Positions 1-64,000 of a stretch of 64,000 bases of DNA are shown here, piece after piece. Every line of letters starts with the position of its first letter. Positions within the stretch are counted from its first letter, which is position 1. The stretch covers positions 1 to 64,000 of the forward strand of contig DASYUH010000099.1 of assembly GCA_036001465.1 (NCBI GenBank), written 5' to 3'. This stretch comes from Candidatus Polarisedimenticolia bacterium. Its GTDB lineage: Bacteria > Acidobacteriota > Polarisedimenticolia > Gp22-AA2. A model generated the notes under the pieces. The model saw only the letters and a list, made by a program, of their open reading frames with translations, did not search any database and was not told where the DNA came from. The position numbers and the translations under genes are program-made.

Positions 1-75
1 CGCGGCGACGATGAAGAGGAAGCACAGATACGCGAGGACGATGCCGACGATCGGTGTCTGCGACTGCCACGTCAC
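1..75 (-). CDS. Sodium:solute symporter, N-terminal fragment (cut by window edge)
   Basis: Only the first 25 codons are present. They encode a GTG-started, hydrophobic N-terminus containing TPIVGIVLAYLCFLFIVAA, which fits the first transmembrane helix of sodium:solute symporters (SSS family). The GTG overlaps the stop codon of the upstream small membrane gene by a GTGA junction, so the two are probably translationally coupled. A small DUF3311 protein directly upstream of an SSS permease is a common arrangement, and that context is the main support. The substrate cannot be told from this fragment. Confidence 0.55.
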   Translation of the reverse strand, partial: MTWQSQTPIVGIVLAYLCFLFIVAA

Positions 76-272
76 GCGGCGTCCTCACCCCGGGATCGAT
101 GGGAGGCCCACACCAGCACGCCGACGATGGCTGCCCACACAGCGAAGAGGTAGAGCACCAGCGCGGGGGCGCCGGCGATCAGCACCAGTCGGTTCGGGAT
201 ACTCAGGAGCGGCCAGACGAGGAGCGCGCCGAAGAGGACGAAGCAGGTGGCGAGCAGCTCCTTGGCCGTCAC
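72..272 (-). CDS. DUF3311-type small membrane protein, symporter partner
   Basis: A 66-residue protein with two hydrophobic segments (about residues 5-25 and 31-55) separated by an IPNR turn, then a short charged tail. The size, the two helices and the PNR motif between them match DUF3311 proteins, which usually sit directly before an SSS permease as here. It probably acts in the inner membrane as an accessory subunit of that permease, though the family's molecular role is not established. The start is GTG, three bases after the malic enzyme stop codon. The three genes read as one minus-strand operon: malic enzyme, DUF3311, symporter. Confidence 0.6.
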   Translation of the reverse strand: MTAKELLATCFVLFGALLVWPLLSIPNRLVLIAGAPALVLYLFAVWAAIVGVLVWASHRSRGEDAA

Positions 273-275
273 GGT

Positions 276-1715
276 CTAGCGCGAAGCCCCTCCACCGGTC
301 GCGCCGCGCGACTTGCGCCGGGCGACGCCGGTCCGGATGGCCGCTTCCGAGACGGCGGCGGCCACGGCGGGCACGACCCGGCTGTCGAACATCGAGGGCG
401 TGATGTATTCCACGCCGAGCTCCTCGCGCGTCACGATCGCCGCCAGCGCCTGCGCGGCCGCGAGCTTCATCTCGTCGTTCACCCGCCGCGCGCGTACGTC
501 GAGCAACCCGCGGAAGAGTCCGGGGAAGCAGCACGAGTTGTTGATCTGGTTCGGATAGTCCGACCGCCCGGTGGCCATGACCCGTACGTACGGGCCGGCC
601 TCCTCGGGCTGGATCTCCGGAACCGGGTTGGCCATGGCGAAGACGATCGGGTCACGGTTCATGGCCTTGATGTCCTTGAGGGCGACGACGCCCGGGCCCG
701 AGAGGCCGACGAAGACATCGGCGTCCTGGAGCGCGTCGCCCGCGGTTCCGCGGACCTTCTTCTCGTTGGTGTGCTTCGCGAACCACTCTTTCATCGGGTT
801 CATGTTGTCCACGCGACCCCGGTAGAGCGCGCCCGCGCGGTCGCAGGCGATGATGTGCTTGGCACCCGCGCGCATGAGGAGCTTCGCGGTCGCGATGCCG
901 GACGCGCCGGCGCCGGTGAACACGATGCGCGCATCGGTCAGGCGCTTCTTCACGATCTTGAGCGCGTTCAGGAGCGCGGCGAGGACCACGACCGCGGTGC
1001 CGTGCTGGTCGTCGTGGAACACGGGGATGTCGAGGTCGCGCTGGAGCTTTTCCTCGATGTCGAAGCACCGCGGCGCGGAGATATCCTCCAGGTTGATCCC
1101 ACCAAAGACCGGCGAGATGGCCTTCACGATCGCGACGATCTCGTCCACGTCCTTGGTCGCCAGACAGATCGGGAAGGCGTCCACGCCGGCGAACTCCTTG
1201 AAGATGAGCGCCTTTCCCTCCATCACCGGCTGGGCGGCGCTCGGGCCGATGTCGCCGAGGCCGAGCACGGCGGTGCCGTCGGTGACGACGGCCACGGTGT
1301 TCTGCTTGATCGTCAGCGCGTACGCCTTCTCCGGGTCGTGGTGGATGGCCATGCAGACCCGCGCCACGCCCGGCGTGTAGGCCATGGAGAGGTCGTCGCG
1401 GGTCTTGACGCTCATCTTGCCCCGCACCTCGATCTTCCCGCCCAGGTGCATGAGGAACGTGCGGTCCGAGACGTTGACGACCTTCGCCCCCTCGACCGCC
1501 CGGATCCCGTCGACGACCTGCTGGCCGTGCGACTCGTCGCTCGCCTTGAAGGTGATGTCGCGCGTGATCGTCGACTTGCCGACGACGACCAGGTCGATGG
1601 CGCCGATGTCGCCGCCCGCCTTGCCGATCGCCGAGGTGACCCGGCCGAGCATCCCGGGCTTGTTCACGATCTCGAGCCGGACCGTGATGCTGTAGCTGGC
1701 GCTTGGAGCCTGCAT
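276..1715 (-). CDS. ACT-domain NAD(P)-dependent malic enzyme
   Basis: Oxidatively decarboxylates malate to pyruvate in the cytosol. The 479-residue form starts at the ATG that follows a GGGGAGG ribosome site; an upstream ATG would add 20 unlikely residues. An N-terminal ACT domain (about residues 8-80, containing NKPGMLGRVTSAIG) suggests allosteric control by a small ligand. The malic enzyme core follows, with MAYTPGV carrying the catalytic Tyr near 113, EGKAL with the Lys near 168, metal ligands in NLEDI and HDDQHG, and a dinucleotide-binding GAGASG near 268. It lacks the phosphotransacetylase domain of MaeB-type enzymes. It leads an operon with a DUF3311/symporter pair, so it may help use an imported organic acid. 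Cofactor preference is not decided. Confidence 0.93.
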   Translation of the reverse strand: MQAPSASYSITVRLEIVNKPGMLGRVTSAIGKAGGDIGAIDLVVVGKSTITRDITFKASDESHGQQVVDGIRAVEGAKVVNVSDRTFLMHLGGKIEVRGKMSVKTRDDLSMAYTPGVARVCMAIHHDPEKAYALTIKQNTVAVVTDGTAVLGLGDIGPSAAQPVMEGKALIFKEFAGVDAFPICLATKDVDEIVAIVKAISPVFGGINLEDISAPRCFDIEEKLQRDLDIPVFHDDQHGTAVVVLAALLNALKIVKKRLTDARIVFTGAGASGIATAKLLMRAGAKHIIACDRAGALYRGRVDNMNPMKEWFAKHTNEKKVRGTAGDALQDADVFVGLSGPGVVALKDIKAMNRDPIVFAMANPVPEIQPEEAGPYVRVMATGRSDYPNQINNSCCFPGLFRGLLDVRARRVNDEMKLAAAQALAAIVTREELGVEYITPSMFDSRVVPAVAAAVSEAAIRTGVARRKSRGATGGGASR

Positions 1716-1902
1716 GCGGAGCCTCCCCGACCGGGTGCCCTCATCCCTTCCCGGTCTTGACGCGGCGGGCAACACCCGCCACGAGTGCGCGGTATTCTAC
1801 AACAGTCGGGTCCGCGAGGCCGGTCGGAGCCGTGGGCGGCGGGCAGCGAGGTGCATTGCGGCTCTGTACAGGCGGTAGTAGGCTCGGACGCGGAGGCTAC
1901 CC

Positions 1903-3747
1903 ATGATCGACGTCAAGACCGCCGACCGGGAGCTGCAGTTCTACATCCGGCCCCAGACGTTCCCCGTAGCGATCCGGATGCTCAAGCCCGGTGAGGAGAT
2001 CCCCGAGAAAGCGAAGCGGCCCGCGCGCGACTTCAAGAAGCTCAGCATGAACTGCCAGGTCATCGACATGGCCCGGCGGTACGGCTGGATGATCGCGCTC
2101 ACCCGCGAGGATCACATCTGCTCCCTCGGCATCGCGGCCCTCGGCTTCGAGAAGCCGACGCATCTCCACAGCTCCGGGACGCTCTGCGAAGGCATGTACA
2201 CGGCGACGAAGACGGCCGGGGAGCGCTCCGAAGCCGCCGTCGACCGGTTCGCACCCGGCGAATACGCCTGCCTCCTGGTCGCGCCGCTCGACCGCACGCC
2301 GTTCGAGCCGCACCTCGTCTGCATCTACGCCAACCCGGCTCAAGTCATGCGCCTCACCCAGGCGGCACTCTGGAAGCGCGGCGGGAAGCTCACCTCCTCC
2401 TTCGGCGGTCGCATCGATTGCTCGGAGATCATCGTGACGACGCTGCGCACCGACGCGCCGCAGCTCATCCTCCCGTGCTCGGGCGACCGGATCTTCGGCC
2501 AGACTCAGGATCACGAGATGGCGTTCACCATTCCCTGGGGCCAGATGGAGGAGATCATCGAGGGCCTGAAAGGCACGCACGCGGGCGGGATCCGGTACCC
2601 GATCACGCAGTTCATGGAGTACGAGGCCAAGCTCCCGTCCCGGTACATGGAGGCCAACCGCGTCTGGGACGTGGAGCACGGCCGCGCCCACTACACGCCC
2701 CGCGAGCGCGTCGTCGCCGCGTACAAGCGCTCGTTCGCCGACCGCGTGCCGGTCTACCCGATCGTCGCCTCGTTCGCCGGCACCCTCGACGGCCTCTCGA
2801 TCGAGGAGTACTGCACGAACGTCCCGAAGGCGATCACGGCGATGCTGAACTACTACGAGCGCTATGAACCCGATGTCGTGCTGGCCTACAACGATCTGGC
2901 CAAAGAAGCCGAAGCCTTCGGATGCCACGTGAAGTACTCGGACTATGTCGTGCCGTCCATCGACCGGCACGTCCTCCAGGACGACAAGGCCCTGCTCGCG
3001 AAGCTCGCGATGCCCGATCCGTCCAAGACGGCGCGCCTCCCCGGATTCCTCGAGCAGTGCGAGGCGCTCGTGAAGGCGAAGCCCCCGACGGCGATCGGCG
3101 CGGTGGCCGTGGGACCGTGGACGATCGCGATGCTGCTCCGGAACCCCGAGACAATGCTCCTCGACACGTTCGAGGACCCGAAGTTCATCCATGACCTGAT
3201 GCGGGTCACGACCGACTTCTGCAAGCTCTGGGGTGACGCGATCGCGAAGACGGGCATCGGGCTCAGCTTCTCGGAGCCCACCGCCTCGATCAGCCTGATC
3301 TCGCCCGACAATTACCGGGACTTCGTCGCGCCCTACCACAAAGAGCTGGTCGAGTACTTCAAGGCCAAGAAGGTCGGCGTGACGACGCACATCTGTGGGA
3401 CGACGTATCCGATTTACGAGGATCTGATCGCCTGCGGCTTCACGACGGTCTCGTTCGACCTCGACCAGCAGGCCGACCCGAAGCTCTACGTGGACCAGCT
3501 CCGGCGGTTCACGGAGGTGTCACGCGGGCGTGCCGTCGCGATCGGCAACGTGGACGCGACGAAGTTCGAGAAGACGACCAAGGAGGCGATGGAGGCCGAC
3601 GTCCGGCGCTGTATCGATACGGCGGCGAGGTCCTCGGCGTTCATCCTGTCCACATCGTGCGAGATCCCACCGCGCTCGGATCCCGACGCCGTGCGATGGT
3701 TCATGGACACGGCGCGCGAGCACGGACGTTACGACCGGATCTTCTAA
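1903..3747 (+). CDS. DUF169-uroporphyrinogen decarboxylase/MtaA-type fusion protein
   Basis: A 614-residue two-part protein. Residues about 10-225 resemble DUF169 (for example SSGTLCEGMY and the later FGGRIDCSE). Residues about 265-614 resemble the UroD superfamily, closest in style to corrinoid/methyltransferase MtaA-like members: GPWTIAM, FSEPTASISL, and the zinc-type HIC motif at 496-498 with a late Cys at 586 (STSCEIPP). This pattern fits methyl-group transfer with a thiol or corrinoid partner better than true porphyrinogen decarboxylation, but the substrate is unknown. The gene stands alone, divergent from the malic enzyme, with a stem-loop pair after it. A GCGGAGG ribosome site precedes the ATG. 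No corrinoid-binding protein is encoded nearby. Confidence 0.8.
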   Translation: MIDVKTADRELQFYIRPQTFPVAIRMLKPGEEIPEKAKRPARDFKKLSMNCQVIDMARRYGWMIALTREDHICSLGIAALGFEKPTHLHSSGTLCEGMYTATKTAGERSEAAVDRFAPGEYACLLVAPLDRTPFEPHLVCIYANPAQVMRLTQAALWKRGGKLTSSFGGRIDCSEIIVTTLRTDAPQLILPCSGDRIFGQTQDHEMAFTIPWGQMEEIIEGLKGTHAGGIRYPITQFMEYEAKLPSRYMEANRVWDVEHGRAHYTPRERVVAAYKRSFADRVPVYPIVASFAGTLDGLSIEEYCTNVPKAITAMLNYYERYEPDVVLAYNDLAKEAEAFGCHVKYSDYVVPSIDRHVLQDDKALLAKLAMPDPSKTARLPGFLEQCEALVKAKPPTAIGAVAVGPWTIAMLLRNPETMLLDTFEDPKFIHDLMRVTTDFCKLWGDAIAKTGIGLSFSEPTASISLISPDNYRDFVAPYHKELVEYFKAKKVGVTTHICGTTYPIYEDLIACGFTTVSFDLDQQADPKLYVDQLRRFTEVSRGRAVAIGNVDATKFEKTTKEAMEADVRRCIDTAARSSAFILSTSCEIPPRSDPDAVRWFMDTAREHGRYDRIF

Positions 3748-3748
3748 G

Positions 3749-3828
3749 TCGGAGGGGGCGGACGTTACGGCCCCCTCCGAAACCTCCCCCAGGATCGGTT
3801 GCGGCGGCAAAGCCGCCGCTCGAACCGG
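3749..3828. terminator. Two stem-loops between convergent genes
   Basis: Two strong hairpins lie between the UroD-type gene (plus) and the RRM gene (minus). The first pairs 3749-3759 with 3770-3780 (11 bp, G/C-rich). The second pairs 3801-3808 with 3812-3819 around an AAA loop, and is extended by CGGTT/AACCG pairing at 3796-3800 and 3824-3828. Neither is followed by a clear T-run on either strand, so this is a structure-based call for a bidirectional terminator. Confidence 0.5.
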
Positions 3829-3848
3829 GATCAATCAGGCGATCGGCA

Positions 3849-4232
3849 CTACCACTTGACGGGTTTCGACGGCCGGTGGGCGTAGCCGCTGTCGCGCCCG
3901 CCGCCCGGGCCCCGACCCCCGCCCGGACCACGTCCGCCGCCCGGGCCCTTGCCGCCAGGCCGTGGCCCGCCGCCGCTGCGCTGGCCCTGTGGGTTGGAGA
4001 TCTCGACCGTGATCTTCCGGCCGTCGAACTCCCGCCCGTTGAGCTGACTGATCGCGTTCTGCGCCTCTTCCGCCGTCGCCATCTCGACGAAGCCGAAGCC
4101 ACGCGATTGCCCCGAGAAGCGGTCGGTGATCACGGTGGCTGACAGAACGTTCCCAGACTGGCTGAAGAACTCACGAAGTCCGTCGCTCGTCGTCGAGTAC
4201 GCAAGACCGCCGATATACAGTTTGGACGCCAT
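3849..4232 (-). CDS. RRM-domain RNA-binding protein with Gly/Arg-rich tail
   Basis: A 127-residue single-RRM protein. The start is the ATG after GAGGGGG; a longer reading upstream lacks a ribosome site. The RRM spans about residues 3-81, with RNP2 (LYIGGL, 5-10) and RNP1 (RGFGFVEM, 44-51) intact, so it should bind single-stranded RNA. Residues 86-117 are Gly/Arg/Pro-rich with a repeated GPGGGR unit, like the glycine-rich RNA-binding proteins of cyanobacteria and many other bacteria, which are often cold-induced. It stands alone with about 200 bases of noncoding sequence upstream. Its RNA targets are not evident. Confidence 0.9.
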   Translation of the reverse strand: MASKLYIGGLAYSTTSDGLREFFSQSGNVLSATVITDRFSGQSRGFGFVEMATAEEAQNAISQLNGREFDGRKITVEISNPQGQRSGGGPRPGGKGPGGGRGPGGGRGPGGGRDSGYAHRPSKPVKW

Positions 4233-4433
4233 GTGAACCCCCTCGAACTTCTTCCGCTGGTCGTACACGCCCCGCGAACCGGAAGATACGTTGCGTCGGA
4301 GGCGAGATTCGGCCGATCCGGCCGACAGGTCCCAGTGTACACGCGCAGCCGGAGCGCGCAAGAGACGAAGCACGGGAGCGGTCGCGCGCGACGTCCCTGT
4401 CCCGCCCGGACCAAATGTCCGCGAGCGCCACGA

Positions 4434-4976
4434 TCAGGCCGAGGGCCCGGGCGGGCTCGAGGTTCGATGACGGCGTGGGGCGTGTTCCCTCGCGATTCCC
4501 CGAGCCCATGCTCGTCCGAATCGGCCGAGCCAGTCGTCGAGCTCGGGCGGCTCCGAATTCACGCCGATCCACTTTCGGGCGGTCACCGTCGTGCCCCGGC
4601 CCAGCACGGAGCTGATCTCGAACTCGTCCATGATCCGTCGGACGCCCGGCAGGCCCAGCCCGAGGCCGCCGGAGGTGGAGAATCCCTCCCGCATGGCCAG
4701 CGCGACGTCGGGGATCCCGGGCCCGGCGTCGGCGGCCAGGACCTCGACGCCCCGCTTGCCGCTGTCGTCGACCAGCCTGAGCACGATCTCGCCGCGCGTC
4801 GCGTAGCGGACGATATTCCGCGCCAGCTCCGAGATCGCCGTCGCGACGACGGCGACGTCGGTGGAGCGGAAGCCACACTGGGAAGCCACGTCGCGCCCGT
4901 TCTGACGGACCGCGACGATATCCGTGTCGGAGCCGATGGGCACCCGCACCTCACCGGCGATGAGCGCGTCCTTCAT
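4434..4976 (-). CDS. RsbT-like anti-sigma factor/serine kinase (GHKL ATPase)
   Basis: A 180-residue protein built on a histidine-kinase-type ATPase fold. The N-box (ISELARNIVRYA), the G1 box (DAGPGIPD) and the glycine-rich lid (GGLGLGLPGVRRIMDEF) are all present, as in RsbT and related switch kinases that phosphorylate STAS-domain partners. The preferred start is the ATG after GGGAGG; another Met 12 residues upstream has no ribosome site. After the ATPase core, from about residue 135, the protein carries an Arg/Pro-rich tail not typical of RsbT. It is 63 bases downstream of a sigma-54 activator on the same strand, so the two may be co-transcribed. No STAS partner (RsbS/RsbR) is encoded in the window. 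Confidence 0.82.
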   Translation of the reverse strand: MKDALIAGEVRVPIGSDTDIVAVRQNGRDVASQCGFRSTDVAVVATAISELARNIVRYATRGEIVLRLVDDSGKRGVEVLAADAGPGIPDVALAMREGFSTSGGLGLGLPGVRRIMDEFEISSVLGRGTTVTARKWIGVNSEPPELDDWLGRFGRAWARGIAREHAPRRHRTSSPPGPSA

Positions 4977-5039
4977 GTCCCGGTAACCTCCCGTCTCGCA
5001 CGGCAGCCGCATGAGCTTAGCTCGAACCGACGGATTTTC

Positions 5040-7139
5040 CTAACGAAATTCCTCCGGCTTGATCCCGTACGCGATCAGCTTTCGGTAGAGCGTCTTCGGG
5101 TCGATGGCGAGCAGCGCCGCAGCCTTGCCCCGGTGACCGCCGACCTCGCGCAGCGTCGCGACGATGTGCTGGCGCTCCATCGCCTGGAGGCTCGCCGCTG
5201 ACGACACGGCCGGGGTCGACGGCGTGCCAAGGAGCTCCGGCGGCAGGTCCTCGGGCTGGATCTCCTCGGCCTTCGAGAGGATCGCGGCCCGCTCGATCGC
5301 GTGGAGCAGCTCGCGGACGTTCCCGGGCCACGCGTACTCCTCGAGCACGGCGAGGGTGCGAGGACCGAGCTGCCTGGCACCGTAGGTCGCGTGGGCCGCG
5401 ACGAAGTGACCGGCCAGGAGCGCGATATCCTCGCGGCGCTCCCGGAGGGGCGGCAGCCTGATCGTGATCGTGTTGATCCGGTAGTACAGATCCTGGCGGA
5501 ACTCACCCGCCTTCATCGCCTCGGCGAGGTCGCGGTTGGTCGCCGCCACGAGCCGGACGTCCACCCGCCGCGGTCGGATCGCGCCCACGCGGAAGAAGGT
5601 GCCGGCCTCGAGGGCGCGCAGAAGCTTCACCTGGCTGTCCGGTTCCAGCTCGCCGATCTCGTCGAGCAGGAGCGTGCCGCCGTCGGCCAGCTCGACGAGT
5701 CCGGGCTTGGCACCGACCGCGCCGGTGAACGCCCCCTTCTCGTGGCCGAAGAGCTCCGACTCGAGGAGCGTCTCCGGCAGCGCCGCGCAATTGAGCCCCA
5801 CGAAGGGACCGCCGGATCGCGGCGAGCCCCGGTGGATGAACCGGGCCACGACCTCCTTACCGGTCCCGGACTCGCCGGTGAGCAGGACGGTCGTCTCGGT
5901 CGGCGCCACCTTGGCCGCCTGGGTCAGGGCGCTCTTCCAGGGCTTGGAGTCGCCGATGACGCGGTGATAGCCGAGAGTCGTGTCCAGCTGCGCCTTCAGC
6001 GCCTGCACCCGCTCTTCGAGGTGGGTGGCGCGCTCCCGCGCCTCCGTCGCACGCTTCTCCTCTTCGGCGAGGCGCTGGTGGGAGAGCGCCAGGCTCACGT
6101 GGTCGGCCACCCGGCGCGCCACGACCACGTCCTCCTCCGAATACCGGCCCGGGGAGCGCGACAGGAAGAGCAGCCATCCGCGGCCGCCGTCGACCCGCAG
6201 AGGAATCTTGAGGAGGGATCGAATGCCGAGCTGCCGGCAGCCGGGACGGGGGCCGGCGCACTTCTCCGACTGCGCCTCGACGTCCGGGATGAGGACGTAT
6301 TCCGCTCCCTGGGGGCAGTCCGGCGCGTCCGACGCCGGCATCCGGGTCGGCAGGCCCGGGATCGGCTCGCCGGAGATCGCATCGACGGTGATCTCGCTCT
6401 GGTCGGCGCTGAGGGAAGTCAGCACGAGGCGGTCGTGTGGCAGGACCGGCTGCACGGTCTCCGAGACCCGGTTGAAGATGCCGCGCACGTCCAGCGTCCC
6501 GGCCAGCATCGGCAAAAGCGAATCGATCGCGTCCAGGCGGCGCCGGCGATCCGCCTCCAGGCTCCAGAGGCGCTCGTGCTCCAGGGCCAGGCCGAGCAGG
6601 TCGGCGATCGGCTGGATCGCCGTCTCGTGATCGGCGGTGAACGCCCCCGGGCGCTCCGAGGTGAACCAGACGCTGCCGATGAATTCCCCGCCCCGGGTCA
6701 GGGGCGCCCTGAGGATCGATCGGACCCCGCGCTCCAGGATGCTGCGGTCCATGGGGAAGGTGGGGTCGAGCAGCAGGGCCGCGTCGTCGATCCGGCCCGC
6801 GGACCCCGGACCCGACCGCATCAGCGGGGAAAAATCCTGGAGCCGCACGACCGGCGCGTGCCCCTCGTGGTTCATGGTCCCCGCCTTGGCATAGAGCCGC
6901 ATGGTCTCCGGCGTCTCGAGCCGCGACACTCCCATGTTGTCGAAGGGGAGGACCGTGGCGGCGGCCTCGGCCACGCGCTCGAAGACCTCCTTCAGCTCCA
7001 GCGTCTCCGAGACGATCCGCGCGATGCGGCTCAACGCCCCGGCCAGGGGACCGGGCTCCACCGGAGCGGCGCCGGCAGGCTGCAGGACCTGGGTGTGGCT
7101 CCGCAAGTCGTTATCGATGCCGGGAGGGCCGTTCCCCAC
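5040..7139 (-). CDS. Sigma-54-dependent activator with two GAF domains (FhlA/NorR type)
   Basis: A 699-residue enhancer-binding protein. Two GAF-type sensor domains occupy about residues 15-185 and 200-355, followed by a short coiled coil. The AAA+ domain has Walker A (GESGTGKE), the sigma-54 contact loop GAFTGA, Walker B ([11 protein letters not shown]) and the arginine-finger region. A Fis-type helix-turn-helix closes the protein ([20 protein letters not shown]). I prefer the GTG at 7139 because AAGGAG sits 8 bases before it; an ATG at 7181 would add 14 residues without a good ribosome site. There is no receiver domain, so the signal is probably a small ligand or redox cue sensed by GAF. 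Target promoters were not identified. Confidence 0.92.
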
Positions 7140-7254
7140 GATCGCAACTCCTTCCACTTCGTGGCGGGATGGACGGTGCATTTTACCACGCCGGCGGAAG
7201 AAGGGCCCGGGCGCGTTCCGGCCCCTGAGCCTGCCCGCGTCCTGGGCCGCACTC

Positions 7255-9126
7255 CTAGGGCGTCCGGGACGTGGCTGCGGGCCGCAGCTCGGACTGCGCG
7301 CGCACCTTGCCGTTCCTGACGACGCTGCGGATCTGGCGGACGTTCTTGATGTCCCGGGTCGGATCGGCCCCCAGGACCAGAAGATCCGCCCGCTTTCCCT
7401 TCTCGACCGTGCCGATCTGATCCTGCCGGTGCATCGCCATCGCCCCCGAGCGCGTCGAGGCGACCAGCACCTCCATCGGAGTCATCCCGGCCGCCTGCAT
7501 CGCCTCCATCTCGGCATAGATCGACGCGCCGTGCAGGGTCAACGGGTTGCCGGCGTCGGTCCCCATGGCGATCGTGATGCCGGCGTCGCGCACCGCCTTG
7601 AGGTTGGCCGGACCGACCCTGGCGAAGGTCTCGATGTTCTTCCGGCGCCTCTCGGCAGCCTGCGGGTCGTCCCCCTCCATCATGATCCGGGCGCTCTCGG
7701 CGACCCGGGCCAGGGTGTCGGGGTCGACGCAGCCGTTCGGATCGTCGACCGCGGGCGCCTTCCTGCCGACGGCCGCCTCGCGCAGCCGCCGGTAGCCGTC
7801 CACGACGGTCAGGGTCGGGCAGTAGATCGTCTGCTTCTCCTTCGCGAGGCGCAGGAACTCCGGGTCGACCGGGACGTCCCCGACGCTGTGCACCAGGAGC
7901 GACGCCCCGGCGCGCAGCGCCACCGTCGCCTCCTTGAGCCCCGTGGCGTGGACGATGAGCGGGATCTTCCGGGCGCGGGCCTCCTCCCCCGCCGCCAGGA
8001 CCGCCTTCGCCATGTCGTCGAAGTTCCGCGCGGCGACCGGGATGAACCAAACCTTGACCGCGTCGGCCCCGTGGGCCGCGAGGTAGCGCACGCCGGCCCG
8101 CGCGTCCTCCTCGGTGCCGAGGTAGATGAACTGCCTCTCGGCCGGCAGGTTCAGCCAGAAATCGAGCGTGGACAGGAGCGGCCCCGCTGCGGCCACGCGC
8201 GGCGCCAGAGGGTCGGCGGCGGCCCGCGTCCTCAGCTCCCACGTCCAGGGGTAGCCGCCGACGTCGAAGACCGACGTCACTCCCGAGCAGAGATACGACC
8301 GCAGGAAGCGCTCCGGGTGGGCGTGCAGCCCCGCCTGGACCTCTTCGTAGGGATAGCGATCGCGGACGTCGATGAAATCGGGCCGCCCGTCGGCCCAGCC
8401 AGTCTGCGAGAAATGCACGTGCGCGTCGACGATTCCCGGCGTGATCCAGGTCCCCTTCAAGTCCAGGACGTCGACCCCCTTCGGCGGAGGGCACTGGGCC
8501 CGCGTGCCGGCGCAATCGATCTTCCCCCCGCGCAGGATCACGACCGCGTCGGGAACCGGCGGGGCGCCGGTCCCGTCGACCAGGGTCGCTCCGACCAGCG
8601 CCCGCGGTGGAGGAGGGACGCCCGGGGGGGCCGAGAAGGCGGTGCTGACTGCGATCTTCCAGCCGGCTCCGGGGTCCTTGACGAACAAGCGCTCGGAGAT
8701 GCCCGAATCCTCCTGCGCCCCATAGCGCACCCGGTAGCGGTACGTCCCGTACACCATCCCGGGACGGATCGGCACGAGCTGCAGGTCGAGCCCCTCGAAG
8801 AGGTCGGGCCACTCCTCCCCCGCCTCCTTGGCCAGCGCGTCGTACCCCAGCTGGGCCCCCTCGAACCCGGTCCGGGCCAGCGTGTCGGCGTTGAGGTAGC
8901 ACGCCAGGTAGGCCTCCCGGTCGCGCTTCCGGATCGCGTCCAGGTTGTTCTGGAACAGTGCCCGCGCCGCCTCGATGTCGCCCGTCGCCGCGCGGTCGCT
9001 GATTGCCACTTTCTCGCCGGTCGCCGCCTGCTCGCCGACCGGTGCGGCCGCCCGGGCGATGGGTGTCAGAAGCGCGAGGAGACCGAGGGCCGGAAGCGCT
9101 GGACGAAGCAGGTTGAAGTGGCGCAT
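7255..9126 (-). CDS. Exported amidohydrolase with N-terminal SnoaL/DUF4440-like domain
   Basis: A 623-residue protein starting at the ATG after GGGGGG. It opens with a signal peptide ([12 protein letters not shown]). Residues about 45-150 look like a SnoaL/DUF4440-like NTF2 fold. The rest is an imidazolonepropionase-like amidohydrolase: the metal-binding HVH in DAHVHFSQ, the later His residues in LIVHATG and LLVHSVGD, and the Asp in [15 protein letters not shown]. Such proteins hydrolyse amide or peptide bonds, often as prolidase-like enzymes, but the substrate is not predictable. It probably acts in the periplasm or outside the cell. It lies 115 bases upstream of the sigma-54 activator on the same strand and is divergent from the YjbR-like gene. 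Confidence 0.88.
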
Positions 9127-9204
9127 GATCCCCCCATCCTGATTGAGGCGCGCTATCGTAGCATCACCCCGGAGCGGGGGAGCTGGCGAGCCGGAGGCTG
9201 GCGC

Positions 9205-9570
9205 ATGAAATCGAGCCATGCGGTCCTATCGCGGCTGCGGAAGATCTGCCTGGCCCTGCCCGACACCAGGGAGACTCTCACCTGGGGCGAGCCCCATTTC
9301 CGCGTCGGCGAGAAGATCTTCTGCGGCTACGGCAGGGAGAAGGGAACCCCCACGATCGGGTTCAAGCTCGAGCGGGACCATGCCGAGATGATCGTGACCG
9401 ACGAGCGCTTCTGGCCGGCCCCCTACGTCGGCCGGCATGGCTGGGTCTCGATGGACGCGTCCCGTATCGACGATTGGAAGCGGGTGCGGGGGTTGATTCA
9501 CGAGAGCTACGGCCTCATCGCAAAGAACCGCCCCAAGCCCCGAGCCAGGGCCCGGAGAAAAGCCCGATGA
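9205..9570 (+). CDS. MmcQ/YjbR family protein
   Basis: A 121-residue protein with the start chosen at the ATG 7 bases after GGAGG. The sequence LPDTRETLTWGEPHFRVGEKIFCGY, split across the N-terminal half, and the later WVSMDAS fit the MmcQ/YjbR fold, a small domain with a CyaY-like shape and proposed DNA or ligand binding. The final 15 residues are Lys/Arg-rich. Its stop codon overlaps the ATG of the next gene (ATGA), so the two are translationally coupled. No specific function is known for most of the family. Confidence 0.82.
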   Translation: MKSSHAVLSRLRKICLALPDTRETLTWGEPHFRVGEKIFCGYGREKGTPTIGFKLERDHAEMIVTDERFWPAPYVGRHGWVSMDASRIDDWKRVRGLIHESYGLIAKNRPKPRARARRKAR

Positions 9571-10022
9571 CCCCACGAAACGACGACGAGAAGATGCTGA
9601 CCGGCTCCTGCCTGTGTGGCGGGGTCCGCTTCGAAATCCGCGGCCCGTTCCTGCGCGCCAGCCACTGCCATTGCTCGCGCTGCCGCAAGCATTCGGGGGC
9701 CGGCGCCTCGACCCAGGGGCGGGTCCTTCGGGAAAACCTCCGCGTCGTGGCCGGCGAGGATCTGGTGCGCACCTTCAAGGCGGCCCCGGACGCCGCCGTC
9801 AAGGCGTTCTGCTCGGTCTGCGGATCGAGCCTGTTCGGCGGGGCCTATCCGGGAGGCCCCGAGGTCGCCATCCGGTTCGGCGCGCTCGACGGCGACCCGG
9901 GCATGCGCCCCCAGTTCCGCATGTGGGTCGACTCGATGGCGTCCTGGGACGCGATCACCGACGACCTGCCGCAGTATGCCGAGGGCTGGTCCCCCGCGGC
10001 GACACCCAAGCCGCGCCGGTAG
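9567..10022 (+). CDS. GFA-family (glutathione-dependent formaldehyde-activating-like) zinc protein
   Basis: A 151-residue cytosolic protein with the full set of GFA zinc ligands: CLCGGVRF near residue 14, HCHCSRCRKHSGA near 36, and FCSVCGSSLF near 80. The family takes its name from Paracoccus Gfa, proposed to promote the reaction of formaldehyde with glutathione, but most members have unproven roles. No formaldehyde dehydrogenase is nearby, so I do not assign that pathway. The ATG overlaps the stop of the YjbR-like gene by 4 bp, and the TerB-like gene follows 27 bases later, giving a probable three-gene operon. Confidence 0.85.
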   Translation: MTPRNDDEKMLTGSCLCGGVRFEIRGPFLRASHCHCSRCRKHSGAGASTQGRVLRENLRVVAGEDLVRTFKAAPDAAVKAFCSVCGSSLFGGAYPGGPEVAIRFGALDGDPGMRPQFRMWVDSMASWDAITDDLPQYAEGWSPAATPKPRR

Positions 10023-10049
10023 CCCGGCGCGCCGGATGAGGACGGACTC

Positions 10050-10586
10050 GTGTCGATCCTGAAGTTCCTCGGGTTCGGAGAGGCGGGGGCTGGCGGCCCG
10101 GCCGTGCCGCCGTCGGCCGAGACCGAGAGCGTGCGCGCGATCATCCGGGCCCTGGATCTCCTGGAACCGGACCGGGCGCGGTTTCTGGCCGCGTTTGCCT
10201 ACATCCTCGGGCGCGTGGCCCGCGCCGACCTGGTGATCAGCGAGACGGAGGGGGCCGAGATGGAGCGGCTCCTGGTGGATCAGGGGAGCCTGACGCCGGA
10301 GCAGGCGATCCTCGTGGTGCAGATGGCCAAGACGCAGCACGCGCTGTTCGGCGGCACCGAGAACTACCTGGTGACCCGGGAGTTCAACCGGATCGCCAGC
10401 CACGACCAGAAGCTGGCGCTCCTGCAATGCCTGTTCAGCGTCTCCGCCTCGGACGAATCGATCAGCGTCGTCGAGGACAACGAAATCCGCCGCATCGCCA
10501 GCGAGCTGCGCCTCACGCACGAGGACTTCATCAAGTCCCGCTCCGCCTGGCGGGACTACCTCGCCGTCCTCAAGAAGCGGAGCTGA
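10050..10586 (+). CDS. TerB-like (tellurite resistance/DjlA-type) helical protein
   Basis: A 178-residue protein, mostly helical after residue 25. FAYILGRVARADLVISETE and the later acidic VSASDESISVVEDNEIRRI resemble the paired acidic motifs of TerB-like domains, which may bind a divalent metal. A short GPAV-rich linker separates a small N-terminal piece (SILKFLGFG) from the TerB-like core, which is a common layout. The start is GTG. The role of standalone TerB proteins is not settled; tellurite resistance should not be inferred because no other ter gene is present. It ends 7 bases from the convergent large secreted-protein gene. Confidence 0.75.
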   Translation: MSILKFLGFGEAGAGGPAVPPSAETESVRAIIRALDLLEPDRARFLAAFAYILGRVARADLVISETEGAEMERLLVDQGSLTPEQAILVVQMAKTQHALFGGTENYLVTREFNRIASHDQKLALLQCLFSVSASDESISVVEDNEIRRIASELRLTHEDFIKSRSAWRDYLAVLKKRS

Positions 10587-10593
10587 GCGGCGC

Positions 10594-13500
10594 CTAGGGG
10601 GGCGTCGGGCAGCGGGAAAGATTCGGCAGCTCGGCCGACGACGAGTCGAACCCCAGCGTCCCCTCGCCGCAGATCCCCTCCCCGCTCGCCAGGTAGTAGA
10701 ACGCCGTCCCGTAATACGGGTCGGCCAGGTCGATCGAGCGCGTCGGGCCGTTGGCCATGAAGTCGGCGTTCTCGAAGCAGACATGGTCGTAGCGCAGAGC
10801 GGCGGGACGGCTGCCGAGTCCGCCCAGGCGCGGGATGGTGCCGCGGTAGCTGTTCCAGTGGGTCGCCGCCGGCGTGGCGATCCACTCGAGGGTTACCGGC
10901 TGGGTGAACCCGAGGTCGGGCACCTCGGCCAGGGCCACCGGGACGTGCAGGCAGCCACCGGTCGCCGGCTCGCAGTGGTCGGCCGTGCAGGGGTCGCCGT
11001 CGTCGCAGCCGACCGGATCGTTGCGGCAGAGCCCGGTGGCCGGGTCGCAGGTGTCGCTCGTGCAGGGATTCCGATCGTCGCAGTCGGCCGGGCCGGCGGG
11101 GATGCAGGTCCCCGCGAAGCAGGTGTCCTCCTCGGTGCAATAGTTGCCGTCGTCGCACGCCATGCCGTTGGGCTCGTTGGCGTGGACGCAGCCGCCCAGC
11201 CGCCCGTCGCAGGAGTCGCGGGTGCAGGGGTTGCCGTCGTCGCACCCCAAGGACACGCTCAGGCAGGCGCCGGTCGCCGGATCGCAGCCATCGAGGGTGC
11301 ACGGGTTCCGGTCGTCGCAGCTGACCAGCGGAACCCCGGCGCACAAGCCTCTCTGGCAGGCATCGAACTCCGTGCAGATGCTCTCGTCGTCGCAGGGAAG
11401 GCCGTCGGGCTCGGAGAGATGGCGGCAGCTGCCGGTCTGGGCGTCGCAGAAGTCCCGGGTGCAGACGTTCCCGTCGTCGCACGGCAAGGGGGAGAAGATG
11501 CACTGGCCGGTCTCATCGTCGCACAGGTCCACCGTGCAGGGGTCCCCGTCGTCGCAGGTCCGCTGCACGCTTTGGCAGGACCCGCTCTCCGGCTCGCAGT
11601 AGTCGTGGGTGCACGGCTGGCCGTCGTCGCAGGGGGTCGGGCCGCATCCCTGGTCCACCGCCTGGAACCCCGAGGGGCCCGGCGGCCGATCGAGCATCCC
11701 CTCGGCGAGGAGGGAGTCTGCGGAATCCACGATCCGGTTCCCGTCCAGGTCGGCCGCACCGCAGCGGCGCGCCAGATCGAGGAGGACCGGGCTGGGCGGA
11801 AAGCGATCGCCGCCGCCGATGGTCCTGGGCTCGGTGAGGGGAAAGGTCAGTGACAGGTCGGCCCGGTCGCAGTCATTCACCGCGGCGACGTCGAAGGGGG
11901 TCACCAGCAGGTCGCCGTCCAGATCGGCGTCGCAGGCGTTGCCGAAGCCGTCGCCGTCGGCGTCGGTCTGATCCGGGTTGGCGATCTCCGTGCAGTTGTC
12001 CGCGAAGTCGGGCAGCGTGTCGCGATCCAGATCGGCGAGTGGTGTGGTGGGCGGTCCCGGTTTTACCCACGTGGCCCCGAGGTCGAGCGTCAGCCCCCCT
12101 GTGCCGTCCGACACGGGGGCCAGCTCGAGAAGCTGGCCGTGGGTCGTTTCGCGCGCATGGACCTGCGAAGCGTCGTACTCGGCCACGATCGCGACCAGCT
12201 GGTTGGTCCGGCGCGACCGGATCTCCAGCCGCACCGGATCGCCGAGCCTCTGGAGCCGCGCTCCGCCGGTCGCTGTCGCCCCAGCGCCCGCCCCCACTCC
12301 CTCTCCGGGCTCCGCGACGCCGGTCGCGTTCACCGCCGCGAAGTCCCCCTGCAGCGCCAGGGCCGACTGCGAGATGGCGAACCCGGCCAGCGGCTGGATG
12401 TACAGCTTGCGGTTGACGATCTCGAACGAGTCGAACCGGATGCGCTCCTGGGGATTGACCAGGCTCACCAGATCCAGGAAGAACTCCTCGCACCCCCCGC
12501 CGAGACAGACCATCCAGATCGGCGGGCAGGGCATCGGCGCCCCGAACGGAACGCAGATCGTCCCGGGCTCGATGGGACACGGATCGAAGCCGTTGACCCC
12601 CGGCTGGCAGCCCCCCGGGGGAATGCCGATCGCCCCCTTCTGGCCCGGCAGGTACGGCCCCCCCTGATCGCAGATTCCGTCGTTGTCGTCGTCCACGTCC
12701 GAGCAGTTCCGCGCGCCGTCGCCGTCCGAGTCGTCCCCCTCGAAGCCGTAGGTCGGCTCGGTGCCGGTCCCGCACCCCGACTCGAAGTGGCTGCCGACGA
12801 CCACCTCCCCCTGCGACGGGTGCTGGTCCTTGATGTTCTTGCAGCCGTCGCCGTCCTTGTCGTCGTCGCACAGGTCCCCCTTGCCGTCCTTGTCGAGGTC
12901 CCCGGTCGGCAGCGGAATGTCGGGGCACAGATCGCACGCGTCCCCCTGGCCGTCGTGGTCCCTGTCGGCCTGCGAGGTGTTGGCGTGCTTCGGGCAGTTG
13001 TCGTCGATCTGGCAGATGCCGTCCTGGTCGGGGTCGCCGCCCCGCGGCGCGCACACGTCCGGCAGGTTCTGGCGCTCGGGGAGCCCATTCTTGCAGGTCG
13101 TGAACACGTCGAGCGAGTCGCTCGAGAACGGCTCGTAGGTGACGCCGTTGATCGTGTACGGCCCGGAGCACGGCCAGCCGTAGTAGGACATCGTCTGGAA
13201 CGGCTCGGTGCCAACGTTCAGCGGGTTGTTGGAGCCGTTCTGCCGCTGCACGCAGGAGACCGAGCAGAACCTCCGGTGCGCGCTTCCCGAGTCCACCAGG
13301 AGCGGGCCGAGCGCCACCTCCGTGGCGGCGCACCACTCGTGGCCGTTGCGCAGGCTGCCATTCGAGCTCACGTCGGAGACGGCCGGGAAGTCCGGGTCGT
13401 ACTTGTCTTCGAGCACTCCCGGGTCGGGGGCCGTGTCGTTGACGCCGCAGCAGTCGTCCAGGTCGTAGTCCGGCGGGTTCGGCGCGGTCTCCAGCGAGTC

Positions 13501-14067
13501 CTGCCAGGTGAACGTGTGCACCAGGCACCAGTGGTGCCCCATCTCGTGCGCCCAGACCTGACCCATGTACTCGGAGCCGCGGTCCTTGTTCGCGTCGCAG
13601 AGAATGCCGTACGTGTTCGGGAACGCGTCCTCCGCCGGATCGCCGCCGATCGGACCCTGCGGGATGTGCGAGCAGCACATGTTCGGACCCTGGGTGATCA
13701 GCATGTTGATCGAGAGCGGGAACGCTGTCGCCACCATCGTCCGCCACTGCTGCCGCCGGTTCTCGATCACCTCGGAAACGCCCGGCGCGCACCCCTCCGT
13801 CTCGTTGTAATACCCGTCCACCTTCACCGAGAAGAGGATCGGCCGGAACGAGATCCCCGACTTCCGCCACACCAGGTTCGTCTCCTGCACGGCATCGAAG
13901 ACGAACGTGCGGAAGTCCTGCACCGAGTCGTGCCCGCAGGCCGAGTCGAAGCAGTACGGCCAGAGGTACAGGTCGTAGGTGACCGCCTTCGCGGCCCCGC
14001 TCCCCGCCAGGACGATCGCGACCGCCAGGACCAGCCTGCCGACCCGCCTGCCGATGTTCCGGTTCAT
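10594..14067 (-). CDS. Large secreted cysteine-rich protein with metzincin-like zinc motif and thrombospondin type-3 repeats
   Basis: An 1157-residue exported protein; the start is the ATG after a GGGGGGG run, and a signal peptide ends near KAVTYD. The N-terminal domain (about 25-340) contains WAHEMGHHWCLVHTF, a metzincin-like HExxHxxxxxH, and many Cys. Next come calcium-type thrombospondin type-3 repeats (for example DPDQDGICQIDDNCPKH and DRDHDGQGDACDLCP), then a beta-rich central part, another TSP3-like block with a dockerin-like stretch (DLDGNRIVDSADSLL), and nine CDDG-type cysteine repeats. The last 95 residues form a separate domain. It is probably a calcium-stabilised surface or secreted protease, but the usual metzincin Gly is replaced by Cys, so activity is uncertain. 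It stands alone on the minus strand. Confidence 0.85.
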   Translation of the reverse strand: MNRNIGRRVGRLVLAVAIVLAGSGAAKAVTYDLYLWPYCFDSACGHDSVQDFRTFVFDAVQETNLVWRKSGISFRPILFSVKVDGYYNETEGCAPGVSEVIENRRQQWRTMVATAFPLSINMLITQGPNMCCSHIPQGPIGGDPAEDAFPNTYGILCDANKDRGSEYMGQVWAHEMGHHWCLVHTFTWQDSLETAPNPPDYDLDDCCGVNDTAPDPGVLEDKYDPDFPAVSDVSSNGSLRNGHEWCAATEVALGPLLVDSGSAHRRFCSVSCVQRQNGSNNPLNVGTEPFQTMSYYGWPCSGPYTINGVTYEPFSSDSLDVFTTCKNGLPERQNLPDVCAPRGGDPDQDGICQIDDNCPKHANTSQADRDHDGQGDACDLCPDIPLPTGDLDKDGKGDLCDDDKDGDGCKNIKDQHPSQGEVVVGSHFESGCGTGTEPTYGFEGDDSDGDGARNCSDVDDDNDGICDQGGPYLPGQKGAIGIPPGGCQPGVNGFDPCPIEPGTICVPFGAPMPCPPIWMVCLGGGCEEFFLDLVSLVNPQERIRFDSFEIVNRKLYIQPLAGFAISQSALALQGDFAAVNATGVAEPGEGVGAGAGATATGGARLQRLGDPVRLEIRSRRTNQLVAIVAEYDASQVHARETTHGQLLELAPVSDGTGGLTLDLGATWVKPGPPTTPLADLDRDTLPDFADNCTEIANPDQTDADGDGFGNACDADLDGDLLVTPFDVAAVNDCDRADLSLTFPLTEPRTIGGGDRFPPSPVLLDLARRCGAADLDGNRIVDSADSLLAEGMLDRPPGPSGFQAVDQGCGPTPCDDGQPCTHDYCEPESGSCQSVQRTCDDGDPCTVDLCDDETGQCIFSPLPCDDGNVCTRDFCDAQTGSCRHLSEPDGLPCDDESICTEFDACQRGLCAGVPLVSCDDRNPCTLDGCDPATGACLSVSLGCDDGNPCTRDSCDGRLGGCVHANEPNGMACDDGNYCTEEDTCFAGTCIPAGPADCDDRNPCTSDTCDPATGLCRNDPVGCDDGDPCTADHCEPATGGCLHVPVALAEVPDLGFTQPVTLEWIATPAATHWNSYRGTIPRLGGLGSRPAALRYDHVCFENADFMANGPTRSIDLADPYYGTAFYYLASGEGICGEGTLGFDSSSAELPNLSRCPTPP
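10935..11640 (-). repeat. Nine tandem CDDG-type cysteine repeats (protein-level)
   Basis: Within the large secreted protein, nine units of about 24-28 residues follow the pattern CDDGxPCTxDxCDxxTGxC. Units 3-5 and 6-8 match each other in order: a unit ending in an EPxG linker, then a CT-E-D variant, then a CDDRNPCT unit. The array therefore seems to have grown partly by duplication of a three-unit block of roughly 79 residues. The pattern resembles the CTDC repeats of Dictyostelium matrix proteins and is common in secreted proteins of environmental bacteria. Confidence 0.85.
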
Positions 14068-14283
14068 CGTGTGCCCCCCCGCCACGCCCGGATCGGTCCC
14101 GCCCCACCGGGCGGATGTCCGGCGCCTGGTCCCTTCTCCAGGGATTACGCAAAAGGTCCGCCGGCCGGAGCAGAAATCAACCAGAACCCGGGCTATTTCC
14201 CCGGATGGCGCATGTTTTTCGGTGGATGCAACGCGGCTATCGGTCCGTCGTGCCCGGGGAGGTGTCCCGCCCCCGCTCTCCCC

Positions 14284-15327
14284 CTATCGCCCGCGGGTCC
14301 CCAGGGTGATCGTCTTGCCGATCGTGATCGACATCAGATCGTGCCCGACCGCCAGGCGTCCCCGGTATTCCCTGCGGGTCGCCGGCACGAGGTCGGCGGC
14401 GGTCGCCACCGAGGGGACGATGTGCGTGTAGACGGCCAGCCGCGGCCGGGCCAGGGCGAAGATCCGGCCGGCCTCCTCGGGAGTGGTGTGGCGGGCGATG
14501 ATCCCCTCGAGCGCCGCGGGATCGGCGATCAGGGCGCGGCGCCTCTCGAGCGCCGGGCTGACGACCTCGTGCACCAGGACGTCGGCCCGGTGCGCCTGCA
14601 CGATGAGACCCGGCGTCGGCCGGCAGTCGCCGGAGAAGACCGCCGAGCGCCCTTCGTACTCGAAGCGGTACCCGAAGGCGGGTGTGTGGGGCCCGTGGTC
14701 CACCGGGAACGCCAGGATCCTCAGCCCGTCGCGGGCGAAGATCACCCGTGCCCCGGCCCCCTCCTGCTCGATGGCGATGTCCGTGCCCGGCAGGCCGGAT
14801 CCTTCGGCCGGCAGCCTTTCCCCTTCGTCCCGCCGGTTGGCGACATCGAACTCGTAGGCGCGCACGAGATGCTTCGCCATGGACTCGGTTCCCGGCGGGC
14901 CGAAGACCGGCAGCGGCCGCTCCCGTCCGAAGAGCCAGCCGGTCAGCCACACGTCCGGCAGCCCGACCGTGTGGTCCGAGTGGAGGTGCGTCAGCAGGAC
15001 CAGGTCGATGCCGCTCAGCAGCTCGCGCCCTCCCGCCTGAAACAGCCGGATTGTCGCCCCCCGCCCCGCGTCCACCAGCACCCGGTGCCGCCCCGCCTCG
15101 ACCAGGCTGCTCGGCCCGAACCTCTCCGCCGTCGGCCGGGGGTTCCCCGTCCCCAGGAGGGTGATCCGGAAGGGGCCGTCGCTCGATTTCGCCATCGACG
15201 CGCTCTGACCCGGCGGCGCCGCGTGCCCCGGGGCAGCGACCCGTCCAAGCGCTGCGAGCATCGAGATGAAGGTCACGCCGGCGAGCGTCAGCCGTCGCAT
15301 TGCGAGCGATCTTCCAGGCTCACCCAT
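14284..15327 (-). CDS. Exported MBL-fold metallo-hydrolase (RNase Z/arylsulfatase-like)
   Basis: A 347-residue protein starting at the ATG after GAGGAGGG. The N-terminus has a basic stretch and a hydrophobic segment ending in Ala-rich sequence, read as a signal peptide to about residue 37. The beta-lactamase fold shows ITLLGTGNPRP, THLHSDHTVGL (the HxHxDH zinc site), a second-site His in VDHGPH, FSGDCRPTPGL with the bridging Asp, and THIVPS with the last His. The layout is that of RNase Z-like and cyclic-nucleotide or sulfate-ester hydrolases; with a signal peptide an RNA-processing role is unlikely. It follows RhlE on the same strand, with 270 bases between them. The substrate is unknown. 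Confidence 0.87.
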   Translation of the reverse strand: MGEPGRSLAMRRLTLAGVTFISMLAALGRVAAPGHAAPPGQSASMAKSSDGPFRITLLGTGNPRPTAERFGPSSLVEAGRHRVLVDAGRGATIRLFQAGGRELLSGIDLVLLTHLHSDHTVGLPDVWLTGWLFGRERPLPVFGPPGTESMAKHLVRAYEFDVANRRDEGERLPAEGSGLPGTDIAIEQEGAGARVIFARDGLRILAFPVDHGPHTPAFGYRFEYEGRSAVFSGDCRPTPGLIVQAHRADVLVHEVVSPALERRRALIADPAALEGIIARHTTPEEAGRIFALARPRLAVYTHIVPSVATAADLVPATRREYRGRLAVGHDLMSITIGKTITLGTRGR

Positions 15328-15397
15328 CGGGTCCCTCCTCGAACTGCGTGCCGCGGCCCGCGTGCCCCGAAGTGGCCTCGGAGACCCGCGTCGCAGC

Positions 15398-15410
15398 GCC
15401 TATCATAGGC
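15398..15410. promoter_or_regulatory. Palindrome overlapping a possible -10 upstream of the MBL gene
   Basis: GCCTATCATAGGC is a perfect dyad (6 bp arms around one base). On the minus strand it contains TATGAT, a good -10 match, 75 bases before the MBL start. No good -35 is visible at 17 bp. It may be an operator overlapping the MBL promoter, or chance. Confidence 0.3.
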
Positions 15411-15537
15411 TCGGTAGCATGTCCCGCCTCGATCGACGCATGGAATCGCCTGACTGGCCCGAGCGGATCGCGCGGGCTCACGCCGCATGAATATCCGGGT
15501 TGTGCAGGCGGGACCGGGGGCTGTCCGAGAGGGAGGC

Positions 15538-15578
15538 CCGAGGCCGCCACGAGAACCGTTCTCCTCGTGGCGGCTCGG
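15538..15578 (-). terminator. Stem-loop downstream of rhlE
   Basis: A 15-bp G/C-rich stem (15538-15553 with 15564-15578, one bulged G) and a 10-base loop follow the rhlE stop on the minus strand by 20 bases. There is no T-run, so intrinsic termination is plausible but not certain. Confidence 0.5.
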
Positions 15579-15597
15579 TGAATTCGCTACCGGGGAC

Positions 15598-17046
15598 TCA
15601 GTGGCGCCGGAAGCCCCTGCCTCTCCAGGCATGACTGCCACGGGAGGTCGAGTCGGATCCGCCCGCCGGTGGCGCGGACGCGTTCGAGAAGACGGGGCGG
15701 GCGACCGGTGCCGGCTGCCTGGCCGGAGCAACCGGACCAATCGACCTGACCGGAGCACCCGGGTTCATCGGCCTGGCCGGGCCGGCTGCACCCATGTGCC
15801 GGGCCGAGCCGACGGATCCCATGTGGCGGGGATGAGCCCCTGCGCCCTTGGGCCTGGAGTGACCGCTGACGGGTCGGGCCCACGCCGGCGCCCCCTGGCC
15901 GATCGGCCGGGAGGCGGCCTTGGTTTCCGCGAATCCCTGCACGACGCGGCGTTCGATCTTGGCGCCGATCAGGGTCTCGATCCCGCGCACGTGCGGGTGA
16001 TCTTCCGGAGACACCAGCGACAACGCATCGCCGGAGGCTCCGGCGCGCGCCGTCCTCCCGATCCGGTGCACGTAGTCCTCGGGAACATTGGGCAAATCGT
16101 AATTGACGACGTGGGCGATCCCTTCGACGTCGATGCCGCGGCCGGCGATGTCGGTCGCGACCATCACGCGCGCCCGCTTTCCTTTGAAGGCCGCGAGGGC
16201 CTGGTTGCGCTGCGACTGGCTGCGGTTGCCGTGCAGGAGCGCCACGGAATGGCCGCGCCCTTCGAGGTGTCGGGCCAGCTTGTTGGCGCCGTGCTTGGTG
16301 CGCGTGAACACGAGGGTCAGGCCGCGCGCCTCGGTCTCGAGCAGGTGGGCCATCAGCTCGCGCTTGCGGCTGGTGTCGACCGGCAGGAGCGTCTGGCGGA
16401 CGCCTGCGGCCGGGGCCGAGCGGCGCGGGGCCACCTCGACGTTCAAGGGCTCGCGCAGGATCTCGCGCGACAGCTTCCGGATCTCGTCCGGCATGGTCGC
16501 CGAGAACATCAGGGTCTGCCGGCGCGCCGGCAGGGCCGCGATAATGCGGCGCACGTCGCGGATGAAGCCCATGTCGAGCATCCGGTCCGCTTCGTCCAGG
16601 ACCAGCACTTCGAGCCCGCGGAAATCGACGTAGCCGCGCCCCATGTGGTCGAGCAGCCTCCCGGGTGTCGCCACCAGGATGTCGACGCCGCGCCTGAGCT
16701 TCGCTTCCTGCGGCTGGTGCCCGACGCCGCCGTGCACGACCGCGGTTTCGAGCCGCACGTGGCGGCCGTAGGCCTTGAGCGAATCGGCGATCTGCAGCGC
16801 GAGCTCGCGCGTCGGGGTCAGGATCAGCGCCCGCAGCCTGCCGCGCGTTCCGGCGCGCAGGCGATGCAGGATCGGCAGGGTGAATGCTGCGGTCTTGCCG
16901 GTGCCCGTCTGGGCGCAGCCGATCAGGTCCTTGCCGCTGAGGACGCCGGGGATGGTGCCCGCCTGGATCGGCGTCGGAGCCTCGTACCCTTTTTCGAGCA
17001 CGGCGCGGGCGATTTCGGGCGCGAGGCCCAGTTCTGAAAATGTCAC
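15598..17046 (-). CDS. rhlE: DEAD-box ATP-dependent RNA helicase RhlE
   Basis: A 482-residue cytosolic helicase that unwinds RNA, in ribosome assembly and mRNA turnover. All main motifs are present: Q-motif (YEAPTPIQAGTIP), motif I (AQTGTGKT), Ia (PTRELALQI), Ib (TPGRLLDHM), DEAD (LDEADRMLD), SAT, and VI (HRIGRTARAG). The start VTFSELGL is typical of RhlE; this GTG is 10 bases after GGAG, whereas two upstream ATGs lack ribosome sites. After about residue 370 a 110-residue Pro/Gly/Ala/Arg tail replaces the usual basic tail, with repeated GPxAPxR-type units. A hairpin lies in the leader (17102-17126), suggesting possible mRNA-level control. Confidence 0.93.
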   Translation of the reverse strand: MTFSELGLAPEIARAVLEKGYEAPTPIQAGTIPGVLSGKDLIGCAQTGTGKTAAFTLPILHRLRAGTRGRLRALILTPTRELALQIADSLKAYGRHVRLETAVVHGGVGHQPQEAKLRRGVDILVATPGRLLDHMGRGYVDFRGLEVLVLDEADRMLDMGFIRDVRRIIAALPARRQTLMFSATMPDEIRKLSREILREPLNVEVAPRRSAPAAGVRQTLLPVDTSRKRELMAHLLETEARGLTLVFTRTKHGANKLARHLEGRGHSVALLHGNRSQSQRNQALAAFKGKRARVMVATDIAGRGIDVEGIAHVVNYDLPNVPEDYVHRIGRTARAGASGDALSLVSPEDHPHVRGIETLIGAKIERRVVQGFAETKAASRPIGQGAPAWARPVSGHSRPKGAGAHPRHMGSVGSARHMGAAGPARPMNPGAPVRSIGPVAPARQPAPVARPVFSNASAPPAGGSDSTSRGSHAWRGRGFRRH

Positions 17047-17101
17047 GATTGTGACTCTCCTTCTTTCGCCGGCCATGGTGGCGCGGCGGTCTGGCATTCT
17101 G

Positions 17102-17126
17102 CGACGGCGGCACAATGCGGCCGTCG
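17102..17126 (-). promoter_or_regulatory. Leader stem-loop upstream of rhlE
   Basis: CGACGGC (17102-17108) pairs with GCCGTCG (17120-17126), with a smaller inner GCA/TGC pairing, 56 bases before the rhlE GTG. It could be a mRNA leader structure such as an autoregulatory site or a termination element; the sequence alone does not decide. Confidence 0.3.
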
Positions 17127-17180
17127 GACTCTGTACGTGAACCTTGGGGAAACGTTGTGGTTCTAGCGGTTTAGGCTGGA

Positions 17181-17198
17181 ACCCGCTCCTGAGCGGGT
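17181..17198 (-). terminator. Stem-loop between the esterase-like gene and rhlE
   Basis: A perfect ACCCGCT/AGCGGGT stem (7 bp, four-base loop) lies about 110 bases downstream of the esterase-like stop on the minus strand. It may end that transcript before the rhlE promoter region. No T-run follows. Confidence 0.35.
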
Positions 17199-17306
17199 CG
17201 ACTCCGGTAGGCGAAGACTGCCTGCTCGTGGTTCAGTAACGGGGGAATGATACATGCGCAGCAGCCCAATGTCCAGCTTTAAGTTGGGCATGAACCCGGA
17301 TAGGCC

Positions 17307-19787
17307 CTACTTGGGCGCGGGCGCACTGGGCACGGGCGCCCTGTTCGCCGGCGTGGCGGTGGCGGGCGCGCCGGTCACAACGGCGGCGGTCAGCGACGCG
17401 TCGTCGATCCAGGCTCGTCCTTTCCCGACGAGAAGGACGCCGAAATTCAACGCCACGGCGTCCCCGGCGATCTCCCCGGCTATTTCGTACTCCTGCCAAT
17501 CCGGCGAAACGATCGGCCTGTTCATCATGTTGTCGAAGAAACCTATCGCACCGTCGGGCCGATCGACCCGGAGCCAGAGCTGGGCCTGGTTTCCCCCTCC
17601 CTCGACTTCGGCGCGCACGGCCGCACGGAAGCGAACCAGCCGGCCTCGATAGGGAGCGGCGTCGATGCTCTGCATCAGATTGCCGAACGGGACCGCATTC
17701 CGTCTCTCGCCTTCACGGTCGAGACGGGCGGCGCGGGTGCCTTGCCGGGGACCCTCCTCGGTCAGCAGCACGCGATAGCCCCCCTCCTCGCAGGACTTGG
17801 GAACGGTCCAGCCCTCGGGGGCTTTTCCGACCTCGCCCATTTCGAGATCGAGGTTGCGTGCCACGGGCGCCGGATCCGCTGCGCGGACAGTCTGCCCGCT
17901 CCCTGAGTAACGGATCGGAGTGTTGGGTTTCGCGGACGTGGTCTTGTCCACGAACAGGATGGCATCGTAATTGGCCATCACGTCCGTTTCGCCGAGGTAG
18001 CTCGAGGATTCACCCTCGCTGAAGACGGCCCCGATCGATCGCATCGGGCGGGACGTTTCGAACCACTCCTTCACCGGACCCGACCCCGGCAGGCGCCTCA
18101 GATCCAGCGCCAGCAGCGGCATGCCCGCCGTGGCGAGAGCCGCATCGAGGCTCTCCACCGGGGCGGGCCCCACGGTGAAGGGATGAAGCCCTTTGCCAGT
18201 GTCCATCGCCCGAAACGACCCCTGATTGAACGAAAAGCCGATGACCACCATGGAGGAGCCGTAGGCCTGCCTCAGGTGCGAGCCCATCGGGACCCAGTCC
18301 GCCGAAGCCGGATCGGCGGCGACGTGGCCGTTGTGGGCCCAGAGGACGACTTTCGTTCCCCGGGGCTCGTGGTCCAGGATCCAGGTCACGTTTTCTGCCA
18401 TGGAGCGATCGCGCGCTCGAATCATTTCGGCTGGGGAGCCGAACGTCTCTTCCGCCTGGTGGATCAGCCGGGCGTGATGCTGCGCGAGAGCCCACTCTCG
18501 CATGGAGGACTTCGCAACATAGTCGTCCTTCCGCTCGGAGAAGCGCAGAAGCGTGGCGTCGATCCAGTCCGCGGTCATTTTTCGAGCCTCCGCGGGCACC
18601 TTCGCGTAGTCCCCCGCATAAGGCCTTCCGACGAGCGGGTCCAGCCGCTCGATCGCCGGCCCCGCCTGCTCCGGATCGACCCTCTTCAAATAGCTGATCA
18701 GGCGCACCACGGAGGCCGCCGGGTTCTGCATGTCGAAACCGAGGAACTTGAGTTTCGTGTTGTGAGCGGAGTCCTCGTTGTACGTCCGCATCCAGCGGAT
18801 CATCTCGAGGACCTCCTCGGTGTCCCAGGTCCAGAACCCGAGACCCGCCAGCGCCTGGGCTGGGTCTCCCTTCCCCTCGAGCACGTAGTCGTTCACCGCG
18901 AGGGCGTCGGGGAAGCTCGCCTCGATGGCGAAGACCGTGAAGCCCATCTCGGTCGCGAGAAACTCGAGCATCCGGTGCTTGAGCTGAAAGAACTCGCGGG
19001 TGCCGTGCGTCGCCTCACCCAGGGCGACGATGCGCGCCTGGCCGACCATCTTTCGGAGCGGCTGCAGGTCGGCGAAGCCGTGACCGGCCTCGGGTGTCGC
19101 GATCGGGACTGCGTTTCGCTTCAGCCACGCCGACACCGCCCGCGGAGCCGGGCCGGTGGCGGCCGGACGCAGCACGAGATCCATCGTGGCGTCCTCCTTG
19201 ATGCCTCCCGGCGTCCACTTCGAGCGCAATTCTCCTGACTGGGCAAGGAGGCTGTAGGTCCCCTCCGGAAGCGTGATCTCGAACCTGCCGTCCTGGGTGG
19301 CGGCGACCTGGAAGATGTCCCCCTTCTGGTCGCTGTACCGCCACGCGAGGACATCACCTCCGCGGATTGGATTCCCCGCGGGGTCCCGCAGCCGCCCCGA
19401 CAGGGTGATCCCTCCCGTTCCGAGCGACAGCTCGACGTCCCCGGTCACCTGCTCCGCCTTGATGTCGATGCCGCCGAGATAGGCCGCGGCACGCCCCGGG
19501 GAGGTCACGGTGAGACCGTACGTCCCGGCGGGCAGATTCTCGATCCGGAAGCGGCCGCCGTCCCCGGACCGCGCATGGCCCGCGGTCCGTTCGGCCCCGT
19601 ACAGGATCGCGGCAACCAGCGCCTCGCTCACGACGCCGCCGTCGGCCCCACGGACAAGACCCTGCACGGCTCCGGGCACGGCCGGGGCGTCCCGCACGCC
19701 GGTCACGGGCACGGTCGGGTCGTCCCCCGCCCCGACGGTCGTGCCAAAAGACAGCAGAAGAGATGCGGCCACTGCCCACGATTTCAT
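17307..19787 (-). CDS. Exported erythromycin-esterase-like protein with CarboxypepD_reg and C-terminal jelly-roll-like domains
   Basis: An 826-residue protein with a signal peptide (about 1-20). Residues about 40-210 form two carboxypeptidase-regulatory-like beta modules, shown by GGRFRIENLPAGTYGLTV and GRFEITLPEGTYSL. Residues about 225-625 are an erythromycin-esterase-type domain with ARIVALGEATHGTREF, IEASFPDALAVNDYV, LKFLGFDMQ and VVLWAHNGHVA. The last 200 residues look like a carbohydrate-binding jelly roll (LEMGEVGKAPEGW near its start, IDDASL near its end). Erythromycin esterases hydrolyse the macrolide lactone, but many homologues have other ester substrates. The export signal and beta modules argue for a surface or periplasmic enzyme rather than a resistance gene. 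It lies 25 bases after the LiaF-like gene. Confidence 0.85.
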   Translation of the reverse strand: MKSWAVAASLLLSFGTTVGAGDDPTVPVTGVRDAPAVPGAVQGLVRGADGGVVSEALVAAILYGAERTAGHARSGDGGRFRIENLPAGTYGLTVTSPGRAAAYLGGIDIKAEQVTGDVELSLGTGGITLSGRLRDPAGNPIRGGDVLAWRYSDQKGDIFQVAATQDGRFEITLPEGTYSLLAQSGELRSKWTPGGIKEDATMDLVLRPAATGPAPRAVSAWLKRNAVPIATPEAGHGFADLQPLRKMVGQARIVALGEATHGTREFFQLKHRMLEFLATEMGFTVFAIEASFPDALAVNDYVLEGKGDPAQALAGLGFWTWDTEEVLEMIRWMRTYNEDSAHNTKLKFLGFDMQNPAASVVRLISYLKRVDPEQAGPAIERLDPLVGRPYAGDYAKVPAEARKMTADWIDATLLRFSERKDDYVAKSSMREWALAQHHARLIHQAEETFGSPAEMIRARDRSMAENVTWILDHEPRGTKVVLWAHNGHVAADPASADWVPMGSHLRQAYGSSMVVIGFSFNQGSFRAMDTGKGLHPFTVGPAPVESLDAALATAGMPLLALDLRRLPGSGPVKEWFETSRPMRSIGAVFSEGESSSYLGETDVMANYDAILFVDKTTSAKPNTPIRYSGSGQTVRAADPAPVARNLDLEMGEVGKAPEGWTVPKSCEEGGYRVLLTEEGPRQGTRAARLDREGERRNAVPFGNLMQSIDAAPYRGRLVRFRAAVRAEVEGGGNQAQLWLRVDRPDGAIGFFDNMMNRPIVSPDWQEYEIAGEIAGDAVALNFGVLLVGKGRAWIDDASLTAAVVTGAPATATPANRAPVPSAPAPK

Positions 19788-19812
19788 TCGCTCATCCTGC
19801 CTGGGCCCTGAA

Positions 19813-20727
19813 TCACCACGATCGGACGACGAGGCGGTTGAACGCCCCCTCGACGTCGACGCGGTAACCGGGGCTCCCGGACGGCGGCCGCCTGTTCCGG
19901 CGCCGTCCGTTCGTCAGGTTCAGGAACCCGTCGCTCGACACCCGCACCGGCGTCGTGGCGGGCACCTCGATGACGAAATGGTTGAAGGCCCCCTTGAAAT
20001 CCAGGTTGACATCCTCGGTCGGCTCGCCGAGGCGCAGCGTCATGTCGTTGAACGCCCCATCGACGCGGGACCTCTTCACGGGGCCGGCGGCCGCGTCGAT
20101 CCGTGTCGTGGTGAACGCCAGGTCGAAATCGATGCTGACCGGCGCGGCCGCCGTGACCCCCAGCTCGCAGCGCGCGCCATGCCCCGGGAAGGCCAGGTTC
20201 ACCCCGTCGTGCCACTGGTTGGTGAGTCGCACCCGGCCGGCCTCGCGGTCCTCTTCCACCCGCACCGACTGGCGGCCCGATTCGGTCGCCCGCCCCTCGG
20301 CGAGCACGCCGCGCGCCAGGCGACGCGACGTGACGTCCACCTTCGCCATGGCGAGCTCCCCCTCGAGGGTGAGGTCCGAAACGCCGGACGGCCCTTCGGC
20401 TCGGACCGGCACCCAGTCGCTCGCGTCGTCGTCGCGCCCCGGCTCGCGCATCGCCACGTACATGAGCGTTCCCAGGACCAGCACCGGTCCGAGGAGGACG
20501 AGCCCGGGCGCGGGGCTGTGCTGGAACAGGAGCCTGATGCCGATGGCGACCAGGAGGACCGGCCAGTACGCCAGCACGCTTCCCCAGAACGACACCGGCA
20601 GGATGCCCTGGGTCGTGAGGAGCAGGAACGTCCCGAATCCGAGGAGGTAGAACCCCCGGGAGACACGCGTCCAACGGACGCCGCGATCGCGCCCGGTGTC
20701 TTCCGCTGCGCCGTCCCTGTCGCTCAC
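19813..20727 (-). CDS. LiaF/toastrack-type membrane protein
   Basis: A 304-residue protein. The GTG start overlaps the stop of the PspC gene (GTGA), so reading further upstream is not needed. Three to four membrane segments occupy about residues 20-90 (GFYLLGFGTFLLL, SVLAYWPVLLVAIGIRLL, GLVLLGPVLVLGTLMYVA), as in LiaF/DUF5668 N-termini. The remaining 200 residues are a beta-rich extracytoplasmic toastrack-like region with repeated turns such as VDGAFNDMTL and FKGAFNHFVI. LiaF-like proteins sense or modulate envelope stress with PspC and two-component systems. No two-component pair is adjacent. It is coupled to pspC upstream and followed by the esterase-like gene. Confidence 0.8.
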   Translation of the reverse strand: MSDRDGAAEDTGRDRGVRWTRVSRGFYLLGFGTFLLLTTQGILPVSFWGSVLAYWPVLLVAIGIRLLFQHSPAPGLVLLGPVLVLGTLMYVAMREPGRDDDASDWVPVRAEGPSGVSDLTLEGELAMAKVDVTSRRLARGVLAEGRATESGRQSVRVEEDREAGRVRLTNQWHDGVNLAFPGHGARCELGVTAAAPVSIDFDLAFTTTRIDAAAGPVKRSRVDGAFNDMTLRLGEPTEDVNLDFKGAFNHFVIEVPATTPVRVSSDGFLNLTNGRRRNRRPPSGSPGYRVDVEGAFNRLVVRSW

Positions 20728-21239
20728 GATGACTTCCCGCCCCGCCCGCGGGCCGCCTCGAAGATGAGGGACGCGCCGACGGCGATCAGAATGATCGGCC
20801 AGAGATTCGAGAACCGGGCCCAGTACGGCCAGTGCCACCAGGACATACGGTCCAGGAGGAAAATCGTTCCAAGAACGATGAGCACCCCGCCGGCGATGGC
20901 GCTTCCCCGACGCTTCTCATCGGGGATCCGCTGGAACCCGTCCGCCACCTTCTCGCCGGCCTGCCGGACCGACTCGACGATCCGCCCGGCCGGGTCCGTG
21001 ACCGGCGGCGCGCCCGGAGCTCCGGACGCCGTGGACGACGCGGAGCCGTCGCCCCGCTCGGCGCGCGGCATGATCACCCAGCCGACGACATAGGCCACGA
21101 GCCCGAATCCGTTCAGGACCACCAGCAGGATGAACGCCAGCCGAATCAGCACGGGATCGACGCTGAAATAGCTCGCGAACCCGGCGCACACACCCCCCAG
21201 GACGGCGTTCTTCGTGTCACGCGTCAGGCGTCGAGTCAT
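20724..21239 (-). CDS. pspC: PspC-domain membrane protein with LiaF-TM-like C-terminus
   Basis: A 171-residue inner-membrane protein. The PspC signature is at the N-terminus: RRLTRDTKNAVLGGVCAGF then a helix (PVLIRLAFILLVVLNGFGL) ending near WVIMPRAE. An acidic/Ala-rich linker of about 40 residues follows, then three short hydrophobic segments (AIAGGVLIVLGTIFLL, SNLWPIILIAVGASLIF), which resemble the LiaF membrane module. PspC proteins take part in phage-shock type envelope-stress responses. Here the pair PspC and LiaF-like is coupled by a GTGA overlap, and no PspA or PspB gene is present. The start ATG lies 7 bases after GGGGAGG. Confidence 0.88.
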   Translation of the reverse strand: MTRRLTRDTKNAVLGGVCAGFASYFSVDPVLIRLAFILLVVLNGFGLVAYVVGWVIMPRAERGDGSASSTASGAPGAPPVTDPAGRIVESVRQAGEKVADGFQRIPDEKRRGSAIAGGVLIVLGTIFLLDRMSWWHWPYWARFSNLWPIILIAVGASLIFEAARGRGGKSS

Positions 21240-21292
21240 GCCTCACCTCCCCAAAGCACCCGGCCGCCGGCCTGGGCGGCGAGGCGGCAGCC

Positions 21293-22096
21293 TCACATCG
21301 TCCGGCCCGGTTCCCGCTCGCTCAAGCAAATGCGCACGAAGTTGTCGAGCAGGCGCCGCGCCGGCCTGGGATCGAACCCCTCGAGCCTGCCGAGCAGCGC
21401 CTCGACATAGCCGGCCCCCGCGCGGCCGCGGTCCCGCGCGCCTGCCTCGAGCGCGTCGCGCCGCAGCAGGATGAGCTCGCGCAGGATCGCGGTCGTCGCC
21501 TCCGGATGGAACTGCACGCCCCAGACGCTCTCGCCGATGCGGAACGCCTGGATGGGGGCGCTGTCGTTCCCCGCGAGAAGGACCGCCCCCTGGGGCAGCG
21601 ACTCGACCCGGTCCTCGTGGGTCGCCAGGACCGGAAGCGGCCACGGCAGCCCCTCGAAGAGCCGATCGAGCCGGCCCTCCCCCGTCAGGTCCACCTCGGC
21701 GGCGCCGATCTCCCATCCCGACGGGCTCCGCACGACCCGCCCGCCGCGCGCCGAGGCCAATGCCTGGCACCCGAAGCAGACGGCGAGGACCGGCACCCCC
21801 GCGTGCTCGGCCCGCCGCAGGAACGTCGCGAGCCCTTCCATCCACGGCTCGGGGCTCACGACCGATTTCACCGACCCGGTGACGATGACCCCGACGTGGG
21901 CCGACGTGTCCGGTATGGCGGCGCGCGTGGCGTCGCAGAGATCGAACGCCAGGTCGTGCTCCGCCAGGGCGTCGCGAAACCAGCGGTCGTAATCGCCGTG
22001 GCGCCTCTGCACGTCGATGGCCGTCGAGCCGGTCCGGACGATCAGGAGGCGCGGCAGCGACTGCAGGAAGGGGGGAGGGCTGCCGCGCGCCGCCAT
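21293..22096 (-). CDS. Class I glutamine amidotransferase-like protein
   Basis: A 267-residue cytosolic protein. The nucleophile elbow VCFGCQALA (catalytic Cys near residue 105) and the His-Glu pair in VQFHPEATT are both present, so it should hydrolyse glutamine or transfer its amide nitrogen. It resembles standalone GMP-synthase-like GATases, such as those acting on gamma-glutamyl compounds, with no synthetase domain attached. The start is uncertain: I use the Met before AARGSPPPF, but another Met 35 residues upstream is in frame and neither has a good ribosome site. A C-terminal helical extension of about 60 residues follows the core. It is divergent from a lipoprotein operon. Confidence 0.82.
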   Translation of the reverse strand: MAARGSPPPFLQSLPRLLIVRTGSTAIDVQRRHGDYDRWFRDALAEHDLAFDLCDATRAAIPDTSAHVGVIVTGSVKSVVSPEPWMEGLATFLRRAEHAGVPVLAVCFGCQALASARGGRVVRSPSGWEIGAAEVDLTGEGRLDRLFEGLPWPLPVLATHEDRVESLPQGAVLLAGNDSAPIQAFRIGESVWGVQFHPEATTAILRELILLRRDALEAGARDRGRAGAGYVEALLGRLEGFDPRPARRLLDNFVRICLSEREPGRTM

Positions 22097-22233
22097 TGGT
22101 CGCGGGCCGGTCGTTCCGGCCGGCGGCGAGCTCCGCGCCCGGCTCCGGCGGGAACCGCCGGCCCCGACAGCGCGCACGCTCCCGGCGCCGCCCCTCCTCA
22201 TGGACCGTACTCTACCAGATTCGGACCTCACTC

Positions 22234-22254
22234 CGGGGGCACCGGACGCCCCCG
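22234..22254. other. Stem-loop in the divergent region before the lipoprotein gene
   Basis: CGGGGGC (22234-22240) pairs with GCCCCCG (22248-22254) around a seven-base loop. It lies 100 bases before the lipoprotein start and 138 bases before the GATase start. It could be a transcript leader structure or simply G/C-rich sequence. No consensus promoter was identified in this 258-base gap. Confidence 0.3.
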
Positions 22255-22354
22255 TGTCTGCTACCATCCCTCGTCGTGCGCCCCGCGCTCTCAAGGGGAC
22301 CGCTTCGTTCGAAGGATGTCCGCTTCCAGGTCGACCGCTTCAAGGAGGTCCGCG

Positions 22355-23281
22355 ATGCGCCATCACGTCCGCTCGAACCGCTCCGGCCTTTTGGGATTCA
22401 GCCTGACGCTCCCGCTCGTGGCGCTGTTCGTGACCGCCTGCGCCGACAAGACGCCGGCGAAGATCACCTTCAACGCCCCGCCGCCCGTGATCGTGAGCGG
22501 CAATACGGTCGAGCTCAGGGCCGCGGTTGTGAACAAGAAAGACCAGCCGATCGCCGGGAAGGGCGTGACCTACTCGGCATCCCCCGCCGACGTGCTGGAG
22601 GTCTCGCCGACCGGCACGCTCCGCTGCCTGAAAACCGGCGACGCCGCGCTGACCCTCGCCCCCGAGGGTCAGGCCGGGACCGCGGCCGTCGGCGGCGCGG
22701 CCGGCGGAGGGGGTGTCGCCCAGACGCTGGCCATCAAGTGCCGCCTGCCGACCGAGATCGCCTTGCCGCAGGACCTCCGGCTCGTGCTCGGCAGCAAGCC
22801 GGAGCGGCTCCAGGCGCGCGTCCTCGGCAATGGCGTCGAGATGCAGGACGTGCCGCTCGACATCACCTCGTCCGATCCGTCCGTCGTCGTCATCGAGGGG
22901 GGCGTCGCGAAGCCGGTGGCGGTCGGACGCGCCAGCCTGCGCGCGGCGGCCGATCAGGTTTTCGGTGTCGCCCCGGTGGAGGTCGTCGAGCGCATCGTCT
23001 CCGAGCCGCTGGCGCTGGCCGACGGCGCGCGCCGCGCCTTCAAGCTCGAGCCGGGCGAGTACGAGGTGACGGTCGACATGAAATCGGCCGCCCGCATCAC
23101 CCAGGGCGTGACGGTCGCCTGGGAGGGGACCGCCTGCGATCCGCAGCCCGAGAAGCCGTTGCACCACTTCCGCTGCCGGGTCAACGAGTCGGCCACGATG
23201 ACCGTCGCCAACCCGGCGCAGATGGGGCTCGGCGCCCGGATGACCGGCACGGTGGCCATCTACCGCGTCCCGCCGGCTTGA
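22355..23281 (+). CDS. Lipoprotein with bacterial Ig-like (Big) modules
   Basis: A 308-residue secreted lipoprotein. The ATG is 6 bases after AAGGAGG. A signal sequence ends in the lipobox VTAC (Cys near 29). Residues about 38-120 (VSGNTVELRAAVVNKKDQPI, later VTYSASPADVLEVSPTGTL) and about 125-210 look like two Big_2-type immunoglobulin folds. The last 85 residues form another beta-rich piece with two Cys. Such modules are usually adhesive or structural, on the outer membrane or cell surface. A TTGA junction couples it to the next membrane gene, so both probably belong to one plus-strand operon running to 26.4 kb. Confidence 0.8.
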   Translation: MRHHVRSNRSGLLGFSLTLPLVALFVTACADKTPAKITFNAPPPVIVSGNTVELRAAVVNKKDQPIAGKGVTYSASPADVLEVSPTGTLRCLKTGDAALTLAPEGQAGTAAVGGAAGGGGVAQTLAIKCRLPTEIALPQDLRLVLGSKPERLQARVLGNGVEMQDVPLDITSSDPSVVVIEGGVAKPVAVGRASLRAAADQVFGVAPVEVVERIVSEPLALADGARRAFKLEPGEYEVTVDMKSAARITQGVTVAWEGTACDPQPEKPLHHFRCRVNESATMTVANPAQMGLGARMTGTVAIYRVPPA

Positions 23282-24105
23282 CCAGGCCGCTCAAGCTCAC
23301 GCTCCTGCTCGCCTCCCTGCCGCTGCCGTTCCTGATCCCGGGCGTGCCGGGACTGTTCGGCGGCCAGGGGGCCTACCGCGCGGCGATGACCTGGGGCCTT
23401 CCGGTGGCGGCGGCCCTGCTCGCCTCGTTCGTGTTCTTGCGGTCCCCCGGTGTCTCCGGGCCCCGCGGCGCGCCGGGCGGCCGGCGCCGGGGCGCGTGGG
23501 CCGTGCTCCGCCTCGCTCCGTGGTTCCTCCTGGCCCTGCTGGCCGACCTCTCCTTTCTCGGCGTCGGACACCTGCTCGGCTGGCTCACCTTCACGTTCGG
23601 CGACCAGGGGTTCAGCGGCCATCCCGCCCGGACGCTCCTCTGGAGCCTGCCGCTCTGCCTTCTCGTCGCGACGCTCGGCTGGGAGTGGACGCTGCGGGGA
23701 ACGCTCCTCAGCGCCTGGGCGGAAGCGGTCCCGCGGCCGGTGGCCCTGCTCTTGTCCTGCGCGTCGGGAGTCCTGCTCGCCGCGCCGCTCATCGTGCCCG
23801 GCCTCGAGGTCCCCGATCCGCACTACGTCCTCGCCGCCTTTCTGACGACCGCCAGCCGGGAGGTCTCCTTCGCGCTGATCTTCATGTCGGGCGCCGGAAT
23901 CGCCGCGGCCGGGATCTATCGCGGCCTGCTCCTGTACTTCGAGGCCTTCGTCCTCAACGACTGGTACAGCGTCCACTTCCCGGCGGCCAATTTCACCTCC
24001 AGCGAGCCGGCGTTCTACCTGCTCCGCAGCATGAGCGCGGTCCTGGCCGCGGGGGTCGTCTCCGTCGGCGCCCATCTGACGCAGCGGCGTGGTCGCCGCG
24101 CGTGA
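23278..24105 (+). CDS. Multi-pass membrane protein, possibly degenerate CPBP (CAAX-protease-like)
   Basis: About 275 residues, starting at a TTG that overlaps the stop codon of the lipoprotein gene (TTGA). Seven to eight hydrophobic segments are visible. The stretch LGWEWTLRGTLLSAW sits where CPBP intramembrane proteases carry EExxxR, with one of the two Glu replaced by Trp, and later polar residues (NDWYSVHFP) could supply the His and Asn. The family call is tentative because only part of the motif is there. It could instead be an unrelated permease-like protein. Its position between a lipoprotein and another membrane gene suggests an envelope role. Confidence 0.5.
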   Translation: MTRPLKLTLLLASLPLPFLIPGVPGLFGGQGAYRAAMTWGLPVAAALLASFVFLRSPGVSGPRGAPGGRRRGAWAVLRLAPWFLLALLADLSFLGVGHLLGWLTFTFGDQGFSGHPARTLLWSLPLCLLVATLGWEWTLRGTLLSAWAEAVPRPVALLLSCASGVLLAAPLIVPGLEVPDPHYVLAAFLTTASREVSFALIFMSGAGIAAAGIYRGLLLYFEAFVLNDWYSVHFPAANFTSSEPAFYLLRSMSAVLAAGVVSVGAHLTQRRGRRA

Positions 24106-24160
24106 GCCGCGCCCGCCCGGGGGACTCCGGCATGATGAGCGCCCGCCGTGTGGCCTCCTC

Positions 24161-24595
24161 ATGACGCGCCCGGGCGCCGCGGACGGCTGGGTGACGCCCG
24201 CCGTGTTCGGCCTCGTCGTCATGGTGACCTGGACGCTGGTCATCAAGTACCTGGCGCCGGCCCTTTACTTCGTCTCCGAGCGCGCCGCCGGCCGGCCGCT
24301 CGAGCGGGTGCCGGTCATGTGGGACTTCTGGTGGGTGGCGCACCTGGCTCTCGCCTGGCTCCTGTGGCGCCGCCACCCTCTCGCCCGGAACGCAGGCCTG
24401 GGGGTGGCGGCCATCGAGGTCGTCATCGTCGCCGCCAAGCTGGCGCTCTTCTTCAGGCATCCCGACCTTTCCTTCTGGCGGCTGCTGTGGTTCACTAACA
24501 AGCTGTACGTCCTGGTGTACTTCCTGTTTCTGCTGGCCTGCCTTTCGAGGAGAAGACGTTGGCCGGATCGGGATTCAGCCGTCGCCGGTTTCTGA
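24161..24595 (+). CDS. Four-helix membrane protein of unknown function
   Basis: A 144-residue protein with four hydrophobic segments: VFGLVVMVTWTLVIKYL, WWVAHLALAWLLW, LGVAAIEVVIVAAKLALFF and LYVLVYFLFLLACL. Arg-rich loops (LWRRHPLARN and the final SRRRRW) suggest an N-in, C-in arrangement. I chose the Met of MTRPGAADGW; an in-frame start 24 residues earlier overlaps the previous gene and adds Arg/Pro-rich sequence. Its 3' end overlaps the aldo/keto reductase gene by 37 bases, so the two are surely co-transcribed. I do not recognise a family. Confidence 0.65.
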   Translation: MTRPGAADGWVTPAVFGLVVMVTWTLVIKYLAPALYFVSERAAGRPLERVPVMWDFWWVAHLALAWLLWRRHPLARNAGLGVAAIEVVIVAAKLALFFRHPDLSFWRLLWFTNKLYVLVYFLFLLACLSRRRRWPDRDSAVAGF

Positions 24596-25824
24596 AGCAG
24601 ACCACGGCCGCCGGCGGGGCGCTGGTCGCCGGCGCGATCGCGGCCGCGCCCTCGAGCGTCCCGGCTCCGGCCGGAACGCCGGCCCCCGCCGCTGGAACAT
24701 CGACGTCGCCCGCCCCGCCCGCCGCCCCGACACCCGACGACGCGATGGGATATCGCACGCTGGGCCGCACCGGCCTGAAGGTCTCCGAGATCGGCTTCGG
24801 CGGCTACCCGATCGACGACCCGGCGGTCATCGGCCACGCCATCGACCGCGGCATCAACTACTTCGACACGGCGCACTGCTACCGCGGCGGCCGGAGCGAG
24901 ACGACGGTCGGCGCGGGGCTCAAGGGGCGCCGCGACCGCGTCATCCTGACGACCAAGTGGTGCCCGCACCATATCGGCCAGCCGGCGAAGAAGCAGGTCT
25001 TCCTGGACATGCTCGACCAGAGCCTGAAGCGGCTGCAGACCGACCACGTCGACATCGTCCTCAACCACGAAGTCGGGAAGAACTCGGACGGCATCGGCCT
25101 CGAGCGCCTGAAGAACCCGGAGATGCTCGAGGCCTGGGAGACCGCCCGCAAGGCCGGCAAGGCGCGCTTCCTCGGGGCCAGTGGCCACGACCCGGACCTG
25201 ATGGGGGTGATGCACTACGCCGTCGACTCGGGGCTCTTCGACGTCCTCCTGTGCCGTTATTCCTTCCTGGACTACCCCGAGCAGGACCGGCTGATCGACA
25301 AGGCGCACGCGAAGGGGGTCGGCTTCATCGCCATGAAGACGCTGGCGGGCGCCAAGGGGGCGGACCTCGACCGGTTCAAGGACCGCTACACGACGTTCAA
25401 GCAGGCGGCGCTCAAGTGGGTGCTGTCGAACGCCAGGGTCTCGAACCTGATCATCTCGATCAACAGCGCGCGCCAGATCGACGAGTACGTGCCCGCCTCG
25501 CGCCAGCCGCTGCGGCGGGCCGATCGCGACATCCTGCAGGAGTACGAAGCCGCCTTCTCCACCGAGGTCTGCCGGTACGACGGCGCCTGCCTGCCGGAGT
25601 GTCCCGAAAGAGTCCGCATCGCCGACATCCTGCGCTTCTCCATGTACTACCACGAATACAAGCAGGAGAACCGCGGACTCGAGTCGTACGCCCGCCTCGT
25701 GGAGTCCGAGCGCGCCGCCCACTGCCTCCACTGCAGCGGCTTCTGCGAGCAGGCCTGCGACTACGACCTGCCGATCCGGACGCTCCTGCTGCGGGCGCAC
25801 GACAGGCTGGCCCCCCGCGGCTGA
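24559..25824 (+). CDS. Tat-exported aldo/keto reductase with C-terminal iron-sulfur motif
   Basis: A 421-residue oxidoreductase. The start is TTG, 6 bases after GAGGAG. A Tat signal (FSRRRFLKQ) precedes an Ala/Pro-rich linker, and the AKR barrel begins near residue 65 (YRTLGRTGLKVSEIGFGG). The catalytic tetrad is visible as Asp and Tyr in FDTAHCYRGG, Lys in LTTKW and His in LNHEV. The C-terminus holds Cys clusters (YDGACLPECPE and HCLHCSGFCEQACDYD) like the ferredoxin-type tail of AKR family members paired with anaerobic or membrane metabolism. It should act in the periplasm after folding with cofactors. The physiological electron donor and substrate are unknown. Confidence 0.88.
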   Translation: MAGSGFSRRRFLKQTTAAGGALVAGAIAAAPSSVPAPAGTPAPAAGTSTSPAPPAAPTPDDAMGYRTLGRTGLKVSEIGFGGYPIDDPAVIGHAIDRGINYFDTAHCYRGGRSETTVGAGLKGRRDRVILTTKWCPHHIGQPAKKQVFLDMLDQSLKRLQTDHVDIVLNHEVGKNSDGIGLERLKNPEMLEAWETARKAGKARFLGASGHDPDLMGVMHYAVDSGLFDVLLCRYSFLDYPEQDRLIDKAHAKGVGFIAMKTLAGAKGADLDRFKDRYTTFKQAALKWVLSNARVSNLIISINSARQIDEYVPASRQPLRRADRDILQEYEAAFSTEVCRYDGACLPECPERVRIADILRFSMYYHEYKQENRGLESYARLVESERAAHCLHCSGFCEQACDYDLPIRTLLLRAHDRLAPRG

Positions 25825-25829
25825 TCCCG

Positions 25830-26402
25830 ATGCCCCGGGCCCGCACCGAGTTTCGTCCGCTGACTCCCGCGCGCTGGAACGATCTCGAAAGGCTGTTCGG
25901 CGAGCGGGGCGCCTGCGGCGGCTGCTGGTGCATGTACTGGCGGCTGACGCGCTCGGAATTCCAGAAGAAGAAGGGGGCGGGAAACCGGAGGGCCTTCAAA
26001 CGGCTGGCCGGCTCCGGCGTGCCGCCCGGCATCCTCGCCTACCGCGACGGGCGTCCGGTCGGCTGGTGCGCCGTCGGGCCGCGCGAGTCGTACCCGGTCC
26101 TGGAACGGTCGCGGACCCTGGCGCGCGTCGACGACCGGCCGGTCTGGTCGGTGACCTGCCTGTTCGTCCTCAGGCCGGAGAGGCGGCGGGGACTCTCGGT
26201 CGAGCTGCTGCGCGCCGCCGCGTCGCACGCCAGGCGCCTCGGGGCAAGCATCCTCGAGGGCTACCCGGTCGAGGCGCGCAGCGGGCGCCTGCCGGACGCC
26301 TTCGCCTGGACCGGACTTCCGGCCGCGTTTCGTCGGGCCGGGTTCACCGAGGTGGCGCGCCGCTCTCCGACGCGTCCGTTCATGCGCCGCAGCCTGGGCT
26401 GA
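25830..26402 (+). CDS. GNAT-family N-acetyltransferase with CGGCWC motif
   Basis: A 190-residue protein, start 5 bases after the reductase stop. The N-terminal motif ACGGCWCMYWR marks a subgroup of GNAT proteins with this Cys-rich opening. The acetyl-CoA site lies around VTCLFVLRPERRRGLSVELL, where R-R-G-L replaces the usual R-x-x-G-x-A/G pattern, followed by AASHARRLGASILEGYPVE. It is probably cytosolic, and its substrate is unknown. It ends only 3 bases from the convergent GNAT gene on the other strand, leaving no room for a shared terminator. Confidence 0.82.
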   Translation: MPRARTEFRPLTPARWNDLERLFGERGACGGCWCMYWRLTRSEFQKKKGAGNRRAFKRLAGSGVPPGILAYRDGRPVGWCAVGPRESYPVLERSRTLARVDDRPVWSVTCLFVLRPERRRGLSVELLRAAASHARRLGASILEGYPVEARSGRLPDAFAWTGLPAAFRRAGFTEVARRSPTRPFMRRSLG

Positions 26403-26405
26403 CCC

Positions 26406-27116
26406 TCACGGCGAACCTCGGACGAGCGCTCCGGCGCGTGACAGGGAGTCGCGTTCCGCCGGTTCGATCCGGACGCCATGCGCCTCCCACTCCGCGCTGG
26501 CGTGCGTGAGATGGATCCCGAAGACCCTCAGCACGTAGACCGAGCCGAATATCTCGTAGCCCATCCGCGTGACCGAGTTGAGCGAGCTGAAGTTGTTGGA
26601 CTCGACGTACGAAACGAGCCCCTTGTAACCCCTGGCCAGGTAATGCTGCAGGGCCATGGTCATGCCGATCGCATGCAGTCGCCGTCCGCGATGCCGGGGA
26701 TGCGTGAACCCCCTGTACATGTAGATGTATCGGTCGCCGGGGTCCAGCACGAGGTCCGGCGGATCGATCCGGGTGGGCCTTCTGGAGTACCAGCCGTAGG
26801 CGGCCAGGGTTTCACCGGCGAGGAAGCCGAAGCATTCGTGTCGTTCCGAGAGGGCCTCCGCGAGGAAGCTCTCGGGCAAGCCGTTTTCCGGATCCCGGCC
26901 AAACGCCCGGAGCATTTTTTCGTCGAGGAACATCGGGCGGTAGGGCTCGGGACAGGTCACGTACGAGCGCTCGACGCGCTCGGCCGTCATCCCCTTGAGG
27001 ATCTTCAACACCACGATCCTGTTGGCGGCCCTCAGGGCCAGGTCGTGCAGGGTGTGAGCGGGCCCGATCGTCGCGACGCTGTGGCGGATTTTTTCGACAG
27101 CGGTTCCCACGCTCAT
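26406..27116 (-). CDS. GNAT-family acetyltransferase-like protein
   Basis: A 236-residue protein. The GNAT core is seen as YIYMYRGFTHPRHRGRRLHA (substrate strand and acetyl-CoA turn), then GMTMALQHYLARGYKGLVSYVESNN and NSVTRMGYEIFGSVYVLRV. An N-terminal 90 residues form an extra helical part. The pattern FxFLAGExLAAYGWYS resembles GNATs found in polysaccharide or lipid-linked clusters, but the acceptor is not predictable. The ATG is only 8 bases downstream of a -10-like TATAAC, so the mRNA may be leaderless. It reads toward the other GNAT gene and ends 3 bases from it. Confidence 0.72.
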   Translation of the reverse strand: MSVGTAVEKIRHSVATIGPAHTLHDLALRAANRIVVLKILKGMTAERVERSYVTCPEPYRPMFLDEKMLRAFGRDPENGLPESFLAEALSERHECFGFLAGETLAAYGWYSRRPTRIDPPDLVLDPGDRYIYMYRGFTHPRHRGRRLHAIGMTMALQHYLARGYKGLVSYVESNNFSSLNSVTRMGYEIFGSVYVLRVFGIHLTHASAEWEAHGVRIEPAERDSLSRAGALVRGSP

Positions 27117-27124
27117 GACACGAG

Positions 27125-27153
27125 GTTATAGGTCGTTCATCCGGTTCCGGCAA
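27125..27153 (-). promoter_or_regulatory. Predicted promoter for the minus-strand GNAT gene, near-leaderless
   Basis: On the minus strand, TTGCCG (27148-27153) and TATAAC (27125-27130) are separated by exactly 17 bases, a good match to a housekeeping sigma-70 promoter. The GNAT ATG lies 8 bases downstream of the -10, so transcription should begin at or next to the start codon. No ribosome-binding site is present, which agrees with a leaderless mRNA. Confidence 0.55.
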
Positions 27154-27212
27154 TCAGGGGAATCCATGCATCCTCGGCCGGAACAATCCCGAGACCTGTG
27201 GCAAACGTACGA

Positions 27213-27259
27213 CTCCCCTCGGCGGCTGGTCCGGTTGCATGGACCAGCCGCGAGGGGAG
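27213..27259 (-). terminator. Long stem-loop downstream of the first OmpA-type gene
   Basis: Bases 27213-27232 pair with 27241-27259 (19 bp with one bulged base, eight-base loop), about 20 bases after the stop codon at 27280 on the minus strand. This is the strongest hairpin in the region. It probably terminates the OmpA-type transcript, though the following bases are not a clear T-run. Confidence 0.65.
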
Positions 27260-27279
27260 CTTGATGTCCCGACAGAGTG

Positions 27280-28038
27280 CTAGCGGATTTCGTGCAGCTC
27301 GACTCTCCGGTTTTCCTGCCTGCCTTCCGGGGTGTCGTTGTTCGCGATGAATCGTGTCTGTCCGTAACCGTTGGCCACGAGGCGGGATGCGTCGATGCCC
27401 TCCGCGACGAAGTAGGCCATCACGGCTGCCGCCCTGCGCTGGGACAGCTCCATGTTGTGAATCGCGGTGCCGGGCTCGGAGGTGTGGCCCTGGATCTCGA
27501 CCATGACGTCGGGCCAGTTCTTCAGGGACGCGGCGACCTGGTCGAGGGTGGTCCGCGACTCCGGTCTCAGCGTCGCCTTGTCGATGTCGAATTCGACCCC
27601 CGTCAAGATCAGCGGCTTGTTCTCGACGAACAGCATTTCCGAGGTCGGCCTGTAGATCGTGGCCGGCATATAGGTGTAGGTCGGGCTCGTCACGAAGGAA
27701 GTCGCGATGGCTGACTGCGGGGCGATGCGGTGCGACCACAGCTCGGCCGTCGTGTCGAAGTTGAGCAGGCCGGTCTGGCTCAGCGTGTGGGCAGCCTGGA
27801 AACGGCTGATCGCGCTGATGGTCGGCTGGTCCAGTTCACCCTTGTCGTAGCTGCCGGGCGCGAGGTACCGATTCTGCTCCAGAATGGCCTGAGCATCCTC
27901 GATCGTGGCTGCCGAGGACCACCTTGCGTCGCTGCGGGTGTCGAGGGACCCCGTGCCGGTTGCCAGAATCGATCCTGTGAGGGCGAGCGCGACGAGCATG
28001 GCCATGAAGAGCGTTGATGCCTTGAGTATTCGTGACAT
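27280..28038 (-). CDS. Exported peptidoglycan-binding/OmpA-family protein (paralogue 1)
   Basis: A 252-residue protein with the ATG after GGAGGTGACACAC. The signal peptide covers about residues 1-26. Residues about 45-105 fit a PG_binding_1-like module (EDAQAILEQNRYLAPGSYDKG). Residues about 135-250 form the OmpA C-terminal domain, with EFDIDKATLRPESRTTLDQVA, VEIQGHTSEPGTAIHN, LSQRRAAAVMAYF and the closing GRQENRRVEL, so it should anchor to diaminopimelate in peptidoglycan. Asp, Arg and other ligand residues are present. It lies 76 bases after the Crp/Fnr-type gene on the same strand and ends at a strong hairpin. It is clearly related to the protein at 30552-31247. Confidence 0.88.
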   Translation of the reverse strand: MSRILKASTLFMAMLVALALTGSILATGTGSLDTRSDARWSSAATIEDAQAILEQNRYLAPGSYDKGELDQPTISAISRFQAAHTLSQTGLLNFDTTAELWSHRIAPQSAIATSFVTSPTYTYMPATIYRPTSEMLFVENKPLILTGVEFDIDKATLRPESRTTLDQVAASLKNWPDVMVEIQGHTSEPGTAIHNMELSQRRAAAVMAYFVAEGIDASRLVANGYGQTRFIANNDTPEGRQENRRVELHEIR

Positions 28039-28114
28039 GTGTGTCACCTCCAGCTGCCACGCTAACAGAGGCATCCTTCGAGATCTGTGCAAGATTGCTC
28101 AGAGTCGCCGAATT

Positions 28115-28768
28115 TCAGTCGTGCAGGACGACATTCAGCAGCGAGCTGTGAACCTCCAGCCCGGCGCCGTAGTCGATGAGGCCCAGCTTGCGGAATTTGT
28201 TCATGAAGAAGCTGACTCTCGAGCGCGTGGTGCCGACGATCTTCGCCAGCGTCTCCTGGCTGATCTTCGGAATGACCGGCTCCGTCTTGCTTTCCTTCCC
28301 GAAGTTGGCCAGCAGGAGCAGAACCCGGGCCAGCCGCTTCTCGCTTGAGTTGAACAGCTGATCCACCAGGTCTTCCTCGAGCCGGATGTTCCGGGAGAGC
28401 AGGTAAGCGAGGAACAGCTCGGAAAAGATCGGCTCGTCGTGGAGCACACGGATCGTGCCCGCTTTCTCCAGCCGCACGATCGAGCACTCGGAAATGGTGG
28501 TGGAGGTCGCCATGCGCAGGCGCTGGCCCCCAAGGCATCCTTCTCCAAAGAAGTCGCCGGCGCCAAGGATGGCGATGACCGCCTCCTTGCCGTGCTCGGA
28601 GACGACCGTGAGCTTGACCCTGCCCTTCTGGATATGGAAGACGGCGTCCGCCGCGTCCCCCTGCGAGAACACCACCTGGTTCCTGTGGTAGGCGCTGATC
28701 GTCTTTCCGTCGCCGACCTTGGCCAGAAACACCTTGGGATCGAATGGCAGCGCTGCGCTCGGTTTCAT
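28115..28768 (-). CDS. Crp/Fnr-family transcription regulator
   Basis: A 217-residue DNA-binding regulator. The cyclic-nucleotide-binding-type beta barrel spans about residues 15-125 (VVFSQGDAADAVFHIQKGRVKL and FFGEGCLGGQ), then a long dimerisation helix and a winged helix with ISQETLAKIVGTTRSRVSFFMNKF as the helix-turn-helix. It has no FNR-type N-terminal Cys cluster, so an iron-sulfur oxygen sensor is unlikely. The effector is unknown. The ATG follows GGAGGGCGC. A TCAGGA-N3-TCCTGA palindrome sits upstream near position -43 of its predicted promoter, consistent with self-regulation. The downstream OmpA-type gene is probably in the same transcript. Confidence 0.9.
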   Translation of the reverse strand: MKPSAALPFDPKVFLAKVGDGKTISAYHRNQVVFSQGDAADAVFHIQKGRVKLTVVSEHGKEAVIAILGAGDFFGEGCLGGQRLRMATSTTISECSIVRLEKAGTIRVLHDEPIFSELFLAYLLSRNIRLEEDLVDQLFNSSEKRLARVLLLLANFGKESKTEPVIPKISQETLAKIVGTTRSRVSFFMNKFRKLGLIDYGAGLEVHSSLLNVVLHD

Positions 28769-28791
28769 CTGCGCCCTCCAACCGGCTGACC

Positions 28792-28836
28792 ATTAGAACC
28801 GATCAGACTCGCCTGCGCAGTCAGGACCCTCCTGAT
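28792..28836 (-). promoter_or_regulatory. Crp/Fnr gene promoter with palindromic operator
   Basis: TCTAAT on the minus strand (plus 28792-28797) is a good -10 with start near 28785. No -35 consensus is visible at 17 bp. Instead the dyad TCAGGA-N3-TCCTGA (28821-28835) is centred near -43, close to the class II activator position (about -41.5) known for CRP and FNR. The same dyad recurs at 42155-42169. Confidence 0.5.
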
Positions 28837-28861
28837 CTTCGGCTCAGGGGCCTTCCGACCT

Positions 28862-28900
28862 GTCAGGGATTCTCACCACCTGATTCAGTTGCTGCCGGAT
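28862..28900 (+). repeat. 39-bp element, copy A (upstream of LCAT-like gene)
   Basis: GTCAGGGATTC, nine variable bases, GATTCAG, six variable bases, CCGGAT. It ends 34 bases before the GTG of the lipase gene. GATTC occurs twice, 14 bases apart. It is matched without gaps by copies at 30352 and 36785 (27 of 39 positions invariant). It is a candidate promoter or regulator-binding site. Confidence 0.65.
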
Positions 28901-28934
28901 AGAGCGCCTCCGCTTCTTATGGGAGGGTATCACG

Positions 28935-30329
28935 GTGATTTCGAACCTCCGCCACGCCCGGCGTTTCACCTGGACCGCGACTCTGCTTCTCGCGCTCCTC
29001 TCCACCGGTGCGCTGACGGGGTGCGCCGTGTTCAGGAAGCTCAACCTGGCCGAGATCCACCAGCCGTCGGCCGCCCGTCCGCAGCGCAACCCGGTCATCC
29101 TGATCCACGGGTTCCTCGGATCGAAGCTGCGAAACGCCCGTACGGACGAGGTGGTCTGGGGCGGCTACCTGAATTCCATCAGACGGGGCAGGACCGATGG
29201 CCTCGATCTGCCGATCGACAGCCCGGATCTCTCCCGGAACCGCGACGACCTTGTCCCCTTTGCCATCGTGGAAAGCGTCGTGGGCGTCAAGTTCTACGGC
29301 GCCATCCTGAATGCCCTGCGGGACGTCGGAGGATACCGGCAGGGGGACATCGACAACCCGGGTCCGCACGATACGCTGTTCGTCTACAACTATGACTGGC
29401 GCCGGGACATCGTCGAGTCGGCCGCCGGTCTCGGGCGGGCCATCGAACGCATCAAGGACCGGCTGCACGCCCCCGACATCCGCTTCGACATCGTGGCGCA
29501 CAGCATGGGGGGCCTGGTGGCGCAGTACTACCTCGGATTCGGCACGACGGACGTGCTCGGCCGGGGCGGGCCCTACACGGCGATGGATGCAGGGGCGCCG
29601 AACATCGGCCGCATGATCCTGATCGGTACTCCGCTGCGGGGCACGATGGTGGCCTTCCGGACCCTGAACTTCGGCTTCTCGAGAACCATGTCGCCCGCGG
29701 TCGTCTTCACGCTGCCTTCGCTCTACCAGCTCCTGCCGAGCGACCGCCGGGTGCATATCGTCGACCCGGACGGCGACCCCGTGGACCTCGACCTCTACGA
29801 CGCCAACAACTGGGTGCGCAATGGCTGGTCGGTCTTCAGGTCGCCGCCAGAAGGATCCTCCGAGGCACCGCGAAGGCGCTTCCTGCAGGCGGCCCTCGAT
29901 CGGGCCCGCGCCCTCCATGAGGCGCTCGCGTCGGCCGCCGAGGGCCCAGCGGCGGTCCCGGTCCACCTGTTCGGATCGGACTGTATCCCGACCCTCGACC
30001 GGGCGATCTTGAAGCGGACGGAGACCGGCTCCCTGATCCTGTTCGACGACGAGAGGACCCCCGATCCCGAGGCCCCGCAGCTCGCTAAGTCGATGCTGGT
30101 CCCCGGGGACGGAACGGTCACGGTGGGGTCGCTCCTGGGAATCGACGCCGGAGACTACGGCGCCGCCGACTGGAGCGCCGGCAGCAGGCCATTCGCCTCG
30201 ACCTTCTTCTTCTGCGAAACCCACGGATTCCTCCCGGGAGATCACGCATTCCAGCACAATCTCTTCTACGTGCTGTTTCACAGCCCGGAGCGGCCGGCTT
30301 CTCTGGCGCGCGACAGCCGCGGCCGATAA
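28935..30329 (+). CDS. LCAT-family lipase/acyltransferase lipoprotein
   Basis: A 464-residue lipoprotein. The GTG start follows GGGAGGG by 7 bases. A signal peptide ends in LTGC (Cys near 32). It carries an alpha/beta-hydrolase fold of the lecithin:cholesterol acyltransferase type: PVILIHGFLGSKL, the nucleophile elbow VAHSMGGLVAQYYLG, an Asp in VPGDGTVTVGS and a His in CETHGF. It probably hydrolyses or transfers phospholipid acyl chains at the outer membrane, aiding lipid balance. The 39-bp element lies just upstream, and the Crp/Fnr gene is divergent on the other side. Several long inserts make it larger than the minimal fold. Confidence 0.85.
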   Translation: MISNLRHARRFTWTATLLLALLSTGALTGCAVFRKLNLAEIHQPSAARPQRNPVILIHGFLGSKLRNARTDEVVWGGYLNSIRRGRTDGLDLPIDSPDLSRNRDDLVPFAIVESVVGVKFYGAILNALRDVGGYRQGDIDNPGPHDTLFVYNYDWRRDIVESAAGLGRAIERIKDRLHAPDIRFDIVAHSMGGLVAQYYLGFGTTDVLGRGGPYTAMDAGAPNIGRMILIGTPLRGTMVAFRTLNFGFSRTMSPAVVFTLPSLYQLLPSDRRVHIVDPDGDPVDLDLYDANNWVRNGWSVFRSPPEGSSEAPRRRFLQAALDRARALHEALASAAEGPAAVPVHLFGSDCIPTLDRAILKRTETGSLILFDDERTPDPEAPQLAKSMLVPGDGTVTVGSLLGIDAGDYGAADWSAGSRPFASTFFFCETHGFLPGDHAFQHNLFYVLFHSPERPASLARDSRGR

Positions 30330-30351
30330 GCGTACCGTCACCCGCAATTGC

Positions 30352-30390
30352 CGTCAGGGATTCCGACCCACCGATTCAGCCGTGGCCGGA
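30352..30390 (+). repeat. 39-bp element, copy B (upstream of OmpA-type paralogue 2)
   Basis: Same layout as the copies at 28862 and 36785: GTCAGGGATTC, nine bases, GATTCAG, six bases, CCGGAT. It is 23 bases after the lipase stop codon and 162 bases before the next start. The following leader shares short GGGCATCG and CTGGGTCG-like stretches with that of copy C. Confidence 0.65.
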
Positions 30391-30551
30391 TGGCAGGCCT
30401 TCTTGTCCTGTGCGAGTCTGTCAAGCGAAACGTGGAGGCGTGCCCCGTGCGGGCATCGCCTGGGGTCGACCCTCTCCCAGAGCCGGGGGTCCCATGAACA
30501 GTCGCAGGAACCCCGTTCTGGCCGGGGCTCTGGAGAAACCGAGGGAACACC

Positions 30552-31247
30552 ATGTCCTTGATCAGAAACCGTAACGTGATGCTCGCCATAGGTCTGTGCC
30601 TCGCCGGGGCCGCGGCTGTCGCGACCCTCGCCACCGCCGACCCTTCCGCCTCCAACAGTCAGATCTACAGCTCCTCACAGGACATCTCGGAGGCGCAGGC
30701 GATCCTGCAGCATGCGGGATACCTTAAGGCGGGAGCGTTCCGTAACGGCCAAGCTGACGATTCGACCGTCGAGGCGCTCCAAGCCTTCCAGTCAGCCCAT
30801 GCCCTTCTGCCGACGGGCTCGATCGACTTCGAAACGAGGACCCAGCTCCTGAGCCACAGGAAGGGCGATGGGGACGGAGGGCTGCGCTCGTCGTTGTTCG
30901 AGGGCAGAAAGAGCCTGGTTCTGGAAGGGGTCAGGTTCGACAATGATACGGCGCGCCTGAAACCCAGCTCTCGCGTGGTCCTGGACCGTGTGGCCAAGTC
31001 GCTGAACGCCTGGCCGGACGCCCGGGTCGAGATCGACGGACACACCGACTCCAACAACACCGACGCGTACAACCTGAAGCTCTCGAGGGCGCGATCCGCG
31101 GCGGTGTGTGAGTACCTGGTGGACAAGGGCGTGGCCTCGTCGCGGCTGGAGGAAAAAGGCTACGGCGAGTCCCGTCCCATCGCCAACAACGTGACCGCCG
31201 ACGGACGCGCGACGAACCGTCGCGTCGAGCTGACGCGAATCGACTGA
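30552..31247 (+). CDS. Exported peptidoglycan-binding/OmpA-family protein (paralogue 2)
   Basis: A 231-residue protein with the ATG after GAGGGAACACC and a signal peptide of about 29 residues. Domain order is the same as in the protein at 27280-28038: a PG-binding-like module (SEAQAILQHAGYLKAGAFRNG) and an OmpA C-terminal domain (RFDNDTARLKPSSRVVLDRVA, VEIDGHTDSNNTDAYN, KGYGESRPIANN, ATNRRVEL). It should bind peptidoglycan and perhaps an outer-membrane partner. The two copies flank the Crp/Fnr and lipase genes, probably from duplication. PBP1A follows 11 bases later, so this protein and PBP1A likely share a transcript. Confidence 0.88.
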   Translation: MSLIRNRNVMLAIGLCLAGAAAVATLATADPSASNSQIYSSSQDISEAQAILQHAGYLKAGAFRNGQADDSTVEALQAFQSAHALLPTGSIDFETRTQLLSHRKGDGDGGLRSSLFEGRKSLVLEGVRFDNDTARLKPSSRVVLDRVAKSLNAWPDARVEIDGHTDSNNTDAYNLKLSRARSAAVCEYLVDKGVASSRLEEKGYGESRPIANNVTADGRATNRRVELTRID

Positions 31248-31258
31248 GGGGCCTACAG

Positions 31259-33679
31259 GTGGCCGCCGCGCGCGACGGGCCGGGCAACTCGACCGTTCCG
31301 TGGCGCGGCGGCTGCCGCCCTCTCATGGGAAACACTGGATCCCCGATGCCGGTTCTCAATCATGCGCCGATGCCCCTCGCGAAGCGGCTCGTCGATCGTC
31401 CGGCGCACACCGGCCTGCTCCCTCACTATGGGATCGGCGCGACCGTTTCACGCCTGCGGGCCACCGGCGCCTTCGTGGCCGGTCGTCTTCGCTCTGCCTG
31501 GTCGCACCGCGCGGTCCGCCTCGCGGCCCCGCCTCTGGCGCTGCTCGCGATTCTCGCGGCGGGACCCCTGTACCACGTCTATTTCGACCGGAGCGGCCTC
31601 CCCGACCTCGATTCCTTCCTCCGATTCGAGCCCCCCGGGATCGGCGAGATTTACGACGACCGTGGCAAGGTCCTGATCCAGCTGGCGCGGGAATACCGCC
31701 GGGTGGTCTCCTACGATGAAGTGCCTCTCATCCTGCGGCAGGCCATCCTGGCCGCCGAGGACAGGAACTTCTTCTCCCATTCCGGCGTGGAATACCGCTC
31801 CCTGCCGCGGGTGGTTCAGAAATCAGCCCAGCACTCGCTGGCCGCTTGGTGGAGCGGCGACGGGCTCCGGCCGCGCTTCCCCCAGGGTGGCTCGACGCTC
31901 ACTCAACAGCTCGTCCGCAGCTATTTCCTTCATGATCTGACGATCCGCGAGAACGGCGACACCCTGATCGGCGCCGGGCTGACCCCGCGGGTCCTCTCCG
32001 CCGGCCTGGGCGTCCGGCCCATGAACAAGCTTCTCCGGAAGATGGAGGAGGTCCGCCTGACTCTCTGGCTCGAGGAGGAGATGCGACGGCGCTACGGATC
32101 GCAGCAGCAGGCCAAGCGTGAGATCTTCGCCCGCTATGCCAGCTTCATCTACCTGGGCAATGGCCGCTACGGCTTCGCCGCCGCCTCGGAGTACTACTTC
32201 GGCAAGCCTCTGTCGAGCTACACGCCGGAGGACGCTGGAACCGCGGCGCTGCTGGCGGGGATCAGCAAGTCGCCCAAGGAGTACGCCCCGAGGCCCGGCG
32301 ATCCGCGGCCCTTGCGCCGCCGCAACGCGATCCTGGCCCTCATGGCGCGCAATGGATACATCTCCGAGAGCCTGGCGAAGCGCTGCCAGGCGGAGCCGGT
32401 GCGAATCGCGACCCCCAGCCTGGTCAAGACCGACGCCCCAGGCGCGATCGGGAACGTCCTCGAGGAGCTGAAGCAGCTCGGCGGGACCCGATTCGGGATC
32501 GAGGACCTGTTCCAGGGGCGGATCTCAATCCGCTCCACGGTGGACGACCGGGTGCAGTCCGTCGTGAACGAAGCGCTGGAGAACGGCCTGGCCTTCTATG
32601 AGAAGCGGCACCGCAGGTCGAAAGGGCTCATCCAGGGATCGGTGGTCGTGCTGCGCAACACGGACGCGGCAATCCTGGCCGAAGCGGGCGGGCGACAGGT
32701 CTTCAAGGACCGCTCCACGCTTTACTCCGACCTGAACCGCGTCACGGGCTCGCTACGGCAGCCGGGCTCCGCATGGAAGCCGATGGTCTACCTGGCCGCA
32801 TTCCGCCAGGGACTCGACCTCGACACGGACGTGCCCGACGAGCCCATCGAGGTGCCCCTGGGCTCCGAACCCGGGGTCAAGTGGATCGCCAATTACGACA
32901 ACCAGTTCAAGGGCTCGATCCCCGTCCGACAAGCCCTGGCCGAGTCCCGCAACGCCGTGGCCGTGTGGATCGCCCGTGAGGTCGGCGTGGACGAGGTGAA
33001 CCGGACCGCCCGGGACCTGGGAATCCACACTCCGCTGAACCCTTACATCAGCACCGCGCTGGGGGCCTCTGAGGTGCGGCTGTTGGAGCTGGCGGGCGCC
33101 TATCGAGCCATGGCTTCGGGGAGCCTCGCGGAGCCCCACGTCATTGCTCGCGTGACCGACGCCGCCGGAGGGATCGTGCTCTACGAGGCGGCCCGGACTG
33201 CACCGGACATCGGCCCGGACGGGCCAAGCCCCGACGAGCTGAGCCTGATCCAGGAGGGGCTGCGCGGCGTGGTCCGCCTGCCGGAAGGCACGGCCCACGC
33301 GCTCGACGGCATCGACTTCCCGATCCAGGTGATGGGCAAGACCGGGACGACGACCAATTTCCGCGACGCGCTGTTCGTCGGCTCCACCTACGGGCGGCAG
33401 GGCATCACCGTGGCGGTCCGCATCGGCTTCGACGACAACCGCACGCTGGGCGACAAGGAGACCGGGTCGCGCGCCGCATTGCCGATCTTCCGCGAGATCA
33501 TGCTCCGCCTGTACCACGACCAGCTGGTGGGTCCTCCTCCGCGGTTCCCCTGCGACCTCGAGGTGCGGATCGACGAGTACCTGGCGATGCAGGCCGAGCG
33601 GACGGCGGGGATGGACGAGTGGCCGCAGGACCCCGTACACGGGCTGACCTCCTTTTCGGCCTTGCGGAGGGCCCCCTGA
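31259..33679 (+). CDS. Class A penicillin-binding protein (PBP1A type)
   Basis: An 806-residue bifunctional enzyme that polymerises and cross-links peptidoglycan in the periplasm. A single membrane helix is at about residues 86-106. The GT51 transglycosylase domain has AAEDRNFFSHSGVEY and FPQGGSTLTQQLVRSYF. The transpeptidase has SAWK (SxxK Ser), SRN (SxN) and KTGTT (KTG). An extra loop of about 30 residues follows FLHDLT (DTLIGAGLTPRVLSAGLG), where most GT51 enzymes continue directly into the SRKIKEA-like helix. The start is unsettled: GTG at 31259, or ATG at 31325 or 31346. It follows the OmpA-type gene by 11 bases. Confidence 0.92.
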   Translation: MAAARDGPGNSTVPWRGGCRPLMGNTGSPMPVLNHAPMPLAKRLVDRPAHTGLLPHYGIGATVSRLRATGAFVAGRLRSAWSHRAVRLAAPPLALLAILAAGPLYHVYFDRSGLPDLDSFLRFEPPGIGEIYDDRGKVLIQLAREYRRVVSYDEVPLILRQAILAAEDRNFFSHSGVEYRSLPRVVQKSAQHSLAAWWSGDGLRPRFPQGGSTLTQQLVRSYFLHDLTIRENGDTLIGAGLTPRVLSAGLGVRPMNKLLRKMEEVRLTLWLEEEMRRRYGSQQQAKREIFARYASFIYLGNGRYGFAAASEYYFGKPLSSYTPEDAGTAALLAGISKSPKEYAPRPGDPRPLRRRNAILALMARNGYISESLAKRCQAEPVRIATPSLVKTDAPGAIGNVLEELKQLGGTRFGIEDLFQGRISIRSTVDDRVQSVVNEALENGLAFYEKRHRRSKGLIQGSVVVLRNTDAAILAEAGGRQVFKDRSTLYSDLNRVTGSLRQPGSAWKPMVYLAAFRQGLDLDTDVPDEPIEVPLGSEPGVKWIANYDNQFKGSIPVRQALAESRNAVAVWIAREVGVDEVNRTARDLGIHTPLNPYISTALGASEVRLLELAGAYRAMASGSLAEPHVIARVTDAAGGIVLYEAARTAPDIGPDGPSPDELSLIQEGLRGVVRLPEGTAHALDGIDFPIQVMGKTGTTTNFRDALFVGSTYGRQGITVAVRIGFDDNRTLGDKETGSRAALPIFREIMLRLYHDQLVGPPPRFPCDLEVRIDEYLAMQAERTAGMDEWPQDPVHGLTSFSALRRAP

Positions 33680-33745
33680 GAAAAGCTTGACTTGAGGTGA
33701 ACTGTTGCAATCCGATCGACACACTGAACTGAAGAAGAGGCTCCC

Positions 33746-34816
33746 ATGCACAAGACACTCTCGCTGAAGCATGCACTGCTCGCCGCGGTCATCCTGTCCC
33801 TGCCGATTGCCGCCCAGGCGGGCTCGCGGCCCGATGCCTGGATCACGATGAAGGCGAAGACCGCCCTGTACCTCGCGAAGGACGTCACAGGCACGGCCAT
33901 CAACGTGGACACGATCAACGGACGCGTGACGCTTCACGGCACGGTGCGCGACGGGAAGGAGAAGGCGCGCGCGGTCGAGGTCGTGAACGCGATCGAGGGC
34001 GTGAGCGATGTGAAGGATCTTCTGCACGTCGCGTCGCATACCCAGAACGCGACGATGATGAAGCGCTCCGACGACCTCATCAAGTCGGACGTCCAGAAAC
34101 GCCTGAAAGCCGCCCGCTCGCTCGACGACAGCAGCATTTCGGTCAAGTCGGTCGACGACGGCGTCGTCCTCCTGACCGGCAGGGCGGCGTCCTACGACGA
34201 CCACCAGCGTGCCCTGTACTACGCAGCCGGCCAGCCCGGCGTGCTCCGCGTTGCCTCCGAGATCGACGTCCCCGACACGCTCCCTGACGTGGACTTCCGG
34301 GCGGAGGAAGAGATGATGCCCGAGACCGGGAAGCGCAACATCGGCGGCGTCACGAGCGACCTCTGGATCACGTCCGCCACCAAGATGAGACTCGCCGCGG
34401 ATTCCCGCACGCCAGCGACCGAAATCAACGTCGACAGCCATGACGGGATCGTGACGCTGTTCGGCATGGTCCCCTCTCAGGAGTCGAAGTCCGCGGCTGC
34501 CGAGATCGCCCGCGGCGTATCCGGGGTGAAGCGCGTGGAGAACCGGCTCGAAGTGGTGGCTTCCACGAACCATGATCTGGTCCAGGCGCGCGATGAGGAA
34601 ATCCAGCAGGGTGTGGAGAAATCCCTGAACGACCGTGGCGCGCAGGAGAACGCCGACATCGACGTCGAGGTGACGAACGGCGTCGTGCGACTGACCGGCA
34701 CGGTCTCCACCTGGCAGAGCAACCTCTCGGCCGTCTACCTTGCACGCTCCGTGACCGGGGTCCGATCGGTCCTCAGCGAGCTGAAGGTGGAGACCCGGAA
34801 CGCCTCCAGGTCATAG
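33746..34816 (+). CDS. Exported protein with four BON domains
   Basis: A 356-residue periplasmic protein with a signal peptide (about 1-25). Four BON modules are visible at about 30-95, 108-175, 205-275 and 282-350, each with a motif such as INVDTINGRVTLHGTVRD, ISVKSVDDGVVLLTGRA, INVDSHDGIVTLFGMV and VEVTNGVVRLTGTV. BON proteins such as OsmY bind phospholipid or pores and are often induced by osmotic or envelope stress. The ATG follows AAGAGG. It sits between PBP1A and the permease, with 66 bases before it and 10 after. No regulatory motif could be assigned in the gap. Confidence 0.88.
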   Translation: MHKTLSLKHALLAAVILSLPIAAQAGSRPDAWITMKAKTALYLAKDVTGTAINVDTINGRVTLHGTVRDGKEKARAVEVVNAIEGVSDVKDLLHVASHTQNATMMKRSDDLIKSDVQKRLKAARSLDDSSISVKSVDDGVVLLTGRAASYDDHQRALYYAAGQPGVLRVASEIDVPDTLPDVDFRAEEEMMPETGKRNIGGVTSDLWITSATKMRLAADSRTPATEINVDSHDGIVTLFGMVPSQESKSAAAEIARGVSGVKRVENRLEVVASTNHDLVQARDEEIQQGVEKSLNDRGAQENADIDVEVTNGVVRLTGTVSTWQSNLSAVYLARSVTGVRSVLSELKVETRNASRS

Positions 34817-34826
34817 AACCCACACA

Positions 34827-35975
34827 GTGAACCACGACGGCGCTGCTGCTCATTCCGGAATCGACAAACCCGAGACCGTCTCACGGAAACCCGTCGACAT
34901 CCGATCCCTTTCTGAGGCTGTGATCGCCGGCATCGGCGTGGTGCTGTTCCTGCGATTCGCTCAGGAGGTGTTCGTCCCCCTCGCCGTCGGCGTGCTGATC
35001 AGCTATGCGCTCGAGCCGATCGTCGCCTGGCTCAAGAAATGCTCCATCCCTCGGGCCCTCGGAGCCGCCGTCCTGCTTGCCGCTCTGGTCGGCGGCGCCG
35101 GTTTCGCGGCATTCCGGCTGCTCGATGATGCCGTGGCCGTCGTCGAGAAGCTGCCGGCAGCAGCGAAGAAGCTCGGCGAGTCCGTGAAACTGACCCGGGG
35201 CGATGGACAGGGCCTGATGCAGAAGATGCAGGACGTCGCGACCGAGATGGAGAACACGACCACGGAGGCGGTCGGCCCCGACGCGATCCGGAAGGGCGTC
35301 ACGCGCGTGCAGGTGGAGGACAAGCCGATTAATGTGGGTGACTATCTCTGGCAGGGCGGCTCGGGGATCATTTCTGTGGGCAGCGAGATCGTCCTGGTCC
35401 TGTTCCTCGTTTATTTCATCCTGATCACCGGCGATCTCTTCACGCGGAAGATGATGAAGATCGCGGGTCCATCCGTCCTGAGCCGGAAGGTCACGGCACA
35501 GATCCTCGACGAGATCGACACGCAGATCGCGCGGTACATGCTCATCCAGGTGATGACGTCGCTTATCGTCGGCGTCGTTTCGGGCATCGCGTTCTGGATG
35601 ATGGGCCTCGAGCAGGCCCCCATCTGGGGGATCGCCGTGGGGCTGCTCGACACGATCCCTTACTTCGGTCCCGCGATCGCCATGGCAGGCCTCTTCACGA
35701 TCGGCTTCCTCCAGTTCGGCACGATCCTGATGGGCCTCTATCTCGCGGGACTGGCATTTCTCATCATGAGCCTCGAAGGGCTCCTCCTGACACCCTGGCT
35801 CACCATGCGGGCGGTGCGCATGAATGGCGTCGCTCTGTTCCTGGGGCTGATGTTCTGGGGGTGGATGTGGGGAGTGTGGGGCCTGCTGCTCGCCGTGCCG
35901 ATGATGGTCATGATCAAGTCGATCAGCGATCGCATCGAGGACCTGAAGCCTGTCGGCGAGCTGCTCGGCACTTGA
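34827..35975 (+). CDS. AI-2E/PerM family membrane permease
   Basis: A 382-residue inner-membrane protein of the AI-2E transporter (PerM, UPF0118) family, with about seven to eight helices. The N-terminal pair FAQEVFVPLAVGVLISYALEP and the C-terminal IPYFGPAIAMAG, TIGFLQFGTILMGLYL and FWGWMWGVWGLLLAVPM segments are typical. A soluble middle part (about 100-170) interrupts the membrane helices. Members export autoinducer-2 or small solutes, or take part in sodium/proton exchange, so the name should not be read as AI-2 transport. The start is GTG, 10 bases after the BON gene, so the two are co-transcribed. Confidence 0.88.
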   Translation: MNHDGAAAHSGIDKPETVSRKPVDIRSLSEAVIAGIGVVLFLRFAQEVFVPLAVGVLISYALEPIVAWLKKCSIPRALGAAVLLAALVGGAGFAAFRLLDDAVAVVEKLPAAAKKLGESVKLTRGDGQGLMQKMQDVATEMENTTTEAVGPDAIRKGVTRVQVEDKPINVGDYLWQGGSGIISVGSEIVLVLFLVYFILITGDLFTRKMMKIAGPSVLSRKVTAQILDEIDTQIARYMLIQVMTSLIVGVVSGIAFWMMGLEQAPIWGIAVGLLDTIPYFGPAIAMAGLFTIGFLQFGTILMGLYLAGLAFLIMSLEGLLLTPWLTMRAVRMNGVALFLGLMFWGWMWGVWGLLLAVPMMVMIKSISDRIEDLKPVGELLGT

Positions 35976-36019
35976 ACAGGGCTCAATTTGCAACACCGTA
36001 AGGAAACAAGGAGAACACG

Positions 36020-36769
36020 ATGAACAAGCGGCTTCCGGCTCTGGTCCTCTTCGCCTGCATGCTGGTCATGCTCGGGACCGCCCCGTCGACGGCGTTTGAG
36101 AAGATCGATCCGGGAATCTACCGGGTCGATTGGAAGACGATCGACGACCTCCTGACCATCCGCAGCCAGGCCGACCTGAACATCCTCGTCCTCGAGGACA
36201 ACAACACGAAAAACATCTCCGATGCGCACATGAAACTGCTGCGGCAGTGGGTGGAATCCGGAGGCTTTCTCTGGGTGGCAGGAGACGGCCTCAAGAGCTC
36301 TCTGGCGCAGACCGTCGCACCGTTCCGATCCGAGGCCTTCGACTTCGTCAGGTCCTCCAGCGGCAATCGCGGCGGCGAGCTCATCGTCAAGGGACTCTCG
36401 CCCCGCATGACGATCGCGGACCACGCACTCACCGCAGGAGTGAGCCAGCTTTACCTCTTCGCCCGAAGCAGGTTTGACGGCACCGAGCGGGCCGACCCGC
36501 TCGTTCAGATGGGCGACAGCGCCGGGAACAGCGGCTGGGTCCTGGTGGCGGTCCCGGTCGGGCGGGGCTTCATGATTCTGGACGGGACGGCGCGCAAGGG
36601 ACATTGGCTCTTCCGGAGGTTGAAGGGGTTCAACGAGGATCATCCCAACAGCCTCAAGCAGGAATCGGTCTGGAACAGTTACGACTGGGAGAGATTGCGG
36701 CTCAACGCGCTGGACCACGCCCGCCAGGCGCTGGCCACGGGCGAAGGGGGCATGCCGACCGGCTTCTGA
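36020..36769 (+). CDS. Exported protein of unknown function, GATase/ThuA-like fold hint
   Basis: A 249-residue secreted protein with a signal peptide (about 1-25) and the ATG after AAGGAG. No family is certain. The run KLLRQWVESGGFLWVAGDG and the flanking strands look like the Rossmann-like fold of DUF4159/DUF4350 or ThuA-like exported proteins, but no catalytic Cys or triad is evident. Later, GGELIVKGLSPRM and GWVLVAVPVGRGFMILDGTA are further beta strands. It lies in the envelope island between the permease and the glycine-zipper lipoprotein, separated from the latter by the third 39-bp element. Confidence 0.6.
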   Translation: MNKRLPALVLFACMLVMLGTAPSTAFEKIDPGIYRVDWKTIDDLLTIRSQADLNILVLEDNNTKNISDAHMKLLRQWVESGGFLWVAGDGLKSSLAQTVAPFRSEAFDFVRSSSGNRGGELIVKGLSPRMTIADHALTAGVSQLYLFARSRFDGTERADPLVQMGDSAGNSGWVLVAVPVGRGFMILDGTARKGHWLFRRLKGFNEDHPNSLKQESVWNSYDWERLRLNALDHARQALATGEGGMPTGF

Positions 36770-36784
36770 GGACTGCGGCCGCTC

Positions 36785-36823
36785 GTCAGGGATTCTCACC
36801 CGCAGATTCAGGCGGGCTCCGAT
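36785..36823 (+). repeat. 39-bp element, copy C (upstream of glycine-zipper lipoprotein)
   Basis: Same ungapped layout as the other two copies: GTCAGGGATTC, nine bases, GATTCAG, six bases, TCCGAT. It lies 16 bases after the preceding stop and 160 bases before the lipoprotein ATG. The spacing to the next start is close to that of copy B. Confidence 0.65.
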
Positions 36824-36982
36824 ATCCGGCCGCCCTGCCACGTGCGAAGGTGTGACGGGCATCGACCAGGCGGGGCCTGGGTCGCCTCAGGAGCAGGCGC
36901 CACCGCCCGCCTTGCGGTCTTTGTCCAGTCAGCAGGCAGGATCGTCGTAGTGGGAAGCTTCAATGATCAGAGGAGGTATCCA

Positions 36983-37651
36983 ATGAAGGTGATTCATCTG
37001 ATGGCAGGTGTCGTTGCGGTGGTCCTGTTGGCCGGGTGTGCGGGAGTGGACCACGCGCAGGATGCGTCCAACCAGCCCGGCACGACCGGGAATCGTCCTT
37101 CGTCGGGAACGACGCAGACGCACATGGTCGGCATCCCGGCCGGCACCGAGCTGACGTTGGCGCTCGACTCGACGCTGAGCTCCGAGACCAGCCAGGCCGG
37201 AGATACTTTCACTGCGACGGTGGTGGAGCCGATCGTGGTGGAGAACCGCGAAGTGATCCCCGCAGGCAGCACGATCGAAGGGAAGATCACGGATGCGACC
37301 CCGGCCAAGAGAGGAGCCGGCCAGGCGACTCTTGGATTGTCATTCAGCACCCTCAGGCTCGCAAGCGGGTACCGCACCGACATCGTGGGCAGCTTCCAGG
37401 AAATCAGCGCGTCCAAGAAGGGCCGCAACGCGGCGGTCATCGGAGGGTCCGCGGCCGGCGGGGCGTTGCTCGGGCGCATCCTGGGCAAGGACACGCGCAG
37501 CACGGTGATCGGCGCCATCATCGGCGGCGGCATCGGAACGGCCGTGCTGGTCGGCAAGGAGCGGGAGCAGGCGTCCCTTCCGTCCGACACACCGTTCGGG
37601 ATCCGGCTCGAACAGGCGATTCAGGTCCCTCACACGGGTTCCCGCGCGTAG
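36983..37651 (+). CDS. Glycine-zipper lipoprotein
   Basis: A 222-residue lipoprotein. The ATG is 6 bases after AGGAGG. The lipobox is LLAGC (Cys near 19). The central part (about 48-135) is a beta-rich module with PAGTELTLALDSTLSSE and IPAGSTIEGKITDATPAKR, resembling TrbI/TraB-like or DUF-type outer-membrane lipoproteins. Then a glycine-zipper-like segment (IGGSAAGGALLGRILGKDT and GAIIGGGIGTAVLVG) may insert into or associate with the membrane. The role is unknown; similar proteins are common in envelope-stress regulons. The third 39-bp element lies 160 bases upstream, and the next unknown gene starts 28 bases after its stop. Confidence 0.75.
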   Translation: MKVIHLMAGVVAVVLLAGCAGVDHAQDASNQPGTTGNRPSSGTTQTHMVGIPAGTELTLALDSTLSSETSQAGDTFTATVVEPIVVENREVIPAGSTIEGKITDATPAKRGAGQATLGLSFSTLRLASGYRTDIVGSFQEISASKKGRNAAVIGGSAAGGALLGRILGKDTRSTVIGAIIGGGIGTAVLVGKEREQASLPSDTPFGIRLEQAIQVPHTGSRA

Positions 37652-37679
37652 TCACTCATACATCGATCGGAGGAATGCC

Positions 37680-38165
37680 ATGAAACAAGCTGCTGCCGTC
37701 TCTCTGTTGGTGTTCTCCTTCGTTCTGCTCTCGGCCGGGGCTCCTACCTCCCCGCTCGCCGCGAAGAAGCAGAAGCAGGAGCACAACAACAACGACAAGC
37801 TCGTGGAGTGCACGATGAACTTCGACCTGAAGAGCTGGTCCGCCTTCTACAAGTCATCGAAGGGGGATGGGACCATCCACTGCGACAATGGACAGACTGC
37901 GAAGGTGTCGATAAAGGCCAAAGGCGGCGGCATCACCTTCGGCAAATCCGACGTCATCAACGGCACCGGAAACTTCACGGGCGTTCGCAGGATCAACGAG
38001 CTTTTCGGGTCGTACGCCCAGTCCGAGGTCCACGCCGGTGCGGGCAAGTCGGCCGCCGCGCAGGCTCTCACGAAGGGGGAGATCTCCCTGGCGCTCAGCG
38101 GGACGGGCCATGGCGTCGACGTCGGCTTCGCCTTCGGGAAATTCACCATCACGCCGGCGAAGTGA
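37680..38165 (+). CDS. Conserved exported protein of unknown function
   Basis: A 161-residue protein with a signal peptide (about 1-27) and the ATG after GGAGGAATGCC. After a Lys/Asn-rich linker, the rest is beta-rich with Gly-rich turns: VECTMNFDLKSWSAFYK, DGTIHCDNGQTAKVSIKAKGG and FTGVRRINELFGSY. Two Cys (near 44 and 68) may form a disulfide. It resembles small conserved periplasmic proteins seen in Proteobacteria, but I know no assigned function. It closes the plus-strand envelope island and is followed by a strong hairpin. Confidence 0.7.
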   Translation: MKQAAAVSLLVFSFVLLSAGAPTSPLAAKKQKQEHNNNDKLVECTMNFDLKSWSAFYKSSKGDGTIHCDNGQTAKVSIKAKGGGITFGKSDVINGTGNFTGVRRINELFGSYAQSEVHAGAGKSAAAQALTKGEISLALSGTGHGVDVGFAFGKFTITPAK

Positions 38166-38192
38166 GCGGATCGGCCTGACACTGTCGCTTTG

Positions 38193-38235
38193 ACTGAGCG
38201 GGAGGTCGCCCGGGCCGGGCGGTCTCCCGCTCAGT
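38193..38235. terminator. Strong bidirectional stem-loop between convergent transcripts
   Basis: ACTGAGCGGGAG (38193-38204) pairs perfectly with CTCCCGCTCAGT (38224-38235). Inside, GCCCG (38208-38212) pairs with CGGGC (38216-38220). It lies between the plus-strand unknown gene and the minus-strand kinase gene, and is followed on the plus strand by TTCGATTT. It is a good candidate for a two-way terminator. Confidence 0.75.
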
Positions 38236-38307
38236 TCGATTTCCCCAGTTATTCAAGAAGCGTGCTGAGATCCTCCGCGTGCTCCCCCTCCATGGCGAGG
38301 ATCAATC

Positions 38308-41300
38308 TCATCGACTCTTTGGGGGGAGGGGCACCCGCACGTCGATCTGGGTGCCATGTCCCGCCCGGGACTTCACCTGAAAGGTGCCATGAACCAGCCT
38401 CACCCTCTCGTTCATGCTGAGGAGGCCTAACCCCTCTCCCGTCCGGCTCGGGCGGGCATCGAACCCTTTGCCGCGATCATGGATCGAGAGGTGCAGGATA
38501 CCGCCGGCCGTCTTGAGATTGACACCGACGGATTTGGCGCCGGAATGCCTGGCCACATTGCGAAGGCTTTCCTGTGTCACACGGTACAGGCACAGGGCGA
38601 CCTCCTCCTGCAGCGAGGGGGGCTCCTTCTGGGCGCTGAACTTGACATCGATCCCTTCCCTCCCCGAAAACTCGACGCAGAACGATTGCAGGGCCGCCCT
38701 CAGCCCGAGGTGGGTGAGGATCGCAGGATGAAGGTCGTAGGCCAGGCGCCTGACCTCCTCGACAATCTCCCCGAGGTGCTCCTGGTGTGCCTCGAATCCT
38801 GCCCTTGCGGGTGCGCCTGCCGGAGCCAGCTTGGCGAGACCCGCCGATCCGAGCTGAAGAGCCGACAGCCTCTGGCTCAAATCATCGTGCAGCTCCCTGG
38901 CCACGCGCTTCCGCTCGTCTTCCTGGGCCCTGATCAGGCGCCCTGCGAGGATTCTCAGCTCGGCGCGGCTCGAACGGAGATCCTGCTTGCTCTCCCGGAG
39001 CGACGACTCGGCCCGCAGGCGACCCTTCTGCACGGAGTCGTGAGCCGCGACCAGGCGCCGCTCGGTGAGCCTGAACCTTGTGATGTCCTTCATGGTGAGC
39101 AGGACGATCTTTCCATGGTCCTCGTGGAGATCGAACTGCCGGGCGTCGACCGCCATGATCGTGGGCGTCGAGCCGCGGATCTCGAACTCGATTTCGAAGT
39201 CCCTGGTCCGCGCCTGGCCCGCGACGGTGTCCTCCAGCATGCTCTTGAAAGCCGGGGAGCGAAACCCGCTCGGCTCCAGCTCGTAGACGAGCCGATTCTC
39301 TATCGCCGCGCGCGACATATGGAAGGTCTTGAGGAACGAGTCGTTCGCGATCAGCACGCGCCGGTCTCCGCCCAGAACCATCAAGGGCTCCTGCACGGCT
39401 TCCACGATCGTCCTGCTGAAATTCCTGGAGCGCTCCACCTCCTGGAGGCTTCGCTTTATCCTGTCGATTTCGAACAGCACCAGGACGAGCCCATCGATCC
39501 GGTCGTCCTCGGTCCGGTAAGGACGCAGCCGCATCGAATACCAGACATCCGACCGATCCTGAACCTCGATCTCTTTGGCCGCCAGGCTCTTGAGCACTTC
39601 GGCGGCCACACCATCCAGATTGGGGAGCCTGAGGGTGTGCCGGATCTCGGAGATGTGCCGCCCGATATCCGCGGCCGTCAGGCCCAGCACCTTGTCGGCC
39701 GCGACGGTGGATCGCCGCAACAGCAGATCGCCGGTCAGCATCAGGATCGGCACGTTGACGCTCGTGACCAGGTTGGTCAAATCGTTGCTGAGATCCGTCA
39801 GGTCTCGATTTCGAATCGCGAGCTGGTCGTTGACCGTCGTCAGCTCTTCGTTGGTCGACTCCAGCTCTTCATGCGAGGTCTGGAGCTCTTCGTTGGCGCT
39901 CTGGAGCTCCTCCATGCTCGACATGAGCTCTTCGTTCGCCGACTTGAGCTCCTCCTCGGCGGTCTGCCGGCTGTCCATCAGCAAGCGCAGGTGCTCCTGA
40001 CTGTCGGCCAGCTCGTTCCTCAGCCGGATCACGTCGCGTCCGTTCCCCCGTTCTCCCGACCTGACCCTCATGCCCGCCGCCCCGCTCGAGTCCTGAGCGT
40101 CGGCGGCCGGAGGGACGACTGTCCCGAAGAGGACCAGGAGGCGATCGTTCTGCTCCGAACGGGCGGTCATGGGAATGATCTCGAGTGTGGGCCCCATGGG
40201 CTCTTCGTGGCCACGCCTGACCGGCCGCCCCTGCTTCCGGACAGGAGCGCCTGTCCTCCTGGCCAGATCGATCGCCGCGGACAGCTGGGGGGCGAGGTCT
40301 CGCCTGACCAGCCGGAGGAGGTTGAGGTTGGCCGTTCCAGAGGCGAGCCGCACGTACGGGTGGGTGTCTCCCAGGATCTCGAGGATATCCATCTTGTCGT
40401 TGATGACGACGCCCGCGGGAGCGTACCTCTCCATGATGAGTCGATTCGCCTCCTCCCGGACGCTCATCTCGCTCCGGGCCTGATGCTGTTCCCTGCCGGC
40501 CGCCCGGGCCGCAGGGCTCGGGGCAGGTCCCGCCAGCCGGGCGGCGAATCCAGTCCCTTGCATGGCGGGAAACGGCTTCTTGCTGTAGATCCTGTGCTTC
40601 ATGTCCATCGGGGCGAACAGGTCGGAAGTACTCTCGAGCGTTTCGGCCTTCCCTAGAAGCAGGCAGCCGTCCGACCTGAGGGCGTAATGGAAAATCGGCA
40701 GGATCGCGTCCTGCTGGGTCTTCCCCATGTAGATCAGGACATTGCGGCAGCTCACAAGGTCGACCTTGGAGAAGGGCGGATCCTTGGTGATGTCCTGCCT
40801 GGCGAACACGCAGGCCTCCCGGACTCGCTGGCCGATCTTGTACTCTTCACCCATCTTGACGAAGAAGCGCCGCAGGCGTGAAGGCGACACCGAGCTCGCG
40901 ATGCCCGCCGGGTAGATCCCCTTGCGGGCCACGGCGATGGCCCTCTCGCTCAGGTCGGTCGCGAAGATCTGGATCGGGTTGCGGACGCGCAGTCGGCCCG
41001 TGATCTCGAAGAGGAGCATGGCGATCGAGTACACCTCCTCGCCGGTGGAGCAGCCGGGCACCCACACGCGGAACGGCTCCTTGGGCGGTTTTCTCTTCAC
41101 CATCGCGGGGAGGATCGTGGTCCTCAATCTCTCGAAGGTCTTCGTGTCCCGGAAGAATTCGGTGACTTTGATCAGCAGGTCCTCGTACAGGGCATCCACT
41201 TCAGAGGAATCCTGGCGCAGGAGTCTGGCGTAGTCGACGACATTCCGGATCTTGCTGAGGGCCATGCGGCGGAGGAGGCGGCGCTGGACGGTGGCCTCCT

Positions 41301-42198
41301 TGTAGGTGGAGAAATCGGCTCCGGTTCTTTCGCGCAGGAGGGCGAAGATTTCCGCCAGCCCTCCTTCCGATGTTTTCGGGGTCGGCAGACGCTCGGCAGC
41401 GCGGGCGATCGACTCGGGACTCCGGGCGATCCGCGCCAGCATGGCGGCGATCTCGTGCGGCGGAAGGACAAAGTCCGCGACCTTGGCTTTGATCGCGTTG
41501 CGGGGCATGCCGTCGTACTTGGCCGTGCCGGGATCCTGGGCGAGGGTGATGCCCCCTTCCCTTTTGATCGCCGCAAGCCCAACCGTCCCGTCCGAAGCGG
41601 TCCCGGAGAGGATCACTCCGATCGCCCTGTGCTTCCGATCCCGTGCCAGCGACTCCATAAAATGATCGATGGGGAGATTTTCGGCCGGCGCCTGCAGACG
41701 GCGAGAGAGCGACAGGACGCATTTGTCGACGGTCATCCTGGCATTACGCGGGATCACGTAGACATGATCCGGCTCGAGGAGCATCCGGTGCTTCGCCTCC
41801 AGGACTGGCATGGAAGTCACCCGGGCAAGTAGGGAGGTCAGGATGCTCTCGTGCTTTGGATCCAGGTGCGAGACAAACACGAAGGACATCCCGGTATCGG
41901 CCGGGAGGTTCTCCAGTACCGCCGAAAAAGCCTCCAGACCGCCTGCGGAGGCTCCGACCCCGACGACGGCGCAGTTCACATGATGGTCCGCCGGCTTGCG
42001 GGGCGTCCGTGACCTGACCGCGAGGTCGGAAGAGGCCCTTCCTGCGGCTCCGCGGGTCCGTCTCCGGTTCGGCGTTCTAGCCTTTCTAACCAATGATCCG
42101 CCCGCTCCCGAGGGTGAGTCCGCTAGCCTACCACCAAGTGGTGAAAATCCGTTGTCAGGACGCTCCTGACGTCGTGTCGGAAACCCCGTGCCGCGCAT
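38308..42198 (-). CDS. CheB-CheR-PAS-HisKA_3 sensor kinase
   Basis: A 1296-residue fusion. Domains in order: CheB methylesterase (about 75-260; GASAGG Ser, SHLDPKHES His, GTASDGTVGL Asp); CheR methyltransferase (about 285-560; FFRDTKTFE, PGCSTGEEVYS); a Glu/Gln-rich coiled coil (about 715-800; LKSANEELMSSMEELQ); two PAS domains (about 800-1050); HisKA_3 (about 1090-1160; RVARELHDDLSQRL) and an HATPase domain (to 1290). It likely couples receptor-like methylation chemistry to a NarL-type kinase. No matching response regulator or receptor is in the window. The start is uncertain: the ATG at 42198 lacks a ribosome site; TTG at 42093 is an alternative that would place the 42154-42170 palindrome upstream. 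Its regulator partner is unknown. Confidence 0.9.
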   Translation of the reverse strand: MRGTGFPTRRQERPDNGFSPLGGRLADSPSGAGGSLVRKARTPNRRRTRGAAGRASSDLAVRSRTPRKPADHHVNCAVVGVGASAGGLEAFSAVLENLPADTGMSFVFVSHLDPKHESILTSLLARVTSMPVLEAKHRMLLEPDHVYVIPRNARMTVDKCVLSLSRRLQAPAENLPIDHFMESLARDRKHRAIGVILSGTASDGTVGLAAIKREGGITLAQDPGTAKYDGMPRNAIKAKVADFVLPPHEIAAMLARIARSPESIARAAERLPTPKTSEGGLAEIFALLRERTGADFSTYKEATVQRRLLRRMALSKIRNVVDYARLLRQDSSEVDALYEDLLIKVTEFFRDTKTFERLRTTILPAMVKRKPPKEPFRVWVPGCSTGEEVYSIAMLLFEITGRLRVRNPIQIFATDLSERAIAVARKGIYPAGIASSVSPSRLRRFFVKMGEEYKIGQRVREACVFARQDITKDPPFSKVDLVSCRNVLIYMGKTQQDAILPIFHYALRSDGCLLLGKAETLESTSDLFAPMDMKHRIYSKKPFPAMQGTGFAARLAGPAPSPAARAAGREQHQARSEMSVREEANRLIMERYAPAGVVINDKMDILEILGDTHPYVRLASGTANLNLLRLVRRDLAPQLSAAIDLARRTGAPVRKQGRPVRRGHEEPMGPTLEIIPMTARSEQNDRLLVLFGTVVPPAADAQDSSGAAGMRVRSGERGNGRDVIRLRNELADSQEHLRLLMDSRQTAEEELKSANEELMSSMEELQSANEELQTSHEELESTNEELTTVNDQLAIRNRDLTDLSNDLTNLVTSVNVPILMLTGDLLLRRSTVAADKVLGLTAADIGRHISEIRHTLRLPNLDGVAAEVLKSLAAKEIEVQDRSDVWYSMRLRPYRTEDDRIDGLVLVLFEIDRIKRSLQEVERSRNFSRTIVEAVQEPLMVLGGDRRVLIANDSFLKTFHMSRAAIENRLVYELEPSGFRSPAFKSMLEDTVAGQARTRDFEIEFEIRGSTPTIMAVDARQFDLHEDHGKIVLLTMKDITRFRLTERRLVAAHDSVQKGRLRAESSLRESKQDLRSSRAELRILAGRLIRAQEDERKRVARELHDDLSQRLSALQLGSAGLAKLAPAGAPARAGFEAHQEHLGEIVEEVRRLAYDLHPAILTHLGLRAALQSFCVEFSGREGIDVKFSAQKEPPSLQEEVALCLYRVTQESLRNVARHSGAKSVGVNLKTAGGILHLSIHDRGKGFDARPSRTGEGLGLLSMNERVRLVHGTFQVKSRAGHGTQIDVRVPLPPKSR
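42154..42170. promoter_or_regulatory. Palindrome between the sensor kinase and the EPS operon
   Basis: GTCAGGA-N3-TCCTGAC, a perfect 7-bp dyad with three central bases. The TCAGGA/TCCTGA half-sites are identical to those at 28821-28835 upstream of the Crp/Fnr gene. It lies between two divergent genes if the kinase starts at 42093, and about 87 bases before the EPS operon start predicted at 42249. Confidence 0.5.
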
Positions 42199-42213
42199 TC
42201 AGGGGCTGCCGAA

Positions 42214-42242
42214 TTGTTCCGATTTGCCGGCCGGAGTAAAAC
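42214..42242 (+). promoter_or_regulatory. Predicted promoter of the EPS operon
   Basis: TTGTTC (42214-42219) and TAAAAC (42237-42242) are 17 bases apart. Both are partial sigma-70 matches. Transcription would start near 42249, leaving a leader of about 125 bases before the antiterminator gene. The leader is G/C-rich with small hairpins; I saw no classic ops (GGCGGTAGCGTG) element. Confidence 0.4.
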
Positions 42243-42374
42243 CATCACGTCGAGCACCACCGTCCTGTCCGTGAACCAACCACCCTGGTCGTTCCGCCCC
42301 GGGAGTCGAGGCGGGGACGAAGGGGGCGAAGCCCGCCGCGAGTGCGGCGATTTCAGGAGGTGGAGGCCTTTCTC

Positions 42375-42974
42375 ATGTCGAACACCCTGGCCCCGGATGC
42401 GGGCGCCCGCTGGCACGTCCTGTGGACGCGCAGTCACTGCGAGCAGCTGGTGCACGACCAGCTTGCCGGGAAGCAATTCGAGCTCTTTCTTCCCAAGTTC
42501 GAGGCCTGGGCAAAGCGTGCCGGGTCGCGGAGTCTCTCCGCCGCGCCGCTGTTCCCCGGCTACCTGTTCCTGCGTCATGCGCTGGACAAAGAGAGCTACC
42601 TCGAGGTGCGCAGGGCGCGTGGGTTGGTGACGATCCTGGGAGACAGCTGGGACCGGCCGGCGGTGCTCCCCGACTCCGAGATCGAAGCCATTCGCCGGAT
42701 GACAGGGGCCAAGGTCCCTGCTGCGGCGCATCCGTACCTGAGAGAGGGCCGGCGGGTCCGCATCATGCGCGGTTCCCTTGCCGGCCTCGAAGGGATTCTC
42801 GTGCAGCTCAAGATGAACCAGGGCCTGCTGGTGCTGTCGGTGGACCTGCTGCGGCGCAGCGTGGCCGTGGAGGTCGACTGCACCATGGTCGAGCCGGTGC
42901 CGGCGCCCTGGCGAAAGACTGGCGCTGTCCCCTGGCGGGCCGCGCCGGCCATGACGGGCCTGACGGCCCTCTGA
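42375..42974 (+). CDS. NusG/RfaH-type transcription antiterminator at head of EPS cluster
   Basis: A 199-residue protein. I use the ATG at MSNTL, 8 bases after GGAGG, rather than a GTG 11 residues upstream. The NGN domain shows WHVLWTRSHCEQLVHDQLAGK and APLFPGYLFLRHAL. The KOW domain follows with REGRRVRIMRGSLAGLEGILV. The size and position match RfaH- or UpxY-type NusG paralogues, which travel with RNA polymerase to prevent early termination in long polysaccharide operons. The 30-odd residue C-terminal extension is not typical of NusG. It is the first gene of the EPS cluster and likely regulates it directly. Confidence 0.85.
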   Translation: MSNTLAPDAGARWHVLWTRSHCEQLVHDQLAGKQFELFLPKFEAWAKRAGSRSLSAAPLFPGYLFLRHALDKESYLEVRRARGLVTILGDSWDRPAVLPDSEIEAIRRMTGAKVPAAAHPYLREGRRVRIMRGSLAGLEGILVQLKMNQGLLVLSVDLLRRSVAVEVDCTMVEPVPAPWRKTGAVPWRAAPAMTGLTAL

Positions 42975-42983
42975 GGGATGACC

Positions 42984-44339
42984 ATGTCCGAAGCGACGAA
43001 GAAACGGGGAGGGCCCGATGTCTTCATGTCCGTCTGGCGCAGGCGGAAGTGGCTCGCCCTGTCGACGCTCGCGGTGATCGTCTGTGCAGCGGCGAGCGTG
43101 GCCGTCTTTCTTCCGGACCTCTACCGCGGCACGGCCACGGTCCTCGTCGAGCGCCCGGACGTGACGGAATCCCTGGTGCGGCCCGGGGAAGCCGACGAGC
43201 TCGAGACACGCCTGCAGACCATCGAGGAGAAGCTCCTCAGCCGCGCGCGGCTCGAGGATCTCATTCAGCGGTTCAATCTCTACCGCGGGCAGAGGACGAA
43301 GGGAGCCTCCACGGAGGCCATCATCGAGCAGATGCGCCGGGACATCCGCCTGGAGCCGAGGGGCGTCGACCCGACGGTCGGGCATGGCGCGACGGTCTCC
43401 TTCGCTCTGAGCTACTGGGGCGATAATCCGCGGACCGCCGCCGAGGTCGCCAACACGCTCGCGGCCAGCTACGTCGAGGACAATCTCAAGAGCCGCGAGC
43501 ACCAGGCCGCGTCCTCGGCCAGGTTCCTGAAGGCCGAGCTCGACGAGGCGAAGGCGCGCCTGGACGAGAGTAGCGAGGCGCAGGCACGACTGGTCGGACG
43601 CCGCGACGGCCTGGTCAAGCGCCTGGCGTCGATGGAGCCTGCCGGCGGCCCCAGGGCGGCCGGCGTTGCGCGCCTGGCAAAACTCAGAGAGGAGCTGACC
43701 GAGCTGCGCACGCGGTACAAGGACAGCCATCCACTGATCACCCAGGCGCAGAGCGAAATCCAGGCGATCGAGTCGCAAATCGCGGGCTCCGCACCGAAAG
43801 ACAGGTCCGGCCCCGCCGATAGCGGGGCCGTGCAGAGGATCAGGGAGGAACTGGCCCAGGCGGATGCCGGCCTCATGTCGAGCGATTACGCGACGGCCAA
43901 GGACCGTTATCTGTCCCTGGTGAAGTGGTACGAGGAGGCCCGGCTCAATGAAAGCATGGAGCAGGAGCAGCAGGGCGTTCAATTCGCCATTCTGGATCCG
44001 GCGGTCGTGCCGGACAAGCCGGCATCACCCAACCGATTTCGTATCCTGCTTGGCGGCCTGGCGATCTCGGTCGGGCTGGCGCTCGGGGCCATCGTGCTGG
44101 CGGAGCGGATGGACACGTCGTTCCATGCGCTGGACGATCTGAAGGAGTTCACGCGGGTGCCTGTCCTGGCGAGCATCCCACGCATCGTCACGAAGAAGGG
44201 GAAACGGCAGCGCCGGTACCGTGTGTTTCTGGGCGTTTCCCTGGCCTTGCTGGGCCTCCCGTTCGTCGTCGGGGTTTCCTACTTCATCGCCCGCTGGGGC
44301 GGATCGTATTTGCTCATGATCATCGGAGGTCGCGCCTGA
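42984..44339 (+). CDS. Wzz-type polysaccharide chain-length/co-polymerase protein
   Basis: A 451-residue inner-membrane protein. I favour the ATG 7 bases after GAGG; another ATG lies 2 codons upstream. A first membrane helix is at about 27-47 and a second near 350-370, with a long coiled coil between (LKAELDEAKARLDESSEAQARL). The Wzz/GNVR region shows NPRTAAEVANTLAASYVEDN and FAILDPAVVPDKPASPNR before the second helix. It ends with a third hydrophobic stretch. It controls chain length together with the BY-kinase that follows. Its stop overlaps the kinase start by one base (TGATG). Confidence 0.9.
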   Translation: MSEATKKRGGPDVFMSVWRRRKWLALSTLAVIVCAAASVAVFLPDLYRGTATVLVERPDVTESLVRPGEADELETRLQTIEEKLLSRARLEDLIQRFNLYRGQRTKGASTEAIIEQMRRDIRLEPRGVDPTVGHGATVSFALSYWGDNPRTAAEVANTLAASYVEDNLKSREHQAASSARFLKAELDEAKARLDESSEAQARLVGRRDGLVKRLASMEPAGGPRAAGVARLAKLREELTELRTRYKDSHPLITQAQSEIQAIESQIAGSAPKDRSGPADSGAVQRIREELAQADAGLMSSDYATAKDRYLSLVKWYEEARLNESMEQEQQGVQFAILDPAVVPDKPASPNRFRILLGGLAISVGLALGAIVLAERMDTSFHALDDLKEFTRVPVLASIPRIVTKKGKRQRRYRVFLGVSLALLGLPFVVGVSYFIARWGGSYLLMIIGGRA

Positions 44340-45121
44340 TGGAATCGATCCTCAATGTCTTCGAGCAGCAGGAGCGCCGTGAGCCGGCGAGAGAGCCGGC
44401 CGTCCTGCCGGTCAGCATCATCCGACGCGCTCCGGAGGAACAGCTCGTCAGTCTCCTAACCTCGGAGTCGTTCGAGGCCAACAAGTACAGGGTCCTGAGG
44501 CACCGCATCGAGGAAACGCGCGCCAACGGCGGGCGTGGTGTGATTGCCGTGACCAGCCCGGGGGCTGGCGAAGGGAAGACCACGACCGCCATCAATCTCG
44601 CAGGCACCCTGGCGCAGTCGAAGGGAGCGCGGGTGCTGCTGGTGGACGCCGACCTGCGCCTTCCGGACGTGGCGGCGCAGCTCGGGATTCACGACACCGG
44701 GCAGCCGGGCCTGGCCGACGCGATCGTCGATGCGCGGCTCCCGTTTGAGTCGGTGGTGCGCCGCCGCCCGCCCTTCAGCCTGTCGCTTCTGACCTCGGGT
44801 CGCCATCTCGCCGAGCCCTACGAAGCCCTCCGGTCGCCGCGCCTGGGGGAGATCCTCGAACAGGCGCGCCGGACGTACGACTACGTCATCGTCGACACGC
44901 CGCCGGTGCTGCCGGTGCCTGACTGCCGCGTCATCGCGCGCTGGGCGGACAGTCTTCTCCTGGTCGTGGCCGCGCACCGGACGCCGCGCAGGTTCCTGGA
45001 GGAGGCTTTGAACGCCCTCGATCCGGAGAAGGTCGCCGGGCTGGTCTTCAACTACGTCGATCCGCCGCGGCCGGGGCCCTACGCTTACTACCGCGGTTAC
45101 GGCGCGCCCCCGGCGCGCTGA
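44339..45121 (+). CDS. BY-type tyrosine kinase (CpsD/Wzc-C type)
   Basis: A 260-residue cytosolic ATPase that phosphorylates itself to control polysaccharide export. Walker A (GAGEGKTTTAINL), Walker A' (LLVDADLRLPD) and Walker B (YVIVDTPPVL) are all present. The C-terminal tail PGPYAYYRGYG is Tyr-rich, matching the cluster that is trans-phosphorylated in this family. The kinase is separate from the Wzz protein, as in Gram-positive CpsC/CpsD and in many exosortase-linked clusters. It overlaps the Wzz gene by one base and precedes the sugar transferase by 51 bases. Confidence 0.9.
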   Translation: MESILNVFEQQERREPAREPAVLPVSIIRRAPEEQLVSLLTSESFEANKYRVLRHRIEETRANGGRGVIAVTSPGAGEGKTTTAINLAGTLAQSKGARVLLVDADLRLPDVAAQLGIHDTGQPGLADAIVDARLPFESVVRRRPPFSLSLLTSGRHLAEPYEALRSPRLGEILEQARRTYDYVIVDTPPVLPVPDCRVIARWADSLLLVVAAHRTPRRFLEEALNALDPEKVAGLVFNYVDPPRPGPYAYYRGYGAPPAR

Positions 45122-45172
45122 AGAGCAGCCGCACCCGCACCTCACCACCTGAGAGATCGGAAACCACCGGCC

Positions 45173-46330
45173 ATGCATTCGCTGTGGGCTGTCATCGAGT
45201 CCAATCTCGCTCTGTCGACGGTGTTCGCCGTCATGGGGATGGGGCTGTTCGCCCTCCTGACATTGAGGACCCGGCGCTCCGCCGCAGGCACAGAGGTGCG
45301 CGACCCCGGCTCGGGCGAGCGCGTGCTCATCCTGGGATCCGGGCCTCTCGCCCGCGAGCTGATCCACGAGATGGGGTCCCGCGGCTCGCGCTGGACGATT
45401 GTCGGCGTCATTCCCGAGGTGCGCTCCCTAGGGCCGGCGCCTCCCTATCCGGTCATGGGGTCGCTCGAGGATCTCGACGTCATCGTCGGGAAGGTGCGTC
45501 CGCATCGGATCGTCGTCGCGCTCGACGAGCGCCGCGGTCGGCTGCCGGTCGGACCGCTGCTGGAATCGCGGGTGCGGGGTGTGGCGGTCGAGGAGGGTGT
45601 GGAGTTCTACGAACGCCTGACGAGGAGGCTGGCCATCGACGCGCTCACCCCGAGCGCCCTCATTTTCTCCGGAGGGTTCCAGCGGCGGCGCGTCGCGGCG
45701 TTCGTCGGACGGGGCATGAGCCTCTTCCTCTCGGCGGTCGCGGTCGCGGTGACGGCCCCGCTCTGGCCGCTGATTGCCCTCGCGATCCGCCTCGATTCGC
45801 GCGGGCCGGCGGTCTTCACGCAGGAGCGCGTGGGGCGGGGAGGACGGAAATTCGGGCTGCTGAAGTTCCGGACCATGCACGCCGAGGGAGCGAACGGCTC
45901 GTCGTGGGTCCGCGACAACAGTGACCGAATCACCCGCGCCGGCCGTTTCCTCCGCTGGTCGCATCTGGACGAGCTCCCTCAGTTCATCAATGTCCTCCGG
46001 GGCGACATGAACCTGGTCGGTCCCCGGCCGCACCCGGTCTCCAACTTCGAGCTGTTCAGCGATCGCATCCCGTACTACGCCCTGCGCGCCGCAATTCGCC
46101 CAGGCGTCACCGGCTGGGCGCAGGTCCGGTACCGTTACGCCAACACCCTCCAGGAGGAGTCGGAGAAGATGCGTTACGACCTCTATTACATCAAGCACCG
46201 GTCGCTGTGGCTCGACCTGCGCATTCTCGCCCGCACGGCGCGCGTCCTCCTGCTGGGGCTCGGCCCCGAGAGGAAAGTGGCCGAAGCGACCTCCGTGCCT
46301 CCGCACACGAGCGGCGCCCGGGCGGCATGA
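45173..46330 (+). CDS. Undecaprenyl-phosphate sugar transferase with shortened N-terminus
   Basis: A 385-residue enzyme that adds the first sugar-1-phosphate to undecaprenyl phosphate. The N-terminus has one hydrophobic segment (about 12-32), then a Rossmann-type CoA-binding-like domain (RVLILGSGPLARELIHE). The bacterial sugar transferase domain begins near 180: a membrane helix, then QERVGRGGRKFGLLKFRTM, HLDELPQFINVLRGDM, LVGPRPH and PGVTGWAQV. Most relatives (about 460 residues) have four or five N-terminal helices, so most of that membrane module is missing here. The last four bases overlap the next gene. Confidence 0.88.
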   Translation: MHSLWAVIESNLALSTVFAVMGMGLFALLTLRTRRSAAGTEVRDPGSGERVLILGSGPLARELIHEMGSRGSRWTIVGVIPEVRSLGPAPPYPVMGSLEDLDVIVGKVRPHRIVVALDERRGRLPVGPLLESRVRGVAVEEGVEFYERLTRRLAIDALTPSALIFSGGFQRRRVAAFVGRGMSLFLSAVAVAVTAPLWPLIALAIRLDSRGPAVFTQERVGRGGRKFGLLKFRTMHAEGANGSSWVRDNSDRITRAGRFLRWSHLDELPQFINVLRGDMNLVGPRPHPVSNFELFSDRIPYYALRAAIRPGVTGWAQVRYRYANTLQEESEKMRYDLYYIKHRSLWLDLRILARTARVLLLGLGPERKVAEATSVPPHTSGARAA

Positions 46331-47289
46331 AGTCATCGGCCTTGAGGGTTTTCGTCTGCCCCGCCTGCAAGGGCAGCCTCGATTTGCGCGAGAGAACCGG
46401 CCGCGGCGGCGAGGTTCTGGAAGGTGATCTCGACTGTCGCGGCTGCTCCGCCGTCTATCCCGTCCGGCGGGGTGTGCCGAGGTTCGTTTCCGCCGGCGGT
46501 TACGCCGGGTCCTTTGCCTACCAGTGGAGGCACTTCCGGAGCGTTCAGCTCGATTCGCTCAACGGGCGGGACGAGTCCAGTCGAAGCTTCCTGGAAACGA
46601 CCGGGTGGACTGCCGAGAGCCTGCGTGGCAGACGGGTGCTCGACGCGGGCGTCGGCGCCGGCAGGTACGCCGAGGTCGCCGCGATGGCGGGTGCGGAGGT
46701 CTTCGGCATCGATCTCACCGAAGCGGTGGACGCCGCCTACGACAACATCGGCGAGCGCCCCGCCATCCACCTGGCCCAGGCGGACATCTTCGCGCTGCCA
46801 TTTTGCCAGGGGACGTTCGATCGAGCCTACTCGATCGGGGTCCTGCACCACACTCCCGACCCGCGCGCCGCGTTCGCCTGCGTCGCGGCCTGCGTGAAGC
46901 CGGGCGGGAGCATGGCGGTTTATCTGTATCCGAACCCCGGCCCGGCCTGTTACGGTTCCGATCTGATCCGCAGGGTCACGACGCGGCTGCCACTCCGCGT
47001 GATGCGGGCGCTGTCATCCGTGGCTGTTCCCCTGTACTACCCGTACCGCCTGCCTTGGCTCGGCAAAGTGCTGCAGTTCGTCAGCCCGATCTCCATGCAC
47101 CCTCACTGGCGCGCGCGCTGGCTCGATACCTTCGACTGGTACACGCCGAAATACCAGTGGAAGCACTCGCACCCCGAAGTCTACGCCTGGTTTCGCGAGA
47201 ACGGATGTGCCGACATCGAGATCGCGAAGGAGCCGATCCGGATGCGCGGCGTCAGGGCCGGGGCTTTGGCTCCCGCGCCGAGTCCATGA
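46327..47289 (+). CDS. SAM-dependent methyltransferase with Trm112-like zinc N-terminus
   Basis: A 320-residue enzyme; the ATG overlaps the previous stop (ATGA). The N-terminus has a Trm112-like zinc motif: CPACKG near residue 11 and CRGCSAVYPVRRGVPRF near 37. A class I methyltransferase domain follows (RVLDAGVGAGRYAEVAAMAGAE, split, then FDRAYSIGVLHHTPDPRAAF). A C-terminal extension of about 90 residues includes several Tyr/Pro-rich turns. It may methylate a sugar or a lipid-linked intermediate, as similar genes do within EPS clusters, but the substrate is unknown. It leads by ATGA into the polymerase/ligase gene. Confidence 0.85.
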   Translation: MKSSALRVFVCPACKGSLDLRERTGRGGEVLEGDLDCRGCSAVYPVRRGVPRFVSAGGYAGSFAYQWRHFRSVQLDSLNGRDESSRSFLETTGWTAESLRGRRVLDAGVGAGRYAEVAAMAGAEVFGIDLTEAVDAAYDNIGERPAIHLAQADIFALPFCQGTFDRAYSIGVLHHTPDPRAAFACVAACVKPGGSMAVYLYPNPGPACYGSDLIRRVTTRLPLRVMRALSSVAVPLYYPYRLPWLGKVLQFVSPISMHPHWRARWLDTFDWYTPKYQWKHSHPEVYAWFRENGCADIEIAKEPIRMRGVRAGALAPAPSP

Positions 47290-48671
47290 TCCGGACTGGG
47301 GGAGAGGCGACGACTTTCGTGCCGGTGCCGGCCGGCGCCGCCCGGCCTGGCCCAGAGTGGTGGAGGCCCGCCCCGCCGCCGGGTGCCCGCGGGGAGGTGC
47401 GGATCTCCGGATCGATCGACCTTGGCGTGACGAGCGGCGCGGCCCCCTTCGTGGCACTCCTGGCCTTCCTGATCATCCTGCTCCTCGCGCCGCAGGCGCT
47501 GTTTCCGGCCCTGTCCCCGTTCCGCCTGGCGCTCGTGGCCGCGATCAGCGGGATTGCGGCGCACGCGCTCGACCGCTTCCTGGCGCGCCGGCCGATCTCC
47601 ATCGTCACGCGCGAGATCGTGCTCGCCGCCTGCCTCGCCGCCTGGGCCGTCCTGGGCGTGCCCTTTTCGTATTGGCCGGGAGGGAGCCTGTCCCTGCTGC
47701 TGGACCTTTTCATCAAGTCTCTCGCGGTTTTCTGGCTGATCGCGAACCTGGTCGGCACGCCGGCGCGCTTCCGGGCAGTGGCCCTGACCCTGGTGTTCGC
47801 CAGCGTTCCGCTCGCCTCGGTCGCCATCACGAATTTTCTCTCGGGCGACATCGCGCCCGGAGGCGACTATCAGAGTTTCAAGAGGATCTCCGGGTACAAC
47901 GCGCCGCTCACGCAGAACCCCAACGACCTCGCACTGACGCTCAACCTGATCCTGCCGTTCTCGGTGGCGCTCCTGATCCGGGCCCGCGGCGCTCTCGCGC
48001 GGGCGTTCCTGCTGGGCATCGTCGTCCTGGGCGCGGCGGCAGTTGTCCTGACCTTCTCGCGGGCCGGGTTCCTGACGCTCGCGACAATGCTCGCGCTGTA
48101 TCTCTGGAAGCTCTCCAGGAGCACCCGGAGAGCCTGGGCGGTGGCCGTGGTCCTGCTTGCGCTCGTGGCCCTGCCGCTTTTGCCCGGATCGTATCTCGAT
48201 CACATGGGGACGATCACGGACATGCGCTCGGACCAGACCGGCTCGGCCCAGGCACGCTGGGGCGGCATGGTGGCGGCCACGGGTCTGGCGCTCCAGCATC
48301 CGTTCCTCGGTGTGGGCGCAGGGATGAACATCCTGGCGCTCAACGAGGCGCAGGGTCCGTCCTGGAAGGAAGTGCACAACGTCTACCTGGAATACGCCGC
48401 CGACCTCGGGCTGCCCGGGCTGGTCCTGTTCCTGGCGTTGTTCTGCTCCTGTGTCCTGCGGGCGCGGCGGGCACAGCGCGCCGCGGCGGGGGTTTCGGGG
48501 CTCGAGAACCTCTTTCATTACGGCGTGGCGGTGGAGGTCAGCCTCGTCGCCTTCGGGGTGGCCGGGATGTTCCATCCGGTCGGGTACCACTTCTATTTCT
48601 TCATCATCGCCGGACTTGCGGTGGCAATCGGCAGGCTTGCGACCATGGAGGTGCTTCCTGTCAAGGATTAA
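47286..48671 (+). CDS. O-antigen ligase/polymerase family membrane protein
   Basis: A 461-residue inner-membrane protein with 10-12 hydrophobic segments. The Wzy/WaaL region carries SFKRISGYNAPLTQNPNDLALTL (split by loop turns), then LQHPFLGVGAGMN and the conserved HNVYLEYAADLGLPGLVLF. It may polymerise repeat units or ligate a chain to an acceptor; the sequence does not separate the two. An N-terminal 45-residue Pro/Ala-rich extension precedes the first helix. The ATG overlaps the methyltransferase stop (ATGA), and the 3' end overlaps the next glycosyltransferase start. Confidence 0.86.
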   Translation: MIRTGGEATTFVPVPAGAARPGPEWWRPAPPPGARGEVRISGSIDLGVTSGAAPFVALLAFLIILLLAPQALFPALSPFRLALVAAISGIAAHALDRFLARRPISIVTREIVLAACLAAWAVLGVPFSYWPGGSLSLLLDLFIKSLAVFWLIANLVGTPARFRAVALTLVFASVPLASVAITNFLSGDIAPGGDYQSFKRISGYNAPLTQNPNDLALTLNLILPFSVALLIRARGALARAFLLGIVVLGAAAVVLTFSRAGFLTLATMLALYLWKLSRSTRRAWAVAVVLLALVALPLLPGSYLDHMGTITDMRSDQTGSAQARWGGMVAATGLALQHPFLGVGAGMNILALNEAQGPSWKEVHNVYLEYAADLGLPGLVLFLALFCSCVLRARRAQRAAAGVSGLENLFHYGVAVEVSLVAFGVAGMFHPVGYHFYFFIIAGLAVAIGRLATMEVLPVKD

Positions 48672-49902
48672 GGTCCTCCAGTTCATCACGGGCTTCCATG
48701 TCGGCGGGACCGAGCGGCAGGTGGCCCACTTGGCCGCCAGCCTGGATCCCTCCCGCTTCGACGTTCACGTCGCCAGTCTGCAACGGGAAGGGCCGCTGTA
48801 CGCCGAGATGGCGTCGTGCGGGCTCCCCTTGAGCTCGTACCCGATCAAGGGATTCCTGCGTCCTGGAACCCTGCGGCAGCAGTTGCGGTTCGCGGCCTAT
48901 CTGAAGCGCCAGGCCATCGACATCGTTCATGCCTACGGTTTCTACCCCATCGTGTTCGCCGTGCCGGTCGCCCGGCTCGCCGGCTCTCCGGTCGTGCTGG
49001 CGTCCATCCGCGACAGCGGCGATCCCTGGACGCGCGCGCAGAGGCTGGTCCAGATGTGCGCCAGCCGGCTGGCCCACTGTGTCCTGGTGAACGCCTCCGC
49101 CGTCCGGGATCGCCTCACGGAGGGGGGCCATGCGCGTCGCGCGATCGCCGTGATCCGGAACGGCGTGGACGTCGACCGGTTCGTGCCCCGTCCGCCCGAT
49201 GAGGCGCTCCGGTCGGCCCTGGGCCTGCCGCCGCGCGCTCCCCTGGTCGTGGCCGTGTCCCGGTTGAACCCGATGAAGGGAATCGACGACCTTCTTAAGG
49301 CCGCGGCGCTATTGGGGAGCCGGTTCGCGGAGGTGCGCTTCGTGATCGTGGGAGACGGGGCCAGCCGGCGGGATCTCGAGGAGCAGGCCTGCCTGCTCGG
49401 GCTCGCGGGACGCGTCGTGTTCACGGGGACGAGACTGGACGTCGCGGCGATCCTGTCGCAGGCCGCCGTCTCGGTCGCCCCCTCGCTGAGCGAGGGGCTG
49501 TCCAACGTCGTGCTCGAGTCGATGGCGGCCGGCGTGCCGGTCGTGGCGACGCGCGTCGGCGGGACGCCCGAAATCCTCGAGGACGGCGTGACTGGCCTCC
49601 TGCTGCCGCCGTGTGACGCACCGGCGCTGGCCGAGGCCATCGGTCGTCTCCTGGAGAACGAGTCACTGGCCCGGCGCCTGGGCGAAGCGGCCCGGACGCA
49701 GGCGGTCGATCGCTTCTCGATGCATCACATGGTGCGCCAGACCGAGGGCCTCTACCGGGCGCTTCTTCGAGGAGAGCGTAGCCCAACCATGGACGAGGAC
49801 GGAGCGTCCGGGGCGCCCCTCATCCTCTCGCCTCCGGCGGGCGTCCTCGCCCGCTGTCGAAGGGAAATGCGAGCTCCCGCCCGTCAGCAGGCACCGCTTT
49901 GA
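48658..49902 (+). CDS. GT4-family glycosyltransferase
   Basis: About 414 residues of a retaining GT-B glycosyltransferase. The N-terminal domain has VLQFITGFHVGGTERQVAHLA. The C-terminal domain shows VAVSRLNPMKGIDDLL, the SEGLSNVVLESMAAGVPVVATRVGGTPE motif (in pieces) and the donor-binding Glu pattern. There is no ATG, GTG or TTG close to the first conserved residues. I use the CTG at 48658, 6 bases after GGAGG; a TTG at 48637 is an alternative with a weak ribosome site. The start thus overlaps the polymerase gene by 14 bases. It probably adds a sugar to the EPS repeat unit. Confidence 0.88.
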   Translation: MSRIKVLQFITGFHVGGTERQVAHLAASLDPSRFDVHVASLQREGPLYAEMASCGLPLSSYPIKGFLRPGTLRQQLRFAAYLKRQAIDIVHAYGFYPIVFAVPVARLAGSPVVLASIRDSGDPWTRAQRLVQMCASRLAHCVLVNASAVRDRLTEGGHARRAIAVIRNGVDVDRFVPRPPDEALRSALGLPPRAPLVVAVSRLNPMKGIDDLLKAAALLGSRFAEVRFVIVGDGASRRDLEEQACLLGLAGRVVFTGTRLDVAAILSQAAVSVAPSLSEGLSNVVLESMAAGVPVVATRVGGTPEILEDGVTGLLLPPCDAPALAEAIGRLLENESLARRLGEAARTQAVDRFSMHHMVRQTEGLYRALLRGERSPTMDEDGASGAPLILSPPAGVLARCRREMRAPARQQAPL

Positions 49903-51119
49903 GCCCGATGCCCCTGGCCCTCGCCGCGCCCGAGCAGCGGCCGACGGCGGCGACCGAGCTCCGGGTCGAGACGATCACGGACTGGCAGGGGCTGCTCGAT
50001 CTGCAGCCGGCCTGGGACGCGCTGCTCGAGGAGTCGGGCGTGGACCATCCGTTCCTGAGTCACGAGTGGGTGAAGACCTGGTGGGAGTGCTTCGGCGCCG
50101 CCCACGAATTGCATGTCCTGATGGTGAGGGACGGAGATGGGCCCGTTGCCATCGTCCCGCTGATGCGCAGCAAAGGACGGTTCTACGGGCTGCCGGTGCG
50201 CCGGCTGGAGACCATCGGAAACGTCCATACCCAGCGCTTCGACGTGGTCTCGGGACGTCGGCGCCCCGAGGCGTACAGGGCAATCTGGAGGACCCTGTTG
50301 GAGCAGGAAGCGCTCTGGGACGTCCTGGTCCTCAGCCACTTGCCGGCCGATTCACCGACCCTTGCGACACTCACGTCCCTGGCGCTGGGGGACGGTTATC
50401 TCACGGGGCTGTGGCGATCGGCGGAGGCCCCCTACATTCCGATCGAGGGAAGCTGGGACGAGTACTTCAATCGGCTGTCGCCCAAGCTCCGAGCCAACCT
50501 CCGCCGCCGGGAGAGGCGCCTGCAGCAGTTCGGGGACATCCGGATGGAGGTCGTCGGCTCCGGGCCGGACGTTTGGGACGCGCTCGAGGACGGGCTGTGG
50601 ATCGAGTCGGCCGGCTGGAAGGGACGCGCCGGCACGGCCATCGCCGCCGATGAGGCGACGCACCGCTTCTACTCGCTGCTCGCGCTTCGGGCGGCCCGGC
50701 GCGGCTGGCTGCGCCTGCACTTTCTCACGGTCGGCGAACGGAGGATCGCATTCGATTTCTCGCTGTTTTACGCCGGCAAGGCCTTTCTGTTGAAGCCGGC
50801 CTACGACCCGGCGTTTGCCGCCTGCTCCCCGTACAGCCAGCTGCTGGCCCGGATCCTGCAGGACCATTTCGATCGGGGGGTGAAGGAATTCGATTTCCTG
50901 GGCCAGGAAGATGCCTGGAAATTCGACTGGGCCACCCGCACTCGGTCCCAGGAGTGGCTCTACGTGATGCCGGACTCCCCGCGCATGCGGCTGCTGCACT
51001 TCACGAAGTTCCGGATCGTCCCGCGCCTCCGGCGGCATCGCGCGCTCGTCGTCACGCGCGACGCGGCCCGGGTGCTGGCCGCGACCTGGACCTCGCGCGG
51101 CCGCGGAGCGCGGGCATGA
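49899..51119 (+). CDS. CelD/BcsL-type (FemAB-like) GNAT acyltransferase, copy 1
   Basis: A 406-residue protein starting at TTG in a TTGA overlap (or at the ATG three codons later). The family signature, HPFLSHEWVKTWWECFGAAHEL (in pieces), and the later GWLRLHFLTVGERRIAFDF and KEFDFLGQEDAWKFDW support a CelD/BcsL-type or FemAB-like GNAT fold. These proteins often sit in EPS and exosortase-type clusters and may acylate or add an amino acid to a sugar. It is related to the gene at 54354, suggesting a duplicated or dual modification step. It is followed directly (ATGA) by the aminotransferase gene. Confidence 0.8.
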   Translation: MSPMPLALAAPEQRPTAATELRVETITDWQGLLDLQPAWDALLEESGVDHPFLSHEWVKTWWECFGAAHELHVLMVRDGDGPVAIVPLMRSKGRFYGLPVRRLETIGNVHTQRFDVVSGRRRPEAYRAIWRTLLEQEALWDVLVLSHLPADSPTLATLTSLALGDGYLTGLWRSAEAPYIPIEGSWDEYFNRLSPKLRANLRRRERRLQQFGDIRMEVVGSGPDVWDALEDGLWIESAGWKGRAGTAIAADEATHRFYSLLALRAARRGWLRLHFLTVGERRIAFDFSLFYAGKAFLLKPAYDPAFAACSPYSQLLARILQDHFDRGVKEFDFLGQEDAWKFDWATRTRSQEWLYVMPDSPRMRLLHFTKFRIVPRLRRHRALVVTRDAARVLAATWTSRGRGARA

Positions 51120-52336
51120 GCACCCTCATGCCGCAGCCGTCGCAGTCACCGGCCCTTCCGATGTCCGTGCCGGCCCGGGGCCCGGCGCCGGAGAAGCAGC
51201 GCGTCTGCCTGCCGGCGTGGCAGGGGCTGGGTTTCGAGGTGCTGGGGAAGCCGCTCCGCCCGAAGGAGACGCCATTCCCGTTCGGCATGCCGAACGGGAC
51301 CTACTTCTACCGGGCGCGGCACGCGATCTACCACCTGTTCCGGGCACTCGGCTTCGGCCCGAAGGACACTGTCCTCGCGCCCGATTATCACAGCGGCAAC
51401 GAGGTGGGGGCGATGCGAGCGTCGGGCGCGCACCTTCGCTTCTACCGGATCAACCGACGGCTGGAGCCGGACCTGGATCAGGTGGACCGGCTGATCCGCT
51501 CGGGAGCGCGCGCCCTTTTCGTGATCCATTACCTCGGCTGGCCCCAGCCGATGCGGGAGCTCATCGAGCTGTGCCGGAATCGCGGCATCCTCCTGATCGA
51601 AGATTGCGCTCTGGCGCTCCTGAGCGGGAGCGAGGGGCGGCCGCTCGGCACGTTCGGCGATTTCGCCATCTTCTGCCTGTACAAGACGCTCCCCGTTCCC
51701 AATGGCGGCTTGCTGGTGCAGAACACCGGGCCGTTGCACGGCCTCGACCGGCTCGGATGGGAGGGTTGCGGCATGGCCTCGGTCGCCGGCATGACCGCCG
51801 AGCTCGTCTTGCGGCGGATCCGCGGGCGCTGGGCGGCGGTGGGCGGGGCGCTCTCGGCCGCCAAGGGCGGGTTCGGCCGGGCGCTGCGGGTCTTGCCGGC
51901 GAAACGGGTCACCGTGGGCGACATCGGGTTCAACCTATCCGACGTCAACACGCGCATCTCGAGCCTGTCTCGGCTTCTCCTGAAGCGCTTCGACTACGAG
52001 GGGATCCGGGCGCGCCGCCGGGCGAACTTCCTGAGGATGCGCGACCGGCTCCAGGGAGGCGTCACCATGCTTCGTGAAGACCTGGATCCCGGCGTGTGCC
52101 CGCTGTTCTTCCCGATTCTGGTGAGCGACAAGGAGGCGGCGGCCGCCGCCCTGTGGCGTCGCGGCATTGAGGCGGTGCAGTTCTGGAACTACGGCGATCC
52201 CCAGGCCGCCCCCGAGGAAGGCCCGGACGCGAAGTACCTGCGTCACCACGTCCTGGAGATCCCGATCCACCAGGACATCGGCTCCGACCAGATCGATTAT
52301 GCCGCCCGTCAGATTCTCGATCTCGACTTGCAGTGA
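51116..52336 (+). CDS. DegT/DnrJ/EryC1-like PLP aminotransferase
   Basis: A 406-residue enzyme of the sugar aminotransferase type. The ATG overlaps the previous stop (ATGA). The fold is seen in VLAPDYHSGNEVGAMRASGAH, ARALFVIHYLGWPQP, ILLIEDCALALLSG and the cofactor Lys in FCLYKTLPVPNGGLLV. The C-terminal domain closes with VQFWNYGDP. Such enzymes transfer an amino group to a keto-sugar nucleotide, which would provide amino sugars for the polysaccharide. The N-terminal 40 residues are Pro/Ser-rich and not conserved. The later deacetylase fits an amino-sugar-containing polymer. Confidence 0.8.
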   Translation: MSTLMPQPSQSPALPMSVPARGPAPEKQRVCLPAWQGLGFEVLGKPLRPKETPFPFGMPNGTYFYRARHAIYHLFRALGFGPKDTVLAPDYHSGNEVGAMRASGAHLRFYRINRRLEPDLDQVDRLIRSGARALFVIHYLGWPQPMRELIELCRNRGILLIEDCALALLSGSEGRPLGTFGDFAIFCLYKTLPVPNGGLLVQNTGPLHGLDRLGWEGCGMASVAGMTAELVLRRIRGRWAAVGGALSAAKGGFGRALRVLPAKRVTVGDIGFNLSDVNTRISSLSRLLLKRFDYEGIRARRRANFLRMRDRLQGGVTMLREDLDPGVCPLFFPILVSDKEAAAAALWRRGIEAVQFWNYGDPQAAPEEGPDAKYLRHHVLEIPIHQDIGSDQIDYAARQILDLDLQ

Positions 52337-52366
52337 ACCCCGTCGCTCTATAAAGGAGGAACGCAC

Positions 52367-52516
52367 ATGCTCGAAACATTGATCGTGCTCTTCGTCATCC
52401 TGTGGCTGCTCGGGTTGGTCTCCTCGTACACCATGGGGGGATTGATCCACGTGCTTCTCGTGCTCGCCGTCGTGATGTTGGTGCTTCGCCTCTTCCGAGG
52501 CCGTAGCTGCGCCTGA
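52367..52516 (+). CDS. DUF5670/lmo0937-type small membrane protein
   Basis: A 49-residue protein with the ATG 7 bases after AAAGGAGG, an excellent ribosome site. Two hydrophobic segments (LETLIVLFVILWLLGLVSS and LIHVLLVLAVVMLVLRLF) flank a GGLIH turn, matching the DUF5670/lmo0937 pattern. These proteins are often stress-induced and have no known activity. It opens a three-gene cassette with the following small membrane protein and M48 protease, inserted within the EPS cluster. A CTATAAAG sequence in front could be part of a promoter. Confidence 0.75.
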   Translation: MLETLIVLFVILWLLGLVSSYTMGGLIHVLLVLAVVMLVLRLFRGRSCA

Positions 52517-52531
52517 GCAGGAGGACACGGC

Positions 52532-52753
52532 ATGAATCCAATCAAGACCCTGGCTATCGTGCTGATCGTGGCCGGCATTCTCGGACTGGCCTACGGCGGC
52601 TTCAGCTACACCAGCGAGAGCCACGACCTCAAGCTGGGGAACCTGGAGCTGTCGGTCAAGGACAAGGAAACGGTCAACATCCCCGTCTGGGTCGGCACCG
52701 GCGCCATCGTGGCCGGCGTATTGCTGTTTTTCGTGCGCCAGAAAACACTTTAG
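52532..52753 (+). CDS. Conserved two-segment small membrane protein
   Basis: A 73-residue protein with the ATG after GGAGGACACGGC. Two hydrophobic segments (IVLIVAGILGLAYGGFSY and IPVWVGTGAIVAGVLLFFV) are joined by a charged loop (DLKLGNLELSVKDKETVN). This arrangement is seen in a widespread group of small stress-associated membrane proteins, but I know no tested function. It lies 15 bases after the DUF5670-type gene and 35 before the M48 protease, so it should be part of the same unit. Confidence 0.72.
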   Translation: MNPIKTLAIVLIVAGILGLAYGGFSYTSESHDLKLGNLELSVKDKETVNIPVWVGTGAIVAGVLLFFVRQKTL

Positions 52754-52788
52754 AACCGCCCGGATCACAATCGAAAGAGGTGAATGAC

Positions 52789-54321
52789 ATGAAGGCAAGA
52801 CGCGTTCGAATCGCCGTCGTGATAGGCAGTCTCCTGGCAGTGGCATCCGTGGCCGGAGGGTCGTCCTTCGCCCAGACCAAGATCAAGCCGGGGTTCAATC
52901 TTTTCTCCGTGGAGCAGGACAAGGAAATCGGCCTGAAATCCGCGGCCGAGGCGGAGCGTCAGCTGCCGATCCTCCATGACCGCCAGATCGATGCGTTCGT
53001 CACTGCGGTCGGCAAGCGTCTCGCGGCCTCGGCCCCCGGGGCGAAATACCCGTACCAGTTCAAGGTCGTGAACGCCTCCGACATCAATGCGTTCGCGCTG
53101 CCCGGCGGATACCTGTACTTCAACCGCGGCCTCCTCGAGGCGGCCAAGACCGAGGGACAGCTCGCGGGCGTCATGGCGCACGAGATCGCCCACGTGGCTC
53201 TGCGGCACGGGACCAATCAGGCGTCGAAGGCCTACCTCAGCCAGATGGGGCTCGGAGTGATGGGAGGCCTCATCGGCAAGGACGGCGGCTCGACCGCAAA
53301 AACGGTCAATGCCATCGGGGGATTCGGGCTGAACGCGATGTTCCTGAAGTTCAGCCGCACGGACGAGGAGCAGGCAGACATCGTGGGCGCGCAGACGATG
53401 GCCAGGGCCGGCTACAATCCGCAGGACATGGTGGATTTCTTCGAGCTGCTGCGAAGCACGCAGGCGCGCGATCCGGGGAAGGTTGAGCAGTTCTTCAGCA
53501 GCCACCCCGCCCCCAAGGATCGCGCCAGCCGCATCAGGACCGAGATGCGGGCGCTGAACATCAAGCCGACGCAGCCGGTCGGCGGCATGACGAAGGTGAA
53601 ATCCACGCTCAAGGCGCTGTCCCCGGCGCAGTCGACCCAGCAGATCGCCCAGGCGACGACCGGCACGACGGGATCGACTGCGCTCACCGCCGGCGGCGGC
53701 CGCGTGGCCGAAGTCAACGTCGACCGTCCGTCCACGAGCTTCCGATCGTTTCAGCAGCGAGGCGGGTTCTTCCGCGTCGACTACCCGACGAACTGGAGCG
53801 TCTACGAGCCGACGAACGGGTACGGGGCCACCCTCGCTCCGCCGGGCGGTTACGTCGACACGGGAGGCGACGAAAGGAACCTCGTCTACGGCGTGATCAT
53901 CAACCATTACGATCCGATCGATCGCGAAGCCAGCGAACGGTTCGGGAGCGGCGGGTCCGTGAACTACAGCACCGGCTTCGTCGACGGCAGCGGCCGCTCC
54001 ATCAGTCGCACGAACCTTGCCCAGGCCACGAACGACCTGATCGCCCAGATCCTCCGGTCCAATCCCAATCTGAAAATTTCTCCCAATTCACAGCGAACCG
54101 ACACGGTCAGCGGGGCCGCGGCTCTCTCCCTGGTCCTGTCCGGCCGCTCGGACGTGACGGAACAGGAGGAGCGTGTCACCCTGTTCACTCGCGAGCTTCC
54201 CGATGACGACGTCATCTACGCGCTGTTCATCGCCCCCGGGCAGGACTATGGCGAGCTGGGCAAGACGTTCGACCGCATGATCTCCAGCCTGGAGGTCAAC
54301 GACCGCGCGGTGCACGACTAA
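52789..54321 (+). CDS. Exported M48-family metalloprotease
   Basis: A 510-residue periplasmic protease; the ATG at MKARR is 8 bases after GAGG, better placed than the ATG three codons earlier. A signal peptide ends near SSFAQ. The M48 domain has VMAHEIAHVALRHG (HExxH) and EEQADIVGAQTMARAG with the third zinc ligand Glu. The family resembles BepA-like proteins that help outer-membrane protein assembly or remove misfolded ones. A 190-residue C-terminal part (from about 320) is a separate beta-rich domain with no TPR repeats, unlike BepA. It closes the inserted cassette. Confidence 0.88.
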   Translation: MKARRVRIAVVIGSLLAVASVAGGSSFAQTKIKPGFNLFSVEQDKEIGLKSAAEAERQLPILHDRQIDAFVTAVGKRLAASAPGAKYPYQFKVVNASDINAFALPGGYLYFNRGLLEAAKTEGQLAGVMAHEIAHVALRHGTNQASKAYLSQMGLGVMGGLIGKDGGSTAKTVNAIGGFGLNAMFLKFSRTDEEQADIVGAQTMARAGYNPQDMVDFFELLRSTQARDPGKVEQFFSSHPAPKDRASRIRTEMRALNIKPTQPVGGMTKVKSTLKALSPAQSTQQIAQATTGTTGSTALTAGGGRVAEVNVDRPSTSFRSFQQRGGFFRVDYPTNWSVYEPTNGYGATLAPPGGYVDTGGDERNLVYGVIINHYDPIDREASERFGSGGSVNYSTGFVDGSGRSISRTNLAQATNDLIAQILRSNPNLKISPNSQRTDTVSGAAALSLVLSGRSDVTEQEERVTLFTRELPDDDVIYALFIAPGQDYGELGKTFDRMISSLEVNDRAVHD

Positions 54322-54353
54322 TCGCATCCTCCGGAACATTCCTCCAAAGCAGC

Positions 54354-55577
54354 ATGCTCACCCCATCCTCTTCCCTGGTGGCCGGCCGGCCCCTCCCCTG
54401 CGCGATCGAGACGATCGCGGAGGTGGAGGGGTTCCGGCGGCTCCGACGCGAGTGGAACGAGCTTCTCTCGACGAGCCCGTCCGCCTCCGTCTTTCTGACG
54501 TGGGAGTGGATGTTCACCTGGTGGAAGCACCTGGGCGGCCGGCGGCGGCTGTCGATCCTCGCGGTCCGTTCCGCGGGCGAGCTGGTCGCCATCGCACCCC
54601 TGGCGGTCCGTCCCCCCGACTACGGCCGGCTGGCGCCGTTCCCCTCGCTGGAGTTCCTCGGCACGGGATTCGTCGGATCCGACTACCTGGACCTGATCGT
54701 CCGCACAGGCCGGGAGCACGTCGCCCTTCCAGCCCTGGCCGATCATCTGGGGCGGGGGAAGGTCATGCTCGAGATGGCGCAGGTCAGGACGGGATTCTCC
54801 CAGGCTCTCGATCTCTCGGAGTGGCTCGAGGGGAGCGGCTGGGGCGTGTCCGCCTCCACGACCGCCGTGTGCCCCTATATCGATCTTTCGGGCCAGACGT
54901 GGGGATCGTATCTCGCCGGACTCGGCCCGGCGCACCGGGCCAATCTGCAGCGTCGCCTGCGGAACCTGACCCGGTCGTCCGAGCCGCTCTTCACCGAGGC
55001 AGCGAGCGAGGAGGAGCGGCGCGAGTTCCTCGGCCACCTGATCGACCTGCACAATCTGCGAAGGCGGGATCTGGGGGGATCGGAGGCCTTCCACACGCCG
55101 GGTCTGCTGGCCTTTCACCAGGAGTTCAGCGCGCTGGCCCTGCAACGCGGCTGGCTGCGTCTGTGCCTCCTGCGTCTTGACCGCAAGCCGGCCGCGGCGC
55201 TCTACGGGTTCCGCTACGGTCGCACCTTCTACTTCTACCAGTCGGGCTTCGACCCGGCGTACCGCAAGCAGAGCGTCGGCCTCGTCGCCATGGGGCTGAC
55301 CATCCGCAAGGCCCTGGAGGAAGGGGCGGCGGAATTCGACCTTTTGCACGGCGACGAAGGGTACAAGTCGCTTTGGGCGCGGCAGCACCGGGAGATCGGG
55401 CGGCTGGAGGCCTACCCGCCCCGCACGCGCGGCGCCATCCAGCGGACCGTGATCGATTTCGGCCGCGGCGCCCGGCGGCTGGCGCGCAGGGCCATCCCCC
55501 GCGTCCTGGCCGACCGGATCGCCGCCGCCCTGAACAGCAGGTCGAGAAAGACAGGCACGTGCTTAGAAATCTCGTGA
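54354..55577 (+). CDS. CelD/BcsL-type (FemAB-like) GNAT acyltransferase, copy 2
   Basis: A 407-residue protein. VFLTWEWMFTWWKHLGG, LVAIAPLAVRPPDYG and the central HRANLQRRLRNLTR and AALYGFRYGRTFYFYQSG place it in the same CelD/BcsL-type group as the gene at 49899, although the two are well diverged. The C-terminal 50 residues are Arg-rich. It resumes the EPS cluster after the three-gene cassette. Its last 19 bases overlap the deacetylase start. The acyl donor and acceptor are unknown; FemAB-like or acetylation activity are both possible. Confidence 0.8.
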   Translation: MLTPSSSLVAGRPLPCAIETIAEVEGFRRLRREWNELLSTSPSASVFLTWEWMFTWWKHLGGRRRLSILAVRSAGELVAIAPLAVRPPDYGRLAPFPSLEFLGTGFVGSDYLDLIVRTGREHVALPALADHLGRGKVMLEMAQVRTGFSQALDLSEWLEGSGWGVSASTTAVCPYIDLSGQTWGSYLAGLGPAHRANLQRRLRNLTRSSEPLFTEAASEEERREFLGHLIDLHNLRRRDLGGSEAFHTPGLLAFHQEFSALALQRGWLRLCLLRLDRKPAAALYGFRYGRTFYFYQSGFDPAYRKQSVGLVAMGLTIRKALEEGAAEFDLLHGDEGYKSLWARQHREIGRLEAYPPRTRGAIQRTVIDFGRGARRLARRAIPRVLADRIAAALNSRSRKTGTCLEIS

Positions 55578-56686
55578 AGTCGGGTCTGGCGCTGGGGCTG
55601 ACCAAGTCCGGCGCCGCGGGGCTTCTGGGGTCCGGCCGGAGATCGAGGGAAACGCCCCTCGTCGTCGGGTACCACAGGGTGGTCCAGGACTTCGACCGGA
55701 GCGCCACGACCTCCATACCGTCGATGCTGATCAGCGCGCGGATGCTGGAGCAGCACCTCGACTGGCTGGGCGGACACTACCGACTGGTCTCCCTGGAGGA
55801 CATGGGGAAGCGCCTGGAGGAGGGAGCCTCCACCGCCGGGACCGCCGCCGTCACGTTCGACGACGGCTACGCGGACGTGTACGAGAACGCCTTCTCGATT
55901 CTCAAGCGCAAGGGGTTCCCCGCGACCATCTTCGTCGTGACCGGGATGATCGGCACGTCGCAGTCGATGATCCACGACAGGTTGTACGCCCTCCTTGGAC
56001 GGGCCCTGTCGGGCGCGGCGGCCCCCGCCGGCGTGCTCGCCGGCCTGTACGGCGACTGCGGTCTGCGCATGCCCGAGCCTCGAGCCCTGGCGCGCGCGGG
56101 CCGGACGACATTCACGGCGCTGCGCCTGTTCCTCGATACTCTCGCGCAGCCCGCCATCCTGGCCGTGATCGCGAAGCTCGAGACCCGCTTCGGCCCGAAC
56201 GGGACCGACGGCGGTCTGGCGCTCACCTGGGAGATGATCGACGAGATGCGCTCTGCCGGCGTGACGATCGGCTCTCACAGCCGGACGCACGCCCTGCTGA
56301 CCCATGAGAGCCCGCAGCGAAAGCGCAACGAGATTTCCGGATCACGCCAGACGCTGGAAGCGCGCCTGAAGACGCAGGTGGACCATTTCGCCTACCCCGA
56401 CGGCCGGTTCGACTCCCAGACCCTGATCGCCACGGCCGGGGCGGGCTACCGGTTCGGATACACCGCCTGCGGGCACCGCGATCCGAGATTCCCGCTCCTG
56501 ACGCTGTCGCGCCGGGTCCTCTGGGAACGCGCCTGCGTCGACTCCCGCGGGGCCTTCTCCGGGGCGGTCCTGGCCTGCCTGGTCGGGGGCGTCTTCGACG
56601 TCCTGTCTCCGTGCCGCCTGACTCACGGGCCCGGGATTGATGGCAGGCCGCACCTGTGCGCGGCTTGGAGCGGCACGACATCGTGA
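55559..56686 (+). CDS. Polysaccharide deacetylase (NodB-type)
   Basis: A 375-residue enzyme starting at GTG inside the end of the previous gene. NodB motif 1 is AAVTFDDGYADVYENA (catalytic Asp pair), and motif 2 is TIGSHSRTHALLTH (the zinc-binding HxxxH). Later come QVDHFAYPDGRFDSQ and the final strands. It removes acetyl groups from amino sugars of the nascent polymer. The first 30 residues are hydrophobic and Gly/Ala-rich, which could be a weak membrane anchor. An insert of about 95 residues between motifs 1 and 2 is larger than usual. It joins the flippase gene by a GTGA overlap. Confidence 0.88.
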   Translation: MLRNLVKSGLALGLTKSGAAGLLGSGRRSRETPLVVGYHRVVQDFDRSATTSIPSMLISARMLEQHLDWLGGHYRLVSLEDMGKRLEEGASTAGTAAVTFDDGYADVYENAFSILKRKGFPATIFVVTGMIGTSQSMIHDRLYALLGRALSGAAAPAGVLAGLYGDCGLRMPEPRALARAGRTTFTALRLFLDTLAQPAILAVIAKLETRFGPNGTDGGLALTWEMIDEMRSAGVTIGSHSRTHALLTHESPQRKRNEISGSRQTLEARLKTQVDHFAYPDGRFDSQTLIATAGAGYRFGYTACGHRDPRFPLLTLSRRVLWERACVDSRGAFSGAVLACLVGGVFDVLSPCRLTHGPGIDGRPHLCAAWSGTTS

Positions 56687-58170
56687 TCCAGCCCGCCAAG
56701 TCCGCCGGAATCCCGTTCGGGCCCGAGCTCGTGCTGACGCTCGGCCGCAGCGTCGGCTTCGCAGCGACGTTCTTCATCCCGGTGGTGCTGGTGCGTGTGT
56801 TCGACCAGACCACGTTCGGCACCTACAAGCAGCTCTTCCTGGTCTTCGCCACCCTGTATTTCATAGCGCAGGTGGGCCTGGCCGAGAGCTTGTTCTACTT
56901 CGTCCCGCAGGCGCAGGGGCGCCGCGGGACTTATGTCGCGAACGCAGCGATCGGCCTCGGGGCCCTGGGTCTCGCGACCGGCGCGCTGCTGTGGGCCCGA
57001 GCGCCGGCCCTCGCCGCCTGGTTGAACAACGCCGCGCTGGCTCCGTATCTCCCGTGGATCGGCGCGTTCCTGCTTCTGATGCTCGTCTCGGCGGGCCTCG
57101 AGATCGTCCTGATCGCGCGTGGGCGTTTTGTCTGGGCGGCGGCGTCGTACGGACTGTCGGACCTGCTGCGCGCGGCGCTGTTCATCCTGCCCGCTCTGGT
57201 CACGCGCCGCCTGGAATGGGTGCTGCTGGGCGCGGTGGCGTTCGCGGCCCTGCGCATGGTCGTGACGCTCGGTTACTTCATCGGGGAGTTCAGGGGCGCA
57301 TTGCGTCCGGGCAGCGGAGCGCTGGGCGAGCAGCTTTCGTACGCGCTGCCGTTCGGGGCGGCGGTCCTGATCGAGACGATCCAGGGGAACCTGCACCAGT
57401 ACGTGGTGTCCGCACGCTTTGATGCGGCCACCTTCGCCATCTATGCAGTCGGCTGTTTGCAGGTCCCGTTCGTGGATTTCGTGGCGGGCCCGGCAGGGAG
57501 CGTGATGATGGTCCGCATGAGCGAGAGGCTCGGCGATAACGACCGGGGATCCGTCCTGGAGCTCTGGCACCAGACGACGCTGCGTCTCGCGATGATCTTC
57601 TTCCCTCTGACGGCGATGCTTCTGGTTCTGGGGCGCGACCTGATCCTCGTCCTGTTCACGCCGGCGTACGCGGCGAGCGTGCCGATCTTCCTCGCCTGGA
57701 CGCTTTCGATCCTGTTCCCGGTGCTGCAGACCGACGGTGTGTTGCGGGTCTTCGCCAGGACGCGCTTCATGCTCATGGTGAACGTCGCCCGGCTCGTGTT
57801 GATCCTGGGATCGATCTCCTGGTTCCTCTCGACGTTCGGGCTCATAGGGGCCGTCCTGGTCACCCTCTCCAGCATGATCGTCGCGAAGGGCCTGATGCTG
57901 TTCGACATGTGTCGACTCCTGAAGGTGGGCCCGCGCCGGCTTCTCCCCTGGGGCGGGCTCGCGACGACGGCCGGCCTGGCCGCCGCTGCTGCGGCCCCGG
58001 CGTGGGTGGTCATGCAGGCGCTGGCCGACCATCCTCTGGCGGGCCTGGCGGCCGCGGGGATGACCTACGCGTCGATCTACCTGGCGGCCCTCGCCGCCGT
58101 CCACAGATGGCCGCGCTCTGGCGGCGGAGCGGTGGAACCGCTTCAAGCCGTGCGCGCCGAGGGAGCGTAA
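56683..58170 (+). CDS. Wzx-type polysaccharide flippase
   Basis: A 495-residue inner-membrane protein with 12-14 hydrophobic segments and the MATE/MOP-type pattern: SVGFAATFFIPVVLVRVF, FATLYFIAQVGLAESLFYF, GAAVLIETIQGNLHQYVVSA and LVLFTPAYAASVPIF. It should flip the lipid-linked repeat unit to the periplasm. I use GTG at 56683, which overlaps the deacetylase stop (GTGA); an in-frame GTG at 56656 would add 9 residues without a ribosome site. A central loop with Arg/Asp residues (MSERLGDNDRGSV) is typical of the family. It precedes the AsnB gene by 8 bases. Confidence 0.88.
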   Translation: MIQPAKSAGIPFGPELVLTLGRSVGFAATFFIPVVLVRVFDQTTFGTYKQLFLVFATLYFIAQVGLAESLFYFVPQAQGRRGTYVANAAIGLGALGLATGALLWARAPALAAWLNNAALAPYLPWIGAFLLLMLVSAGLEIVLIARGRFVWAAASYGLSDLLRAALFILPALVTRRLEWVLLGAVAFAALRMVVTLGYFIGEFRGALRPGSGALGEQLSYALPFGAAVLIETIQGNLHQYVVSARFDAATFAIYAVGCLQVPFVDFVAGPAGSVMMVRMSERLGDNDRGSVLELWHQTTLRLAMIFFPLTAMLLVLGRDLILVLFTPAYAASVPIFLAWTLSILFPVLQTDGVLRVFARTRFMLMVNVARLVLILGSISWFLSTFGLIGAVLVTLSSMIVAKGLMLFDMCRLLKVGPRRLLPWGGLATTAGLAAAAAAPAWVVMQALADHPLAGLAAAGMTYASIYLAALAAVHRWPRSGGGAVEPLQAVRAEGA

Positions 58171-58178
58171 TCCCGCCC

Positions 58179-60071
58179 ATGTGCGGCATTGCCGGCATCG
58201 TTCATCTCGACGGCGGGCCCGTCGTTCCGGAAGACGTCCGGCGCATGTGCGACGTCATGCGCCACCGCGGACCGGACGACGAGGGGCTTTACCTGGGCGC
58301 CTGCGCCGGATTGGGAATGCGGCGTCTGAGCATCATCGATCTCGAAACCGGCCGGCAGCCGATCCACAACGAGGACCGGACGGTCTGGGTGGTGCTGAAC
58401 GGCGAGATCTACAACTTCCGGGAGCTCCGGCGGGACCTGGAGTCCAGAGGGCATGCGTTCCACACGCACACCGACACGGAGACCATCGTCCACCTTTACG
58501 AGGAGTACGGCGACCGGTGCGTCGATCACCTGCGCGGCATGTTTGCCTTCGCCCTCTGGGACGAAACGCAGCGCCGGCTTCTCCTGGCCCGCGACCGTCT
58601 CGGAGTGAAGCCGCTGTACTACGCCGAGATCGACGGACGGCTCGCGTTCGCCTCAGAGCTCAAGGCCCTCCTCGAGCTGCCGTACATCGAGCCGGAGATC
58701 AACTGGCGGGCCGCGTCTCACCTGTTCACGTTTCTCACGACCCCCGCGTCCGACAGCATCGTCCAGGGGGTCCGCAAGCTACCTGCCGGGCACCTCCTGG
58801 TCGCCACGCCCGGCCACGGGACGCGGGTCCGCCCTTACTGGGACGTCCGCTTCGAGCCCGTCCATGGCCGGAGCGCCGGCGATCTGGCCGAGGAGCTGCG
58901 CGCGCTGCTGGACGAGTCGGTGCGCCTGCGGCTGGTGAGCGACGTGCCCCTGGGGGCCTTCCTGAGCGGCGGGCTCGACTCGAGTGCGGTCGTCGCCACG
59001 ATGGCGCGCCACATGACAGGCCCGGTCAAGACCTTTACCATCGGTTTCAAGGACCAGGCGTTCGACGAGAGCGCGCACGCCCGGCGGGTCGCCCGGAAGT
59101 TCGGGACGGAGCACCACGAGCTCGTCCTCGAACCCGAGGTGGTCGACATCGTCGAGCGCATCGCCTGGCACCTCGACGAGCCGTTCGGCGACTCCTCGGC
59201 CATCCCCACCTACATGGTGTCGCAGCTGGCGGCCAAGCACGTGAAGGTGGTGCTCTCGGGCGACGGCGGAGACGAGCTCTTCGCCGGCTACGACAGGTAC
59301 CTCGTCGAGGCGCGGAGGCGCGCCTTCCGGCTCCCCGCGGCGGCGCGCTGGACCGTCGGGGCGGTGGCCGCATCCCTTCCGCCGGGAGCAAAGGGGCGCA
59401 ATGTCCTGCGCAACCTGGCGCTCGACGGACCGCACCGCTACCTGGACGAATCGACGCTCTTCCATCGCGACGACCTGGAGCGTCTGCTCATGCCCGAGGC
59501 CCTCGGTCGCATGGCGGAGGGCGATCCCTGGAGCGAGGAGCTGGGCTACCTGGCGCGGGCGGGCGGCCACTGGCTGTCGGCGGCGCGCTACATGGATATG
59601 AAGGCCTATCTGCCCCTGGACATCCTCACCAAGGTGGACCGGATGAGCATGGCGCACTCGCTGGAAGCGCGCGCGCCGCTCCTGGACCATCGGCTGGTCG
59701 AGTTCGCGGCGACGATCCCCCCCGACATGCTGCTGCGCGGCGGCACGACGAAGTGGATCTTCAAGGAGGCGATGCGGGGCATCCTGCCCGACGACATCAT
59801 CGACCGGCGCAAGCAGGGTTTCGCCGTCCCGCTCGGCCGCTGGTTCAGAGGGAAGCTCGGCAGGTTCGTCCGCGACCTGCTCCTGTCGAAGCGCAGCCGG
59901 GAGCGGGGCATCTTCAACCCGATCGCAATCGAGACCCTGGTGCGACACCACGAGGCCGGGCGTCCGCTCGACCTGCACCTCTGGACGCTGCTCTCCTTCG
60001 AGCTGTGGTGCCGCGCCTTCGTCGACGCCCGCTCTTGGCGGCAGAAGGAGGTCGCATGCGCGTCGCTCTGA
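58179..60071 (+). CDS. asnB: Asparagine synthase-like amidotransferase (AsnB type)
   Basis: A 630-residue protein. The N-terminal glutaminase starts with Met-Cys (MCGIAGIVHL), giving the catalytic Cys once Met is removed, with RLSIIDLETG and NGEIYNF following. The synthetase domain has LSGGLDSSAVVATM (ATP site) and VLSGDGGDELFAGYDRY. It may amidate or link an amino acid to a uronic acid or other sugar of the EPS, as similar genes do in exosortase-linked EPS clusters, or make asparagine. The start is fixed by the Cys. Its last 16 bases overlap the next gene. A second copy begins at 63897. Confidence 0.88.
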   Translation: MCGIAGIVHLDGGPVVPEDVRRMCDVMRHRGPDDEGLYLGACAGLGMRRLSIIDLETGRQPIHNEDRTVWVVLNGEIYNFRELRRDLESRGHAFHTHTDTETIVHLYEEYGDRCVDHLRGMFAFALWDETQRRLLLARDRLGVKPLYYAEIDGRLAFASELKALLELPYIEPEINWRAASHLFTFLTTPASDSIVQGVRKLPAGHLLVATPGHGTRVRPYWDVRFEPVHGRSAGDLAEELRALLDESVRLRLVSDVPLGAFLSGGLDSSAVVATMARHMTGPVKTFTIGFKDQAFDESAHARRVARKFGTEHHELVLEPEVVDIVERIAWHLDEPFGDSSAIPTYMVSQLAAKHVKVVLSGDGGDELFAGYDRYLVEARRRAFRLPAAARWTVGAVAASLPPGAKGRNVLRNLALDGPHRYLDESTLFHRDDLERLLMPEALGRMAEGDPWSEELGYLARAGGHWLSAARYMDMKAYLPLDILTKVDRMSMAHSLEARAPLLDHRLVEFAATIPPDMLLRGGTTKWIFKEAMRGILPDDIIDRRKQGFAVPLGRWFRGKLGRFVRDLLLSKRSRERGIFNPIAIETLVRHHEAGRPLDLHLWTLLSFELWCRAFVDARSWRQKEVACASL

Positions 60072-61114
60072 TCGCGCCGGGCCCCGGTTCTCTGGGGGGG
60101 CAGGAGGTCCAGGCGGCGGCTCTGCAGGACCGCCTGCGGGAGGAGGGGCACCAGGTCACCCGGATCCCCATCGATCCCCGTTCCCCGCGGCCCTTGTCGT
60201 GGGTGCGCCGGTTGCCGTACGTCCGCACCCTGGTCAACCAGGCTATTTACATTCCATCCCTCGCGCGTCTGCGCGGGGTCGACGTCGTGCACATCTTCTC
60301 CGCGTCCTTCTGGTCGTTCCTCCTGGCTCCGGCGCCGGCCATCGCCGTATCGCGCCTGTTCGGGAAGCGGGTGGTGCTGCACTACCACAGTGGCGAGGCG
60401 GAGTCGCACCTGGCGCGATGGGGTATGCTGGTTCATCCCTTCCTGCGCCTGGTCGACGACATCGTCGTGCCGTCCGAATACCTGCGAGAGGTTTTCGCGC
60501 GTCACGGCCACCGCGCCCGCGTCATCCGCAACATCGTGGACACGGGGCGATTCCGCTACCGTGAGCGGCCTCCTCTTAGGCCGCGTTTCCTTTCTGCCCG
60601 CAGCCTCGAGCCTCACTATCGCGTGGAGGTGACGATCCGCGCCTTCTCGCGCTTGAAGAAGAGCTACCCGGAGGCCACGCTGACGGTGGCCGGGTCGGGA
60701 AGCCAGGAGAAATACCTGAGAGGCCTGGTGGCCGCGCTCGGGGCGGAAGGCGTGCGCTTCGCCGGGGCGGTCGATCCGCGCCGGATGCCGGAACTGTACG
60801 AAGAGGCCGACATCCTCCTGAACGCCTCGGTGGTCGACAACCAGCCGGTGTCGGTCCTGGAGGCCTTTGCGGCCGGGCTTCCGGTCGTCTCCACGGCGGC
60901 CGGCGATCTGGCCAACCTCATCCGCCACCGCACCACCGGCCTGCTCGTGCCGCGCGAGGACCCGGGGGCGATGGTCGACGCCGCGTCCTATCTCCTGGGG
61001 AACCCGAACCGCGCCCTGCTCATCGCCCGCGGCGCCAGGCGGGAGGCCGAGAAGTACCGCTGGGAGAGCGTGCGGAGCTCCTGGCTCGCGGTGTACGCCG
61101 GTCGACCGTCATGA
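60056..61114 (+). CDS. GT4-family glycosyltransferase, second
   Basis: A 352-residue enzyme with the ATG 5 bases after AAGGAGG. The N-terminal domain has VALIAPGPGSLGGQEVQAAAL and YHSGEAESHL; the C-terminal domain has VAGSGSQEKYLRGL, ADILLNASVVDNQPVSVLEA and FAAGLPVVSTAAGDLANLI, the normal donor-binding pattern for GT4. Within the core the loop after FLSARSLEPHYRVEV is slightly altered from the usual VGRL-EKG form. It probably adds another sugar to the repeat unit. The ATGA junction couples it to the lyase gene. Confidence 0.88.
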   Translation: MRVALIAPGPGSLGGQEVQAAALQDRLREEGHQVTRIPIDPRSPRPLSWVRRLPYVRTLVNQAIYIPSLARLRGVDVVHIFSASFWSFLLAPAPAIAVSRLFGKRVVLHYHSGEAESHLARWGMLVHPFLRLVDDIVVPSEYLREVFARHGHRARVIRNIVDTGRFRYRERPPLRPRFLSARSLEPHYRVEVTIRAFSRLKKSYPEATLTVAGSGSQEKYLRGLVAALGAEGVRFAGAVDPRRMPELYEEADILLNASVVDNQPVSVLEAFAAGLPVVSTAAGDLANLIRHRTTGLLVPREDPGAMVDAASYLLGNPNRALLIARGARREAEKYRWESVRSSWLAVYAGRPS

Positions 61115-63318
61115 GGCTGGAGCGCTTGTCGGGAATGGGATTCCAGGAGCTGGCGAGCCGCGGGCGGCAGGAGGCCGCGAAGTGGCTGGATCGCCTCGGC
61201 GCCTCGGTGGTCACCGAGGACGGCGCGCGGCGCAGGCGGCTCCTGGCCATCACGGGGGCGTTCGCATCAAGGCAGCCGGGGGACGCGGTGGAACGGGCTC
61301 TGGGACGGGCGTTTCAGTGGTTCAACGAAAACGCGCCGGGCCGGTTCTTCGACGGCGCCGCGAGCGACGGGACAGAGCATCTGCTCGGCCGGTGCCTGCC
61401 GCCTGCGCGCCTTCAATTGCTGGCGGCGGCCGGGACGATCGGTCGCAAACGGTTCGATCTGCTCGGTTACCGCGAGCTGTTCTTCGGCGACCCGATCGAT
61501 TGGCGTCTCGACCCGCTCTCGGGACGGCGGGCCCCCTTCGCTCACTGGAGCCGGATTGATCTCTTTGATTCGGAGGCGATGGGCGACCCCAAGGTCATCT
61601 GGGAGCTGAACCGGCACCAGTGGCTGGTGACCCTGGGGCAGTCCTATCGCCTGGACGGAGACGAGCGGCATGCCGAGATGTTCGCGTCGTCGGTCCGGGA
61701 ATGGACGGCGGCCAACCCCGTGGGGTGGGGCATCAACTGGGCCAGCAGCCTGGAGGTCGCCCTGCGGCTGATCTCCTGGTGCTGGGCCCTGCACCTGTTC
61801 CGGGGCTCGCGCGCGCTCACGCCGGATCTGCTCGCGGAGATGCGGGCGGGCATCCGCAGCCACGCGGCCCACGTCGAGCGCTACCTGTCGCACTATACCT
61901 CTCCCAACACCCACCTCACGGGAGAAGCCCTCGGCCTGTTCTATGCGGGCACCCAGCTTCCCGATCTCGCCGAGGCCGGGCGCTGGACGATTACGGGCGA
62001 GCGGATCCTGGCGGAGCAGGTCGCGCGCCAGGTGCTGCCCGACGGGGTCTACTTCGAGCAGGCGACCTGCTACCAGCGCTACACGATCGAAATCTACCTG
62101 CACTTCCTGATCCTTGCGTCGCGTTGCGGCCGCCGCGTCCCGGAGGCGGTGCCGGACAGGATCCGCAAGGCGCTCGACTTCCTGCTGGCGATCGCGACGC
62201 CCCGCGGCACGGTGCCGAGCATGGGAGACAGCGACGGCGGCTGGCTCCTGCCGCTGCATCGCCGGGATCCGAACGACGTGCGCGGTATCTTCTCGACCGC
62301 GGCGGCGCTCTTCGGGCGGGCCGAGTACGCCTGGGCGGCCGGCGGGCTGGCCCCGGAGACTCTCTGGCTCCTCGGTCCCGAGGGCGAAGCCGCCTTTCGA
62401 GCCGTGGCACCCACGCCGCCAAGGCCCTCTTCCCATGAGCTGTTCGGCGCAGGCGGGTACGTCGTGATGCGCAGCGGCTGGGGGCCGTGCGACCACCAGA
62501 TCATCTTCGATGTCGGGCCGCTGGATCCCCCTTCCGCCGCAGGTCACGCGCACGCCGATCTCCTGAGCGTCCAATGCGCCCTGTTCGGAGAGCCGTGCGT
62601 CGTAGACCCCGGCACCTTCCGGTACGCGGCCGACCCCTTGTGGCGGGACATGTTCCGCGGCACGGCGGCGCACAGCACCGTCACGGTGGACGGCGCCGGG
62701 CAGGCCGTGCCGTCCGGCCCGTTTGCCTGGCACGCCGCGCCCCGCGCGCGGCTGCGGCGCTTCGCCTCCGACGATTCCCTCGGCTATGCCGATGCCGAAC
62801 ACGGCGCCTACTGCCGGCTTCCCGATCCGGTCGTTCACCGGCGCCGGATCCTGTTCCTGAAGCCCCGCTACCTCGTCATCGTGGATGACCTGGACGGGAA
62901 GGCCGAGCACCGCATCGACACGCGGTTCCAGTTCGCCCCGCTGCGGGCGGAGCAGCAGGACGGCTGGGTGCGCGCCACCGGACCGCGGAGAACCGGGCTC
63001 CTGATCCGCTCTTTCGCGAACGTCGATCTGACGACACGGATCGCCGAGGGTAGCGAGGCTCTCCCGGAAGGCTGGGTGTCGCCCGACTACGGACAGCGCA
63101 GGCCGGCGCCCATCATGATCGTGAGCGCCGAAGCGCTCCTCCCCCTTCGCATCATCACGCTCCTGGTCCCGACGGACGGCAAGCCCGGCCGGCCTCCCGA
63201 GGTGTCGCTCCTCGATCGGGGAGCCCGGCGGCCGGCCGGGCTCATCCTCGACGGGGGGCGGGACACGCTGAGATTCGAGGAAGAAGGGGTCGTCGTCAAC
63301 GGTAGGAGTTTTCCTTGA
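61111..63318 (+). CDS. Heparinase II/III-like polysaccharide lyase
   Basis: A 735-residue protein whose ATG overlaps the previous stop. The toroid domain is seen in NWASSLEVALRLISWCWAL, SHYTSPNTHLTGEALGLFYAG and FEQATCYQRYTIEIYLHF (split here by loop turns), and the beta-sandwich domain in AAGHAHADLLSVQCALFG, VDPGTFRYA and AHSTVTVDG. Similar enzymes cleave uronic-acid-containing chains by beta-elimination and often belong to EPS clusters, where they may trim or release the polymer. No signal peptide is visible, so export is unclear. The Tyr/His catalytic set appears to be kept (TSPNTHL, CYQRYT, HAHAD). Confidence 0.86.
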   Translation: MRLERLSGMGFQELASRGRQEAAKWLDRLGASVVTEDGARRRRLLAITGAFASRQPGDAVERALGRAFQWFNENAPGRFFDGAASDGTEHLLGRCLPPARLQLLAAAGTIGRKRFDLLGYRELFFGDPIDWRLDPLSGRRAPFAHWSRIDLFDSEAMGDPKVIWELNRHQWLVTLGQSYRLDGDERHAEMFASSVREWTAANPVGWGINWASSLEVALRLISWCWALHLFRGSRALTPDLLAEMRAGIRSHAAHVERYLSHYTSPNTHLTGEALGLFYAGTQLPDLAEAGRWTITGERILAEQVARQVLPDGVYFEQATCYQRYTIEIYLHFLILASRCGRRVPEAVPDRIRKALDFLLAIATPRGTVPSMGDSDGGWLLPLHRRDPNDVRGIFSTAAALFGRAEYAWAAGGLAPETLWLLGPEGEAAFRAVAPTPPRPSSHELFGAGGYVVMRSGWGPCDHQIIFDVGPLDPPSAAGHAHADLLSVQCALFGEPCVVDPGTFRYAADPLWRDMFRGTAAHSTVTVDGAGQAVPSGPFAWHAAPRARLRRFASDDSLGYADAEHGAYCRLPDPVVHRRRILFLKPRYLVIVDDLDGKAEHRIDTRFQFAPLRAEQQDGWVRATGPRRTGLLIRSFANVDLTTRIAEGSEALPEGWVSPDYGQRRPAPIMIVSAEALLPLRIITLLVPTDGKPGRPPEVSLLDRGARRPAGLILDGGRDTLRFEEEGVVVNGRSFP

Positions 63319-63341
63319 TCGACTGGAAGAAGGAGAAACGC

Positions 63342-63878
63342 ATGTCATGGCTTCGCCCTCACGCGCTTGCCGCAGTCAGTGCCCCTATTCTGATCCTCTG
63401 CCTCGGACTACTAACGGGCTGCGGGGGCGGGGTCGGCACGAGCCACGTCATCATTCCCGAAGGCTGCGTGGCGACCCAGGCCGAGCTGCAGGGGACCTGG
63501 GTCATCAGCCACGTCGTCCAGACTCTGACCTGCCCCGCGGATTCGACGTTCCCGACGACCGCGTCGCCCGACAACATCACTCCCGTGACGGTGGTCAGGG
63601 ACGAGTCTCTTCCAGGATTCAGGATCACCGCCACGGGCCTCACGGCCACGGTCGAGGACATCACCTGCCACATCGTCTGGACGTACCTGGATCACGACAC
63701 GAACGCGCTATACGACTGTTTCACCACCTTTCATCCGGAAAGCCGGACGGCCGGCGGAACCACGGAGGCCGGACATTGCAGTCAGGTCACGCTGGTCGAC
63801 AAGGACGGCATTTCGGGGGCGTCCTGCGTCATCCCGTCTCCCTACCTCGACACCTACATCGTGGTCGAGGGGTCCTGA
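63342..63878 (+). CDS. Small cysteine-containing lipoprotein of unknown function
   Basis: A 178-residue lipoprotein. I use the ATG 6 bases after AAGGAG; a TTG nine codons earlier is in frame but has no ribosome site. The lipobox is LLTGC (Cys near 27). After a Gly-rich linker the protein is beta-rich and has six further Cys, in CVATQAELQGTWVIS, LTCPADSTF, DITCHIVW, LYDCFTTF, GHCSQVTL and ASCVIPS, probably forming disulfides in the periplasm. GTWVISHVV looks like the lipocalin-like or META-type opening but no family is certain. It separates the lyase from the second AsnB gene. Confidence 0.72.
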   Translation: MSWLRPHALAAVSAPILILCLGLLTGCGGGVGTSHVIIPEGCVATQAELQGTWVISHVVQTLTCPADSTFPTTASPDNITPVTVVRDESLPGFRITATGLTATVEDITCHIVWTYLDHDTNALYDCFTTFHPESRTAGGTTEAGHCSQVTLVDKDGISGASCVIPSPYLDTYIVVEGS

Positions 63879-63896
63879 AACCGCTCGAGACAATCC

Positions 63897-64000
63897 ATGT
63901 GCGGCATCGTCGGCATCCTGAAGCTGCATCCCGGGGAGGGCGTGGAAGCGGAACGCCTCAAGCAGATGCGGGACACGCTCCGCCACCGAGGTCCGGACGG
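63897..64000 (+). CDS. asnB: Second asparagine synthase-like gene, N-terminal part (cut by window edge)
   Basis: Only 34 codons are present. They encode MCGIVGILKLHPG and then a RHRGPDG motif, which marks the start of an AsnB-type glutaminase domain with the N-terminal catalytic Cys. It is distinct from the complete copy at 58179 (for example GILKL instead of GIVHL). It follows the lipoprotein by 18 bases with no strong ribosome site. Whether it is complete, or which substrate it serves, cannot be told. Confidence 0.8.
   Translation, partial: MCGIVGILKLHPGEGVEAERLKQMRDTLRHRGPD

Follow-up and report, generated by a model that had tools for sequence, protein, structure and literature searches.

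A fusion of DUF169 with an MtaA-like methyltransferase domain, conserved in Candidatus Rokubacteria and possibly a corrinoid methyltransferase with a built-in redox module

Among the closest described relatives of the protein discussed here are MtaA and MtbA, the methylcobamide:coenzyme M methyltransferases, which belong to the uroporphyrinogen decarboxylase (UroD) superfamily and are represented by the MtaA structure 4ay7 from Methanosarcina mazei and by the family model TIGR01463. Two further lines of work bear on how such enzymes may be recognised: PMC10418091, concerned with the Mlps, takes a His-Cys-Cys set of residues to indicate an S- or Se-methyltransferase, and PMC13222342 reports a UroD-superfamily methyltransferase, CdmB, to be zinc-free. 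DUF169 (COG2043), present in archaea and many bacteria, is far more obscure: the papers we found mention it as a neighbour of SepRS genes and as an entry in a nitrate-fitness table for Desulfovibrio, and none of them gives it a function. Nor did our literature search find a paper naming both DUF169 and uroporphyrinogen decarboxylase; the fusion of the two is thus one on which we found no paper, and a variant of a known enzyme type.

The window – the whole stretch of 64,000 nucleotides analysed, from a genome assigned to Candidatus Polarisedimenticolia – carries this fusion as one uninterrupted frame of 614 residues, with its ATG at 1903 and its stop at 3747 (Table 1). A reading of the sequence alone had described a DUF169 half followed by a UroD half in a single chain, and Pfam bears this out, with both domains far above their cut-offs (187 bits against 27 for PF02596, 196 against 23.9 for URO-D). 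Structure modelling agrees: DUF169 modelled alone from 28 sequences reached the scores given in Table 1, and the full-length model (50 sequences; pLDDT 83, pTM 0.61) has 4ay7 as its top match, followed by uroporphyrinogen decarboxylases, with the C-terminal half covering MtaA at a target TM score of 0.87 and a linker that falls below pLDDT 50 at residues 233–244. By these models, DUF169 as an insertion in, or a part of, the UroD fold can be excluded, each half being predicted to fold as a domain of its own.

Table 1. Coordinates of the fusion gene, its parts and its surroundings in the window
Feature	Position	Strand	Basis or remark
Fusion gene, 614 aa, DUF169 + MtaA-like UroD-superfamily domain	1903..3747	+	single ORF, Pfam
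DUF169 domain, aa 11-221	1933..2565	+	Pfam PF02596, 4.3e-55; solo model pLDDT 83, pTM 0.81
Near-invariant C51, C73, C173, C192, proposed cluster ligands	2053..2478	+	22-sequence alignment
Interdomain linker, aa 222-264	2566..2694	+	gap between Pfam envelopes
UroD-superfamily, MtaA-like methyltransferase domain, aa 265-607	2695..3723	+	Pfam PF01208, 1.3e-57; 4ay7 best by sequence and fold
H496-I-C498, proposed zinc ligands	3388..3396	+	aligns with HIC of MtaA 4ay7; conserved
C586, proposed third zinc ligand	3658..3660	+	conserved
Rokubacteria-like segment, contig end	1..5910		similarity ends within regulator gene
Malic enzyme, N-terminal ACT domain	276..1775	-	neighbour; order same in Rokubacteria
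RRM RNA-binding protein	3849..4373	-	neighbour; order same in Rokubacteria
GAF-GAF-sigma54 regulator	5040..7181	-	hybrid: C-terminal part Rokubacteria-like, N-terminal half not

The fusion is a real and conserved protein. Of the 78 loci retrieved from GTDB genomes, 48 are fusions, some of which are truncated by a contig edge or carry a frameshift. Their carriers are Candidatus Rokubacteria and relatives plus one record labelled Alicyclobacillus; the latter (L027) holds a Rokubacteria-type fusion at 86% identity and is probably a mislabelled genome. When the same domain order was sought throughout the phylum that contains Candidatus Rokubacteria, it was found in 54 of 95 genomes, spanning at least 593 residues in 53 and cut at 505 in one, and two further genomes of the 95 carry the fusion in two pieces. 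It belongs to the usual gene complement of a single group of uncultured soil bacteria.

The kinship of the UroD half with MtaA, likewise suggested from the sequence alone, is supported by sequence, fold and residue set. MtaA of M. mazei is the sole PDB sequence match, with the HIC motifs aligned, and mtaA_cmuA is the best NCBIfam model (3.7e-35), even though the score for that family, TIGR01463, stays below the curated cut-off (121.8 against 235.4 bits). Two features expected of the family are there: a UroD-type barrel that is closest to MtaA by both sequence and fold, and the His-x-Cys plus late Cys set, for which zinc binding is predicted. The HIC motif and late Cys noted earlier correspond to H496-I-C498 and C586, invariant across the 67 rows without gaps in an alignment of 73, and match the zinc-ligand set of MtaA. 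Identity to M. mazei MtaA, the sole coenzyme M methyltransferase compared, is 22–23% in the fold alignment, against the >25% applied to Mlps. The zinc assignment draws by analogy on MtaA and on the His-Cys-Cys argument made for Mlps in PMC10418091, and corrinoid methyl transfer by this half is likely, judging from sequence features. The RACo ASKHA domain (PF14574) did not appear in the fusion protein in a Pfam search with E up to 1. A HemE (TIGR01464) identity was also considered and rejected, because the score is low (36.9 bits against a cut-off of 302.95) and a second URO-D gene elsewhere in the same genome scores 425 bits.

The score below the mtaA_cmuA cut-off, together with a weak Pfam hit to PF01717, the domain of cobalamin-independent methionine synthase (E 0.087), would also suit an enzyme of another kind, namely a zinc-dependent thiol alkyltransferase, or a decarboxylase-like enzyme, that works without corrinoid and whose corrinoid linkage is simply an inherited neighbourhood. 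Such an enzyme would fit, too, with the absence of a visible corrinoid gene at 44 of the 48 fusion loci, whose flanks reach up to 8 kb. Against it stand the position of the protein, closest to MtaA in sequence and fold, and the retention of the linkage while the intervening genes change; we regard it as a doubtful reading, perhaps one chance in a handful or slightly better.

In 36 of 56 fusion-bearing genomes, a gene for an MtgC/MtbC-type corrinoid protein shares a contig with the fusion, at a spacing of 2.6–20 kb and never further; its ortholog lies on another contig in 17 and was not found in three. These counts come from related genomes and are hence non-independent, and the same applies to co-occurrence across the 95 genomes (53 with both genes, three with the fusion only, nine with the corrinoid gene only, 30 with neither), for which the Fisher value of 1.6e-13 ignores descent and is not to be taken as a probability; seven of the nine corrinoid-only genomes hold partial fusion matches. 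In this home lineage the two genes do not form an operon, and the varying interval between them may hold a two-component system, an amidase or a homocysteine methyltransferase/methylenetetrahydrofolate reductase, or be all but empty. In the Rokubacteria loci read, the corrinoid gene is followed by a homocysteine S-methyltransferase gene, whose product has the Cys and Cys-Cys motif of that family. In one genome outside Rokubacteria (G201), genes for the corrinoid protein, the S-methyltransferase and a product weakly resembling the MetH activation domain stand consecutively, about 4 kb from the fusion, with a spacing of 5.1 kb for the corrinoid gene. As judged by sequence, the linked genes are the parts of a methionine synthase minus the methyltetrahydrofolate module.

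The sequence-only reading had called the gene solitary, which is right within the window but misleading, given the 36 genomes with a linked corrinoid gene; its statement that context does not reveal the substrate was partly wrong as well, since the home lineage offers both the corrinoid gene and, where read, the homocysteine S-methyltransferase gene. As to corrinoid equipment, all 12 fusion-bearing genomes searched (that of the window included) hold a B12-binding_2 protein and 10 of the 12 a RACo-type reactivator, and most fusion genomes also contain long corrinoid-domain frames resembling full MetH. Because MetH-like frames and a separate reactivator are present in most of the genomes, the fusion is needed neither for methionine synthesis nor as a second activase. 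At two Rokubacteria loci (L199 and L201), the gene for a RACo-type reactivator has in its vicinity a further member of the UroD family, one that lacks the H-x-C motif.

The alignment of the DUF169 half comprises 22 diverse rows, drawn from 36 loci (six without a DUF169 ORF and two, L100 and L109, spurious) after seven near copies or doubtful rows had been left out. C51 and C73 are present in all 22 and C173 in 21; at position 192, 14 rows have Cys, seven Asp and one Gly, and C95 is not conserved. In the DUF169-alone model, the loop around C192 is poorly modelled (pLDDT below 50 at 193–202). No relative emerged from the PDB by sequence (best E 2.1), Foldseek gave no clear match to the model (best E 0.26) and the PDB fold search yielded no cluster-binding fold relative; VIA-align, limited to folds that Foldseek had found, reached at best a Z of 4.7, to PLP lyases and thiolases, a commonplace and uninformative value.

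The neighbours of unfused DUF169 genes add a few hints. Among the loci read, one genome has the gene downstream of homologues of NuoF and NuoG, a second groups it with genes for a ferredoxin and a SufB-like protein, and in a third it adjoins a FeMo-co-family gene; the neighbours at the remaining loci seem unrelated. The neighbour gene lists omit some loci (L140–L145), and the ORFs at compared loci come from a simple custom caller, some being spurious. Viral contigs gave no DUF169 relative and plasmids a single record, from Cupriavidus, next to a fatty-acid CoA ligase gene. In the phylum of the window's genome, three genomes of one genus (G113, G122 and G085) hold 11, eight and five DUF169 matches, and a fourth member of that genus holds one.

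It had been suggested from the sequence that the role of DUF169 may be to bind or present a methyl donor or acceptor, or else a corrinoid protein. In that case the enzyme would be the same methyltransferase, with cysteines that are structural or zinc-binding, and the fusion together with its linkage to a corrinoid protein gene would fit. Yet a search of 30 unfused DUF169 loci with seven UroD and corrinoid queries (E 1e-6, flanks of varying length) returned no UroD or corrinoid relative at any of them, and the nearest UroD paralog manages without DUF169, so that we consider a binding role of this kind unlikely. Since none of the 30 loci shows such a relative, DUF169 evidently works elsewhere without methyl transfer, and a methyl-transfer-specific role for the family as a whole is unlikely. 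The conserved cysteines and the few telling neighbours (NuoF/NuoG, ferredoxin/SufB-like, FeMo-co) point instead to a metal or redox role: DUF169 would bind a metal, and the guess we favour, with roughly an even chance, is an iron–sulfur redox function.

The paralog just mentioned is a UroD-only gene of Rokubacteria, about 67% identical to the second half of the fusion. In our tree, which included a row with a frame error (L053) and long-branched outgroup rows and was used only for the nesting of these genes and the position of the window protein, the 21 UroD-only rows form one clade inside the fusions (100/99), which implies that DUF169 was lost there. At 15 of the 21 loci (L054–L076), a luciferase-like, F420-type oxidoreductase gene lies on the same strand within 94 bp, upstream or downstream of the paralog depending on the locus; at two more loci another such gene is 0.5–0.6 kb away, and four show none. 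The best NCBIfam models for this oxidoreductase are F420-dependent, with methylenetetrahydromethanopterin reductase lower and all below cut-off, and this oxidoreductase was not detected at any of the 48 fusion loci at E 1e-10. The pattern leads us to propose that one redox module, DUF169, may have been exchanged for another. A bolder version would have DUF169 as an unrecognised iron–sulfur redox domain through which the fusion carries its own reductive activator, the barrel reactivating its own corrinoid partner and the loss of the domain being balanced by the adjoining F420/flavin oxidoreductase gene; we think this quite improbable.

Taken as a whole, the evidence is best explained by a corrinoid methyltransferase that depends on zinc and carries a redox domain in the same chain, an explanation we hold tentatively, at just under an even chance. 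H496, C498 and C586 of the MtaA-like barrel would hold a zinc that makes a thiol, selenol or thioether reactive, and a methyl group would be exchanged between this substrate and the corrinoid cobalt of a second protein – in the home lineage, we infer, the MtgC/MtbC-type protein encoded beside the homocysteine S-methyltransferase gene. Because the partner gene occupies that place, the likely route would run from a methylated compound through the corrinoid to homocysteine, as in a split methionine synthase with a different methyl input. DUF169, for its part, would hold one iron–sulfur cluster on C51, C73, C173 and C192 and supply electrons, most simply by taking the Co(II) corrinoid to Co(I), or else keep the thiol reduced. 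Counting against this explanation are the mtaA_cmuA score below cut-off, the non-operon linkage and the variable fourth ligand, as well as the one row without C173, the poorly modelled C192 loop and the lack of a cluster-binding relative in the fold search.

The copy in the window has a history of its own. In the tree its protein is sister to that of a Rokubacteria locus, L007 (98/86), which holds the closest copy, and 76 of the 102 codons that differ between the two genes do so synonymously, which indicates that selection has acted on the gene, whether in this genome or earlier. At the nucleotide level, the resemblance to Rokubacteria extends from position 1 of the window, also the contig's first base, to 5910, with none beyond, and amounts to 93% identity to L007 over 286–3743. 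It stops inside the regulator gene, whose C-terminal 306 residues (408–713) are 82% identical to L007, while relatives of the host hold near-full-length regulator orthologs at 59–68% identity. With the similarity breaking off there and the segment lying at the end of the contig, the segment either was transferred recently or reflects a chimeric assembly, and the gene looks solitary here because this Rokubacteria-like piece terminates a contig of a different lineage.

There is an even chance, in our estimate, that in this genome the gene is a non-working part, a Rokubacteria piece that arrived by chimera or transfer without its partners; this concerns the present copy and says nothing about the protein. 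The 93% identity to L007, the break within a regulator with a host-like N-terminal half and the place at a contig end speak for it, as does the fact that the window's genome, which lies outside the 95 of the Rokubacteria phylum, is alone among 60 relatives examined in having the fusion. Speaking for a working copy are the open frame of the hybrid regulator, the host's own corrinoid protein and reactivator on another contig (C52) and tetranucleotide use nearer to the genome's own contigs (0.80–0.81) than to Rokubacteria loci (0.73–0.77), a comparison in which the window is mostly host DNA; composition slightly favours the segment belonging to the host but cannot decide. The native cluster on C52 (L191, 8060–13146) comprises genes for a corrinoid protein with 40% identity to its Rokubacteria counterpart, for an AcsV-like reactivator and for a methyltetrahydrofolate:corrinoid methyltransferase. 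Elsewhere in the window, positions 10594–14085 appear by eye to encode a large secreted-looking protein with a metalloprotease-like HExxH and Cys-rich and calcium-repeat-like regions. No riboswitch or other RNA family reached its gathering score in the window or in nine loci.

For DUF169, without an assigned function in the papers found and without a sequence relative in the PDB, the fusion, a lineage that lost the domain and a conserved cysteine set together yield a testable redox-domain hypothesis. In Candidatus Rokubacteria, soil bacteria that are uncultured and known chiefly through their genomes, the fusion also suggests a way by which a methylated compound, perhaps one containing sulfur, might be used to make methionine.

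Set beside known systems, the fusion shares with MtaA and MtbA the UroD fold, the aligned His-x-Cys, the late Cys and a TM score of 0.87, and departs from them in its identity of about 23%, its score below the curated cut-off, its added DUF169 and linked genes that indicate homocysteine. With the Mlps of type 1 mlp gene clusters, as PMC10418091 presents them, it has in common the His-Cys-Cys set and the presence of a corrinoid protein and a reactivator in the same genomes; it differs in forming no operon with them, in its linked homocysteine S-methyltransferase gene and in DUF169. The demethylases and dehalogenases CdmB, MtvB, OdmB, VdmB and CmuA, which according to PMC13222342 use corrinoid, are of the same superfamily; CdmB is described there as zinc-free, in contrast to the conserved putative zinc set of the fusion, and CmuA as a methyltransferase and corrinoid protein in one, where the fusion has DUF169 instead. 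RACo, RamA and AcsV resemble it only in the job proposed for DUF169, the supply of electrons for corrinoid reactivation: they have no domain in common with it, and a separate RACo-type gene accompanies it in 10 of 12 genomes. The linked genes, finally, correspond to the homocysteine and corrinoid modules of MetH as separate proteins, in one case with an activation-domain-like gene, whereas no methyltetrahydrofolate domain was seen among them; the fusion would be a different methyl input.

Follow-up and report, generated by a model that had tools for sequence, protein, structure and literature searches.

In an uncultured Acidobacteriota lineage, paired sites upstream of envelope and stress genes probably serve a two-component response regulator

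In the Bvg system of Bordetella, both the kinase and the regulator are autoregulated. BvgA, a homologue of NarL, binds DNA as head-to-head dimers spaced 22 bp from centre to centre, and the most promoter-proximal dimer abuts the −35 region (PMC7250471). In soils and sediments the Acidobacteriota are an abundant, mostly uncultured phylum, and knowledge of how their stress responses are coordinated is scant; no acidobacterial stress regulon of this kind was found in the literature that we searched. Here we describe predicted tandem operators in a window of 64 kb, the whole stretch of DNA analysed, which belongs to a 98-kb contig (C99) representing 2.1% of a 4.58-Mb assembly (G000). Comparisons were made chiefly with G006, which belongs to another genus of the same family, and G011, from a different family of the same order.

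A preliminary description of the window had reported three ungapped copies of a 39-bp element, each intergenic, on the plus strand and 5' of an envelope gene. We find these copies, here called A, B and C, at 28862, 30353 and 36785; only the second start had been misplaced, by one base (30352), and the identity given for them, 27 of 39 positions the same in all three without a gap, is correct, as is their placement. Copy A precedes the gene of an LCAT-like lipoprotein lipase (28935..30329, +) and copy B that of a protein with OmpA and PG_binding_1 domains (30552..31247, +). Copy C precedes the gene of a glycine-zipper lipoprotein (36983..37651, +), which was assigned from a match below the curated cut-off and a lipobox recognized by eye. 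The gene of a class A penicillin-binding protein (31259..33679, +) is possibly co-transcribed with the OmpA gene, whose leader contains a hairpin that is striking by eye but folds no better than shuffled sequences. With up to three mismatches, the pattern GTCAGGGATTC-N9-GATTCAG matched the 64 kb three times, at A, B and C, against an expectation of 0.05, and no shuffled sequence gave three matches. A scan of the whole 4.58-Mb genome with three mismatches allowed returned the same copies as its only exact matches, and adding two copies from G006 extended the ungapped similarity to ∼87 bp in a five-copy alignment. The 39-bp element is a genuine regulatory element.

Further copies were recovered with sequence-only models: R at 28820, immediately 5' of copy A; Y at G000:C99:82452(−), 18 kb outside the window; and A6, C6, R6, X6 and Y6 in G006. 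A weight matrix added X11 in G011, completing a set of 11 copies. Among 41 genomes of the class, full elements were detected only in G000, G006 and G011, all three draft assemblies. The best 150 candidates per genome were scored, a depth at which weak copies may escape, and these included no significant further copies elsewhere in G000, in G006 or in 38 other class genomes. One-mismatch matches to the pattern in other Acidobacteriota families occurred in about the number expected by chance. Copies A, B, C, Y, A6, C6, X6, Y6, R6 and X11 lie 5' of the next gene or operon and in its orientation.

Alignment of the 11 copies left GTCAGG, TCAG and CNGA as invariant columns at fixed spacing. The recurrence of GATTC every 14 bases, noted earlier as the repeated unit, holds for A, B and C, but the first GATTC is absent from Y, Y6, X6, X11, R and R6; having been lost in 6 of 11 copies, the 14-bp direct repeat was dropped as the unit. 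What is conserved is a pair of 15-bp inverted repeats, TCAG-N7-CNGA, with the ideal form TCAGG-N5-CCTGA. Since TCAG and CNGA are nearly complementary, the second half of the element (O2) is itself such an inverted repeat; TCAG-N7-CNGA is found in all 11 copies, and Y, Y6 and X11 carry a perfect second-half repeat (CTGA). O1, the first half, also begins with TCAG; R and R6 have it as the perfect palindrome TCAGGACCCTCCTGA. From centre to centre, O1 and O2 are 22 bp apart, or 23 bp in R and R6. Copies A, B and C have a decayed O1 right half, CACC or GACC where the ideal is CTGA; in X6, which lies 5' of a kinase-response regulator operon in G006, O1 is one base short and the operator imperfect.

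In the window, the predicted operator R-O1 (TCAGGACCCTCCTGA; 28821..28835, no strand assigned) lies between the lipase gene and the divergent gene of a Crp/Fnr-type regulator (cNMP_binding and HTH_Crp_2 domains; 28115..28768, −), a presumed regulon member, and the same 15 bp are present in G006. Predicted operators follow on the plus strand at R-O2 (TCAGGGGCCTTCCGA; 28844..28858), centred 23 bp from R-O1; at A-O1 (TCAGGGATTCTCACC; 28863..28877), with its decayed right half, and A-O2 (TCAGTTGCTGCCGGA; 28885..28899), centred 22 bp from A-O1; at B-O1 (TCAGGGATTCCGACC; 30354..30368) and B-O2 (TCAGCCGTGGCCGGA; 30376..30390); and at C-O1 (TCAGGGATTCTCACC; 36786..36800) and C-O2 (TCAGGCGGGCTCCGA; 36808..36822). 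A further perfect palindrome, TCAGGACGCTCCTGA (42155..42169, no strand assigned), lies 5' of the gene of a CheB-CheR-PAS-HisKA_3-HATPase hybrid kinase (38308..42198, −), the true start of which is probably downstream of this palindrome. G006 has kept it too, together with a second site at a distance of 44 bp; in the window, the weaker predicted operator TCAGGGGCTGCCGAA (42199..42213, +) lies 44 bp (2 × 22) away, with a CCGA half-site between the two at 22 bp.

Two features of gene content were also observed. In G006, a CofD-family (YvcK-like) gene is located between the Crp/Fnr and lipase genes (L069 8296-8931); the window interval 28769-28862 is without this gene, yet it has kept the operator pair R that precedes the gene in G006. 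Elsewhere in the window (4434-7181, −), an RsbT-like HATPase gene adjoins a GAF-sigma54-activator gene, and these form a second regulatory module.

The perfect palindrome TCAGG-N5-CCTGA occurs 17 times in G000, compared with once for the reversed control, and 6 of the 17 fall on contig C99 (binomial, 1e-6). Considering all 75 palindromes from 12 genomes of the order, 14/33 were intergenic in G000, G006 and G011 versus 5/42 in nine relatives (Fisher, 0.003); these counts rest on a rough gene caller, which placed the plainly regulatory sites 42155 and 72262 in spurious or over-long frames, and the contrast is thus conservative. Intergenic palindromes lie near the genes of the response regulator RR1 (see below), the CheB/CheR kinase, the Crp/Fnr protein and a small DUF5670 membrane protein, and in G006 near a CBS-domain gene. 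The 15-mers 5' of RR1, the kinase and the Crp/Fnr gene are identical in G000 and G006, and their flanks diverge. Distances between paired sites cluster at 22-23 and 44-45 bp, and shuffled sequences gave a mean of 0.11 pairs at 22 bp; the regions were chosen for holding sites, and orthologous promoters, which are not independent, were counted twice.

The candidate binder, RR1, is a NarL/FixJ (LuxR-type) response regulator encoded 8 kb beyond the window (G000:C99:72449-73078). It shares 95% identity with a protein on contig C112 of G006. Response_reg and GerE domains are present in RR1 and in the G006 relative. The perfect palindrome ∼190 bp 5' of RR1 has an identical counterpart in G006; perfect palindromes also precede both regulator loci of G011. 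The genes that follow copy X6 encode an RsbT-like ATPase, a kinase with RsbU_N and HATPase domains and a response regulator of the NarL type; those that follow X11 are a kinase-regulator pair of this kind. The closest relatives of the X6-operon regulator are found in G011 (71%), on the Y6 contig of G006 (70%) and in RR1 itself (68%), and a tree placed the five regulators of G000, G006 and G011 in one clade (support 95/89). The three genomes with full elements are those that hold this clade and its top hits; relatives outside it (∼65% identity or less) had no full element nearby, and the only perfect palindrome near them was in G005. That site (G005:C56:1925-1939), flanked by a response regulator pair and a NusG-like exopolysaccharide gene, belongs to a 63% complete genome in which no full element was detected.

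From sequence and co-occurrence we infer membership in a NarL-type regulon, with RR1 as its putative binder, activation as the presumed effect and a sensed signal that is likewise presumptive. The elements are thus likely to be tandem operators from which RR1 activates an envelope and general-stress regulon, and the paired sites probably serve a two-component response regulator that turns these genes on. The 39-bp element would be a tandem operator of two 15-bp inverted repeats whose centres, 22 bp apart, are separated by two helical turns, positioned 5' of the core promoters that serve envelope and stress genes. Phosphorylated RR1 dimers may fill these phased sites side by side on one face of the DNA and recruit RNA polymerase. 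The genes activated by RR1 would be its own; the kinase genes, namely that of the CheB/CheR kinase in the window and the RsbU_N-HATPase kinase operon in G006 and G011; the Crp/Fnr, lipase, OmpA and glycine-zipper genes; and the GNAT-YtxH-KaiC-KaiB-KaiB-HisKA_3 kinase operon. The last of these has element Y in front and lies beyond the window (G000:C99:77148-82296; L024 13148-17670 onward); its KaiC has two ATPase domains, and two copies of KaiB are present. The earlier proposal of a regulatory binding site 5' of envelope genes is well supported, with the binding site itself a prediction. Its envelope link held for the downstream genes, but the reach is wider and takes in regulators, the KaiC/KaiB operon, and CBS and DUF5670 proteins.

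An alternative assignment, which we consider unlikely, is that the adjacent Crp/Fnr-type regulator (28115-28768) binds the elements and controls the neighbourhood and its own gene. This gene adjoins R and A, has a perfect palindrome within its promoter and has a 91% identical ortholog in G006, other relatives in the class reaching at most 31%; in addition, the 5' region of a 69% identical ortholog in Rokubacteria contains an exact 15-bp match, GTCAGGGATTCTCAC. G011, however, carries the element but no Crp/Fnr ortholog, which argues for the response regulator as the binder, and palindromes precede response regulator genes far from any Crp/Fnr gene. Moreover, 80 relatives of the Crp/Fnr gene share no upstream operator or palindrome, and their loci show no synteny with the envelope cluster. 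The palindrome is also odd-centred, unlike the even-centred TGTGA-N6-TCACA or TTGAT-N4-ATCAA, and fits to the CRP and FNR consensus sequences were poor.

Family members related to the Crp/Fnr protein at 62-91% identity occur in Acidobacteria, Nitrospirae, Rokubacteria and Bradyrhizobium, and the family has the helix TRSRVSFFMNKFRKLG. The Rokubacteria match lies at L076 9968(−), with a near copy at 14582(−), 4.6 kb away; both are possibly due to chance.

It is still less probable that an alternative sigma factor uses the elements as promoters, one of the two functions originally suggested for them. Their fixed architecture and co-orientation with the downstream genes would agree with this, as would the ungapped conservation, which in the 87-bp alignment extends to a possible −10 region (TATCAC/TGTCAA-like) ∼40 bp 3' of O2. 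Yet the ECF, sigma-54, sigma-28, sigma-B and sigma-70 consensus sequences fit the sites poorly, and the conserved blocks are inverted repeats at helical-turn spacing that also occur singly or between divergent genes, which is not a −35/−10 layout. Downstream of the elements, no sigma-70-like core promoter was recognized. The suggestion of a binding site stands as a predicted regulatory site; that of a sigma-factor promoter, which none of these consensus sequences fits, is improbable.

We regard as very improbable a mobile or segmentally duplicated repeat with no regulatory role, for which three close copies inside 8 kb and the alignment of copy B with A6 over 99 bp might speak. The copies lie 5' of genes and run in their direction, the conserved blocks are retained in G006 and G011 although the flanks diverge, the same palindrome recurs in unrelated intergenic contexts, and the repeat was not found elsewhere in G000; neither random scatter, intragenic location nor behaviour as a mobile repeat, which the preliminary description had named as grounds for rejecting its proposal, was observed. 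A role at the RNA level, as structures or protein-binding sites in 5' leaders, is scarcely credible: the elements do lie in 5' intergenic regions and CAGGGA resembles a CsrA site, but no RNA structure is conserved, Rfam gave no match above its curated threshold, and palindromes also sit between divergent genes.

Assignment of the elements to RR1 raises a broader possibility, which we put forward tentatively: the general stress response of this lineage may run through a NarL-type response regulator, fed by CheB/CheR- and RsbU_N-type kinases and without a stress sigma factor, that controls envelope, Crp/Fnr and KaiC/KaiB genes from phased TCAGG-N5-CCTGA operators. If the proposed regulon is real, KaiC/KaiB, Crp/Fnr and envelope genes would be joined in one circuit, and the BvgA-type promoter design of tandem dimers at 22 bp would extend to a distant phylum. 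A defined operator and a named candidate regulator make the regulon testable from sequence.

Compared with known Crp/Fnr operators, the sites described here are likewise short palindromes, and a Crp/Fnr gene is present in the cluster, but they are odd-centred and occur in a genome without a Crp/Fnr ortholog (G011). The predicted targets YtxH, OmpA, CBS and small DUF5670 membrane proteins resemble those of general stress responses with Rsb-type partner switching (sigma-B, and EcfG of Alphaproteobacteria); a further likeness is that genes for RsbT- and RsbU_N-like proteins lie near the regulator in G006. In contrast to these responses, the output here appears to be a DNA-binding response regulator, and no sigma-B/EcfG promoter consensus was found. 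With BvgA of Bordetella, the system shares the REC and GerE regulator family, head-to-head dimers at a 22-bp spacing of centres on one face of the DNA (predicted here from sequence), autoregulation of kinase and regulator (likewise predicted here) and, as at BvgA promoters, one good site with weaker neighbours. It differs in its odd-centred operator, TCAGG-N5-CCTGA, compared with the BvgA site TAAGAAATTTCCTA (PMC7250471), and in its predicted sites at envelope and general-stress genes of Acidobacteriota. It would be a new regulon of a familiar type in an uncultured lineage of this phylum.
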